A stretch of 64,000 nucleotides of DNA from Flavobacteriales bacterium (GTDB lineage: Bacteria > Bacteroidota > Bacteroidia > Flavobacteriales > TMED113), in contig PBCX01000003.1 in NCBI GenBank assembly GCA_002718035.1, positions 100,035-164,034 of the forward strand. The letters are read 5' to 3'. The notes below the pieces were generated by a model. It saw only the letters and a program-made list of their open reading frames with translations, ran no database searches and was not told where the DNA came from. Below, piece by piece: positions 1-64,000 of this stretch. A program made the translations under genes and the position numbers. Each line of letters opens with the position of its first letter. Position 1 is the stretch's first letter.

Positions 1-1
1 T

Positions 2-2686
2 TTATATTATAAAAGAGAAAAAAAACAGAACTTAAATAAGTTAACTCTAAATTTCTCAAATATTAATAATGAAAAAAATATAATTATTGATTCTGATATA
101 GGTTCCGGTAGTTTTAAAGGAGATTACAATTTTTCTAGCTTAAGAAGTTATTTTAAAAGGAATTTTAATTCATTGTTAACTAGTTCCAGAACTGATTTCT
201 TAAAGAAGAAAAATTTTGATATTCAATTAAATTTTAAAGAAAGTTCTTTCTTTACTAATTTATTTTTTGACAATTTTAATTTAGGAAAATGTTTTATCAG
301 TCTTATAAAAAATAAAAACAATTTGGTGATAAGTGGAAAGTTAAATAATTTTAAATACTTACAGAATTCCTTTAATGAACTTAGTCTAAATTTTAATCAC
401 TCTAATGAAAAAGATTTTGAATTTTTATTTTTTAGTCAAGGTTATCAAAATAAAAAAAATAATTTTTTTGTTGATTCCCTTTTATTTAATTCAAATTCAA
501 ATTCAAATAAAATTAATTACGATTTTACGTTAGTTAATATTAATAATGACAATGATATAGATGCTTTTTTCTCAGGAAATTTATTAAAAGAAAAAAAAAA
601 TATAATTACATTTGATAATTCGACAGTTTCCATTTCGGGTGATAAATGGACTGTATCTCCTAACAGTATTTTTACATTTACTGATATTAAAACTTTTAAT
701 ATTAAAGATTTTTCTTTAGAATCTAATGACCAATCAGTTCAGATCTCAGGATTTTCAGAGAACTTCTTAAAACTATACTTTGATTTTAAAAATTTTAACT
801 TAACTACACTAAATAAATTTAAGAGCGACAGATCTACAAAAATTAATGGGTTGGTAGATGGAACAATGTGGTATAGTTCAGAAAAAAAACCAATGGGTGG
901 TTATCTAAAAATAAGCGACTTTTCTTTAAATAATATTAATTTGGGTAACTTGATTATCAATACTCAATCAAATGAAAAAAGAAAGTATTTGACTATAGAT
1001 GGATATTTAAAACCCGAACAAAATAAAAAGACAATAGATCTGAATGGTACTATTTCTTTAGATAAGAGACCAAATATGAATATTTTCTTAGATTTTAATG
1101 GTCAATCAAGTAAATTTATTGGTTCACTAATTTCAAGTATTTCAGATACTAATGGTAAACTTTTTGGAAAAGCAAATATTTACGGTCCTCATGATAAATT
1201 TTATATAGATGCAGATTTAATTGTGAAAGATTTTTCTTTTGGAGTTCCTTATTTAAATACTACTTATTTAGTTAAAGAAGACTATAATATTATTTGTAAA
1301 AGAAATGATATTTTATTAGATACAACAACTATTTTTGATGATTTACATAATACTAATGCACTTTTATTTGGAAATTTAACTCATTCAAATTCATTTAAAA
1401 AAATATGGTATGATATTAATATTAAATCAAATAATCTTTATTGTTTGAATACAACAAGTGAACAAAATGAAGTTTATTATGGTAAAGTTTTTGCTAAGGG
1501 AGATATTAATGTAAGTGGAAAGCCAGGTAGAGTTAATTTTAATATTGATGCTGAAACAAAAAATGGAACTAAGTTTAATATTCCCCTCTCGAAAGCTACA
1601 GAAATTTCTAATTACAGTAATTTAAAATTATTTAGTTCTAATAATTTATTGAAAGAAAATGAAATAAATAATAAAGATATTACAAATAAAAATATCTTTA
1701 AAATGAACTTTAATTTGAATTTAAAATCAAATGCACAAGTACAAATAATTTACGATGAAAAAATTGGTGATATTATCAAAGGATCTGGGGATGGTAAGTT
1801 AAAGTTAAAAATTGATGAAAATAAAAATTTTGAAATGTACGGAAACGTATTAATTAAAGAAGGTGAATATTTATACACTATGCAAAATCTATTAAATAAA
1901 AATTTTACTATTGAAAGTGGAGGTTCTTTAATTTGGGATGGTTCTCCTTATGATATTATGATAGATTTTGTCGCTTTATATAAACTTAAAACATCATTAA
2001 ATTTACTTGATTCAGATTATAAATCTAGTACAAAAGTTCCTGTTTTATGTAAGATGCATATGACAAAAAGTTTACTTAAGCCATCCGTAGATTTTATAAT
2101 TGAGATTCCATCTGCTTCAGATGTAGCATTAACAAAACTTTATCAGCTAACTGACTCAGAAGAAAAAAAATTACAACAATTTATTTTTTTATTAGGTGCA
2201 AATAGTTTTTTGATTCAAGAGAGTACTGAAAATTATATTAGTAGTGGTTTAACAACTACAGGTACTGAGCTATTATCTAATCAAATTTCAAATTGGTTAT
2301 CTCAAATTACTGATGATTTTGACCTTGGTTTTCGTTGGACTCCTGGCTCAACAGACTCTCTTACTACTGATGAAATTAAATTAGCATTATCAATGAAGCT
2401 TTTAAATGATAAGTTAACAATTAATGGAAATGCTAGTAATCCAAGTACTCCTCAAGCACAAGATAACACAGATGTCGTTAGTGAAGTTGATATTCAGTAT
2501 GATTTAACAAATAATTTAAAAGTAAAGGCTTTTAATCGAACAGATGAGTATGATCCAATAAGTGGAGAAGAATTTAGATACGAACAAGGAGTTTCGATTT
2601 TTTTTGAAAGAGAATTCAACAGTTTTTTTGATTTATTTAGAAAAAAAAATAAGAAAAAAGAAAAAAGAAAAAAGAAAAAAAATTAA
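2..2686 (+). CDS. TamB/DUF490-family translocation and assembly module protein, 5'-truncated by window edge
   Basis: Frame stays open from base 2 through the listed TTG 'start' at 173 (upstream reads LYYKREKKQNLNKLTLNFSNINNEKNIIIDSDIGSGSFKGDYNFSSLRSYFKRNFNSLL...). C-terminal DLTNNLKVKAFNRTDEYDPISGEEFRYEQGVSIFFEREF is typical of TamB C-termini. Confidence 0.8.
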   Translation, partial: LYYKREKKQNLNKLTLNFSNINNEKNIIIDSDIGSGSFKGDYNFSSLRSYFKRNFNSLLTSSRTDFLKKKNFDIQLNFKESSFFTNLFFDNFNLGKCFISLIKNKNNLVISGKLNNFKYLQNSFNELSLNFNHSNEKDFEFLFFSQGYQNKKNNFFVDSLLFNSNSNSNKINYDFTLVNINNDNDIDAFFSGNLLKEKKNIITFDNSTVSISGDKWTVSPNSIFTFTDIKTFNIKDFSLESNDQSVQISGFSENFLKLYFDFKNFNLTTLNKFKSDRSTKINGLVDGTMWYSSEKKPMGGYLKISDFSLNNINLGNLIINTQSNEKRKYLTIDGYLKPEQNKKTIDLNGTISLDKRPNMNIFLDFNGQSSKFIGSLISSISDTNGKLFGKANIYGPHDKFYIDADLIVKDFSFGVPYLNTTYLVKEDYNIICKRNDILLDTTTIFDDLHNTNALLFGNLTHSNSFKKIWYDINIKSNNLYCLNTTSEQNEVYYGKVFAKGDINVSGKPGRVNFNIDAETKNGTKFNIPLSKATEISNYSNLKLFSSNNLLKENEINNKDITNKNIFKMNFNLNLKSNAQVQIIYDEKIGDIIKGSGDGKLKLKIDENKNFEMYGNVLIKEGEYLYTMQNLLNKNFTIESGGSLIWDGSPYDIMIDFVALYKLKTSLNLLDSDYKSSTKVPVLCKMHMTKSLLKPSVDFIIEIPSASDVALTKLYQLTDSEEKKLQQFIFLLGANSFLIQESTENYISSGLTTTGTELLSNQISNWLSQITDDFDLGFRWTPGSTDSLTTDEIKLALSMKLLNDKLTINGNASNPSTPQAQDNTDVVSEVDIQYDLTNNLKVKAFNRTDEYDPISGEEFRYEQGVSIFFEREFNSFFDLFRKKNKKKEKRKKKKN

Positions 2687-3879
2687 AGATCGTGTCCTAA
2701 TTTTGTTTTTTTTATGTCCATATAATTTTTGTTATAACAATTAGCTTTAATTTTAATCGGAATATTTTTTACAATTTCTAAACCATATCCTGTTAGCCCA
2801 GCTCTTTTTTTGGGATTGTTAGTCAGTAATTTAATTTTTTTAATATTCAATTCTCTAAGTATTTGTGCACCAATTCCATAGTCTCTTTGATCTGCTTTAA
2901 ACCCCAAATGTAAATTTGCTTCAACTGTATCAAGTCCACCCTCCTGTAGTTTATATGCTTTTAATTTATTTGACAAGCCAATTCCTCTACCTTCCTGGTT
3001 CATGTACAAAACAACTCCTTTTTTTTCTTTTTCTATTATTTTAATAGATTCAGTTAATTGATCTCCACAATCACATCTTAAGGACCCAATTATGTCACCT
3101 GTGAAACATGATGAATGAACTCTAACTAGAACAGGTTCATTTTTTTCCCAACTTCCTTTAATTAATGCAAGGTGTTCTAAATTAGAATTATTTGCTTTGT
3201 AAGATTTTAATTTAAATTTACCATATTTAGTTGGCATATTCACTTCTACAATTTCTTCAATTAAAGACTCTGTTTTTAATCTATATTTAATCAAATCTTC
3301 AATAGAAATAATTTTTAATTTAAATTTTTTTGCAATTTTAAATAATTCAGGAAGTCTGGCCATGGTCCCATCATCGTTCATTATTTCAACAATAATTCCC
3401 GCTGACCTCAAACCAGCTAGTTTACATAAATCTATTGCTGCTTCAGTATGCCCACTTCTTCTTAGTACTCCTCCATCCATTGCTTTTAGTGGAAAAATAT
3501 GACCAGGTCTTGCCAAATCCTTTGTTTTTGTGTTAGGACTAGACAAAGCTTTAATTGTTTCAGCTCTATCATTTGCTGAAATTCCTGTAGAACAATTCCC
3601 ACCAATTTTATCAACTGAAATTGTAAATTGAGTTTTTAGAGGATCTGTATTTTTCCCAACCATTAAATCTAAGTTTAAATTTTCACATATTTGAGACGAT
3701 AATGGTGTGCAAACAAGTCCTCTACCATTTTTTATCATAAAGTTTACAAGATCTGGAGTTACTTTTTCTGCTGCAGCAACAAAATCCCCTTCATTTTCTC
3801 TATTTTCATCATCAACAACAATAATAATTTTACCTTTTTTTATATCATCAATTGCTTCTTTTATATTATCTAATGTCAT
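2683..3879 (-). CDS. ribBA: Bifunctional 3,4-dihydroxy-2-butanone-4-phosphate synthase / GTP cyclohydrolase II
   Basis: DDENRENEGDFVAAAE (RibB) and RVHSSCFTGDIIGSLRCDCGDQL...NQEGRGIGLSNKLKAYKLQ (RibA zinc/GTP motifs). Confidence 0.95.
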   Translation of the reverse strand: MTLDNIKEAIDDIKKGKIIIVVDDENRENEGDFVAAAEKVTPDLVNFMIKNGRGLVCTPLSSQICENLNLDLMVGKNTDPLKTQFTISVDKIGGNCSTGISANDRAETIKALSSPNTKTKDLARPGHIFPLKAMDGGVLRRSGHTEAAIDLCKLAGLRSAGIIVEIMNDDGTMARLPELFKIAKKFKLKIISIEDLIKYRLKTESLIEEIVEVNMPTKYGKFKLKSYKANNSNLEHLALIKGSWEKNEPVLVRVHSSCFTGDIIGSLRCDCGDQLTESIKIIEKEKKGVVLYMNQEGRGIGLSNKLKAYKLQEGGLDTVEANLHLGFKADQRDYGIGAQILRELNIKKIKLLTNNPKKRAGLTGYGLEIVKNIPIKIKANCYNKNYMDIKKTKLGHDL

Positions 3880-5042
3880 TTATTAAAAATTTTATTTAAT
3901 TTATTGGTTGATTTTTTCCAATTAAATTTAGTTTCCACGAATTTAAATCCATTTTCAATTAGATTCAAATTTTTTTCTTTATTATTAAATAATTCAATAC
4001 AATAATTAGCAAATTCAGTTTTATCGTTAGCTATTATAATTTCCTTCTCACTTGCATTTAATGACTTATTAGCTGTTTTAGTTGTTATACATGGTATTTT
4101 CATTGACATAGCTTCTAATAGTTTATTTTGTAAACCTGAGCCAATAAACATCGGGGCAACAAAAACAGAACCCTTTTCGTATGCATCTCTTATATCTTCA
4201 ACAAAACCTGTTATTTTTATATTTTTGTGAAGTTTTGATAACTTTCTTACTTCCTTATTAGGATTAGATCCAGCAATAACAACTTTTGTGTTATTTTCTT
4301 TTTTTAATACTAATGGAAATATTTCTTCGCATATAAATTTAGCTGCCAAAACATTAGGTCGATAACTCATATTTCCCACAAAGATTATAGTATTTTTTTT
4401 ATATGTATCATTTTTTCTTTTAAAATAATTAGTTTCAATACCATTTTCAATAATGCAAATATTTTTTTTATTTACATGATTAATATAATCTCTATCATAT
4501 TTTGAGATGATTGTATGATTCTCAAAATAATTAAAAATATTTTTTTCGTATTCTTTTACTCTTTTGTACTCAAATAATAGAATTAATTTCATTAGTGTAT
4601 TTGATTTTTTAGATCTTCTATTAAGGCCTAAAGAGAAACAATCCATATAGTCAATCATTTTTTTTTCATTTCTTTTTTTTATAAATTCTGTTGTTCTAAT
4701 TAATTGACAGTAAATAAATTCTGGTTTAATTAAATCAATAATTTCATTTATTTTTTTGTGACTTCTTTTTGAGTAATAATATGAAATTTGAATTGGTAAT
4801 TTTTTGATTATCGAGTGATAGATTAAATTAAAAATTCGACTTATTTCAGTATTGTGAATTAAATGAAAACTTTGTATATATTTTTTTAAATCTTTATTAA
4901 TTTTAGCATTTTTTGATGAGCTTAAAGAAATAAGATGAATATCATTATAATTTGAAAGATATTTTATTTGATAAAAAATTCTTAGTTTATCTCCCTTATC
5001 TAAAATTTCAGGAACTCTAGGAGTTATTATGACTATTTTCAT
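3876..5042 (-). CDS. Glycosyltransferase family 4-like protein
   Basis: IIFVGNMSYRPNVLAAKF...PMFIGSGLQNKLLEAMSMKIPCITTKTA: GT4 nucleotide-sugar binding region. Confidence 0.8.
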   Translation of the reverse strand: MKIVIITPRVPEILDKGDKLRIFYQIKYLSNYNDIHLISLSSSKNAKINKDLKKYIQSFHLIHNTEISRIFNLIYHSIIKKLPIQISYYYSKRSHKKINEIIDLIKPEFIYCQLIRTTEFIKKRNEKKMIDYMDCFSLGLNRRSKKSNTLMKLILLFEYKRVKEYEKNIFNYFENHTIISKYDRDYINHVNKKNICIIENGIETNYFKRKNDTYKKNTIIFVGNMSYRPNVLAAKFICEEIFPLVLKKENNTKVVIAGSNPNKEVRKLSKLHKNIKITGFVEDIRDAYEKGSVFVAPMFIGSGLQNKLLEAMSMKIPCITTKTANKSLNASEKEIIIANDKTEFANYCIELFNNKEKNLNLIENGFKFVETKFNWKKSTNKLNKIFNK

Positions 5043-6192
5043 AAATTAATTTTTTCCAGTTTTTTATAACAACATTTGTTGAAAAATATTGATTAATTAA
5101 TTTTTTTCCTTCTTTGCTTAATTTATTAAATAAAATTTCATCATATTTAAGATTTTTAATTGAATTCAAAAACTCTAATTCATCATTACAAATCAAAATA
5201 TTTTTTTTGTTTTTACAATTTATTCCTTGTGCTCCTTTTTTTGTACTAATTATTGGTATTCCCATTGACATTCCCTCAAGAATTTTAATTCTGATTCCAC
5301 TTCCTGAAAAAATAGGTACAATCATAACAGATTTGCTAATCATGTAATTTTCAGAATTTTCTACTAACCCCCTAATTTTTAATGATTTATGATTTTTTTT
5401 TTTTAAGTATTTAGGCATTTTTTTTCCAGCTAAATGCAGTGTTCCTATTTTTTTATTTATTAAATGTTTAATCCAGACATTGTTTAAAAACCATTCAATC
5501 CCATCCATATTTGGCTTCCAATCCATTGCCCCAAGATGAAAAATACTAAATTCTTTTGGGATAATTCTATTTTTAATTTTAAAGGAAACGGGTAGAATTT
5601 CAATCCTTTTTTTTATTTTTTTTTCAAAATATTTTTTGTCATTTTTTGAAATACAGAATAAAAAATCACATTTTGAACAAATAAAATTTTCCCATTTTTT
5701 CATTTGTAATTTTAAAAAAAAGTATGCTATTTTTTTAAATAAATTTCTTGTATTACTAACTAAATCATTCCAAATTTCATGTTCTACATTATGAGTTCTA
5801 ATTATTGTTTTACATTTACATTTATTTTTAATGTCTTGCAAGTATACTGAGGGAAATACTCCTTCAAATAATACATATTCATATTTTTTTTTGTTAATAA
5901 TGTTAGTTATTTTTTTAGAAATTTTTTTATCGTAAAATCTGTTAGTTTGATAGCATTTTTTTGAAAATAAACTATTTATAAGTTTTGAAAAATTAAATTT
6001 TGTATTTATTTGAAATAATGTTTGATTTGTGTGATTATTTTGATTTTTATTCCTTTTAGTATTTGAATCAAGAGCTATAATATCTATAATTTCATATTTT
6101 GTCTTGAGATCATTATATAACTTTTTAACAGCTAGGCTTCCACCATCAATGGAAGGAAATACAGCTTTGTGTGAAATAATTAAAATTTTCAT
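5017..6192 (-). CDS. Glycosyltransferase family 4-like protein
   Basis: FHLGAMDWKPNMDGIEWFLNNVW...PIFSGSGIRIKILEGMSMGIPIISTKKGAQGI; overlaps the next GT gene by 26 nt. Confidence 0.8.
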   Translation of the reverse strand: MKILIISHKAVFPSIDGGSLAVKKLYNDLKTKYEIIDIIALDSNTKRNKNQNNHTNQTLFQINTKFNFSKLINSLFSKKCYQTNRFYDKKISKKITNIINKKKYEYVLFEGVFPSVYLQDIKNKCKCKTIIRTHNVEHEIWNDLVSNTRNLFKKIAYFFLKLQMKKWENFICSKCDFLFCISKNDKKYFEKKIKKRIEILPVSFKIKNRIIPKEFSIFHLGAMDWKPNMDGIEWFLNNVWIKHLINKKIGTLHLAGKKMPKYLKKKNHKSLKIRGLVENSENYMISKSVMIVPIFSGSGIRIKILEGMSMGIPIISTKKGAQGINCKNKKNILICNDELEFLNSIKNLKYDEILFNKLSKEGKKLINQYFSTNVVIKNWKKLIYENSHNNS

Positions 6193-7503
6193 TTATATTC
6201 TTTCTTTTTGCATTTTATAAGTTAAAAGAATTCCTAACATAAAAAATAAAATTGTAGGTCCCCATATTCCAAATATACTGTCAATTACATTTTTTTTTAC
6301 TAATTTTTCTCCTGTGATTGAAATTATGTGATATAAAATAAATAATATAATTGATATAACTACGGGTAAACCAAATCCACCTTTCTTAATTATTCCCCCC
6401 AATGGTGCACCAATAAGAAACATTATTATACATGCAATTGAATAGGTGTATTTTTTATTTAATTCAACTTTTAATTTACTCAGATATTTATTTTTTCTTT
6501 CAATATCACGATTAATATATTGGATACTATTTAAATTATTTTTTAAATTATTTTTTGTTTTTTTTGCAATGATAATTTTATCACTTTTTATATTTTTTTT
6601 TGCTGGTTTTATTTTATTTGATATAACTAAAATAGAATGTCCTTTTTTATTAAATTCTTTTTTTTGTTCTTTAATATTTTGATTAACTGAGTCGATAACA
6701 TTTTTTAGTTGACTTATATTCATCGTTTTTGCTTTATTGTTAAAACGATCAGTACTTCCTCTGTTAAATTTAAAAGATGATAAATCTAATTTTAAATTGA
6801 ACAAATCAAATTTAGTAGTCACAATACAGTTTTTTTTATTTTCATCAAAGCAATTATTTTCGGAATAACTAACACCATTTATTAGACTTACATTTAAATA
6901 ATCCTCATCTTTACTCATTTTAATATTTGCTTCAGAAGCTAAAAATGTTTTCTTTACTTTTTTTTCTGAATGATCTAAAATAATAATGTCTTTAAAATTA
7001 TTATCGTCAATTTTTTTTTCAACTTTTAAACTATAACCATTGATTTCATTAAAAAAAACTCCTTCTTCAAGAGAAAAAGCTAACTTTTTATGAATAATAT
7101 CATACATTAAATTAGTGTTCTTTAGATTTGCATACGGAATTATTTTATCAGAAAAAATGAACGAAAAAAAACTAATACAAATTGAACAAAATAAAATTGA
7201 TTTTATTGTTTCAAAATAAGATATTCCTGATGATTTAATTGCAATATATTCAGATTTTTCTGAGAGGTTTCCCATTATCATAATCGATGATAGTAGAACT
7301 GCTAAAGGAAGACCTACTGGAACTAGAGTGTAAGAAGCGTATAAAAGTAATTCAAAAATTAAATATGTATCAAGACCTTTTCCAATTAAATCATCAATAT
7401 ATTTCCATAAAAACTGCATTAATAGTATAAAAATAACAATGGAAAAAGTATAAAAAAATGGTTTTATAAAAGCAATTGTGATTGATTTATTAAGTTTTTT
7501 CAA
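6193..7503 (-). CDS. LptF/LptG (YjgP/YjgQ) family LPS-export permease
   Basis: N-terminal TM segments, YASYTLVPVGLPLAVLLSSIMIMGNLSEKSEYIAIKSSGIS, C-terminal TM cluster IGAPLGGIIKKGGFGLPVVIS. Confidence 0.85.
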   Translation of the reverse strand: MKKLNKSITIAFIKPFFYTFSIVIFILLMQFLWKYIDDLIGKGLDTYLIFELLLYASYTLVPVGLPLAVLLSSIMIMGNLSEKSEYIAIKSSGISYFETIKSILFCSICISFFSFIFSDKIIPYANLKNTNLMYDIIHKKLAFSLEEGVFFNEINGYSLKVEKKIDDNNFKDIIILDHSEKKVKKTFLASEANIKMSKDEDYLNVSLINGVSYSENNCFDENKKNCIVTTKFDLFNLKLDLSSFKFNRGSTDRFNNKAKTMNISQLKNVIDSVNQNIKEQKKEFNKKGHSILVISNKIKPAKKNIKSDKIIIAKKTKNNLKNNLNSIQYINRDIERKNKYLSKLKVELNKKYTYSIACIIMFLIGAPLGGIIKKGGFGLPVVISIILFILYHIISITGEKLVKKNVIDSIFGIWGPTILFFMLGILLTYKMQKERI

Positions 7504-7520
7504 AATAAATTTTTAATTCT

Positions 7521-7895
7521 TTAAGAACCAATACTTTTCATTAGTGCTTGAACTTGAGTATTCCAAAGATTTATCTCGTGTTCTTTTTCATCTTCGCTTT
7601 CTGAAAAATCAGTAATAATTAAAATGACATCATTTGTAATTGAATCAATATCAATCTTAAATTCAAAATAACTTTCATCTTCAGAGTCAAGCCATTTAAA
7701 TCTTACTAAATAATTATTTATTTTTTTTACTAGTTCTGCTTCTTGATCTCCATCATCCCAAATAAATGTATAAGTATTTCCATTCCAATTTACATCATTA
7801 GCAAACCATTCAGATAATCCTGTGGGAGTTGAAACTGCATTAAAAAGTATTTTAACAGATGATTTGATTGGGAATTCTATACTGTATTTTATCAT
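7521..7895 (-). CDS. START-like/SRPBCC domain protein
   Basis: FPIKSSVKILFNAVSTPTGLSEWFANDVNWNGNTYTFIWDDGDQEAEL: AHSA1/START-like signature typical of Bacteroidetes. Confidence 0.75.
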   Translation of the reverse strand: MIKYSIEFPIKSSVKILFNAVSTPTGLSEWFANDVNWNGNTYTFIWDDGDQEAELVKKINNYLVRFKWLDSEDESYFEFKIDIDSITNDVILIITDFSESEDEKEHEINLWNTQVQALMKSIGS

Positions 7896-7989
7896 TTTAA
7901 AAAAATTGTTTAATTCAATATAGATAAATATTTTATTTTTTGAAGATTAATTATTCAATTTATTTAATTTTAGTTTTAAATAATAAATA

Positions 7990-9330
7990 ATGCAACAAAT
8001 TAATTTTATATTTTTTTTTCTATCGTTGATAATTTTTTCTCAAGAAATATCTATTAATTTAAATGGAGATTCCATTACTTTCAAATCTTTTTCTTCTCAT
8101 AATAATATTATTTTAAAAAGTGATACACTAATGAAAATTGATCAAGGAATTTATGAGTTCTCAAATAATGAACATGATTTTAAAATTTACATTAATGAAA
8201 AAAAAATATATAATTTGTCAATTGAAGAAGGTAGTGTTTTATTTGATGGTCTATCAAAAAATGAATTTATTAGTTTAAATAATTTTTTTAATTATTACTC
8301 TTCATTAATTGAAAATTTAGTTGATAACAAAAATTATCCTGACAGATACGAAATTAATATGTATGATGTGAAAAAAAAATTAAAAAATTATCTGCGTAAT
8401 GAATATAATTTTGAAGATGATTATAATATTTCTTTAGAATTTTTATCTAAATATGTTGATTATATTTATTATAATTCTTTGTGTCAATTTATAATTAAAA
8501 ATAATAAATATAAGGACAACTTTTCATTTAATTTAATTCCATATTTTTTAGAAGAATCTTTTTATTATGAATCAATTAGTCAAAATTTAAATTTTTTGTT
8601 GTACAAAAAATATATATACAATATGACTTTGCTTTTATCTGTAAAAAATTCAATCAAGCAAGATCAATCTATAAAATCATTATTTTTTTCTTTTTATAAA
8701 TTCGCCAAAAAAAATTTAAATGATGATTTATTGAATTTTTCTATAAATGAGTTTGTGTTCAATTATACAAGTAACATTAAACCATCTTTTCTTGAGGAAA
8801 TTTTTTTATTTTATGATAATGTAACAGAAAAGTATTTAGCCAATGTTAAACTAAAATATGAGAAAAGAAATAATTCGTTTGATCATTCTAATGTAGAGCC
8901 TAATGATAGTTTTAAATTTTATTTAGAAGGTACTAATGCTAACAAAACTTCATTAAATAATTATTTAGGCAAAGTTGTTTATATTGACATTTGGGCAAGT
9001 TGGTGTGGACCTTGTAGAAAACTTTTTCCATATTCAAAGAAACTTAAAGGAAAATTCAGTAGAAAACAATTAAAAAAAATAAGCTTTGTGAATATTTCTA
9101 TTGATAATGATTATAGTAAGTGGAAAAAATCTTTAAAACAATTAAATATAGAGGGTGATAATTTTATATCTCCTTCAAAAATTAATAACAGTGTAAGTGA
9201 TTTTTTTCAAATTTCAAGTATCCCTAGATACATAATCATTGATAAATCAGGAAACATTGTTGATAATAATGCAAAAAGACCTAATGATTTAAGTTTATAT
9301 GATGATTTGATAGAATTATTGAGCAAATAA
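7990..9330 (+). CDS. Secreted TlpA-like thioredoxin-family protein with long N-terminal domain
   Basis: Signal peptide; KVVYIDIWASWCGPCRKLFPYSKKLKGKF (WCGPC) near C-terminus. Confidence 0.8.
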   Translation: MQQINFIFFFLSLIIFSQEISINLNGDSITFKSFSSHNNIILKSDTLMKIDQGIYEFSNNEHDFKIYINEKKIYNLSIEEGSVLFDGLSKNEFISLNNFFNYYSSLIENLVDNKNYPDRYEINMYDVKKKLKNYLRNEYNFEDDYNISLEFLSKYVDYIYYNSLCQFIIKNNKYKDNFSFNLIPYFLEESFYYESISQNLNFLLYKKYIYNMTLLLSVKNSIKQDQSIKSLFFSFYKFAKKNLNDDLLNFSINEFVFNYTSNIKPSFLEEIFLFYDNVTEKYLANVKLKYEKRNNSFDHSNVEPNDSFKFYLEGTNANKTSLNNYLGKVVYIDIWASWCGPCRKLFPYSKKLKGKFSRKQLKKISFVNISIDNDYSKWKKSLKQLNIEGDNFISPSKINNSVSDFFQISSIPRYIIIDKSGNIVDNNAKRPNDLSLYDDLIELLSK

Positions 9331-9334
9331 AAAG

Positions 9335-9408
9335 TAGCGAGGGGGAGATTTGAACTCCCGACCTCAGGGTTATGAATCCTGCGCTCTAACCAACTGAGCT
9401 ACCTCGCC
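9335..9408 (-). tRNA. tRNA-Met (anticodon CAT), probably elongator; CCA not encoded
   Basis: Reverse complement GGCGAGGTAGCTCAGTTGGTTAGAGCGCAGGATTCATAACCCTGAGGTCGGGAGTTCAAATCTCCCCCTCGCTA folds as a cloverleaf; loop TTCATAA; T arm GGGAGTTCAAATCTCCC. Lacks the GGG:CCC anticodon stem of initiator tRNA. tRNA-Ile2 not formally excluded. Confidence 0.93.
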
Positions 9409-9417
9409 TAATCAAAA

Positions 9418-9425
9418 CAAATATA
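9418..9425 (-). promoter_or_regulatory. Candidate Bacteroidetes -7 element (TATATTTG) for tRNA-Met
   Basis: TATATTTG on minus strand, 9 nt before the tRNA 5' end; matches TAnnTTTG. No good -33 TTG. Confidence 0.45.
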
Positions 9426-9448
9426 TATTTTTTATTTTTGATTTAAAC

Positions 9449-11053
9449 ATGAAAAAAAACAAATTATTTATTCTCATTTCTATAATTACAATTAATTTAT
9501 TTTTTTCATGTGTCAATTCTTCTCATGAAAATAAAAAATACATATTTAGATATAATGAATCCTCTGGAATTACTTCGTTAGATCCTATTTTTTCTAACAC
9601 TAAATCAAATATTTGGGCAGTTAACCATATATTTAATGGTTTGGTAGATTTAGATGAAAATTTAAATATTACCCCTTCAATTGCAAAATCATGGGCATTT
9701 GATGAAAAACTACTTGAATATAAATTTATTTTAAGAGATGATGTTTACTTTCATGAATCAGAATTTTTTAAAAATAATAAAAAAACAAGAAGGGTAGTTG
9801 CAAGTGATTTTATTTACAGTTTTAATAGAATTAAAGATGATAAATTTTCCTCTCCCGGAAGATGGGTAATGGATTATTTTTTGGATGATTACCCTTTCCG
9901 TGAAATTAATGATACAATCTTAATTATTAGATTAAAGGAACCTTTCCCTTCTGTTATTAATATTCTTGCAATGAAATATTTTTCTGTTGTTCCTAAAGAA
10001 GTTGTGGAAAATCAAAATTTTTCTAAAAATCCAGTTGGAACTGGTCCTTTTAAATTTAAGTATTGGATGGATAATGTAAAGTTAGTTTTATTAAAAAATA
10101 AGAATTACTTTGAATTTGAAAAAAATTATAGATTACCATATTTAGATGCGATAAATATTTCTTTTATAAAAAATCCTGAGTCTTTATTTATTAATTTTTT
10201 ACAATCAAAAATTGACTTTGTTTCAGGTCATTACCCAATTTTTCAAGAAGAGTTTTTAACAACTAATGGTGAAATGAAGAGTGAGTATAATAAATTATTT
10301 TTTTTAGAAAAAACACCTTATTTAAATACTGAGTTTTTAGCTTTTAATATTGATAAATGTATTCAAGACCAAAGTATATTAGCTAATTTAAATATTAGAA
10401 AAGCATTGAACTATAGTGTAAATAAATATGAAATGATAAAATATTTAAGAAAAAACATGGTTTTTCCTGCAAATGCTGGTATTGTTCCAGATTTTCTATC
10501 AAATTATAATCTCAAAGCATTTTCATATAATCTAGACTCTATTAATAATTTATTAAAATTAGATAAGCCATTACACAGTACTATTGATTTATTCACAACA
10601 CCAGAATATCTTGATATTTGTGAGTATTTACAATCTAATTTTTCAGAAATAGGAATTGATTTAAATATTAAGGTAAATACACCCTCCGTACACAGGGAGT
10701 TAGTTTCAAGTGGTTCAGCGTGTTTCTTTAGAGGATCTTGGATTGCAGATTATCCTGATCCTGAAAATTATTTACAATTATTTATAACAAAAAATAAATC
10801 TCCAATTGGTTCAAATAGAACACATTTTTCAAATTTATATTTTGATAGTTTATACAACGAAACTTTTTTAATAAAAGATCACAAAGTTAGGAATGATATT
10901 TTTTATAGAATGGAAAAAATTTTAATGGATACTGCAATTCTAATTCCACTTTATTATGACATGGCAGTGAGATTTATTTCAAAAGATATTGAAGATTTCT
11001 CTGTTAATTCTATGAATATTTTATCCTTAAAGAAGGTTAAAAAGCATTTATGA
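9449..11053 (+). CDS. ABC transporter substrate-binding lipoprotein, peptide/OppA-like (SBP family 5)
   Basis: Lipobox-like LFFSC; SSGITSLDPIFSNTKSNIWAVNHIFNGLVDLDENLNITPSIAKSW; GTGPFKFKYW; ADYPDPENYLQLF. Confidence 0.88.
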   Translation: MKKNKLFILISIITINLFFSCVNSSHENKKYIFRYNESSGITSLDPIFSNTKSNIWAVNHIFNGLVDLDENLNITPSIAKSWAFDEKLLEYKFILRDDVYFHESEFFKNNKKTRRVVASDFIYSFNRIKDDKFSSPGRWVMDYFLDDYPFREINDTILIIRLKEPFPSVINILAMKYFSVVPKEVVENQNFSKNPVGTGPFKFKYWMDNVKLVLLKNKNYFEFEKNYRLPYLDAINISFIKNPESLFINFLQSKIDFVSGHYPIFQEEFLTTNGEMKSEYNKLFFLEKTPYLNTEFLAFNIDKCIQDQSILANLNIRKALNYSVNKYEMIKYLRKNMVFPANAGIVPDFLSNYNLKAFSYNLDSINNLLKLDKPLHSTIDLFTTPEYLDICEYLQSNFSEIGIDLNIKVNTPSVHRELVSSGSACFFRGSWIADYPDPENYLQLFITKNKSPIGSNRTHFSNLYFDSLYNETFLIKDHKVRNDIFYRMEKILMDTAILIPLYYDMAVRFISKDIEDFSVNSMNILSLKKVKKHL

Positions 11054-11803
11054 GTTACTTATTTTTTTTAAAGTATCTTTTTCTTTTTTAGTCAGGCTTT
11101 TATATCCAGATGATGAAATTTTTTCTAAGATTTTATTAAGTTTAATTTCTTCTATTTTTTTTCTTGTATTATAGTCATAGTCATCTTCATATTTTTTTTT
11201 CAACTCATTTGCGTTACTCTTTTTTGAAATATTTTTTTTGTGTAAAAAAACAAAAATCAAACCATAAAATATACCCCCAAAATGTGCTAATAAACCACCA
11301 TAGTTTTTTGAAATTATTGGAATAAATATTGAGTAAAAAATAATTATAACAGCTATATATTTTATTTTTATTGAGAAATTTGATTCTTCGAAAATTTTAA
11401 ATGAATAATTTGGTGTAAAAATTACACTGGTTGTTAATATTGAAAGAATAGAAGCTGATGATCCAATAAGTGAAATATTATCTAAATCAAAATTTATATT
11501 TGGTAAAATGAAAAAAATAGCACCAAATAAACCACCCATAATGTAGTTATTTAAAAGCTCTTTATTATTGAGATATTTAAGAAATATTTTACTTGACACA
11601 AACAGAAAAAACATGTTAAGAGCAAAATGAACTAATTTTTCATGTAAAAACATATAAGTAAAGATAGTCCAAGGGCTTTTAATAAATTTGATTGATTCTG
11701 ATGAAACTCCAAATATGGATCTAAGGTCAATATTTTCAGTAAAATTTGAGAAAATTGCTAAAAGAAAAAAAAATAAATTAATTAATATGATTTTATTTAA
11801 CAT
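11048..11803 (-). CDS. Rhomboid-family intramembrane serine protease with C-terminal cytosolic extension
   Basis: TYMFLHEKLVHFALNMFFLF, IGSSASILSIL (catalytic Ser region), LLAHFGGIFYGLIF (catalytic His region). Confidence 0.82.
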   Translation of the reverse strand: MLNKIILINLFFFLLAIFSNFTENIDLRSIFGVSSESIKFIKSPWTIFTYMFLHEKLVHFALNMFFLFVSSKIFLKYLNNKELLNNYIMGGLFGAIFFILPNINFDLDNISLIGSSASILSILTTSVIFTPNYSFKIFEESNFSIKIKYIAVIIIFYSIFIPIISKNYGGLLAHFGGIFYGLIFVFLHKKNISKKSNANELKKKYEDDYDYNTRKKIEEIKLNKILEKISSSGYKSLTKKEKDTLKKISNS

Positions 11804-11817
11804 ATATATTTAAATTC

Positions 11818-12546
11818 TCAATAATATTCATTTTTAAATTTCCAATATGCAAATATTAATAGACCAAATAACATGCCTCCTAAATGAGCAAAATGAGCAA
11901 CATTATCTTGGGGATTGTTACTTAGTCCTGAAAAAAGCTCCAGTAATCCATACCCTATTACAAAGTACTTAGCTTTAATAGGAATAGCAAAATATAAATA
12001 TAGTAGTGTGTTAGGAAATAAAACACCAAATGCTAAAAGAATGCCAAATAATGAACCTGAAGCTCCTACAACTGGTGTATTATATAAAAAAAATAACTTT
12101 TGAGCACTTGTTCTACTAATTCCTTCTGGAACAATTCCCTCTTTTAATATGATCATTATTTGATCATAATTCATTGCAGATTCTAAATTAATAATTTGAA
12201 AATGAATAATTAAATAATGTAAAAAAGCAGCTCCAAATCCAGTAAGTAAATAATAATTGAGGAATCTTTTTGATCCCCATCTATTCTCAATATGTGTTCC
12301 AAACATCCAAACGGCAAACATGTTAAATAAAATGTGAGGGATGTTTCCATGCATGAACATATAAGAAACAATTTGCCAAGGGCTAAATAATTCAGATCTC
12401 CAATAATGCAGTCCTAAAATTTTTGTTAGATCAATATTTAAGGGAGGGGATTGGAGTATTCCAGTTGCAATAAATAATAAAACATTAATTATAAGTAAAT
12501 TTTTAACAACTGGAGGTAAAATTTGAAAGCGGTGATTGTTTATCAT
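11818..12546 (-). CDS. Rhomboid-family intramembrane serine protease
   Basis: SYMFMHGNIPHILFNMFAVWMFG, VGASGSLFGILLAFG, VAHFAHLGGMLFGLL. Confidence 0.9.
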   Translation of the reverse strand: MINNHRFQILPPVVKNLLIINVLLFIATGILQSPPLNIDLTKILGLHYWRSELFSPWQIVSYMFMHGNIPHILFNMFAVWMFGTHIENRWGSKRFLNYYLLTGFGAAFLHYLIIHFQIINLESAMNYDQIMIILKEGIVPEGISRTSAQKLFFLYNTPVVGASGSLFGILLAFGVLFPNTLLYLYFAIPIKAKYFVIGYGLLELFSGLSNNPQDNVAHFAHLGGMLFGLLIFAYWKFKNEYY

Positions 12547-14303
12547 ACATCAAAGATATTTTTAGGTTCAAAATTAATCATACAAGGTTTTCCATCTATT
12601 CCAAGAAATGGTGATTCGCAATTAAATAAAGATTTTATTAACTCAACCATTTCAATTTTCTCAAGTTTATCGTTCTGTTTTATAGAAGATGATTTAGCAA
12701 CTGACCTTGATATTTTATTAAAAGCTTTGTCGGTTATATTTAAATTTTCATTTTTTATTTCTTCAATAAAAAATTCAATTTTCTCTTTCAAATTTTTAGA
12801 GTTCATAAAGGATGGTATTCCATCGAGAACAATCAAGTTTTTTTCAATTTTTTTAATGTTATATCCTATTTCATTGAACAATAATTCATTATCTTTTATT
12901 ACCAGTAAATCACTATTAGTTAACTCTATTTCTTGAGAAAATATTAATTTTTGGGTCGTAATTTTTTTTGAATTTAAATTCTTTAACTGGTTTTCATAAA
13001 TTATTCTTTGGTGACATTTTCTTTGATCTAGTAAATAAGTTGAAGAAATACCTTGATTGTTTTTTAATACACATATCACATATCCTTCATTTATTTGTAC
13101 AATTTCAACTATATCTATTAGTTCCTCTTCCTTAATTTCTTTTTCTTTGGAGTCAAAAAGTTTTTTCCAACTTTCAGTATTTTTTTCTTTAGAATTTGTA
13201 TCAAAAGGGTTAAATTTTTTATTCACATGAATTTTTGGTTCAGTAACTACTTTATTAGAGTAAGTTGGAATATTAAAACTTGATTCTGTCTCAAAATCTA
13301 TGCTTGGAGAGATATTGAATTTCCCTATTGATCTTTTAGAAGAAGAAAGTAAAATAGAGTATATTAGTTTATCATCATCAAATTTGATCTCTGTTTTTGA
13401 TGGGTGAACATTTAAGTCAATTTTTTCAGTATTAATTTTTAAAAAAATAAAATAAGAGGCATATACATCTTTTTGAATAAGTCCATCAAAAGCATTTGTA
13501 ACTGCATGATGTAGATAAGGAGCTTTAACAAATCTGTCATTTACAAAAAAGAATTGCTCTCCTCTTGTTTTTTTTGCAAAACTAGGCTTCCCTAAGAAAC
13601 CTGAAATTGAAACAATATCAGTTTCTTCCTCAATTGGAACAATTTTTTCAATTATATTTTTTCCAAATAAACTATTAATTCTTTGTTTTAAATTTTCTTG
13701 TTTGAAATTATATATCAAATCATTATTATTTGTGAATTTAAAGCTGATGTTTTTATTTGCTAATGCGGATCTAGTAAATTCATCAACTATATGTCTTAAT
13801 TCAACTTTATCAGTTTTTAAAAAATTTTTTCTTGCAGGAATATTAAAAAATAAATTTTTAACTGTTATATCTGTTCCATTATTTTTAATAATTTGTTTTT
13901 GCTCTTCTAATGTGCCCTGACTTAATATTACTTGATTTCCAGTTTCTCCATTTTCTTCTTTGCTTTTTAGTATTACTTTAGCTACTGATGCAATTGATGA
14001 CAAAGCTTCTCCTCTAAATCCTAATGTATTAATGTGAAAAATATCCTCAGTTGTACTTATTTTAGATGTTGAATGTCTTTCAAAACAAATTAATATATCT
14101 TTTTTATTCATTCCAATTCCATCATCAATGACTTGAATACTTTCTTTTCCTGATTTTTTTATGATTAGATGAATATTTTTTGCTCTAGCATCAACTGAGT
14201 TGTCAATTAATTCTTTTACTATGGAAGCAGGCCTTTGAATTACTTCTCCTGCAGCAATTTGATTAATTACGTTTTTTGGTAGTAATTTTATTTTTGAATG
14301 CAT
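12543..14303 (-). CDS. mutL: DNA mismatch repair protein MutL
   Basis: IKLLPKNVINQIAAGEVIQRPASIVKELIDNSVDA...DDGIGM...HSTSKI...TLGFRGEALSSIASV. Confidence 0.96.
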   Translation of the reverse strand: MHSKIKLLPKNVINQIAAGEVIQRPASIVKELIDNSVDARAKNIHLIIKKSGKESIQVIDDGIGMNKKDILICFERHSTSKISTTEDIFHINTLGFRGEALSSIASVAKVILKSKEENGETGNQVILSQGTLEEQKQIIKNNGTDITVKNLFFNIPARKNFLKTDKVELRHIVDEFTRSALANKNISFKFTNNNDLIYNFKQENLKQRINSLFGKNIIEKIVPIEEETDIVSISGFLGKPSFAKKTRGEQFFFVNDRFVKAPYLHHAVTNAFDGLIQKDVYASYFIFLKINTEKIDLNVHPSKTEIKFDDDKLIYSILLSSSKRSIGKFNISPSIDFETESSFNIPTYSNKVVTEPKIHVNKKFNPFDTNSKEKNTESWKKLFDSKEKEIKEEELIDIVEIVQINEGYVICVLKNNQGISSTYLLDQRKCHQRIIYENQLKNLNSKKITTQKLIFSQEIELTNSDLLVIKDNELLFNEIGYNIKKIEKNLIVLDGIPSFMNSKNLKEKIEFFIEEIKNENLNITDKAFNKISRSVAKSSSIKQNDKLEKIEMVELIKSLFNCESPFLGIDGKPCMINFEPKNIFDV

Positions 14304-14474
14304 TTAAGAAAAAAATAATATTGAAAGAAACAAAAATAACATTATTAAAAATATTATTACTGTATTTTTTGATTTTGGGACAGTTTTTTGCTTAAAATAT
14401 TTTTTTTTAGAGTTTTTTTCATCGATGTATTTTGGCTTGTAATTAAATTTTTTATTTTTTTTTGTTCTAAACAT
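14304..14474 (-). CDS. Small C-tail-anchored membrane protein (56 aa), not in the supplied ORF track
   Basis: Minus-strand ATG at 14474: MFRTKKNKKFNYKPKYIDEKNSKKKYFKQKTVPKSKNTVIIFLIMLFLFLSILFFS*. Fills the nhaC-mutL gap exactly; basic N-terminus plus C-terminal TM segment. Confidence 0.65.
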   Translation of the reverse strand: MFRTKKNKKFNYKPKYIDEKNSKKKYFKQKTVPKSKNTVIIFLIMLFLFLSILFFS

Positions 14475-15881
14475 TTAGTTTATTTTTTTGATCTTAATTT
14501 TTGCATATGCATATAATAAAGTCATTAATGGGGATATTATGTTAAAAAAACAGTAGGGAAGATAACTAATAGTGGCAACACCTAAAACACCTGCTTGGTA
14601 AGCACCACATGTATTCCACGGGATTAGAACAGAGGTAACTGTTCCGGTATCTTCTAGAGTTCTACTTAAATTTTCGGGGGCTAATTTATTTTTTTTAAAC
14701 ATATTTTTATACATCCTTCCTGGAACCACGATGGCTAAATATTGATCAGATGCTGTTAAGTTAAAAAACATACAACTTCCAGCAGTTGAAGTTACTAATG
14801 ATGTATTAGATTTTGCTCTTTTCATTATTGCATTTGCAATTATTTTTAAAAAACCAGCTTTTTCCATCACACCACCAAATATCATTGCACATATTATTAA
14901 CCAGATAGTATTTAACATACCATACATTCCATTTGAACTCAATAAATCTCCTCCTATATTAATTTCTCCAAACATAGCTTGTAAAATTATTTTATAGTAT
15001 GTAAGAATTGTTAAAGCATTTGTTTCTGAAATACTAAAAATTATTTTTTCTTGAAACAATATTGTGGTTATTCCACCTAAGATTGTTCCAACAAATAAAG
15101 TTGGAAAAGCGGGGACTTTTTTGAAAATTAAATAAATCATTATTAGTGGAGTAATGAACAGTTCTGGTCCTATATAGAAGTTTTTTTCAATGGTTTCTAT
15201 AATTTGATTAATCTCATTTGAATTTATATTTCCAGAAAATTTAAATCCTAAAATTAAAAATAAAATCAATGAGATTACAATTGATGGAATAGTAGTAAAA
15301 AACATATATTTTATATGTTTAATTAAGTCAACCTCAGCCATTGCAGATGCTAGATTTGTTGTGTCAGATAATGGAGATATTTTATCTCCAAAATAAGATC
15401 CTGATATGATTGCACCTGCACTTATTTCTGTTGGGATTCCAATAGCTTTACCGATGGTTATTAGGGCTACACCGATAGTTGCAACAGTAGTCCATGAGCT
15501 TCCAATTGCCGAAGCAACAATCGCACATACTATACAACTAGCAAATAAAAAAATACTAGGGTCAACTATCTGAATTCCATAATATATCATTGCTGGTACA
15601 ATACCACCAATTAACCAAGTCCCAGTAAGGCTTCCAATAATAAGTAAAATTATAATAGCTCCCATTGCAGATGCTATACTACTTACTATACCATCTTGAA
15701 GATTTTTCCAATTAAATCCAAAATTTATTGCTATAATTGAAGCAAACATTGCAGAAAAAATTAAAGCTATTTGATTTGGGCCAGAGGTAGCGTTTTCAGA
15801 AAATACTATTACATTAATTGATAGCAAACTAATTAACAAAGCAATAGGAGAGGAGGCCCAGAAAATATTAACTTTCTTCAT
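14475..15881 (-). CDS. nhaC: NhaC-family Na+/H+ antiporter
   Basis: GAIISGSYFGDKISPLSDTTNLASAMAEVDLIKHIKYMFFTTIPS; TASDQYLAIVVPGRMY; LEDTGTVTSVLIPWNTCGAYQAGVLGV. Confidence 0.92.
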   Translation of the reverse strand: MKKVNIFWASSPIALLISLLSINVIVFSENATSGPNQIALIFSAMFASIIAINFGFNWKNLQDGIVSSIASAMGAIIILLIIGSLTGTWLIGGIVPAMIYYGIQIVDPSIFLFASCIVCAIVASAIGSSWTTVATIGVALITIGKAIGIPTEISAGAIISGSYFGDKISPLSDTTNLASAMAEVDLIKHIKYMFFTTIPSIVISLILFLILGFKFSGNINSNEINQIIETIEKNFYIGPELFITPLIMIYLIFKKVPAFPTLFVGTILGGITTILFQEKIIFSISETNALTILTYYKIILQAMFGEINIGGDLLSSNGMYGMLNTIWLIICAMIFGGVMEKAGFLKIIANAIMKRAKSNTSLVTSTAGSCMFFNLTASDQYLAIVVPGRMYKNMFKKNKLAPENLSRTLEDTGTVTSVLIPWNTCGAYQAGVLGVATISYLPYCFFNIISPLMTLLYAYAKIKIKKIN

Positions 15882-16482
15882 CAGTAAATTTAATTAGTTC
15901 ATTATATATTTTTTCAGTTGGTAAGCCCATAACATTAAAAAAAGAACCTTTAATCCATTTAATTCCAATAATACCTATCCACTCTTGAATTGCATAGGAT
16001 CCAGCTTTATCATATGGTTTAAATTCTTTAATATAATATTCTATTTCTTTTTCACTTAATTCTTTAAACATAACAATTGTTGAATCATGAAATATTTTTT
16101 GTTTTTTAATAGACTTAATTACTACTCCAGTAGTTACTTTATGTTCTTTTCCAGATAAAATTCTTAACATTTTTATTGCCTCTGTACTTGTTTTAGGTTT
16201 TCCTAATATCTTTTGATTAATTGAAACAAGTGTATCAGCGCAAATCAATATATCATCATCTTTTAATTTTTTAAAACTTTTAGCTTTTAATAACGCCATA
16301 GATTTTGCAGCATTTTCAATATTTTTATAATTTTCAAATTCTTCTTTTACCTCACTTGTTTTAATAATAAATTTTAAACCTATTTTATCTAATAATTCTT
16401 TTCTACGTGGAGATTTTGACCCAAGGATAATATTGTACTTATTTAGATTAGTATTGCATTCCATCTTCATAATCCCAATCAT
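15868..16482 (-). CDS. maf: Maf-family nucleoside triphosphate pyrophosphatase
   Basis: IILGSKSPRRKELLDKIGLKF...ICADTLVSINQKILGKPKTSTEAIKMLRILSGKEHKVTTGV...DKAGSYAIQEW. Confidence 0.93.
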   Translation of the reverse strand: MIGIMKMECNTNLNKYNIILGSKSPRRKELLDKIGLKFIIKTSEVKEEFENYKNIENAAKSMALLKAKSFKKLKDDDILICADTLVSINQKILGKPKTSTEAIKMLRILSGKEHKVTTGVVIKSIKKQKIFHDSTIVMFKELSEKEIEYYIKEFKPYDKAGSYAIQEWIGIIGIKWIKGSFFNVMGLPTEKIYNELIKFTDEES

Positions 16483-16972
16483 TATTTACTTTTAATACTT
16501 GTTCAATTACATCTCTTACACATCCATTTCCCCCATTTATATTTGAAATATAATGACTAATTTCTTTTATTTCGTAAACGGCATCATTAGGGCAACAAGC
16601 TAATCCAATATTTTTCATAGGTTTAAGATCTGGAATATCATCACCCATATAAAGGGTAGTGTTTGGATCAATTTTATTATCAGATAAATATTTATTTAAA
16701 ATGGGCAGTTTATTATGAGCATTTAAGTAAATATTAGTTATACCTAATTTCTCTAAACGTTCTTTGATATTTTTTTCTCTTCCCCCTGTAATTACAGCAA
16801 TATTATACCCTTTTTTTAATGCAAGTTTTAATGCAAAGCCATCTTTTGCATTCATTTTTCTAACAAAATTTCCATCAGGAAAAATATATAAACCTCCATT
16901 AGTTAAAACTCCATCTACATCAAAAATAAATGAGTTTATATTTTGAAACTTTTCTTTATAATTTATTTTCAT
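16448..16972 (-). CDS. kdsC: KDO-8-phosphate phosphatase-like HAD hydrolase (KdsC family)
   Basis: INSFIFDVDGVLTNGGLYIFPDGNFVRKMNAKDGFALKLALKKGYNIAVITGG...YMGDDIPDLKPMKNIGLACCPNDA. Confidence 0.88.
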   Translation of the reverse strand: MKINYKEKFQNINSFIFDVDGVLTNGGLYIFPDGNFVRKMNAKDGFALKLALKKGYNIAVITGGREKNIKERLEKLGITNIYLNAHNKLPILNKYLSDNKIDPNTTLYMGDDIPDLKPMKNIGLACCPNDAVYEIKEISHYISNINGGNGCVRDVIEQVLKVNNDWDYEDGMQY

Positions 16973-17723
16973 AAGTTGCGATAATACTATCGGTCATGGA
17001 TTTATAAATATTAATATATTTCTTTTTTTTTGCCTTTGATAAAATTCCTAAATGTTTTTCAATAGTTTTAAAGTCTTTTCTTTTTGCGGGTCCAGTTTGA
17101 TTTTCTCTAATACTGTATCTAAATGCTTTGTTTGTAGTTTCATAAATAATTGGTTTCAATATTGAAAAATCAATTTTTTTATCATTTAAAATATTTTTAG
17201 AAATGTAAAATAAATGATTAATAAAATTACACGAAAATACAGCTGAAAGGTGAATAATTTTTCTGTTTTGTATATTCATCTCAAAAACATTTTCAGATAA
17301 ATTCAAGAATAAACTTTTTAATAAAATTTCAAATTTTTTACTATTGGCTTCAATGCATATAGGTATATCCTTAAAATTAACTTCTTGCTTTGTAAATGTT
17401 TGAATTGGCCATACAACTCCATAATTTTCAGAACAGTTTTTTAAAATATTGATATTTCTTGTTCCTGAAGTGTGAATTATAGCTTTACATTTAATTTCTT
17501 TTGAAATTTTACTTATTTGATCATCAGGAACACCAAGGATAACAAGATCAGTATTTTTGGGGATGATGATTTCTTTTGAAAAATTAGAATCTAATTTTTC
17601 CGCAAGCTTTAAACCTGTTAATTCATTTCTTGAGCATATTTTGTTAATATTAAAGCTTGACTTTTTTAATGCCAATCCGATATTCATTGAAATATTTCCA
17701 GAACCAATTATACAGATATTCAT
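16956..17723 (-). CDS. Rossmann-like/DUF2520-domain oxidoreductase
   Basis: MNICIIGSGNISMNIGLALKK...VWPIQTFTK...AVFSCNFINHLFYISKNIL...TGPAKRKDFKTIEKHL. Confidence 0.82.
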   Translation of the reverse strand: MNICIIGSGNISMNIGLALKKSSFNINKICSRNELTGLKLAEKLDSNFSKEIIIPKNTDLVILGVPDDQISKISKEIKCKAIIHTSGTRNINILKNCSENYGVVWPIQTFTKQEVNFKDIPICIEANSKKFEILLKSLFLNLSENVFEMNIQNRKIIHLSAVFSCNFINHLFYISKNILNDKKIDFSILKPIIYETTNKAFRYSIRENQTGPAKRKDFKTIEKHLGILSKAKKKKYINIYKSMTDSIIATYENKL

Positions 17724-17794
17724 TTTTTTAGTTCAAATATGCATTAATATAACATAAAAAATAAATATTTTTGTATAGAAAATAATTATAAAAT

Positions 17795-20700
17795 ATGGTT
17801 ACAAGGTTTTTGAAATTTTTTTTATCAATTTACTCAAGTATTTTTTTTCTATTTGTTTTTGCAGTTTGTATGGCTGTCGCTACATTTATAGAGAATGATT
17901 TTGGTACTATTGAAGCTAAAATACTTGTGTTTAACTCGCTGTGGTTTGAACTAATACTAATTATATTGACTATTATTTTCATTTACAATATTTTTAATTA
18001 TAAACTTTATTTAAAGAAAAAAATCCCAATACTTCTTCTACATCTATCTTTTATCTTCATTTTATTTGGTGCTGGAATTACAAGATATATTAGTCAAGAA
18101 GGAACAATGCCGATTACAGAGGGTGAAACTGAAAATACATTTATTTCTACTGAAGCATATTTAGATTTTGAGTTTCATGATACTAAAAAGCAATGGAAGA
18201 TGTTTCCAAAAAAATTATTATTATCTCAACTAAAAGATAATTTTTTTAAAGTTTCCACTAAAGACTTTAAAAATAGAGAAGTAATTTTATCTTATAACGA
18301 TTTTATTGCAGACCACTCGCTAAAACTTAATGATTTAGTTTTTAAATCAAAATTTGAAATTTTAAAAGCAAATATGAATGACCCCAGTAGTCAAGAGATA
18401 TTAAATAAAAATATTCTTCATCCTTTTAAAAAAATGACTCCTTATTTTATTAACAATAACGCTTTTTTGCTTAGAGCGATTCAAAATCAAGACAATAAAA
18501 AAATTTTAGAGTTAATAACTTCTGGTAAAGAGGTTTCTTATTTATTTGAAGGAGACTATTTAGAAAAAGGAGGAGTTAGTTTTTCTTATAATAACTCAAT
18601 TGAAGCAGATGTAAATATTTTAAATAATACAGTAAATGAAGATTTTATTAAGAATGAACAGCAGGTATCAGATTTATTAAAATTAAATATAAAATACTTA
18701 GATTTTGATACTATTATATCTCTTGACGGTGCTATTGGAATAGTTGGTGAACCTATTTATTTTAATCTTGACTCTCTTTTTTTTAAAATTTCATATGGTT
18801 CAAGAGAAATTGATTTACCATTTAGTATAAAATTAAATGATTTTCAAATGGAAAGGTATCCAGGATCAGATAGTCCTTCTTCTTATGCAAGTGAAATTTC
18901 TGTTATCCCTTCTTTAAAAAATTCAAATGATAAAAAATTTGATTACAGAATTTATATGAATAATATTTTAAATTATAAAGGATATAGATTTTTTCAAGCT
19001 TCTTATTTTCCAGATGAATCTGGAACAATTCTTTCAGTTAATCAAGATAGGTTAGGTACGTTTGTTACCTATCTCGGATACTTCTTGCTTTTATTAGCAG
19101 TAATTTGGGTAATAATCTCCAGATCTACTAGATTTGGCACATTGTCAAAAAGATTAAATAGTAAAAATAAAACTATAAAAACCAGCAAGTTCAATAAAAT
19201 AATAAAAAGTACATTAGTTTTATTTTTATTTTATTCAACTCAAATCCTCTCATATGATCAAGATAGTATTTTATTTAATTTGAATAAAATCAGTGTTGAA
19301 AATTCAAGTTATTTTTCAAATGTTTTAATAGAGGATAATGATGGTAGAATTAAACCTTTTCAGACATTAAGTTCTGATATTTTAAGAAAAATTTCTAGAA
19401 AACAATCTCTTTCTTATAATTATGATGGTCAATCATTAAAAATGAATGCCGATCAAATTTTACTTGGAATGTTATTATTTCCATCAGATTGGATGAAAAT
19501 TGATTTAATAACTGTTGGGAGAAATCAAAAAGTAAAAAATATTTTTCCAATTAAAAAAGAATTTTTCTCCTACTGGGATTTTTGGAAGCCCGGTTTAAAG
19601 ATTGACTTTCCTCCAACATCTTTTAATGAACTAGATACAACTATTTTTTCCTCCAAAGAAAGTGCTAATTTAAATGACTTTGATTTTTCATTTTATAAAG
19701 AATTAAATGGTCATATAAATTTAACTTTGGATGCTGGTTTTATTAATATAAGTTCTCCCGATACAATAAAATATATGATTTTAAATGGAGAAAATGAGGG
19801 AATTAAAGGCGTTATTTTTCCTAATCAAAATTTTTCATTTCAACAAAAAGTTGTTTTCACAATCCAAAGAGGAGAAAAGAAAATTATTTTTGTTCCCTCA
19901 TTAGACTTGAGGGCTTTTAATTACAGATTAAAAGATTATGTGGAAATTGCATATGCAAAAAAACCAGGATTAAGAAATAAATTTGATAATGCCATTATTG
20001 ACTTAGATGAAAGATTCAATATTTGTCATATTATTTTTAATTCAATATATAGAACAATTGATAGTTCATCTGATGTGCATTTGAACTTTTTCCCTAAAGA
20101 ATTACCTAAAGAAAATTCTGATAAAAATCTTAAGAAAGTTATTCTTAATGAAAAGTGGACCTTTGATAAAAAATATAAGGCCTCAACTTTTTTTTCCTCT
20201 ATAAAACAATCTATTGAAAGTTTGAATGATTTAGAATTTAGAAGTATAGTTGATGATATCATTTTTTACCAGAGAGATAATGCAGATCAAATCATCCCTT
20301 CAAAATCCAAAATAGAATTAGAAATATTTTACAATAAAGTTAACCCATTTCACTTTTCTAGATTATTGTTGTTTTATATATTATTTGGTTTTTTATTTTT
20401 AGTAATATTAATTTTTGAAATTTTTAATAGAGAGAATAGGTTGATAAAAATTTTCATATTATTTTTCAAATCAACAATTTTTTTAGGTTTTATATTTCAC
20501 ACAACTTTCTTAATTTTTAGAGCAATTATTTCTGGACATGCACCATGGAGTGATGCTTATGAATCATTAATTTTTATTTCTTGGGCTACTTTATTATCAG
20601 GATTTATTTTTACAAAAAAATCTAATTTTTCACTAGCAGGTTCTTCAATAGTTGGTGCAATTTTATTATTAGTTGCAAATTTAAATTGGATTAATCCTGC

Positions 20701-21298
20701 TATTACAAACCTAGTCCCAGTGTTAAATTCTTATTGGTTAATGATTCATGTATCAATAATTACTTCAAGTTACGGTTTTCTTGCTCTAAGCGCCTTTTTA
20801 GGGCTTTTAACATTGTTTTTAATAATTTTCGTTCGTAAATCTAATTTTGTTAAAGTAAATGATGAAATTAAAAGATTAGTTGGTATTAATGAAATATGTA
20901 TGGTTATTGGCTTATTTTTATTAACTGTCGGAACCTTTTTAGGTGGGGTTTGGGCAAATGAATCCTGGGGGCGTTACTGGGGATGGGACCCAAAAGAAAC
21001 TTGGGCATTAATTAGCGTTGTTGTATACTCAATTATTTTACATGTTCGTTTAGTATCGAATAAACGATTTAAATATTTATTCAGTGTACTATCGGTAATT
21101 GGTTTTTCGTCAATTATTATGACTTATTTTGGTGTTAATTTTTATTTATCAGGTCTCCATTCATATGCCAATGGTGAACCTCCTCCAGCTCAGTCTTGGA
21201 TATTAATAACTACAATTTTTACATTAATACTCATAATTTTATCGGGCATAAGATTTAATTATACTTTTTTAACATATAATAATTCTAAAAACAAATAA
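17795..21298 (+). CDS. Fused ResB/CcsA cytochrome c biogenesis protein
   Basis: N-terminal ResB-like segment; C-terminal CcsA segment with WANESWGRYWGWDPKETWALI (WWD tryptophan-rich motif). Confidence 0.93.
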   Translation: MVTRFLKFFLSIYSSIFFLFVFAVCMAVATFIENDFGTIEAKILVFNSLWFELILIILTIIFIYNIFNYKLYLKKKIPILLLHLSFIFILFGAGITRYISQEGTMPITEGETENTFISTEAYLDFEFHDTKKQWKMFPKKLLLSQLKDNFFKVSTKDFKNREVILSYNDFIADHSLKLNDLVFKSKFEILKANMNDPSSQEILNKNILHPFKKMTPYFINNNAFLLRAIQNQDNKKILELITSGKEVSYLFEGDYLEKGGVSFSYNNSIEADVNILNNTVNEDFIKNEQQVSDLLKLNIKYLDFDTIISLDGAIGIVGEPIYFNLDSLFFKISYGSREIDLPFSIKLNDFQMERYPGSDSPSSYASEISVIPSLKNSNDKKFDYRIYMNNILNYKGYRFFQASYFPDESGTILSVNQDRLGTFVTYLGYFLLLLAVIWVIISRSTRFGTLSKRLNSKNKTIKTSKFNKIIKSTLVLFLFYSTQILSYDQDSILFNLNKISVENSSYFSNVLIEDNDGRIKPFQTLSSDILRKISRKQSLSYNYDGQSLKMNADQILLGMLLFPSDWMKIDLITVGRNQKVKNIFPIKKEFFSYWDFWKPGLKIDFPPTSFNELDTTIFSSKESANLNDFDFSFYKELNGHINLTLDAGFINISSPDTIKYMILNGENEGIKGVIFPNQNFSFQQKVVFTIQRGEKKIIFVPSLDLRAFNYRLKDYVEIAYAKKPGLRNKFDNAIIDLDERFNICHIIFNSIYRTIDSSSDVHLNFFPKELPKENSDKNLKKVILNEKWTFDKKYKASTFFSSIKQSIESLNDLEFRSIVDDIIFYQRDNADQIIPSKSKIELEIFYNKVNPFHFSRLLLFYILFGFLFLVILIFEIFNRENRLIKIFILFFKSTIFLGFIFHTTFLIFRAIISGHAPWSDAYESLIFISWATLLSGFIFTKKSNFSLAGSSIVGAILLLVANLNWINPAITNLVPVLNSYWLMIHVSIITSSYGFLALSAFLGLLTLFLIIFVRKSNFVKVNDEIKRLVGINEICMVIGLFLLTVGTFLGGVWANESWGRYWGWDPKETWALISVVVYSIILHVRLVSNKRFKYLFSVLSVIGFSSIIMTYFGVNFYLSGLHSYANGEPPPAQSWILITTIFTLILIILSGIRFNYTFLTYNNSKNK

Positions 21299-21312
21299 TT
21301 TTTTTATATAAA

Positions 21313-21861
21313 ATGAAATTAATAATTTTCTTTATGTTTTGCTTTTTTTGTAACTCTCAGTCTAATACTAATTATAATAAACAATCATTTTATGATCACA
21401 AAGCAGAAATGATTAACGGTGAATTTTTAGATTTTTCATCTTTAAAAGGAAAAAAAGTCTTAATAGTTAATACTGCTTCGTACTGTGGTTTAACATCACA
21501 ATACAAAGATCTTGAATCTTTGTATAAGAAGTATAAAGACTCTGGTTTTGAAATTCTTGCTTTTCCTTCCAATAATTTTGGTAAACAAGAACCTGGTACA
21601 AATAATGATATTGCTACTTTCTGCGAATCAAATTATTCAACATCATTTATATTAATGTCTAAAATTGAAGTTAAGGGAAAAAATATTCATCCAGTATATA
21701 GGTGGTTAACAAAAAAAGAATTAAATGGTGTAAAGAGCTCCTCTGTTAAATGGAATTTTCAAAAATATTTAATTGATGAAAATGGAAATTTTATTGAGTA
21801 TTATAATCCATATACTTCACCAAAATCTAAAAAAATAACAAATTGGATAGAAGGAATTTAA
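21313..21861 (+). CDS. Glutathione peroxidase-family thiol peroxidase (Cys type)
   Basis: LIVNTASYCGLTSQYKDLESLYKKYKDSGFEILAFPSNNFGKQEPG...VKWNFQKYLID. Confidence 0.93.
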   Translation: MKLIIFFMFCFFCNSQSNTNYNKQSFYDHKAEMINGEFLDFSSLKGKKVLIVNTASYCGLTSQYKDLESLYKKYKDSGFEILAFPSNNFGKQEPGTNNDIATFCESNYSTSFILMSKIEVKGKNIHPVYRWLTKKELNGVKSSSVKWNFQKYLIDENGNFIEYYNPYTSPKSKKITNWIEGI

Positions 21862-22580
21862 ATCAAAACGTTGACATTCTAGTTTTTGGAGCTCATCCTG
21901 ACGATATTGAGTTATCATGTTCGGGTACAATTTTGAAACATATTGATCTTGGCTATAGAGTTGGTCTAATTGACTTAACAAGGGGAGAATTAGGGACTAG
22001 AGGAAGTAAAAAAATAAGGGATAAGGAAACTAAAATAGCTACATCATTAATGAATACTTCTTTTAGAATTAATTTGAACATGAAAGATGGTCTTTTTAAC
22101 ATTAGTGATGATAATAAATTAAAAGTTATTTCCTTAATAAGATCAGCAAAACCAAAAATTGTTATTGCAAATTCTGAAAATGATAGACATCCAGATCATG
22201 GACGCGCTGCTGAATTAATAAAAACTTGCTGTTTTTTATCTGGATTGGAAAAAATAACTACACAGTATGATAATCAAATTCAAGATACTTGGAGGCCAGA
22301 ACAATTGTTTTATTATATACAATATAATCAGATTACACCTGATGTAATAATTGATATTTCTAATTATTTTGATAAAAAAATGGAAATTATTAAATCTTAT
22401 TCTTCTCAGTTTTATAATCCAAAATCGAAAGAAACTAAAACTGTAATTTCTGAAAAAAATTTTTTAGAAAGTATAGATTACAGATCAAAAGACCTGGGGA
22501 GAATTATAAATGTAAAACATGCTGAAGGATTTAAGTCAGAAAGAATATTATCTATTAACAACTTATTTGATTTAAATTAA
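21843..22580 (+). CDS. bshB1: Bacillithiol biosynthesis N-acetylglucosaminyl-malate deacetylase BshB1-like
   Basis: VDILVFGAHPDDIELSCSGTILK...DLTRGELGTRG...ANSENDRHPDHGRAAELI; LmbE/PIG-L fold motifs. Starts inside the gpx end (19-nt overlap). Confidence 0.88.
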   Translation: MDRRNLNQNVDILVFGAHPDDIELSCSGTILKHIDLGYRVGLIDLTRGELGTRGSKKIRDKETKIATSLMNTSFRINLNMKDGLFNISDDNKLKVISLIRSAKPKIVIANSENDRHPDHGRAAELIKTCCFLSGLEKITTQYDNQIQDTWRPEQLFYYIQYNQITPDVIIDISNYFDKKMEIIKSYSSQFYNPKSKETKTVISEKNFLESIDYRSKDLGRIINVKHAEGFKSERILSINNLFDLN

Positions 22581-23189
22581 TCAAATAACTTTAGTTTCAA
22601 ATAATTTTATGTTTTCTAAGAATCCTTCTAAAACATCATTTTCTTTGACAGTAGAAACTCCAGAGGGGGTTCCTGTAAAAATTATATCACCTTTCTTTAA
22701 AGTGATAAAATTTGATACATAACTTATGACTTTGTTAAAATTATTAATCATGGATTTGCTATTTCCATTTTGTACTATAATTCCATTTTTTTTTAATGAA
22801 AAGTTTAAATTATTAATATCAAATTTATCTTTTTTAATAAAAGTTCCTATTGTTGCTGATCCGTCAAAGGATTTAGCTGCTTCCCACGGTAAGCCTTTCT
22901 TTTTTAGATTATTTTGTAAATCTCTAGCAGTAAAATCTATTCCCACACTTATTTCTTCGAAATATTTATGAGCGTATTTTTCTTGAATGAATTTTCCGAC
23001 TTTATTTATTTTCAAAATAATTTCAATTTCATGCTCAATATTGTTAGAAAAATCTGGAATAAAAAAAGGTTGACCTTTAATTGATATAGCAGTCTCAGGT
23101 TTTAAAAAAAAAATAATTTCTTTTTGAAATGAGTTACTTAGCTCTTTTATGTGATCAGCATAATTTCTACCAATGCAAATAATTTTCAT
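22581..23189 (-). CDS. Fumarylacetoacetate hydrolase (FAH) family protein
   Basis: MKIICIGRNYADHIKEL...GIDFTARDLQNNLKKKGLPWEAAKSFDGSATIG...GDIIFTGTPSGV. Confidence 0.9.
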   Translation of the reverse strand: MKIICIGRNYADHIKELSNSFQKEIIFFLKPETAISIKGQPFFIPDFSNNIEHEIEIILKINKVGKFIQEKYAHKYFEEISVGIDFTARDLQNNLKKKGLPWEAAKSFDGSATIGTFIKKDKFDINNLNFSLKKNGIIVQNGNSKSMINNFNKVISYVSNFITLKKGDIIFTGTPSGVSTVKENDVLEGFLENIKLFETKVI

Positions 23190-24508
23190 ATTGATCTGTT
23201 ATTATCAAAAGATTCCAGATAGTGAGCAACTCTTTTTAAAAAACTTCCTCCAAGGGCACCATCAACTACTCTATGATCGTATGAAAGTGATAAGAAGACT
23301 TTATGTCGTATGCCAATAAAATCACCATGTTCAGTTTCAACAACAGATGGTTTTTTTTGTATCACCCCCGCAGCAAGTATTGCTACTTGAGGTTGGTTGA
23401 TGATAGGAGTTCCCATAATACTTCCAAAGCTCCCAACGTTAGTAAAAGTAAATGTTCCTCCTGCTGTGTCATCAGGATTTAATTTACCTTCTCTTGCTCT
23501 TTTTGCTAAATCGTTAACAGATTTAGTGAGACCTAATAGATTTTTTTCATTTCCATTTTTAATTACGGGAACTATAAGATTTCCATCTGAAAGGGCTGTA
23601 GCCATACCAATATTAATATTTTTATGTTTAATAATTTTGGTTCCGTTAACGGAAATATTAATCATTGGAAAATCTAAGATAGCTTTAATAATTGCTTCAA
23701 TTATAATAGGAGTAAATGTTATATTCTGACTTTCTCTTTCTTTAAATTTTTCTTTTATACTATTTCTCCATGTAACAATTTCGGTCATATCTACTTCATT
23801 GAATGATGTAACGTGAGCAGATACAGATTTACTCATTGTCATATGATCAGCAATCATCTTTCTCATTCTACTCATTTCAATGACTTCGTTGTTTTCAAAT
23901 TTTTCGGGTGAAATTAAATTATTATTTTCTTCTATTTGCGTATTTAAAATTGGTTGATTTTTCTGCTTTTCATTAGCTGGTGAATCTTTTGTTTTTAAAT
24001 AATTTAAAATATCGTTTTTTGTCACCCTATTATTTTTACCAGAGCCTTGAATTTTTTCTAGTTCATCATTTGAAATATTTTCTTTTTTCGCAATATTTTT
24101 TACCAATGGAGAAAAAAACTTATCAGATTTATTTGAGATTAATTTATTATTAATAATTTCTTTGGAAGAATTAAATTCTTTTTCAATTTCTTTTATTGAT
24201 TCATTTAAATTGGATTGATTTTCAATAGGTTGAGTAGATTTTTTTTCATTTGTCTCATCATCATTACTGTTAGTTTCAATTATTGCAATAGTTTCACCTA
24301 CTTTTACGACATCATTTTCAGAAAAGAATATTTCATGTAATTTTCCTTCAACAGAGGATGGTATTTCAGAATCTACCTTGTCTGTAGCAATTTCCACAAC
24401 TGTTTCATCAACTGATATAGGATCACCTATTTTCTTTTGCCAACAAATAATTGTTGCCTCAGCAACACTTTCACCCATTTTAGGCATTTTTAACTCTATT
24501 TTTCCCAT
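23186..24508 (-). CDS. 2-oxo acid dehydrogenase E2 (dihydrolipoamide acyltransferase)
   Basis: Lipoyl motif VEIATDKVDSEIPS, peripheral-subunit-binding domain, catalytic LSYDHRVVDGALGG. Confidence 0.92.
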   Translation of the reverse strand: MGKIELKMPKMGESVAEATIICWQKKIGDPISVDETVVEIATDKVDSEIPSSVEGKLHEIFFSENDVVKVGETIAIIETNSNDDETNEKKSTQPIENQSNLNESIKEIEKEFNSSKEIINNKLISNKSDKFFSPLVKNIAKKENISNDELEKIQGSGKNNRVTKNDILNYLKTKDSPANEKQKNQPILNTQIEENNNLISPEKFENNEVIEMSRMRKMIADHMTMSKSVSAHVTSFNEVDMTEIVTWRNSIKEKFKERESQNITFTPIIIEAIIKAILDFPMINISVNGTKIIKHKNINIGMATALSDGNLIVPVIKNGNEKNLLGLTKSVNDLAKRAREGKLNPDDTAGGTFTFTNVGSFGSIMGTPIINQPQVAILAAGVIQKKPSVVETEHGDFIGIRHKVFLSLSYDHRVVDGALGGSFLKRVAHYLESFDNNRSI

Positions 24509-24574
24509 TTTAATTTAGAATCGATTTTCAAAATTAATAAAATATAATAATTGAATGTTTTTGTAGCTAAATAA

Positions 24575-26176
24575 TTAATCAATTTTTTTTAAAGTATATA
24601 ATTCACCTTTTGAGTTTTTTGAATCACTTCCAATAATGAATTTACCACCCTCAGGAACAATTTTTATTTTCATATTGTATTTATTCAAAAATGATATTTT
24701 TTTAATTATATGATTGAAAGATATATTTTTTGAACAGAAAATTATTTCATTTATAGAATGAATATTTATTGATTTAATTATTTCATCTTTTAATTTTTTA
24801 AAATCTTTTTCGGAACTTATTTTCAAGCAATTTATATGAGTAATTTTCATTTTTTCGTTTATTGTTTTGTTAATAAGATTTTTTACTTTCTTGAATTGAA
24901 ATTCATCACCAATAATTGCAATTTTTTTATCAATTTTTTTGAAATTGCTAATCCCAATAATTCCTAAAATTTTTCTATATAATGTTAGTGAAAAAATTGT
25001 CCAAATTAAATTTAAAACTATTAGTGTTCTTGAAATCCTATATTCTTCAGGAAGAAGAGCATAAATAATCAGTATAATGATACTTGCAATAAGAGTTCCT
25101 TTAATTATTTTGTTGATTTTAACATACTTTTCATATCCCCTGTTAATAAAAATAAAAAAAATTGACACTGCAATACATACCGGTACTGTAATGCTCATAA
25201 ATTCATTTGGTAATATTTTTTGTTCTCCAATTAAGCTCAAGGAGTATTTCTCCCAGGTAACTTTTAGTATCTTTGAGCCAAAATAAATTATCATTATATC
25301 AACTAATGTATATATAGTTTCATCAAAAAACCTTTTTAAAACTGAAATTGTAGCCCTAAAATAAATTGCAAAATGAATAATGAAGTAAAAAAATAGAGCG
25401 TTTTTTCCTTTGAAATGCTTGTTAGAAAATATACTCATTGCTTTGTAAAATAAGTAAACATAATTCATGCTTCCTTTTTTTGTGCTTTCCCCTTTATAGT
25501 GAATTATTTTTGTCTTTGGAAAATAATAATTTTTATACCCTGCGTTTTTTATTCTATAAGATAAATCAATATCTTCTCCATACATGAAAAATTTTTCATC
25601 TAGTAAACCAACTTTTTTCACAATATTTTTTTTTGTTAAAAAAAAAGCCCCTGATAAAACATCAACTTCATGTGTCTTATTTTCATCTAAGTAACTTAGA
25701 TGATACTGACCAAAAGTTTTTGATTTTGGAAATATGTAACTGAGTCCAAAAATTTTATAAAATGCAATAATAGGGGAGGGAAAAGATCTTTTAGATTCTG
25801 GTAAGAAATTCCCATTACCATCAATCATTTTTACACCTAAGCCTCCAATATTTTCTTTTCTTTTCATAAATAAAATACATTTATTTAATGTATCTTCTTC
25901 AAGTAATGTGTCTGGGTTGAGTAATAAAATATACTTACCTTTCGCTTTTTTTATTGCTTGATTATTGGCTCTAGAAAATCCAACATTTTTTTTATTTTTG
26001 ATAAGTTTATATTCTGAAAATTTACTTTCCACCATTTCGACAGATCCGTCAACAGAGTTGTTATCAACTATAAGTACCTCAGTTTTGATTTTTTTAGATG
26101 ATAGTTGAACAGAGTAGAGACATTGTTCTAAAAAGTATTTTACATTATAATTAACAATAATAATTGAAAGAGTCAT
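24575..26176 (-). CDS. Glycosyltransferase family 2 fused to membrane segments and a C-terminal nucleotide-binding-like domain
   Basis: MTLSIIIVNYNVKYFLEQCLYSV...LLLNPDTLLEEDTL; C-terminal KIAIIGDEFQFKKVKNLI...INEIIFCSKNISFNHIIKKISFLNKYNMKIKIVPEGG resembles the CoA-binding-like domain of sugar-phosphate transferases. Confidence 0.8.
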   Translation of the reverse strand: MTLSIIIVNYNVKYFLEQCLYSVQLSSKKIKTEVLIVDNNSVDGSVEMVESKFSEYKLIKNKKNVGFSRANNQAIKKAKGKYILLLNPDTLLEEDTLNKCILFMKRKENIGGLGVKMIDGNGNFLPESKRSFPSPIIAFYKIFGLSYIFPKSKTFGQYHLSYLDENKTHEVDVLSGAFFLTKKNIVKKVGLLDEKFFMYGEDIDLSYRIKNAGYKNYYFPKTKIIHYKGESTKKGSMNYVYLFYKAMSIFSNKHFKGKNALFFYFIIHFAIYFRATISVLKRFFDETIYTLVDIMIIYFGSKILKVTWEKYSLSLIGEQKILPNEFMSITVPVCIAVSIFFIFINRGYEKYVKINKIIKGTLIASIIILIIYALLPEEYRISRTLIVLNLIWTIFSLTLYRKILGIIGISNFKKIDKKIAIIGDEFQFKKVKNLINKTINEKMKITHINCLKISSEKDFKKLKDEIIKSINIHSINEIIFCSKNISFNHIIKKISFLNKYNMKIKIVPEGGKFIIGSDSKNSKGELYTLKKID

Positions 26177-26790
26177 TTCTCAAGTGTTGTTTCGAATAAT
26201 TGCCTATTAGTAAGTGATCTACCAAGGGTAATCTCATCAGTGTACTCTAATTCATCTCCAATTGAAATTCCTCTGGACATTGTAGTGATTTTAACATTAT
26301 AATTCATAATTTTTTTATAGATAAAAAAATTAGTTGTTTCTCCTTCCATAGTTGTACTTAAAGCTAAAATAATTTCATCAATTGGATTTTTTTTAATTCT
26401 TTCAATTAATGAATTAATATTTAAATCATTTGGGTTTATTCCCTCCATTGGCGATATTAATCCTCCTAGAATGTGATACAATCCTTTATATTCATTTGTG
26501 TTTTCGATTGCAATTAAATCTCTAAAATCACGAATTACACAAATTATTTTTTTATTTCTTGAATAATCATTGCAAATTTTACAAATTCTTTCTTCAGAAA
26601 TATTATAACAAGATTCACAATAATTTATTTTATCTACTAATTCTTTTAATGAATTAGAAATTGTATGTACTTCTTCTTTTTCTTTCTTTATTAAATTGAG
26701 AACAAGTCTTAGAGCTGTTCTTTTCCCAATTCCAGGCATAGAAGAAAGTGCATTAACAGCATTTTCTATTAACTTTGAAGAAAAATTCAT
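26173..26790 (-). CDS. recR: Recombination protein RecR (true start probably 26790, not 26868)
   Basis: MNFSSKLIENAVNALSSMPGIGKRTALRL; zinc finger CESCYNISEERICKIC; Toprim region YKGLYHILGGLISPMEGI. Confidence 0.94.
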   Translation of the reverse strand: MNFSSKLIENAVNALSSMPGIGKRTALRLVLNLIKKEKEEVHTISNSLKELVDKINYCESCYNISEERICKICNDYSRNKKIICVIRDFRDLIAIENTNEYKGLYHILGGLISPMEGINPNDLNINSLIERIKKNPIDEIILALSTTMEGETTNFFIYKKIMNYNVKITTMSRGISIGDELEYTDEITLGRSLTNRQLFETTLEK

Positions 26791-26848
26791 ATAATCAAAA
26801 ATAGTTAAACAATTATTAAATACTTGTTCTATATAAAATTTATTTCTA

Positions 26849-28306
26849 ATGACTGAACTATTAACCATATTAGTATTAGTATTTTATTTTTCATTTTTAT
26901 ATCTAATATCTAAATGGACCAAAGGGAATGAAGATAATGATACTTTCTTTATAGGTAAGAGAAATTCTCCATGGTACATAGTTGCCTATGGCATGATTGG
27001 TGTCTCTTTATCTGGTATAACATTTTTATCTGTTCCAGGGTGGGTAAAAGCTAAAGAGTTTTATTATATGCAAATGGTTTTAGGTTTTGTTCCAGGCTAT
27101 TTTTTTGTTGCCTATGTACTTATGCCAATTTATTATAGAATGAAAGTTTATTCAATTTATGAGTATTTAAAGGATAGATTTGGTTATTTTTCTCATAAAT
27201 CAGGTGCTTTTTATTTTTTCTTATCTAGAACTTTAGGAGCTTCATTGAGATTGTTTTTAGTTGCTAAAGTTTTAGATATATTATTTTTCAATTCATTAAA
27301 CATTCCTTTCTTTGTCACTACTTTATTTACTATATTTTTAATTTGGCTTTATACTCATAAAGGTGGTATTAAAACAATTATTTGGACAGATACCTTACAG
27401 ACTACCTTTATGTTATTAACTGTACTCATATGTATTTATGTGATATTTAGGGATTTAGAGTACACCTCAGTTATTCAAAGTATTAATAAAAATCAACTTG
27501 ATTTAAATTTTTTTCTATTTGATAATTTTGACGATAGTAGAAACTTTTTCAGATACTTTTTTTCCGGTATGTTTATTTCAATTGCAATGACAGGTTTAGA
27601 TCAAGATATGATGCAAAAAAATTTATCATGTAAAAATATAAGAGAAGCTCAACGAAATATGATTTGGTTCAGTTTTGTTTTAGTTTTCGTTAACCTTTTA
27701 TTTTTATATTTAGGTTCTCTTTTATATGAATATGCATTTCTAAATAAAATTATTGCAGAAGGTGATGACTTATTTGTTGCTGTCATAAAAAGTGAAAAGC
27801 TAGGTATGTTTGTATTTATAACATTTCTTTTAGGCTTAATGAGTGCTGCATATTCGAGTGCTGACTCTGCTTTAACTTCATTAACAACATCTTTTTGTGT
27901 TGATTTTCTAGAAATGAAAAAAAATAACAGCAAGGAAAATAAGTTGAAAAGAAAAAAGGTTCATTTATTTATTTCTTTACTTTTATTTATAGTCATTCTT
28001 ATGGTTAACTATTTAAATAATGATAATATCATTTCTACATTATTCACTTTAGCTTCATATACATATGGTCCGTTACTAGGTTTATTTTTCTTTGGTATTT
28101 TTACAAAAAGATATATATATGATAATTATACTCCATATATTGTTGTTATCGCTCCTCTGTTAACGTTTATGCTAAGCGTTTATGATGAATTTTTAATAAA
28201 TTTTAATTTTGGTTATGAATTACTGGCAGTAAATGGTTTAATTACATTTACAGGTCTACTACTCATTAGTAGGTCTAAGTCCGACCTTTTTGATTCAAAA
28301 GGTTAG
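26849..28306 (+). CDS. Sodium:solute symporter (SSS) family protein
   Basis: FFIGKRNSPWYIVAYGMIGVSLSGITFLSVPGWV; GLMSAAYSSADSALTSLTTSFCVDF. Confidence 0.92.
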   Translation: MTELLTILVLVFYFSFLYLISKWTKGNEDNDTFFIGKRNSPWYIVAYGMIGVSLSGITFLSVPGWVKAKEFYYMQMVLGFVPGYFFVAYVLMPIYYRMKVYSIYEYLKDRFGYFSHKSGAFYFFLSRTLGASLRLFLVAKVLDILFFNSLNIPFFVTTLFTIFLIWLYTHKGGIKTIIWTDTLQTTFMLLTVLICIYVIFRDLEYTSVIQSINKNQLDLNFFLFDNFDDSRNFFRYFFSGMFISIAMTGLDQDMMQKNLSCKNIREAQRNMIWFSFVLVFVNLLFLYLGSLLYEYAFLNKIIAEGDDLFVAVIKSEKLGMFVFITFLLGLMSAAYSSADSALTSLTTSFCVDFLEMKKNNSKENKLKRKKVHLFISLLLFIVILMVNYLNNDNIISTLFTLASYTYGPLLGLFFFGIFTKRYIYDNYTPYIVVIAPLLTFMLSVYDEFLINFNFGYELLAVNGLITFTGLLLISRSKSDLFDSKG

Positions 28307-28991
28307 TATTTCTTTTAATTGCTCGTAAAATAATTGTAACTGTTATGGTTATTACTAAGATAGTCAACCATTTTCTATCAATTAAATTATTTGAATTAAG
28401 TTTTAAATTGATTAATGTACTGATGTAAAAAAAGGAAAATATAGTTGCTAATAAAGATGAATATTCTCTTTTCAATATAGTTTTTATTGACAACGAATAT
28501 TTATCACTTTTATATTTTTTAAATGAAGGAAAAAATCCAGGTGTTCTCTTTTTCCATTCTATAAAAGAATTTCCAAATTTTTTGAAAAGAAATTTTTCTT
28601 CTGTTTTTATAATTTTTCCGTAATAAAAAAAGAAAAAAAAACTCAATAAAATCGTAAAAAAAGTATTTAAGGAAAAAATTGAAATACCTAGCCAAATCAA
28701 ATAATTTCCAAAGTACAATGGGTTTCTGGTTATTGAATAAATTCCTTTTGTATTTATTTTTTTAGCAATTTGCTTCGATCTATTTCTTCCAGATGTTCCT
28801 CCGGGAGTTTTTCCAACAGTGTAAAATCTGATTAATAATCCAAAAAAACTTATGATAATTGATATAATATTATTTGTTACAATTGTTTTGTTAGAAAAAG
28901 AAGAGTAATCTGTTTTCCAAATAAATGGAATTACCAATAAAAACAATAAAATTGGAATTTGTCCTCTGTATTTAAATAAAAAATCACCCAT
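28275..28991 (-). CDS. Isoprenylcysteine carboxyl methyltransferase/PEMT-like membrane methyltransferase
   Basis: GKTPGGTSGRNRSKQIAKKINTKGIYSITRNPLYFGNYLIWLG...KTEEKFLFKKFG: RNPxYxG...E motif family. Confidence 0.78.
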   Translation of the reverse strand: MGDFLFKYRGQIPILLFLLVIPFIWKTDYSSFSNKTIVTNNIISIIISFFGLLIRFYTVGKTPGGTSGRNRSKQIAKKINTKGIYSITRNPLYFGNYLIWLGISIFSLNTFFTILLSFFFFFYYGKIIKTEEKFLFKKFGNSFIEWKKRTPGFFPSFKKYKSDKYSLSIKTILKREYSSLLATIFSFFYISTLINLKLNSNNLIDRKWLTILVITITVTIILRAIKRNTNLLNQKGRT

Positions 28992-29008
28992 TTTTTTAAA
29001 TTTATATT

Positions 29009-29602
29009 ATGAAAATTATATTTACTTTTTTCCTTCTCTCACTTTTTTCTTTTTCCCAATCATTAAATTACGATTATTCAGTTACATTTGGCAATCACGT
29101 TATTGCAATTAATGAAATTAATTACGATTTTCAAGAAGGTGATTTGATAGGATGTTTTTTTATTAATTCAATTGGAGATCTACAATGTTGTGGATCTGTT
29201 TCTTATGACAATGAAGAGGTGGTATATATTTCAGTATGGCCTGATGATCCATTTACACCATATCAAGAAGGCTTTTTTGATGGAGATCAAATTATTTTGT
29301 CTTTTTTTTTATGTAATAATGAAGAATATATATCATCATATGGTTCATTGTATTTTAATGATACCCTGAGCTCTTTAAATCAAGATGAAATTTCGTTTGT
29401 CACTAACGGATTAAGTATTTTTGAAGTTTTTATCTATGAACCTCCAAATTGTGATTCATATTTAATAAACCAGAAAATCGATAAAAAAAAAATCAAAACA
29501 CTTAATTTTTTAGGTCAGATATTTGATTCTAGTTATATAAATTTTCCATTTTTTGTTTTATATGATGATGGTACTGTTGAAAAAAAGTTTTTTTTTAGAT
29601 AA
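29009..29602 (+). CDS. Secreted protein with candidate T9SS-type C-terminal tail
   Basis: Signal peptide MKIIFTFFLLSLFSFSQS; tail KTLNFLGQIFDSSYINFPFFVLYDDGTVEKKFFFR resembles short T9SS sorting tails. Confidence 0.65.
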   Translation: MKIIFTFFLLSLFSFSQSLNYDYSVTFGNHVIAINEINYDFQEGDLIGCFFINSIGDLQCCGSVSYDNEEVVYISVWPDDPFTPYQEGFFDGDQIILSFFLCNNEEYISSYGSLYFNDTLSSLNQDEISFVTNGLSIFEVFIYEPPNCDSYLINQKIDKKKIKTLNFLGQIFDSSYINFPFFVLYDDGTVEKKFFFR

Positions 29603-29682
29603 AAAAACTCCAATTAATATCTGATAATTAAATTATATTTCATTATATTCACAGAGAATAATAACTAAAAAAATTAAAGATT

Positions 29683-29877
29683 ATGGGATATTCACATAAA
29701 AATAGTAAAGGAGTAACTTACTATTTACACTCAAAAGATGTAACTCTTAGAGGAGGAAGAAATCAAACAATTTATTATTTTGCTAGAGATGAAAGATCTA
29801 ATTCATGCGATCTTCCAGCAGGCAAACAAGTTGTTGAAAGTTCAAGAACTGGACTTCCTCTAGTTAAAAAAGCGTAA
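29683..29877 (+). CDS. Small conserved-looking hypothetical protein (64 aa)
   Basis: MGYSHKNSKGVTYYLHSKDVTLRGGRNQTIYYFARDERSNSCDLPAGKQVVESSRTGLPLVKKA; followed by an intrinsic terminator. Confidence 0.75.
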   Translation: MGYSHKNSKGVTYYLHSKDVTLRGGRNQTIYYFARDERSNSCDLPAGKQVVESSRTGLPLVKKA

Positions 29878-29893
29878 GTTTAATCTTATGTAT

Positions 29894-29927
29894 AAAAAGG
29901 GGGACTTTTATAGTCCCCCTTTTTTTT
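29894..29927. terminator. Intrinsic, probably bidirectional terminator
   Basis: AAAAAGGGGGACT-tttat-AGTCCCCCTTTTTTTT: 8-bp GC-rich core plus A/T tracts, between convergent genes. Confidence 0.93.
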
Positions 29928-29944
29928 GCTTAAATTATTTTTAA

Positions 29945-32395
29945 TTAGTTGAAATTAGAATCTTCTATTCCTTTATCAATTATAACCTCTGTTAAATTTG
30001 ACTTGACTATTTGAGTACCTTGAGGGGAAGTAATAGACATTTTTATGTTTTGAGGAAAAATTAATTCTTCAAATTTAGTGTAGTTGTTGTACTCAATTAT
30101 GTTTTGCATTCCATCTTTCTCAAATATTTCTTTAACTAGTTGACCACTTGAAATTTCAAAATACATAGTTTTTTCTTCACCAATTTTGTTAGTTCTAATA
30201 ACTTTATATGAGTCACTGCCGTTAATTGGTTCAATTTCTATAAGTTTAAATGTGTGTTCCAATTCATTTCTTGAAAGGATTGGGAAAAGTAAAAATTCTT
30301 CAATTCGTTTGTTTAAATCTTCACCTTTTAACTCTTTTTCCCCTTGCATACCAGATGTTGAACCTGTTTCTCCATTGAATTTCATTCCTTGTATCTCTCC
30401 AATCATTTTTGCTTTCATACTCATATAAAATAAATTTGGTTTTTTATAACCTTGTTCCAAATTAATTTTCATTGGCGCACCTTGAATTTCAATATTGGAG
30501 ATTAACTTTACATTATTCCACTTTGTCATGTGATTTTTTCCACCTTGAGCTTCAATATTTTTTTCTATAATATCTTCTATTGTTGTACCATCATTTATTT
30601 TTTTACTTTTAATATTAATAACATCTCCGATATAATTATAAAAAGTTATTTTTTTATTAAAATCAAATTTTTCTAATTTTTTTGCAATTTTTTTATTTCC
30701 AACAACAATTATATTACAATTGTCAGGTTTCATATATTTTTTAGCAACTTCATAAATATTCTTTACAGAAATGCTATTAAGTTTTTTTAAATAATTTTTA
30801 TAATAGTCTTTACTTAAATCATTCATTTTAATATTTAATGCTAATTGAGCAACTCTAAATGGGCTTTCAAGTGATCTTGAAAAACTACCGGTCATGTAAT
30901 TTTTAATAACATTTAGTTCTTTGGATGTTACTAATTCTTTATTCATTCTGTCAATTTCATATAAAAATTCAACAATCGAACTATCAGTTACTTCATTCCT
31001 TACATCAGCATAAGCAGTAAAATCTCCAACATATTTATCAGATTTTATAGATGACCTTGCTCCATATGTAAAAGCTTTATCCTCTCTTAAATTTTGCATT
31101 AATCTACCAGAAAAAACACCTCCTCCTAGAATACTATTCATTACCTTACATGCAATATAATCTTCTGATCCAGGTTTTAGGTTGATAGGGTAGGTTACCT
31201 TGATTGTAGATTGAACTGCTCCTTCTTTATGAACAAATGCTAATTGATTATTTTTTGGTGGCGAGCATTCAACTAGTGGATACGTTACAACCTTTTTTTT
31301 CTTCCATTTTTTGAAATATTTATCACAGATTTCTTTTGCTTCATCAACATTGATATCGCCGACAATTACAAGGTATGATATATTTGGTCTAAAGTATTTA
31401 GAGTAAAGATTTTTTACATCATTTAAATTAATATTATTTAATGTCTTTTCTGTAATTAACTCACCGTAAGGGTGGTTTTTACCATAGTTTAGTAAATTAC
31501 TAATGTTGTTCGAGATTGCTCCTGGGTTACTTTTTTGGCTCTCTAATCCTGATAATAGTTGTTTTTTTGCTTTATTAAATTCTTCTGAAGAAAAAACAGG
31601 ATTTTTTATTACATCATTAATTAGTTCAAGTAAAACTTTTTGATGCTTTTTTAATGCTGAAGCAAACAGACCGTCTAAACCATTATAGTTAATTGTCGCA
31701 CCAATGTAGTCTGTAATCTCATTTATTTCAGTTTTAGTCTTAGTTTTTGTGCCACTACCCATCATCATTGATAGCATGTCTTTTATTCCAACTTTTTCGT
31801 TTTCTAAAAATGGAGAGTAGTCAGGAACTAAATAAAATGAAACAACTGGTTTTTTATGATTCTCAACCAAGATAACTTCAAGGCCATTTTTTAACTTGAA
31901 TTCTTGATAATCACCAATTTTTATTTCCGGTGCTTTTCCAGCTTGAGGAGGTTTGCTTCTAAAACCATGTAATTTTTCCCATTGGTTTTTCCCAATTAGA
32001 ATATCAGAAGAAATTGTATTTATTTTTTTCGAAATTAATTCTAGATATTCATAGTTTCTTTTCTTCTTATATGATTCATTTTTGATTAATTCTGATAATT
32101 TGATTAAGTCTTCATTATTTATTTTTTTTGAAAGATAAATATCTGAGGACCAGTCCGTTTGAAAGCTAAAACCTTTTATATATGAATTTATTCCTTTTTC
32201 AATACATACCCAACCCTCAGTTTTAAAATCTTTTATATATTCATATTTTCTACTGTTACTTTTTTTTACTTTCTTTTTTTCAACAAATTGTAAACAAGAT
32301 TTAATTTCTTCTAAAGTAGATCCTAATTTTTCTTGTTTATCTTGTGAGTAAGTATTTAAACATATAAAGCTTAAAATTAGTATAAATTTTTTCAT
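29945..32395 (-). CDS. M16-family (pitrilysin-like) protein, likely non-catalytic subunit, with extra C-terminal domain
   Basis: M16 fold segments (VSFYLVPDYSPFLENEKVGIKDMLSMMMGSGTK, SILGGGVFSGRLMQNLREDKAFTYGARSS); no HxxEH; signal peptide. Confidence 0.85.
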   Translation of the reverse strand: MKKFILILSFICLNTYSQDKQEKLGSTLEEIKSCLQFVEKKKVKKSNSRKYEYIKDFKTEGWVCIEKGINSYIKGFSFQTDWSSDIYLSKKINNEDLIKLSELIKNESYKKKRNYEYLELISKKINTISSDILIGKNQWEKLHGFRSKPPQAGKAPEIKIGDYQEFKLKNGLEVILVENHKKPVVSFYLVPDYSPFLENEKVGIKDMLSMMMGSGTKTKTKTEINEITDYIGATINYNGLDGLFASALKKHQKVLLELINDVIKNPVFSSEEFNKAKKQLLSGLESQKSNPGAISNNISNLLNYGKNHPYGELITEKTLNNINLNDVKNLYSKYFRPNISYLVIVGDINVDEAKEICDKYFKKWKKKKVVTYPLVECSPPKNNQLAFVHKEGAVQSTIKVTYPINLKPGSEDYIACKVMNSILGGGVFSGRLMQNLREDKAFTYGARSSIKSDKYVGDFTAYADVRNEVTDSSIVEFLYEIDRMNKELVTSKELNVIKNYMTGSFSRSLESPFRVAQLALNIKMNDLSKDYYKNYLKKLNSISVKNIYEVAKKYMKPDNCNIIVVGNKKIAKKLEKFDFNKKITFYNYIGDVINIKSKKINDGTTIEDIIEKNIEAQGGKNHMTKWNNVKLISNIEIQGAPMKINLEQGYKKPNLFYMSMKAKMIGEIQGMKFNGETGSTSGMQGEKELKGEDLNKRIEEFLLFPILSRNELEHTFKLIEIEPINGSDSYKVIRTNKIGEEKTMYFEISSGQLVKEIFEKDGMQNIIEYNNYTKFEELIFPQNIKMSITSPQGTQIVKSNLTEVIIDKGIEDSNFN

Positions 32396-32404
32396 GATAT
32401 TTTT

Positions 32405-33712
32405 TTATTTTTTTGGTAAATAATAGAGAGTTACTCGGTTTTGTTTATTATAATATTTTTTGGCAGCATTCATTATATCTTCTTTTGTAACTGCTAAATA
32501 TCTATTTATTTCTTCATTAATTAAATTTGTATTTTTATAAAATAAATAATAATTAGCTAGACTTTCAGCTATGCCATCCATTCTTGAGTTAGAGTTGACA
32601 AAGTCACTTTCAATTTGATTTCTAACTTTTTCTAATTCTCTATCTGTAATGAATTCTGATTTTAGTTTGTTGTATTCTTTATTCATTATGTTTTCTATTT
32701 CTTCAGGATTTTCTCCAGAATTCGCCATTGCAAAAGCAATTGTTAAACCTGGGTCTTCTAAATTAAAAGTAAATGCACCAGCATAGACGCACTTTTGACT
32801 TTTTTCTACTAATTCTTTATGTAATCTTGAACTTTTACCATCTGACAATATTTTATTTAACATATCAACAGCGTAAAAATCTTTAGATCCCTGAGCAGGA
32901 ATATGATAACCATGAATTATTGCATCTAATTGAATATTGTCAAATATAGTATCTCTAATTTCTCTATTTTTTTCTGGTTCTATTGTATTTGGCCTTGGTA
33001 TATCATGTTTACTTTTAGGAATGTTTGAAAAATATTTATTTACTAATAATTTGGTTTCTTCAATATTAATATCTCCTGCGATTGACAAAACTGCATTATT
33101 TGGAGCATAAAATGTTTTGTAGAAATCCATAAATTCTTTTTCAGTAGCAGCATTGAGATGTTCCATTGAACCAATTACAGTCCATCTATAAGGATGTTTA
33201 ATGTATGCTCTTTTCATCATTTCTCCGATCATAGTTCCGTAAGGTTGGTTATCAACTCTTTGTCTTTTTTCTTCTTTAACAACTTCTCTTTGTGTTTCTA
33301 TCCCTATTGGTTCGACTTTCGCGTGTAACATTCTTTCAGATTCAAGCCATAATCCAAGATCTAGTTGATTTGATGGAAGTACTTCATGGTAATAAGTTTT
33401 ATCATTTGATGTATATGCATTATTTGAACCTCCAGAGTTTTCAATATAATCATCAAATTCACCCCTTGAAATATTTTCGGAACCTTCGAATAGTAGATGT
33501 TCAAAGAAATGAGCCATTCCTGTTCTTTCTGGGTTTTCATTTTTTGAGCCAACATGGTACATTACAGAAATAGCAACAATAGGAGTTGAATTATCCTCAT
33601 GTAAAATAACATGCAATCCATTATTTAATGTAAATTCTGTGAATTCAATTGGCTTTACTTGAGAGAATGCAAAAGAAAAAGTAAATAAAAAGATAAAAGT
33701 GTAAAATTTCAT
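32405..33712 (-). CDS. M16-family zinc protease (catalytic subunit)
   Basis: TGMAHFFEHLLFEGSENISRGEFDDYIENSGGSNNAYTSNDKTYYHEVLP: HxxEH motif; signal peptide. Confidence 0.93.
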   Translation of the reverse strand: MKFYTFIFLFTFSFAFSQVKPIEFTEFTLNNGLHVILHEDNSTPIVAISVMYHVGSKNENPERTGMAHFFEHLLFEGSENISRGEFDDYIENSGGSNNAYTSNDKTYYHEVLPSNQLDLGLWLESERMLHAKVEPIGIETQREVVKEEKRQRVDNQPYGTMIGEMMKRAYIKHPYRWTVIGSMEHLNAATEKEFMDFYKTFYAPNNAVLSIAGDINIEETKLLVNKYFSNIPKSKHDIPRPNTIEPEKNREIRDTIFDNIQLDAIIHGYHIPAQGSKDFYAVDMLNKILSDGKSSRLHKELVEKSQKCVYAGAFTFNLEDPGLTIAFAMANSGENPEEIENIMNKEYNKLKSEFITDRELEKVRNQIESDFVNSNSRMDGIAESLANYYLFYKNTNLINEEINRYLAVTKEDIMNAAKKYYNKQNRVTLYYLPKK

Positions 33713-33749
33713 AATTATTTCATTAAAATTAATCTGATAATTGAGAAAG

Positions 33750-33782
33750 CAAATATAAAAATATTATCGATATTTGTTTCAA
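33750..33782 (-). promoter_or_regulatory. Candidate promoter TTG-N22-TATATTTG for the M16 pair
   Basis: Minus strand: TTG (33782-33780), 22-nt spacer, TATATTTG (33757-33750), 37 nt before the ATG. Confidence 0.5.
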
Positions 33783-33799
33783 CTTATTACTGTGTTATA

Positions 33800-35167
33800 A
33801 TGTCAAATAAAAGTTTTTCATTAAGTGGGATGCCAGATTTATCTTCAATTGAAGTTAAAAAAAGAGAATATGTTCTTAATGTTATGAAAAAAATATTTGA
33901 AAAATATGGCTTCCAACCTCTAGAAACTCCAGCAATTGAAAAAAGAGAAGTTTTAATTGGTAATTATGGCTCGGATGCTGATAAATTGGTTTATCAGTTA
34001 TTGAAAAGTGGAGATTTTTTATCTAAAGTAGATAGTCAACTTTTAAATTCTGATTATAATACTCTATCTTCTGTAATCAGTGATAAGGCCTTAAGATATG
34101 ATCTTACTATTCCTTTTGCAAGATATATTTCAAAAAATCAATCATCAATTAATTTTCCATACAAAAGATACCAAATGCAAAAAGTATGGAGAGCTGACCG
34201 ACCTCAAAAGGGTAGGCTAAGAGAGTTTACTCAATGTGATGCAGATATCATTGGAAGTGATTCACATTGGTTAGAGATAGATTTAATAAAAGTTTATGAT
34301 GAAGTTTTTTTTGATTTAGGTTTAGAGAATGTTATTTTAAAAATTAATAATAGAAAAATTCTAGAGGGATTGTTTAAGATATTTTCATCAGATTTAAAAT
34401 TTACAGAATTTTGTATTGCTTTAGATAAAATTGAAAAAAAAGGTAAGAATTACTTCATAGATTTTTTGAAAAAAAATAAAGTTTCTAAGAAAAATATTTT
34501 ATTATTTGAATTACTTCTCAAGCAAAGTATATCAATTAATGATTTAGATTCTTTTTTTTCAAAAAAAATTAAATCTAAAAATGATTTTATTGATCAGGGT
34601 GTTTCTGATACCATCGCTGTTTTTTCAAGATTAGGAAATTTAAAATGTTTAAAAATTGAGTTTGATTTATCATTAGCTAGGGGGTTAAACTATTATACTG
34701 GATTAATTTTTGAAGTTTTAAATAGTAAAGTTAGTATTGGCAGCATTGGAGGTGGTGGGAGATACGATAATTTAACATCAATATTTGGTAAAAATATTGG
34801 TAGTGGAGCAGGTATTTCATTTGGTTTAGAAAGAATCATTATTTGTTTAAATGAGCTAAATCTCTTTCCAAAATTTTTATATGATTCTCTAGATGTTCTT
34901 TTTGTAAATTTAGGTGACAAAGAAGCTATTTTGAGCCAAAATTATATTGACAAATTAAGGTCATTTAACTACAGTTGTGAACTATATCCTGATAATATTA
35001 AATTAAAAAAACAATTATCTTACGCAAATAAAAGAAATGTTAGGTACATAGCAATCATAGGCGAAGATGAATTAAAATCAAATAAAATTACCTTGAAGAA
35101 TATGTCTAACGGTGATCAACACAAACTTAACTTTAATGATTTAATAAATTTTTTTAAAAATGAATAA
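33800..35167 (+). CDS. hisS: Histidyl-tRNA synthetase
   Basis: YGFQPLETPAIEKREVL, LRYDLTIPFARYIS, KVWRADRPQKGRLREFTQCDADIIG, GGGGRYDNL, GAGISFGLERI. Confidence 0.96.
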   Translation: MSNKSFSLSGMPDLSSIEVKKREYVLNVMKKIFEKYGFQPLETPAIEKREVLIGNYGSDADKLVYQLLKSGDFLSKVDSQLLNSDYNTLSSVISDKALRYDLTIPFARYISKNQSSINFPYKRYQMQKVWRADRPQKGRLREFTQCDADIIGSDSHWLEIDLIKVYDEVFFDLGLENVILKINNRKILEGLFKIFSSDLKFTEFCIALDKIEKKGKNYFIDFLKKNKVSKKNILLFELLLKQSISINDLDSFFSKKIKSKNDFIDQGVSDTIAVFSRLGNLKCLKIEFDLSLARGLNYYTGLIFEVLNSKVSIGSIGGGGRYDNLTSIFGKNIGSGAGISFGLERIIICLNELNLFPKFLYDSLDVLFVNLGDKEAILSQNYIDKLRSFNYSCELYPDNIKLKKQLSYANKRNVRYIAIIGEDELKSNKITLKNMSNGDQHKLNFNDLINFFKNE

Positions 35168-36638
35168 ATACTTTGATTTAGGAAAAAAATTAAATGTAGA
35201 TTCAATAAATAAAATTTTAGTTGAAAATAAGAAGTTGAGACTTTTAAATTCAACAGAAAAAAAAATAATAAAATCTAGATCTTTTTTAGAAAATAAAATT
35301 TCTGATTCATCTGATAAAATTTACGGTGTAAATACTGGTTTTGGTTCTTTGTGTGATACAGAAATTTCAAAAAAAGATATTAATAAGTTACAAGAAAATT
35401 TAATTCTTTCTCATGCATGCGGAACTGGAGACCTAGTACCAAAACATATTGCTAAATTAATGTTGTTACTGAAAATTAATTCACTTTGTCTCGGTTTCTC
35501 AGGGGTTAGATTAAGTTTAATAAAACATCTCATAAAATTCTATAATTATGATTTAATTCCAGTAGTTTATGAGCAAGGTTCACTAGGCGCTTCTGGAGAT
35601 CTTGCTCCACTTGCTCATATGTGTTTGCCACTACTAGGAAAAGGAAAGTTTTATACTGGTACTGGTGCTAAAGAGTCAACTAAAATTTTGAAAAAGAAAA
35701 ACATAAAAAATTTTAAACTTTCATACAAGGAGGGCTTAGCTTTATTAAATGGTACACAATTTATGTTATCATTTTCTATTTGGTCAATATTACAGTCTAT
35801 TAAGTTAAATTATTTATTTGATAAAATTGCATCTATTTCCATAGAAGCTTTTAGTTGTAGAGTAGAACCCTTTTCAAAATTAATTTCATCAGTTAGACCC
35901 CACCAAGGTCATCTTGAAACAATAAATAATGTTTTTACTTTTCTAAAAGGTAGTTCTATTCATAACCATAACAGCGATTATGTTCAAGATCCATATTCAT
36001 TTAGGTGTATCCCTCAAGTTCACGGTGCAACCAAAGATGTTGTAAATTATTTTAAGAAAATAGTAGATATTGAAATAAATTCAGTTACTGATAATCCAAT
36101 AGTTTTTGAAAATGAAAAAGAAATCATCTCTGGAGGTAATTTTCATGGTCAACCACTTGCAATGGGTATGGATTATTTAGCGATTGCTATGAGTGAATTA
36201 GGTAACATTTCTGAAAGAAGAGTCTTTAACTTGATTTCTGGAAAGAGAAATTTACCTAAATATTTAATTCAAAACTCTGGTTTAAACTCTGGAATGATGA
36301 TAACTCAATATACTGCTGCTTCAATTGTAAGTCAAAATAAACAATATTGTACTCCATCCTCAGTAGATAGTATTGTTTCTTCAAATGGTCAAGAAGATCA
36401 CGTTAGTATGGGAGCAAATTCAGCACTAAAATTATTTAAAGTAATAAACAATACAAAAACTTTGTTGTCTATAGAATTATTAAATGCAGCTCAAGCTTTT
36501 GATTTAACTGATAAAAAAGGTTCAAAAAACATTAGATTATTTCTTAAAAAATATAGAGAATATGTTCCTTTTTTGAAATCTGACTCAGAAATGTCAAGAT
36601 ATATTTTTAAAGGAATTGATTTTTTAATGAAATTTTAA
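35160..36638 (+). CDS. hutH: Histidine ammonia-lyase family protein
   Basis: YGVNTGFG, GSLGASGDLAPLAHM (MIO-forming ASG), SVTDNPIVF, SGGNFHGQPLAM. Confidence 0.93.
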   Translation: MNKYFDLGKKLNVDSINKILVENKKLRLLNSTEKKIIKSRSFLENKISDSSDKIYGVNTGFGSLCDTEISKKDINKLQENLILSHACGTGDLVPKHIAKLMLLLKINSLCLGFSGVRLSLIKHLIKFYNYDLIPVVYEQGSLGASGDLAPLAHMCLPLLGKGKFYTGTGAKESTKILKKKNIKNFKLSYKEGLALLNGTQFMLSFSIWSILQSIKLNYLFDKIASISIEAFSCRVEPFSKLISSVRPHQGHLETINNVFTFLKGSSIHNHNSDYVQDPYSFRCIPQVHGATKDVVNYFKKIVDIEINSVTDNPIVFENEKEIISGGNFHGQPLAMGMDYLAIAMSELGNISERRVFNLISGKRNLPKYLIQNSGLNSGMMITQYTAASIVSQNKQYCTPSSVDSIVSSNGQEDHVSMGANSALKLFKVINNTKTLLSIELLNAAQAFDLTDKKGSKNIRLFLKKYREYVPFLKSDSEMSRYIFKGIDFLMKF

Positions 36639-36640
36639 AT

Positions 36641-37655
36641 TTATTTAAGAATATTGCCTGCAAGTATTTTAATGACAGCGTAGGACGGTATTGCTAATAG
36701 CATCCATACAATTCCTCCAAGCATACCAGCAGCTAAGACAATAGTAAATATTTCTAATGGATGAATTTTTAATATTTTAGAAAATATCATGGGTTGAAAT
36801 ATAAAGTTGTCTGAGTTTTGAATAATTGCAAAAAGAATAAATGTTTTAACTAATAAATTAGGAATCAAATCAATATTTTGGGTTGTTGTAATAATTATGA
36901 TCGATGCAAAAGAAAAACCAATAATAGGACCTACATAAGGAATAATATTAATTATTGCTGCGAATAAAGCAATTACCCAAGCGTGTTGAATATTTAAAAA
37001 ATCCATTCCAATTCCATAACAAATAAATAAAATACTTAGTTGAGTTATTAAGCCTGTAAAATATCTTCTTAAATAATAAGTAATTTCAATTAATTTTTCT
37101 TCAGATTTTAAAATGTAATTAGAAATAAATTTTAAAAATTTATCTTTTAAAATTTCTGTATCTTTTAATAAAAAAAATGTTATAAAACATATTGAAAAGC
37201 TTGCTAAAAATACATTACCTAATAAACTAAAAGTTTTAGCAAATAAACTCGTAAAAGAAGTAAAATTTAATAATGAAAAAATTTCATCGCTTTTTATATT
37301 TGAGTTGATATTATATTTTTTAAAAAAATCATTAATATCTGAGATCCAATTATTTAGATAATTTTGAAAATTATTATAATCTATTTTGCTAATAGTTTCT
37401 ATTTCATCTAAAATAATAGGGGAGCCAACAAAACCTAACATAAATATTACAAGAAAAATAATGAGTATACAAATTAAAGAGGAAAACACTCTATTTAATT
37501 TGTGAAATTGTAGTTTTTTATTTAGAGGGTTAAGGACAATAGCTAAAATGATAGAAATGAACAAATAAGCAAATAAAATACTAAGTTTCCAAAAAAGAAA
37601 TAGTAAAGAAAACCCTATAAATAATCCCCATATATTACTTGTTTTTTTTTTTCAT
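36641..37655 (-). CDS. AI-2E/PerM-family permease; N-terminal reading frame interrupted by A(11) tract after ATG
   Basis: Main frame 36641..37564 (YVGPIIGFSFASIII..., LEIFTIVLAAGMLGGIVWMLLAIP). Open upstream frame gives (MKKKT)SNIWGLFIGFSLLFLFWKLSILFAYLFISIILAIVLNPL if one A is removed. Confidence 0.8.
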
Positions 37656-37664
37656 CCTATAAAT

Positions 37665-38327
37665 TTAATTATTAGTCATAATATAATCTATTATATTTGC
37701 ACCCATTTTTAATGCTTTCTCTCTTTTGTTTTTTGAATTTTGATGTATTTCCTTGTCTTCCCAACCATCTCCAAGATCACTTTCATATGAATAAAAACAA
37801 ACTAACCTTCCATTTTTTATAAGAGCCATTCCCTGTGGGCGTTTATTGTCATGTTCATGAATTTTTGGTAATCCATTTTCAAATTTAAATTTCATATTAT
37901 AAATTTTATGACTTTTTGGAAGTTCAACAAAATCTAGTTCAGGAAAAACTTTCTTCATCTCTTTTCTTACGTATTGATCCATTCCATAATTATCATCAAT
38001 ATGTAAAAAACCACCACTCATCAGATAATTTCTTAAATTTTCAGACTCAAAGTTATTGAAGTATACATTCCCATGTCCGGTCATAAAAATAAATGGGTAA
38101 TTAAATATTTCTAAACTACCAACATCCACAGTAGCATAATTTGGGTTAATATTCATATTTAATTTTTCGTTGCAGAAAATTGCTAAATTTTTTAATGAAC
38201 TTGGATTCGAATACCAATCTCCTCCACCTTGATATTTTAGAACAGCAAATTGATAAGTTTTTTCGTTTAAACTAATTGAGCTAGTACATAAAAATAAAAT
38301 AAGTATTAGATAAAACTTTTTCATCAT
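37665..38327 (-). CDS. DUF4159-domain secreted protein
   Basis: FAVLKYQGGGDWYSNPSSLKNLAIFCNEKLNMN...FIFMTGHGNVYFNNFESENLRNYLMSGGFLHIDDNYGMD. Confidence 0.88.
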   Translation of the reverse strand: MMKKFYLILILFLCTSSISLNEKTYQFAVLKYQGGGDWYSNPSSLKNLAIFCNEKLNMNINPNYATVDVGSLEIFNYPFIFMTGHGNVYFNNFESENLRNYLMSGGFLHIDDNYGMDQYVRKEMKKVFPELDFVELPKSHKIYNMKFKFENGLPKIHEHDNKRPQGMALIKNGRLVCFYSYESDLGDGWEDKEIHQNSKNKREKALKMGANIIDYIMTNN

Positions 38328-39007
38328 TAAGAAATTAGTTGGTTACAAGCAATTATTGCAGCAGTTTCTGTTCTTAGTCTGTTATCATTTAATGTTACTG
38401 TTTTGAATTGAAATTTTTTTGCTAAGATAATTTCTTTATTTGAAAAATCTCCCTCCGGACCAATTAGTATACAGGAAGATTTTTTTTTGTTGTTTTTAAT
38501 TTTTTCTTTACTCATGTCATATTTACAATGAGCAATATATTTTTGATCTAAACTAGATTTTTTAATGAATTCAGAAAATTTTTGCATTTTAGAAATAATT
38601 GGTAAATATGTTCTTAATGATTGCTTCATAGATGATATGGCAATTTTATTCATTCTATCATGATTTATTTTAATTCTTTCAGATTTTTCACAAATTATTG
38701 GTGTTATTATACTAACTCCAATTTCTGTTGCTTTTTCAATTATCCATTCAGATCTTATACGTTGTTTAGGAAATGAAATGGCGAGTTCTATGATCGGTTT
38801 TTTTCTTATCTTCTTTTTACTAAGAATTTCAACTTTTAATTCATTTTTTACTTGTTCTTTAATCTTACATTCATAAAAATTACCAACACCATCCGTTACG
38901 AATATTTTGTCATTTTTTTTTTTTCTTAAAACTTTTAAGCAGTGCTTACTTTCTTCTGTATTTAAAGTTTGGAATTTTTCAATTTCTTTTGAGTAAAATA
39001 ATTGCAT
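38327..39007 (-). CDS. rsmE: 16S rRNA (uracil1498-N3)-methyltransferase
   Basis: HCLKVLRKKKNDKIFVTDGVGNFYECKI...EKATEIGVSIITPIICEKSE...CILIGPEGDFSNKEI...LNDNRLRTETAAI. Confidence 0.93.
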   Translation of the reverse strand: MQLFYSKEIEKFQTLNTEESKHCLKVLRKKKNDKIFVTDGVGNFYECKIKEQVKNELKVEILSKKKIRKKPIIELAISFPKQRIRSEWIIEKATEIGVSIITPIICEKSERIKINHDRMNKIAISSMKQSLRTYLPIISKMQKFSEFIKKSSLDQKYIAHCKYDMSKEKIKNNKKKSSCILIGPEGDFSNKEIILAKKFQFKTVTLNDNRLRTETAAIIACNQLIS

Positions 39008-39013
39008 TATTAT

Positions 39014-48928: not shown

Positions 48929-50180
48929 TAGGTTTTTCTATTTTTTCTGATATGTATTTTCCACTAAATAATTTGTCTTTTACTTTAGTGAAGGCTTCAA
49001 TAGTTTCATTTACATCATCTTCAGTATGAACAGCTGTTGGAATTAATCTTAACATTATTTTCCCTTTTGGGATTACCGGATAAGTTACAATAGAACAAAA
49101 TATTCCATGGTTTTCTCTAAGGTCAAATGTTAAATTTGTTGATTCTGTAACACCCCCTTCTAACCAAACTGGAGTTACACAGCTTTCAGTTTTTCCGAGA
49201 TCAAATCCTTGACTTTTTAGTCCGGATTGTAATAATTTGGTTATGTGCCATAAATTATTTTTGAGCTCTGGTTTATTTCGTATCATATCTAATCTTTTTA
49301 ATGCTCCAACTACTATTGGCATAGGAAGGGATTTTGCAAATATTTGTGATCGCGTTGTGTATTTTAAAAAATCAATAACAGTTTTCGTAGAACTTATAAA
49401 TGCCCCGATACTAGAAAAACTTTTAGCAAAAGTGCCAAAATATATGTCTATTTCATCTTGAACTCCAAAATATTCACCAGTACCTCTACCATTTTCACCC
49501 ATTGTACCAATACCGTGCGCGTCATCTACAAACAACCGGAATGAAAATTTGTTCTTTAATTCACATATTTCTTTTAGTTTTCCAAGATCACCTGCCATTC
49601 CAAAGACTCCCTCAGTTATAACTAATATTGATCCATTTGTTTTTTGTATAGCTTTTTCTGCTCTTTCAAGATTTTTCTTTAAACTATTTATATCATTATG
49701 AAGGTATTTAAATGTAGTTCCATTAAGTTTATGTAGTCTTATACCGTCTAAAATACATGCATGAGATTCTTCATCATAAACGATAACATCTCTTCTGTCA
49801 ACTAATGCGTCAATTGCTGAATGCATTCCTTGATAACCAAAGTTTAATAAAATTGTATTTTCTTTTTGTACAAAATTAGATAATTCATTTTCTAATTGTT
49901 CATGAAACTTTGTTTCGCCTGACATCATTCTTGAACCCATGGGAGTACCTAGGCCCCAGTCAGAAGCAGCTTTACTGTCAGCTTCTCTAACTTCTGGATG
50001 GTTTGATAAACCCAAATAATTATTAATACTCCATGTAATAACTTTTTTACCTCTAAATAACATTCTACTTGAAATTTCTCCTTCTAGTTTTGGATAGGTA
50101 AAATAGCCATGTGCTTCTTTTGCATGTCTTCCTAGCGGTGAGAGCTGCATATTTTGTTCAATTTTCTTAAATAAATCCAT
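48921..50180 (-). CDS. Alpha-oxoamine synthase family PLP enzyme (serine palmitoyltransferase/KBL/BioF-like)
   Basis: WSINNYLGLSNHPEVREAD...GSRMMSGETKFHEQLENEL...VDDAHGIGTMGENGRGTGEYFG...IYFGTFAKSFSSIGAFI. Confidence 0.9.
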   Translation of the reverse strand: MDLFKKIEQNMQLSPLGRHAKEAHGYFTYPKLEGEISSRMLFRGKKVITWSINNYLGLSNHPEVREADSKAASDWGLGTPMGSRMMSGETKFHEQLENELSNFVQKENTILLNFGYQGMHSAIDALVDRRDVIVYDEESHACILDGIRLHKLNGTTFKYLHNDINSLKKNLERAEKAIQKTNGSILVITEGVFGMAGDLGKLKEICELKNKFSFRLFVDDAHGIGTMGENGRGTGEYFGVQDEIDIYFGTFAKSFSSIGAFISSTKTVIDFLKYTTRSQIFAKSLPMPIVVGALKRLDMIRNKPELKNNLWHITKLLQSGLKSQGFDLGKTESCVTPVWLEGGVTESTNLTFDLRENHGIFCSIVTYPVIPKGKIMLRLIPTAVHTEDDVNETIEAFTKVKDKLFSGKYISEKIEKPIT

Positions 50181-50241
50181 AATAATTTGAGTTTTTTAAA
50201 ATACAAAAGTACAATTAATAAATTTGTTTTAATTTAGTGTC

Positions 50242-51006
50242 GTGAAAAAGCTACTATTTATTTTTTTAATTTTTAATATCTTCTCATGTAGTAAATATCA
50301 AAAACTACTGAAAAGTGATAATTTTGATTTAAAATATGAAACTGCTATTGGTCTCTATAATCAAGAAAAGTTTTCAAAATCATTAATTCTATTTGAGAAT
50401 TTGTTAAGTGAGTTTAAAGGGAGTAATAAATCTGAAGATGTTTATTATTACTATTCTTATTGTTTATATAAATCAGGTGACTATGTTAATGCAGCATATC
50501 ATTTTAATAATTTTTCAAGAACATTTTTTTCTTCAAATAAATCTGAGGAGATGGCATTTATGTCTGCTAAGTGTCATTTTTTAGATGCTTCTCCTAGTTA
50601 TTATGATCAAACTAATACTTTGAAAGCAATTAATATGTTGGAATTGTTTATTTCAGTATATCCAAATAGTGATTATATTTCAGAGGCTAATAATTTAATT
50701 TCAAAACTGAACTTAATATTAGAAGAAAAAGCTTATAACATTGCACATTCATATTATAAAACCGGAAAGTATAATGCGTCTATTTACTCTTTTAATAACT
50801 TCATTGAATCTTATCCAAACTCCAATTTTTTAGAAAAAGTTTTTTATTATCAAACAAAATCTTTTTTTGAATTAGCTAAAAATAGTGTAGAAGAAAAAAA
50901 GGAATTACGGATAAAAGAGTTTATATTTGCATACCGAGATTTTAGCTTAACATATCCGGACAGTGAATTTATTACTGAATTAAAAAATTTAAGAGATGAA
51001 TTATAA
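50242..51006 (+). CDS. bamD: Outer membrane assembly lipoprotein BamD (GTG start)
   Basis: Lipobox FNIFSCSKYQKLLKS; TPR-like YYYYSYCLYKSGDYVNAAYHFNNFSRTFFSSNKSEEMAFMSAKCHF. Confidence 0.88.
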   Translation: MKKLLFIFLIFNIFSCSKYQKLLKSDNFDLKYETAIGLYNQEKFSKSLILFENLLSEFKGSNKSEDVYYYYSYCLYKSGDYVNAAYHFNNFSRTFFSSNKSEEMAFMSAKCHFLDASPSYYDQTNTLKAINMLELFISVYPNSDYISEANNLISKLNLILEEKAYNIAHSYYKTGKYNASIYSFNNFIESYPNSNFLEKVFYYQTKSFFELAKNSVEEKKELRIKEFIFAYRDFSLTYPDSEFITELKNLRDEL

Positions 51007-51391
51007 AAAAACTAACGCTAGCAAAACTACTATTTCTAGAGATACAAAAGATCTTAGTAAAGAAACTGAAAACATCTATAAGACCATTTCTATTTTGTCA
51101 AAAAGAGCTCGTCAAATAGGTGTCGAAATGAAAGAAGAATTACTAGAAAAAATTGATGAATTTGCTACAACTAATAATTCTTTAGAGGAAGTTTTTGAAA
51201 ATAAAGAACAAATTGAAGTATCTCGATATTACGAGCGTTTACCAAAGTCAACATCTATTGCAATTCAAGAATTGATTGAAGGGAATGTTTATCATAGAGT
51301 TCCTGAGCCTGAAAATGATATAGATTTTCCTGATGTTAATGATGAAGAAAAGGAAAATCAATCTGAAATAGTTCAAAAAGATAAAAAATAG
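50996..51391 (+). CDS. rpoZ: Bacteroidetes-type RNA polymerase omega subunit
   Basis: ETENIYKTISILSKRARQIGVEMKEELLEKIDEFATTNNSLEEVFENKEQIEVSRYYERLPKST; position after bamD. Confidence 0.85.
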   Translation: MNYKKTNASKTTISRDTKDLSKETENIYKTISILSKRARQIGVEMKEELLEKIDEFATTNNSLEEVFENKEQIEVSRYYERLPKSTSIAIQELIEGNVYHRVPEPENDIDFPDVNDEEKENQSEIVQKDKK

Positions 51392-51410
51392 TCAATAATT
51401 TTTTTTTGAA

Positions 51411-52652
51411 ATGAAATTATCTAAATCTTCATTATTCAAAAAGAAAATTCTACTTTGCGTATGTGCAGGTATCTCTGCTTATAAGTCAATAATTTTACTT
51501 AGGTTATTAATTAAATCAGGTGCTGAAGTTAAAGTGATATTATCTCCTGATGCTCATAGATTTGTTTCTCCACTTGTTCTTTCTGTTCTATCAAAAAATA
51601 AAGTTTTTTCTAGTTTTACCAATAGTGAAAATGAATGGAATAATCATGTTGAATATGGTATTTGGGCTGACTTGATAGTAGTTGCGCCAGCAACTGCAAA
51701 CACTATTTCAAATATTGCAATTGGTGCATCAAACAATTTATTACTATCAACAATTTTATCTTCAACATGTCCAGTATTTATAGCTCCTGCAATGGATCAC
51801 GACATGTATCTTAATAAAATAACTCAAGAAAATATAAAAAAGTTAAAGAAAAATAGTTTTTTATTTATTGATGTTGAATCTGGAGAGCTTGCAAGTGGTT
51901 TAATTGGAAAGGGTAGATTATCTGAGCCTGAAACAATTGTTACTAAATTAGAGACCTTTTTATCTAATATGTTACCTTTAAGTGGTGTTAATTGTCTAGT
52001 AACTGCAGGCCCAACTTTTGAAAAAATTGATCCAGTTAGATTTATAGGTAATTTTTCATCTGGAAAAATGGGCTGTTGTATTGCAAATGAATTAATCATG
52101 CAGGGAGCTACTGTAGAATTAATTTTAGGGCCAAGTACAGAATCAGTAAATGAGAATATAAATTTAAATCGTGTTGTGTCTGCTCAAGAGATGTTAGATA
52201 TTTCTTTAGAAAAATTTGAGAAACAAGATATAATAATTTTTTCCGCTGCCGTCTCTGATTATAAGCCAAAAATAATCCATCATAAAAAAATAAAGAAGAA
52301 AAGTGATGATTTAAATCTATCATTAAATAAAACAGAAGATATATTAAAGACTTTGGGTCGTAGAAAAAAAAACCAAATTTTATTTGGGTTTGCTTTAGAA
52401 ACTAACAATGAAATTGAGAGTGCAAAAAGAAAGCTTGAAGATAAAAACTTAGATGCAATTATCTTAAATTCATTAAATGACAAAGGTGCTGGTTTTGGTT
52501 TCGATACTAATAAAATTAGTATAATTGATAGTAATTTCAATATTAAAAAATATCCTTTAATGTCAAAAGTAGAATTATCTAAAATAATTGTTAAACAAGC
52601 AACAAATATGTTTTTTAAACGTTTTGATATAAAAAATAAGTCAGTTAAATAA
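51411..52652 (+). CDS. coaBC: Bifunctional phosphopantothenoylcysteine decarboxylase/phosphopantothenate-cysteine ligase
   Basis: ILLCVCAGISAYKSIILLRLL, VVAPATANTISNIAIGASNNLLLS, PAMDHDMY, TAGPTFEKIDPVRFIGNFSSGKMG. Confidence 0.95.
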   Translation: MKLSKSSLFKKKILLCVCAGISAYKSIILLRLLIKSGAEVKVILSPDAHRFVSPLVLSVLSKNKVFSSFTNSENEWNNHVEYGIWADLIVVAPATANTISNIAIGASNNLLLSTILSSTCPVFIAPAMDHDMYLNKITQENIKKLKKNSFLFIDVESGELASGLIGKGRLSEPETIVTKLETFLSNMLPLSGVNCLVTAGPTFEKIDPVRFIGNFSSGKMGCCIANELIMQGATVELILGPSTESVNENINLNRVVSAQEMLDISLEKFEKQDIIIFSAAVSDYKPKIIHHKKIKKKSDDLNLSLNKTEDILKTLGRRKKNQILFGFALETNNEIESAKRKLEDKNLDAIILNSLNDKGAGFGFDTNKISIIDSNFNIKKYPLMSKVELSKIIVKQATNMFFKRFDIKNKSVK

Positions 52653-53554
52653 TGTATTCAAAGTTTATATTTTTTTTATTTATCTCTCTTAATTCTTTTG
52701 TTTTTTCTCAGGAAATTAATTGTAGAGTTTCTTTAAATTATTCATCTGTCCCTAGTGCAAACAGAGAAATGTTTAATTCAATGAGGCAAAGTATTAATGA
52801 ATTTATTAACACAACGAAGTGGACGAATGATGTTTACTCAAATGAGGAAAGAATTGACTGTACTATTTTAATTAGAATTAATCAACAAATATCTACTGAT
52901 GAATTTTCTGGCACCATATCAGTTCAATCTTCAAGACCAGTATTTAAAAGTACTTATAATTCCCCTGTCATCAATTTAGTTGATGACCAATTTAAGTTTA
53001 AATATGTAGAATTTGAACCACTTGAATTTAATGAAAACACATATACTTCAAATTTAACATCAGTACTAGCTTATTATGTCTACCTAATTCTGGGTTTTGA
53101 TTATGATTCCTTTTCATTAAACGGAGGTGATAAATATTTTCTTAAAGCACAAAAAATTGTCAGTAATGCTCAAAATGATAATAATATTTCTGGTTGGAAA
53201 TCTTTTGAAGGTTCAAAAAATAGATATTGGTTAGTTGAAAATTTATTAAATCCAGATTTTACTAATATGAGAGCTTCTTTTTTTTCATACCACAGAGAGG
53301 GAATGGATAATTTTACTGAAAAACCGGATTTAGTTAGAGAAAATATTGCTGATGCTTTAATAAAACTACTTGATGTATATAATCAAAGGCCTAAAAGTTA
53401 TTTAATTCAACTTTTTTTTGATTCTAAAACTGATGAAATTATCAGTATTTTTTCTCAAGGCACTTTAATGCAAGCAAATCAACTAGTTAATGTTCTTACT
53501 AGAATGTCACCAAAAAATGCTGATAAATGGCAAAAAATTTTAACAAGTAATTAA
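52652..53554 (+). CDS. DUF4835-family secreted protein
   Basis: QEINCRVSLNYSSVPSANREMFNSMRQSINEFINTTKWTNDVYSNEERIDCTILI; position between coaBC and recN. Confidence 0.85.
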   Translation: MYSKFIFFLFISLNSFVFSQEINCRVSLNYSSVPSANREMFNSMRQSINEFINTTKWTNDVYSNEERIDCTILIRINQQISTDEFSGTISVQSSRPVFKSTYNSPVINLVDDQFKFKYVEFEPLEFNENTYTSNLTSVLAYYVYLILGFDYDSFSLNGGDKYFLKAQKIVSNAQNDNNISGWKSFEGSKNRYWLVENLLNPDFTNMRASFFSYHREGMDNFTEKPDLVRENIADALIKLLDVYNQRPKSYLIQLFFDSKTDEIISIFSQGTLMQANQLVNVLTRMSPKNADKWQKILTSN

Positions 53555-55225
53555 ATGTTAAATAACTTAATTATTAAAAATTTTGCTACAATTAAGTTTG
53601 TAGACATAAATTTTTTTAATGGATTTTCAGTTTTAACCGGTCAAACTGGTTCTGGTAAATCAATAATTATTGGGGCATTAAATTTAATTTCTGGTTCCCG
53701 AGCAGATTTTTCAAAATTTTACGATAACTCAAAGAAAATAATTATTGAAGCTCATTTTGATATTTCAGATTTAAATTTTTCAAGTCTTTTTTCTTCTAAT
53801 GATATTGATTATGAATCAGAACTAATAATTAGAAGAGAGATTCTTCCAAATGGTAAATCTCGATCATTTATCAATGATTCCCCTGTTAGATTAGAAGTTT
53901 TAAGAAACTTTTCTTTAAAAATAATTGATATTCATTCACAACACGAAAATTTATTGCTTAATAATGAATTTTTTCAATTAAATTTTATTGACACTTTATT
54001 GTCTTTTGAAAACAAAGATTATAATAATAAATTAACTCTATACCAAAAAAAGTTTTCTGAAAATCAAAAATTATCTCAAAAAATAGATCAATTTGAATTA
54101 AATAATAAATTACAAAGTGATGAATTAGAAAATTTAAAAAAACTACATAACGAATTAAAAATTGCAGATTTAAAAATTGGAGAAAAAAAAGAAATTTCTG
54201 AACAATTTAATTTATTAAAAAACATTTTTGAAATAAAAAAAAATCTAAGTGATATATTATATTTTTTTCAAGGAGAAAATAAGATAGTTAATTCAATGGA
54301 AAAATCTAATTCTTTGTTAAAATCTATTTCTTCTTATAATGACAAGTTATTAAATTTTAGTAATAGACTATCTAGTAATTTAATTGACATAAAAGATTTG
54401 TATGAGGAGATAAATATTTTTCAGGACAGGTTAATTGTTGATAATAATCTAATGAATGAAATTGAGGAAAGATTGAATTTAATTAATTCATTGGAGGAAA
54501 AGCATTTTGTTAACTCTGAAGAAAAGCTTTTAGAAAAGACTAATGAACTATCAAAAAAAATTTCACTTATTAAAAATCATGATTATGATTTGATCAAGAC
54601 AAAGGAAGAATTTATTAAAAATAATGAATGGTTGCTATTAACTTCAAAATTTATTTCAAAATCAAGAATTGATTTTTCAAAAAAAATAGAATCTTTATTA
54701 ATTAAAGATTTAGAGTTCCTAGGTATTTCTAACGGAAAATTAAAATTTGTTATAAATGAATTAGATTCTTTAAATTACCATGGTAAAGACTCTGTTGAAT
54801 TACTTTTTTCTGCCAACAAAGGTCATGAATTAAAAGAAATTCATAAAATTGCTTCTGGCGGTGAATTATCTAGATTGATGTTGTGTATTAAGAAGCATTT
54901 ATATTCAATAAATAATTCATCTACAATTATTTTTGATGAAATTGATTCCGGTGTTTCAGGTAAAATTGCTGAAAAAGTAGGTTTTTTTATGAAACAAATA
55001 TCATCAAACCAACAAATTATTGCAATTACCCACCTTCCACAAATCGCATCTTTAGCAAATAATCATTATAAAGTTTTTAAAACTGAAAAAACAGAAAGTA
55101 AAACTGAAACTAGTATAATGAAATTGAATGCTGAAAATAGGGTTTATGAACTTGCTAGATTGTTGAGTGGTAGAGAAATTACTGAAGAAGCAATTGCAAA
55201 TGCTGAAAAAATGTTGAATATTTGA
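53555..55225 (+). CDS. recN: DNA repair protein RecN
   Basis: LIIKNFATIKFVDINFFNGFSVLTGQTGSGKSIIIGAL...ASGGELSRLMLCIK...TIIFDEIDSGVSG. Confidence 0.95.
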   Translation: MLNNLIIKNFATIKFVDINFFNGFSVLTGQTGSGKSIIIGALNLISGSRADFSKFYDNSKKIIIEAHFDISDLNFSSLFSSNDIDYESELIIRREILPNGKSRSFINDSPVRLEVLRNFSLKIIDIHSQHENLLLNNEFFQLNFIDTLLSFENKDYNNKLTLYQKKFSENQKLSQKIDQFELNNKLQSDELENLKKLHNELKIADLKIGEKKEISEQFNLLKNIFEIKKNLSDILYFFQGENKIVNSMEKSNSLLKSISSYNDKLLNFSNRLSSNLIDIKDLYEEINIFQDRLIVDNNLMNEIEERLNLINSLEEKHFVNSEEKLLEKTNELSKKISLIKNHDYDLIKTKEEFIKNNEWLLLTSKFISKSRIDFSKKIESLLIKDLEFLGISNGKLKFVINELDSLNYHGKDSVELLFSANKGHELKEIHKIASGGELSRLMLCIKKHLYSINNSSTIIFDEIDSGVSGKIAEKVGFFMKQISSNQQIIAITHLPQIASLANNHYKVFKTEKTESKTETSIMKLNAENRVYELARLLSGREITEEAIANAEKMLNI

Positions 55226-55256
55226 ATATAAATACAATTTTTTATAATTTATTAAT

Positions 55257-56063
55257 ATGAATAATTTATTAAAAGGAAAAAAAGGTATAATTTTTGGAGC
55301 TCTTGATGACAAATCCATTGCTTGGAAAGTTGCTGAGGAATGTGTAGAAAATGGAGCAAAAATAATTTTAACAAACGCTCCAACTGCTTTAAGGTTAGGT
55401 AGTATTAATGATTTAGCTAAGAAATGTAATTCACAAGTAATTACAGCTGATGCAACTTCATTAGAAGATTTAGAGAATTTAATTTCAAAATCTTTAAAAA
55501 TTTTTAATGGTAAAATTGATTTTATTTTACATTCCATTGGCATGTCTGTTAATGTAAGAAAGAAAAGGTCATATACTGATTTAAATTACGATTATTTAAT
55601 GAAAGGAATTGATGTTTCAGCAATATCATTTCATAAACTGTTACAGACGTCAATGAAACTTGATGCAATCAATAAATGGGGTTCAATTTTAGCTCTATCA
55701 TATATTGCCGCTCAGAGAACTTTTCCAAGTTATAACGATATGGCCGAGAATAAAGCATTTTTAGAATCTATTGCTAGAAGTTTTGGGTATCATTTTGGTG
55801 TAAAAAATAAAGTTAGAATTAACACAATATCTCAATCACCAACAATTACAACTGCTGGTAGTGGCGTTGAAGGTTTTGATACTTTTTTTGAATATTCAGA
55901 AAAAATGTCTCCATTGGGTAATGCAAGCGCCAAAGACTGTGCTAAATTTTGTGTAGCTTTATTCTCAGATTATACTAAAATGGTAACAATGCAAAACTTA
56001 TATCACGATGGTGGATTTTCAAATACTGGTATAAGTGAGGAAATAATTAAAAAATTAAAATAA
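55257..56063 (+). CDS. fabI: Enoyl-[acyl-carrier-protein] reductase (FabI)
   Basis: GKKGIIFGALDDKSIAWKVAEECVENGAKIILT...LALSYIAAQRTFPSYNDMAENKAFLESIARSFGYHFG. Confidence 0.93.
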   Translation: MNNLLKGKKGIIFGALDDKSIAWKVAEECVENGAKIILTNAPTALRLGSINDLAKKCNSQVITADATSLEDLENLISKSLKIFNGKIDFILHSIGMSVNVRKKRSYTDLNYDYLMKGIDVSAISFHKLLQTSMKLDAINKWGSILALSYIAAQRTFPSYNDMAENKAFLESIARSFGYHFGVKNKVRINTISQSPTITTAGSGVEGFDTFFEYSEKMSPLGNASAKDCAKFCVALFSDYTKMVTMQNLYHDGGFSNTGISEEIIKKLK

Positions 56064-56065
56064 AA

Positions 56066-58573
56066 TTATTTTTTAGTCAATATAATTTCATCATTTTTTT
56101 CATTAAAATCTATTTTAACTACGTCTCCTTCACCTACTTTACCAAGAATAATTTCTTCCGCAAAAGGGTCTTCGATGTATTTTTGAATCGCACGTTTTAA
56201 GGGGCGAGCTCCAAAATTTTCATCAAAACCTTTAAGTGCTATATATTCCTTTGCCTTCTTAGTTAATTTTAGATCGTAGTTTAAATTTTTCAAACGTTTT
56301 TTTAGTTTTTTAAGTTCAATATCAATGATAAGATTAATATTTTCTTTAGAAAGATTGTTAAATAATATTACATCATCTAATCTATTTAAAAATTCCGGGG
56401 CAAAAGTCTTTTTTAAAGATTTTTCTAAAACACTTTTTGTATGCTCATCAAGGTTTTCTTTTTTTGAAATTGTACTAAAACCTATACCAGCTCCAAACTC
56501 TTTTAATTTTCTTGTTCCAACGTTAGATGTCATTATGATTACAGTATTTTTGAAATCTATTTTTCTTCCTAGGCTATCTGTCATCTCACCATCATCCATT
56601 GCTTGTAACAGAAGATTAAAAATATCAGGATGAGCTTTTTCTATTTCATCTAATAAAATAATTGAATATGGTTTTCTTCTAACTTTTTCGGTTAATTGGC
56701 CTCCTTCTTCGTAACCTACGTAACCCGGAGGAGCACCTACTAGTCTGGAAACAGCAAATTTTTCCATATATTCACTCATATCAACTCTAATTAAGGCTGA
56801 TTCAGAATCAAAAAGATATTTAGCAAGTTCTTTAGCAAGTTGTGTTTTTCCAACGCCAGTAGGACCTAGAAAAATAAATGATCCAATTGGTTTATTAGGA
56901 TCTTTTAAACCTGCCCTGTTTCTTTGAATTGCTTTAACAATTTTTTCTACGGCCTCATCTTGACCAATTATAGTTTTTTTCAAGTCATTTGACATTGTAG
57001 AAAGTTTTGCACTTTCACTTTTAGCAATTCTTTGAACAGGAATACCTGTAATCATAGAAACAACTTCCGCAACATTGTTTTCTGAAACTAATTCTTTTTC
57101 TAATTTTATTTTTTCTTCCCATTTAATTTGCGCTTCAATTAATTTAGATTCAGTTTGTTTTTCAGTATCTCTTAATTTTGCAGCTTCTTCATATTTTTGT
57201 TGGTTTACAACAGTCTTTTTTTTCTTTTGGATTTTTTCAAGTTCTTTTTCAAGTTTTGTGACAGTTTCAGGTACATTGATATTTGTAATGTGAACTCTTG
57301 ATCCTGCTTCATCTAAAGCATCGATTGCTTTATCAGGTAAGTATCTATCTGAAATGTATCGAGTAGTTAAATTTACACAAGCATTTATAGCCTCATCTGA
57401 GTAAATAACATTGTGATGGTCCTCGTACTTTTCTTTTATATTTTGGAGTATTTCAATCGTTTCAGAAGGTGATGTGGGATCGATAATTACTTTTTGAAAC
57501 CTTCTTTCCAACGCTCCATCTTTTTCTATAAATTGTCTATATTCATCTAGAGTAGTTGCCCCTATACACTGTATTTCTCCTTTGGCTAATGCTGGTTTAA
57601 ACATGTTCGAAGCATCTAATGAACCAGTTGCGCCACCCGCTCCAACGATAGTATGAATTTCATCAATAAATAAAATGATATTAGGGTTTTTTTCTAATTC
57701 ATTCATAATTCCTTTCATTCTTTCTTCGAATTGACCTCTATATTTAGTTCCTGCTACTAATGAAGGAAGATCTAGTGTTAAGATTTTTTTATTAAATAAA
57801 ACTCTTGATACTTGCTTTTTAACAATTCTTATAGCTAATCCTTCAGCTATTGCTGATTTTCCAACTCCAGGTTCTCCAATTAGTAATGGATTGTTTTTTT
57901 TTCTTCTTGATAAAATTTGTGATACTCTTTCAATTTCATCTTTTCTACCTATGACAGGGTCTAGTTTTCCTTCTTCAGCATATTTTGTTATATCTCTACT
58001 AAAATTATCTAAGATGGGAGTGGAAGACTTAGTTTTATTTTTTTGTTTACTAACCCAACTTTTAGATTCTCTTTCTGTATTCTCTTCATCGCTCAAAGAT
58101 GCTCTGTAGACATTATCAGTTTTCTTTTCTTTTTTAAACAAGTAATTGTTATACTCGTTTTTTACAGTTTCATAATTTATATCAAATTCATTTAAAATTT
58201 TTGTAATTGGATCATCAAAATTTCTTAAAACGCAAAGAAGTAAGTGAGCTGTTCCAATTACAGTACTTTCAAACTTTCTCGCTTCTAAAAATGTTGTCTT
58301 CAGAGCTTTTTCTGCTTGTTTCGTTAGTGGGAGTTGTTTTTTTGTTATTGCTTGCTCTATGTTATTTTTTTGACCAAACTCTTCAATTTTATCTTTTAAG
58401 GTAAGTAATTCAATATTTAAATTATTTAATACATTAATTGCGCCTCCTTCACCTTCTCTAATAATTCCAAGAAGCAAGTGTTCAGTACCAATAAATGCGT
58501 GTCCTAACCTTAGAGCTTCTTCACGGCTATAACTTATAACTTCTTTTATTCTATTTGAAAAACTTTGATCCAT
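56066..58573 (-). CDS. clpC: ATP-dependent Clp protease ATP-binding subunit ClpC
   Basis: N-terminal Clp repeats ([25 protein letters not shown]), Walker [16 protein letters not shown] and [18 protein letters not shown]-like linker. Confidence 0.95.
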
Positions 58574-58592
58574 ATTACAGTTTTATTATAAT

Positions 58593-58625
58593 CAAATATA
58601 ACGACTTTTTGTCATTAAAAAACAA
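58593..58625 (-). promoter_or_regulatory. Candidate promoter TTG-N22-TATATTTG for clpC
   Basis: Minus strand TTG (58625-58623), 22-nt spacer, TATATTTG (58600-58593), about 20 nt before ATG. Confidence 0.55.
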
Positions 58626-58738
58626 AACAAAATATGTTTAACAAATTGTTATTAAAAACATTGACATTTTATATCAAAAATTAATATTTAAACATTATAT
58701 TGCTGGTATAAATTTACTACTAAACAAAAGATAATTTT

Positions 58739-61378
58739 ATGGATAATCAAGATATAAATGATGACCAACAAAATCAAAAAGTAATTCCTATAAATATTGT
58801 TAATGAAATGGAGTCTGCTTACATCGATTACTCCATGAGTGTAATTGTGTCAAGAGCGCTTCCAGACGTTAGAGATGGTTTAAAACCCGTACATAGAAGA
58901 ATATTATACGGGATGCATGAATTAGGGCTTATGTCCAATAGATCTCACAAAAAATCTGCTAGAGTTGTTGGTGAAGTTCTTGGTAAGTATCATCCCCACG
59001 GTGATTCATCTGTATATGATGCAATGGTTAGAATGGCACAAGATTGGTCTCTTAGATATCAAATGGTAGATGGTCAAGGTAATTTTGGATCTGTTGATGG
59101 GGATAGTCCAGCTGCTATGAGGTATACTGAAGCTAGATTACAAAAAATGGCAGAGGAGATGTTGTCTGACATTGATAAAGATACTGTAGACTTTCAGTTA
59201 AATTTTGATGACACTCTAAAAGAACCAACTGTTTTGCCAACAAGAATTCCAGCTATATTAGTAAATGGTGCTAGTGGAATAGCTGTTGGTATGGCTACAA
59301 ATATGGCTCCTCACAATCTGACTGAAGTTTTGGATGGTATAATTAAATACATTGAGTTAAGAGGAAAAATAGAAGTTTCGGAGCTTATGAATTATATTAA
59401 AGCACCTGACTTTCCAACAGGAGGAATCATATATGGTTATGAAGGTGTAAAACAAGCTTATGAAACTGGTAAAGGAAGGGTAGTGTTAAGATCAAAAACA
59501 CATTTTGAAGAGTTAAAAAACAACAGAGAAGCAATTATTGTTACTGAAATACCTTACCAGGTAAATAAGTCTGAAATGATTAAGAAAACAGCAGAATTGA
59601 TTAATCAAAAGAAAATTGAAGGAATTTCTGATATCCGTGATGAGTCTGATAGAAGAGGTATGAGAATTGTTTATATATTAAAAAGAGATGCTATTCCAAA
59701 TATAGTATTAAATAAACTTTTTAAATATACCCAGTTACAATCATCTTTTAGTATTAATAATATAGCATTAGTTAAGGGGAGGCCTAAACTTCTAAATCTC
59801 AAAGAAATAATTCAATTGTTTGTAGCTCACAGACATGAAGTCCTTATTAGAAAAACTAAATTTGATCTTAAACAAGCTGAAAAAAGGGCTCATATTTTAC
59901 AAGGTCTTTTAGTTGCCCTTGATAATTTAGATGAAATTATTGAATTAATTAAAAAATCTCATACACCTGAAGAAGCTCGAAATGGACTAATAAATAATTA
60001 TTCTTTATCTGAAGTTCAGGCAAAAGCAATTTTAGATCTTCGTTTACAAAAGTTAACAGGACTTGAAAGAGATAAGATAAAAAAAGAACACCAGGATCTT
60101 ATGGATAAAATAAAGTCCTTAAATGAAATTTTATCTAGTGAAGACATAAGATTAAATATGCTGGTTGAAGATTTTAAAGATGTTAAAGAAAAATTTGGTG
60201 ATGAAAGAAGAACTCAGATTGAATATTCAAGTGCTGATCTATCTATTGAAGACATGATACCTAATGAAAAAGTTGTAATTACCATTTCTCATTTAGGCTA
60301 TGTAAAAAGAACTCCACTCTCCGAATATCGACAACAAAACAGAGGGGGGGTTGGTCATAGAGGAGCTTCTTCCAGAGATGAAGACTTTTTAGAGCATATT
60401 TTTATTGCTACTAATCACAACTATATGCTCTTTTTCTCTGAAAATGGAAAATGTTTTTGGCTTAAAGTTTATGAAATACCCGAAGGTTCAAAAACATCAA
60501 AAGGAAGAGCTATACAAAATCTAATTAATATTCCATCTGATGATAAAATTATGGCATACATTAATGTCGAAAATTTAAAAGATGAAGAATATATAAACTC
60601 TAATTATATATTAATGTGTACCAAAAAGGGTGTTATTAAGAAAACATCCTTAGAATCTTATTCTAGACCAAGGCAAAATGGTATAAAAGCTATAAATATT
60701 AGAGAAGGTGATCAGTTACTAGAAGCTAAGTTGACAAATGGATCAATGGATATAATGATGGCGCTAAAATCAGGTAAATGTATAAGGTTTAACGAAGAAA
60801 AGGCTCGTTCTATGGGTAGAGGAAGTACAGGAGTAAGAGGTATCAGATTAGCTACGGATAATGATCAGGTCATTGGAATGATATGCGTAGATAATATAGA
60901 ATCTGAGGTATTAGTTGTTTCCGAAAATGGATATGGAAAAAGATCAAAAGTAGAAGACTATCGAACTACTAACAGAGGAGGAAAAGGAGTGAAAACAATT
61001 AACATAACTGATAAAACAGGTAATTTAATTGCTATCAAGAATGTTAAAGATGGAGATGATCTTATGATTATTAATAAATCAGGAATCACCATTAGAATGT
61101 CTGTTGATGATATGAGGGTCATGGGTAGAGCAACTCAAGGTGTCAGACTTATTAATCTTAAGAACGATGATATAATTGCTGCTGTAGCTAAGGTTGAGGT
61201 TTCTGATGATGATGAAGTAATCGATGATAGTCAAGAAAATGTTATTAATGAGGATAATAAAATTGAAAGTAGTGATGCTAATGTTGAAAGTAAATCTATT
61301 GAAAATTCAAATGATTCAAACAATGATAATTCCTCAGCAAACAACAATGATGAAGAAAATAATGTAAACTTAAATTAA
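58739..61378 (+). CDS. gyrA: DNA gyrase subunit A with long acidic tail
   Basis: [60 protein letters not shown] (catalytic Tyr). Confidence 0.96.
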
Positions 61379-61383
61379 TACAA

Positions 61384-62571
61384 ATGAAACTATCTATTAT
61401 ATTTTTCTTTGTAGCAAATTTTTTATTTGCTCAAAAAGCAGATTTAACTGGAAGTATTATTGCTTTTAATAAAGAGGATATTGAAACCGCTAAAGAATTA
61501 ATTGATATTGCTCATGATAAGTATATGAAAAAAATTAGTGATGGTACTAATAAAGATAAACCAAAGATAATGTCAAAATTTTGGCACTACAGAGGGCAAA
61601 TTTATTTAAAATTAGGAGATCTTAATGTCGCAATAGAATCCTTTAAAAAGGATTTAGATTTAAATGCTAAAGGAGGCTTTCAAAAAAAATCTATAAGTTC
61701 TTTAAATTTATGTGCCGCTCAGTGTTTAAATGAAGCTGATGAAAGCTATAAAAAGGCTTTAGAACTTTTTGAAAAAAATAAAGATGAAGCAAAAAAAAAT
61801 ATTTCAAAATCAGCTGATATGTTTTTGAAGACGTATGAGATAAGAAAAAATCCATCTATAGGCGTAATAGATACCGCTTCACTTTTTAATGCTTGTTTAC
61901 TTTATTCAGATATTGGTGATTCAAATTCAGATCTATTAGCTTTAGAACAAGCTAGAAAATTAGTAGATCTTGATCCCAAAGATGAAAAATTTCAGGTTAG
62001 ATTGTTAGTTTGTTTAGAAAAAAAGGGTGACAAAAGCTTATTAAAATCTGCTATTGATAATGCAAGATTAAATATCCCATCATCTCAGGATATAATTAAT
62101 AGAGAAGTTAATTATTATATTTCTATTGATGATAAGGAGGGTTTAAAGAAAAGTTTAAACACTGCAATTCAGTCTGATTCTCAAAATCCAGTACTACATT
62201 TTGCTCTTGGAACAGCTATGCAGTCCTTAGGAGATAACGATGGTGCAAAAGAATCTTATATAAAATCTATAGAATTAGATCCTACTTATTTTGATGCACA
62301 CAATAATATTGCTAGCATGTATTTAGATGAGACAGCCTCTCTGATAAAAAAAATGAACAAATTAGGTTCAAGTTCTAGCGATCAAAAAAAATATAATAAT
62401 TATAAAAAGAAGAGAGATAATTTATATAATCAAAGCATTCCACATTTAGAGGATTGTATAAAAATTCAACCTGATAATATTACTATTTTAAATGTTTTAA
62501 AAGAACTGTATTATAAAGTTGGTGATATAAAAAACATGAAGAGAATTAAGTCTCAGATTGATTCGCTTTAA
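61384..62571 (+). CDS. Secreted/periplasmic TPR-repeat protein
   Basis: Signal peptide; HFALGTAMQSLGDNDGAKESYIKSIELDPTYFDAHNNIASMYLDE. Confidence 0.85.
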   Translation: MKLSIIFFFVANFLFAQKADLTGSIIAFNKEDIETAKELIDIAHDKYMKKISDGTNKDKPKIMSKFWHYRGQIYLKLGDLNVAIESFKKDLDLNAKGGFQKKSISSLNLCAAQCLNEADESYKKALELFEKNKDEAKKNISKSADMFLKTYEIRKNPSIGVIDTASLFNACLLYSDIGDSNSDLLALEQARKLVDLDPKDEKFQVRLLVCLEKKGDKSLLKSAIDNARLNIPSSQDIINREVNYYISIDDKEGLKKSLNTAIQSDSQNPVLHFALGTAMQSLGDNDGAKESYIKSIELDPTYFDAHNNIASMYLDETASLIKKMNKLGSSSSDQKKYNNYKKKRDNLYNQSIPHLEDCIKIQPDNITILNVLKELYYKVGDIKNMKRIKSQIDSL

Positions 62572-62577
62572 TTTTTT

Positions 62578-63648
62578 GTGATAGTCAATAAAAAAATAGA
62601 GCAAGCAAGTACGATTGATAGCAAGTTCTATACATCTGATTCAATTTTTTCTAAATCAAAGAAAATTTTTGAAAACACTTGGCAATTTATAACACATGAG
62701 TCGAATTTAGACGCTAAAAATGCTTTTCCATTTAACTATTTAGATAATTTTATCGATGAGCCTTTATTAGTCGTTAGAAATAAAGATAATATAATTAATT
62801 GTTTTTCAAATGTTTGTACCCATAGAGGTAATGTTTTAGTTGAAGATCATAGTACAGTTAAAAATAATTTTTTTTGTCGCTATCATGGCAGAAGATTTGA
62901 CTCTGAAGGTAAATGTATATTTATGCCAAAATTTGAAAATGTTATTGGCTACCCCTCTGCTACTGATAATTTAACTAAAATTTCTATTTCAAAGTGGCGT
63001 CAATTTATTTTTTGTTCATTAAGTGGCGATTTGAAAATTGATAATTTTTTTTCAGATATGGAAAAAAGAATTGGTTGGTTGCCAATTGAAGATTTTATTT
63101 TTGAACCCAAATTATCAAAAGATTATGAAGTAAAGGCAAATTGGGCTTTATATTGTGACAATTATTTAGAGGGTTTTCATATTCCGTTTGTTCATCATGA
63201 TCTTGCAAAACAATTTGAGTACGATGAATATTCTGTTGAGTTATTCCCGTACTCTAACCTACAACTTGGAATCGGAAAAGATGGAGAGGATTGTTTTGAT
63301 TTACCAACCACTTCCGTAGATTATGGTAAAAATATAATTGCCTATTATTTTTGGGTTTTTCCAAATATGATGTTTAATTTTTACCCATGGGGCCTTTCAT
63401 TAAATATTGTTAAGCCAATTTCCAAAGATTTAACAAAAATTGAATTTCGTTCCTTTGTTTGGGACAAAACTAAATTACAAATTGGAGCTGGATCTAATTT
63501 AGATAAAGTAGAGCAAGAGGATGAAGAAATAGTTGAATCTGTACAAAGAGGAGTGAATTCAAGATTTTATAACAAAGGAAGATTTTCCCCATCTATGGAG
63601 ACTGGAGTTCATCATTTTCATACGCTACTAAGTGATTTTATAAAGTAA
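62578..63648 (+). CDS. Rieske [2Fe-2S] ring-hydroxylating oxygenase alpha-subunit-like protein (GTG start)
   Basis: CTHRGNVLVEDHSTVKNNFFCRYHGRRFD Rieske motif; YCDNYLEGFHIPFVHHDL mononuclear iron site. Confidence 0.9.
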   Translation: MIVNKKIEQASTIDSKFYTSDSIFSKSKKIFENTWQFITHESNLDAKNAFPFNYLDNFIDEPLLVVRNKDNIINCFSNVCTHRGNVLVEDHSTVKNNFFCRYHGRRFDSEGKCIFMPKFENVIGYPSATDNLTKISISKWRQFIFCSLSGDLKIDNFFSDMEKRIGWLPIEDFIFEPKLSKDYEVKANWALYCDNYLEGFHIPFVHHDLAKQFEYDEYSVELFPYSNLQLGIGKDGEDCFDLPTTSVDYGKNIIAYYFWVFPNMMFNFYPWGLSLNIVKPISKDLTKIEFRSFVWDKTKLQIGAGSNLDKVEQEDEEIVESVQRGVNSRFYNKGRFSPSMETGVHHFHTLLSDFIK

Positions 63649-63707
63649 GATTTTAAATCTTTATTATAATTATTTACCTTTAGTTTATCTAACTAATTGT
63701 TTTACCC

Positions 63708-64000
63708 ATGAAAAATTTTTTACTTTTCTTTATTTTTTTAAGTTTTAATATATCCTTGTCTCAAGTCGTAACTTTTGAATGTAATAATACAATTATAACC
63801 GTTTCATGGGATGAAGTTGTAAATAATCCTAATGCTTATATGGATTGGGATGGTGATGGAGATATTGACGAAACTGATGCTGTTATTTATTTACTACAAG
63901 CATATGAATGCGATGATAATGATGTGGATAATGATGTGGATAATGATGTGGATAATGATGTGGATAATGATGTGGATAATGATGTGGATAATGATGTGGA
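63708..64000 (+). CDS. Secreted Asp/Asn-rich repeat protein, 3'-truncated by window edge
   Basis: MKNFLLFFIFLSFNISLSQVVTFECNNTIITVSWDEVVNNPNAYMDWDGDGDIDETDAVIYLLQAYECDDNDVDNDVDNDV...; open to window end. Confidence 0.75.
   Translation, partial: MKNFLLFFIFLSFNISLSQVVTFECNNTIITVSWDEVVNNPNAYMDWDGDGDIDETDAVIYLLQAYECDDNDVDNDVDNDVDNDVDNDVDNDVDNDV
63915..64000 (+). repeat. Perfect 12-bp tandem repeat gataatgatgtg, at least 7 copies, running out of the window
   Basis: Identical units at 63915, 63927, 63939, 63951, 63963, 63975, 63987, then 'ga'. Confidence 0.97.

Follow-up and report, generated by a model that had tools for sequence, protein, structure and literature searches.

In-frame variable-number tandem repeats have been described in bacterial surface proteins, such as the B repeats of SasG and the Ilm repeats of Yersinia, and it is well established that short repeats longer than the k-mer break genome assemblies (PMC6868369). 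The (DNDV)n array reported here resembles both in that its units are identical at the DNA level, lie in frame in the gene of a putatively exported protein and break short-read assembly. Its unit, however, spans only 4 residues, whereas those of SasG and Ilm are folded domains of 70-130 residues, and it is known from a single assembly. The encoded protein can in turn be compared with the substrates of the type IX secretion system (T9SS) of the Bacteroidota (PF18962 / TIGR04183 tail), with which it shares a signal peptide, a Cys-rich, acidic multi-domain body and a C-terminal sorting domain; unlike them, it has no enzyme domain match, and most of its body is without a Pfam family. A search of the literature on minisatellites in T9SS proteins of the Bacteroidota, on variable FtsY acidic domains and on bacterial LDL-A modules returned nothing on point. 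Taken alone, the array is of an ordinary kind, one more in-frame minisatellite of an exported protein, and its additional interest lies in being an instance of what may be a family-wide tendency. Streamlined marine bacteria are often thought to shed repeats.

A perfect coding minisatellite at a contig end

The window (the whole 64-kb stretch of DNA analyzed here) comprises positions 100035-164034 of contig C1 of the host genome, G000, and its right edge is the true end of that contig (164034 bp). The frame open from the ATG at 63708 reads MKNFLLFFIFLSFNISLSQVV...YMDWDGDGDIDETDAVIYLLQAYECD(DNDV)7 (Table 1). Within the window, TRF scores the GATAATGATGTG array at 172, with period 12, 7.2 copies and 100% matches, although ascertainment accounts for part of such perfect identity where a contig ends, since assemblers stop at identical units and unseen middle units could differ; the second-best array of the window scores 72. 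The perfect 12-bp coding repeat of the original prediction is thus real and in frame, and it would qualify as a coding minisatellite (units of 6-100 bp, in frame within an expressed ORF), its ORF running on in contig C4 and in the congeners.

The codons of the array are informative about its origin. In all seven units Val is encoded by GTG, the rarest Val codon in this region (4.1% of 392 Val codons in 17 neighboring ORFs). Seven units would agree in all their synonymous codons, whatever the set, with a probability of about 5e-4, and this particular codon set would recur in six further units with a probability of about 2e-10 if codons were drawn independently. The presence of a rare codon in every unit therefore indicates that the DNDV units descend from one founder and, together with the gap between the two TRF scores, rules out a chance repeat. 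DNA coding for (DNDV)3 was found in none of the 297 other genomes of the order. The codon signature and this restricted distribution support the predicted recent expansion, which would have proceeded from a single founder; the units are homogenized, with GTG present in each. A phage or mobile origin was also considered and rejected: the exact 24-mer has no match in IMG/VR and the module that follows the array does not occur in phage records.

The second half of the gene and its counterparts in congeners

The original prediction had the array continuing off the edge of the window. It does not do so on C1, where the edge is the contig end, but it does at the end of C4, the only other place in the G000 genome where the GATAATGATGTG array is found (92 bp, minus strand, same frame). 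Past the array, C4 encodes about 770 residues before a stop codon, which excludes the early stop just past the window that would have undermined the prediction. On C4, the last unit, at the right edge, is already degenerate (GATAATGACATT), as would be expected if the array were renewed from within.

One continuous gene matches both halves in each of two congeners, the single-cell genomes AG-343-M05 (G001; 923 aa) and AG-333-I18 (G002; 642 aa, partial, cut by a contig end), and the G001 orthologue is 70% identical over the N-terminal 69 residues. These genes, together with the C4 half, rule out a truncated or spurious ORF. On its upstream side, the G001 gene is accompanied by the TPR and Rieske genes found on C1, three further genes intervening; on its downstream side the arrangement of reversed C4 recurs, with its two inverted genes and its purT-like gene. 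Both the order and the content of the genes therefore support the join C1-array-C4. Also in G001, the orthologue is adjoined by a gene for an M64-type peptidase with a very Asp/Asn-rich, TSP3-like stretch, which is not at the same place in G000 or G002.

Protein alignment of G000, its C1 and C4 halves joined with the array shortened, against both congeners locates an in-frame insertion in G000 between AYEC and CGDYITIVVDC. It comprises the array and a module of about 55 residues, both of which are missing from the genes of G001 and G002, two genomes of the same genus. As judged from the aligned sequences, the array is hence a species-specific insertion.

Table 1. Location of the array, its gene and related features (positions without a contig or locus label refer to the window)
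Feature	Location	Strand	Basis or remark
Tetratricopeptide (TPR)-like protein, second upstream neighbor	61384..62571	+	same order in G001 and G002
Rieske-type oxygenase-like protein, upstream neighbor	62578..63648	+	conserved upstream in G001 and G002
5' portion of the gene (97 codons), still open where the contig ends	63708..64000	+	ORF
Putative Sec-type signal peptide MKNFLLFFIFLSFNISLSQ	63708..63764	+	by eye; conserved in G001 and G002
EF-hand-type loop DWDGDGDIDETD	63843..63878	+	pattern by eye
Perfect 12-bp coding minisatellite (GATAATGATGTG)7.2 = (DNDV)n	63915..64000	+	TRF; cut by contig end
Remaining 802 codons, array copies overlapping	G000:C4 41870 down to about 39462	-	ORF; join by congeners
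Scattered single ambiguous bases	L010 5800-7700 (G000:C4)		second half of the gene and neighbors
M64-type peptidase	L018:3545-6790 (G001)		adjoins orthologue
Lysyl-oxidase domain protein	45797-48928
GyrA, degenerate D/N/S tail	58739-61378		G000
GyrA, (DDSSS)n tail	L019:5226-7823		G002
S16 acidic C-terminal tail	G000:C9 start (L037/L070); C10 start (L038); L068-L074
L31 (type B) tail	G000:C9 end (L055/L082); L079-L081
FtsY repeat linker	G000:C7 end (L053); C8 end (L054/L083); L084-L093

Domain architecture of the predicted product

The N-terminal part of the protein begins with a putative Sec signal peptide, the first attribute of a type IX substrate, which on inspection is alike in G001 and G002; this conservation is in agreement with the secreted protein originally proposed. 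It is followed by a segment that had been described as EF-hand/dockerin-like, a description of which only the first half holds. The loop DWDGDGDIDETD, with D at positions 1, 3 and 5, G at 6, I at 8 and D at 9 and 12, conforms to the EF-hand-type pattern D-x-[DN]-x-[DN]-G-x-[ILV]-[DNS]-x-x-[DE], and loops of the same pattern occur in G001, G002, G005 (DVNDDGVIDNCD) and G007 (DFNGDGIIDPSE). The loop is hence kept across four genera, while the array occurs in none of the relatives. A type I dockerin (PF00404), on the other hand, has a duplicated pair of Ca2+ loops, each some 22 residues long, and was discarded, because there is only one loop and neither a Pfam EF-hand nor a dockerin match to the protein up to E = 1. 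An AlphaFold2 model of the G001 orthologue, based on a two-row alignment, has a mean pLDDT of 29.7 and was set aside.

The domain past the repeat, which the original prediction had left to be looked at, is an LDL-A-like module lying directly after the array; on C4 it precedes a Kazal-like segment and, at the C terminus, a type IX sorting domain. Similar modules are found in other secreted proteins of the family, at the N terminus in G005 and G002 and elsewhere in the protein in G008, and a profile built on four bacterial modules matches LDL-receptor class A repeats in the PDB. The Pfam score of the module (PF00057) is 17.5, under the cut-off of 24.1. Like LDL-receptor class A repeats, it keeps the putative acidic Ca2+ cage DGxxDCxxxxDE, of which D39, G40, D43, C44, D49 and E50 are invariant in the four modules. 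In contrast to them, it starts with an extra CxxC and lacks the fourth of the six cysteines (C1-C3, C2-C5, C4-C6), the canonical C-D-G being replaced by N/G/A-D-G. The disulfide set of the bacterial module therefore cannot be canonical, and for the same reason we name it LDL-A-like rather than LDL-A.

The Kazal-like segment scores 21.3 bits in G000 against a cut-off of 21 and 32.7 bits in G001, and the remainder of the protein includes a conserved W/D-rich segment without a Pfam name and Cys repeats of the GCTDxxACNY type. The anticipated C-terminal T9SS tail is present. It exceeds the curated Pfam cut-off of 27 in the orthologues of G001 (41.2 bits) and G002 (32.6 bits), and falls below it in the G000 copy (19.3 bits), a score plausibly lowered by ambiguous bases in C4. 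Scattered single ambiguous bases affect the second half of the gene and its neighbors (Table 1), and strain mixture or low coverage may be their cause.

Origin and role of the array

The reading that best accommodates these results, to which we assign a probability of roughly three in four, is that the array is a young coding minisatellite, that the modular protein encoded by its gene is exported in two steps, first through Sec and next through the type IX secretion system, and reaches either the cell surface or the medium, and that the array itself most likely encodes a flexible acidic spacer of a length that varies from cell to cell or from strain to strain. The array sits exactly between a small N-terminal domain with an EF-hand loop and the Cys-rich LDL-A-like module gained by the G000 species, and a single founder unit with the rare GTG codon would have been multiplied through replication slippage or unequal exchange. 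Each change in copy number would then add or remove four residues (DNDV, with two negative charges) and leave the frame intact. Since the unit of 12 bp is a multiple of 3, slippage would alter the length of the spacer and not an on/off state, and the likely effect is a graded variation of spacer length and charge. The spacer is pictured as exposed, strongly acidic and still changing in length. The break in assembly inside the array is the one observation consistent with the active copy-number change of the original prediction. Were copy number to differ among cells or strains, the array would count as a hypervariable VNTR or contingency locus; the congeners carry zero copies.

The strongest competing explanation holds that the array arose as a neutral by-product when a module was inserted: a local duplication would have brought, or come along with, the LDL-A-like module, and slippage in the acidic linker would have followed with no functional effect. 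An imperfect direct repeat (13/15; GATAATGACATTTTA / GAAAATGATATTTTA, 186 bp apart) brackets the module, and only one other 15-mer with so close a match was found on both strands of the 64-kb window, which suggests that a local duplication may have accompanied the insertion. The occurrence of similar modules in other secreted proteins of the family and the joint absence of array and module from both congeners are in line with this view. A 15-mer in Asp/Asn-rich text, however, is likelier to find a chance partner than one in average DNA, and the order of events is unreadable when a single species carries the insertion. This explanation, possible but on balance doubtful, invokes a mechanism compatible with that of the young acidic spacer and differs from it only by denying function.

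A second alternative, which we consider unlikely, is that DNDV constitutes a selected, repeated Ca2+-binding device akin to RTX or thrombospondin type 3 repeats, sea-water Ca2+ stiffening an ordered stalk that would hold the LDL-A-like and Kazal modules off the N-terminal domain. Asp or Asn occupies each of the first three positions of every unit, and the neighboring EF-hand loop and LDL-A-like module both carry known Ca2+ ligand patterns, so that Ca2+ binding by the modules flanking the array is plausible. For the DNDV units themselves it would be a guess. On inspection, a period of four yields neither the RTX nonapeptide (GGxGxDxUx) nor the thrombospondin-3 (DxDxDGxxDxxD) register, and it does not fit the EF-hand either, in which V would fall at the twelfth position, that of the bidentate ligand; moreover, the congeners manage without the array. 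The other minisatellites of G000 specify units that are likewise acidic but very unlike DNDV, and they do so in cytoplasmic proteins, which favors composition and slippage over a Ca2+ fold. The surface stalk of the original prediction is not supported, the domains on either side of the array being small Cys-rich modules. Finally, an assembly error or a chimera joining two unrelated genes via a simple repeat is highly improbable, for although C1 and C4 both end in the array and the draft assembly consists of 19 contigs, C4 being dotted with ambiguous bases, the separately assembled contigs each carry 86-92 bp of array in the same frame beside their own unique flank, the congeners possess a single gene spanning both halves with matching neighbors on both sides, and a chimera would not recreate a relative's gene order.

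Coding minisatellites in the genome and the family

The (DNDV)n array does not stand alone, and it was this array that led to the wider pattern: contigs of G000 also break in the genes for S16, L31 and FtsY, at sites where the perfect repeats of relatives are different ones. The sampled G000 stretches (524 kb), which include all contig ends and were chosen partly for being ends, contain 11 perfect arrays of at least 36 bp. Eight of these lie no more than about 250 bp from a contig end, of which the genome has 38 (binomial, 2e-12; a rough figure, as a contig-end array counts once for every end and repeats are where assemblers cut). Besides DNDV (C1, C4), the contig-end arrays encode ATEEAP on S16 (C9, C10), VAEETP on L31 (C9), VVEEEP in FtsY (C7, C8) and a VVEDAP tail (C15), and C7 and C8 probably join inside the FtsY repeat. 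Like the DNDV array, the acidic tails of S16, L31 and FtsY are perfect coding minisatellites (of 15-18 bp) with species-specific units and contig breaks. They differ from it in belonging to cytoplasmic or membrane-associated proteins and in the richness of their units in E/P/A/T/V, as opposed to D/N.

In the relatives, the acidic tails of all three proteins are kept and the repeat units are different. The minisatellite tail at the C terminus of S16 has another unit in each relative, and a perfect tandem run of at least 53 bp is present in 7/7 of the S16 genes found in the host's family. Among the other families examined, such runs occur only in G018, G031, G052 and G060, all of 1.7 Mb; the parsed genomes of 2.5-5.4 Mb have none. 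The tails of type B L31 are likewise species-specific and minisatellite-coded (VAEETP, PAEEEA, TSTEEE, PVTEEA), and in FtsY a coding repeat makes up the acidic N-terminal linker, its unit being a different one in nearly all genomes of the family (VVEEEP, PEPEPE, VQQEVQE, ITSEPELASEPE).

It is thus tempting to postulate, at slightly less than even odds, that perfect coding minisatellites arise time and again in the host's family of small-genome marine Flavobacteriales, within acidic low-complexity segments of exported proteins and of core machinery (FtsY, S16, L31), with charge and composition kept and the DNA unit replaced in nearly every species. The tails would then act as fast length-tuning elements, of which (DNDV)n would be the exported-protein case. 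Should copy number prove variable, slippage would be a means by which streamlined marine bacteria retune the acidic tails of their ribosomal and secretion proteins, and their short-read assemblies would be systematically cut at genes with repeat tails.

Two further proteins encoded in the window deserve mention. The one at 45.8-48.9 kb, also exported, combines a lysyl-oxidase domain (PF01186, E 7.9e-29) with dockerin-like loops, Asp/Asn text of the TSP3-like kind and a T9SS tail. It had been thought to carry Asp/Asn repeats related to the array, and the likeness does hold for composition; its Asp/Asn text, however, is degenerate and thrombospondin-3-like and has no DNA-level tandem repeat, so that TRF rules out a repeat common to both genes at the DNA level. 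The other is GyrA, the acidic low-complexity tail of which is a degenerate D/N/S stretch in G000 and takes the form (DDSSS)n in G002.
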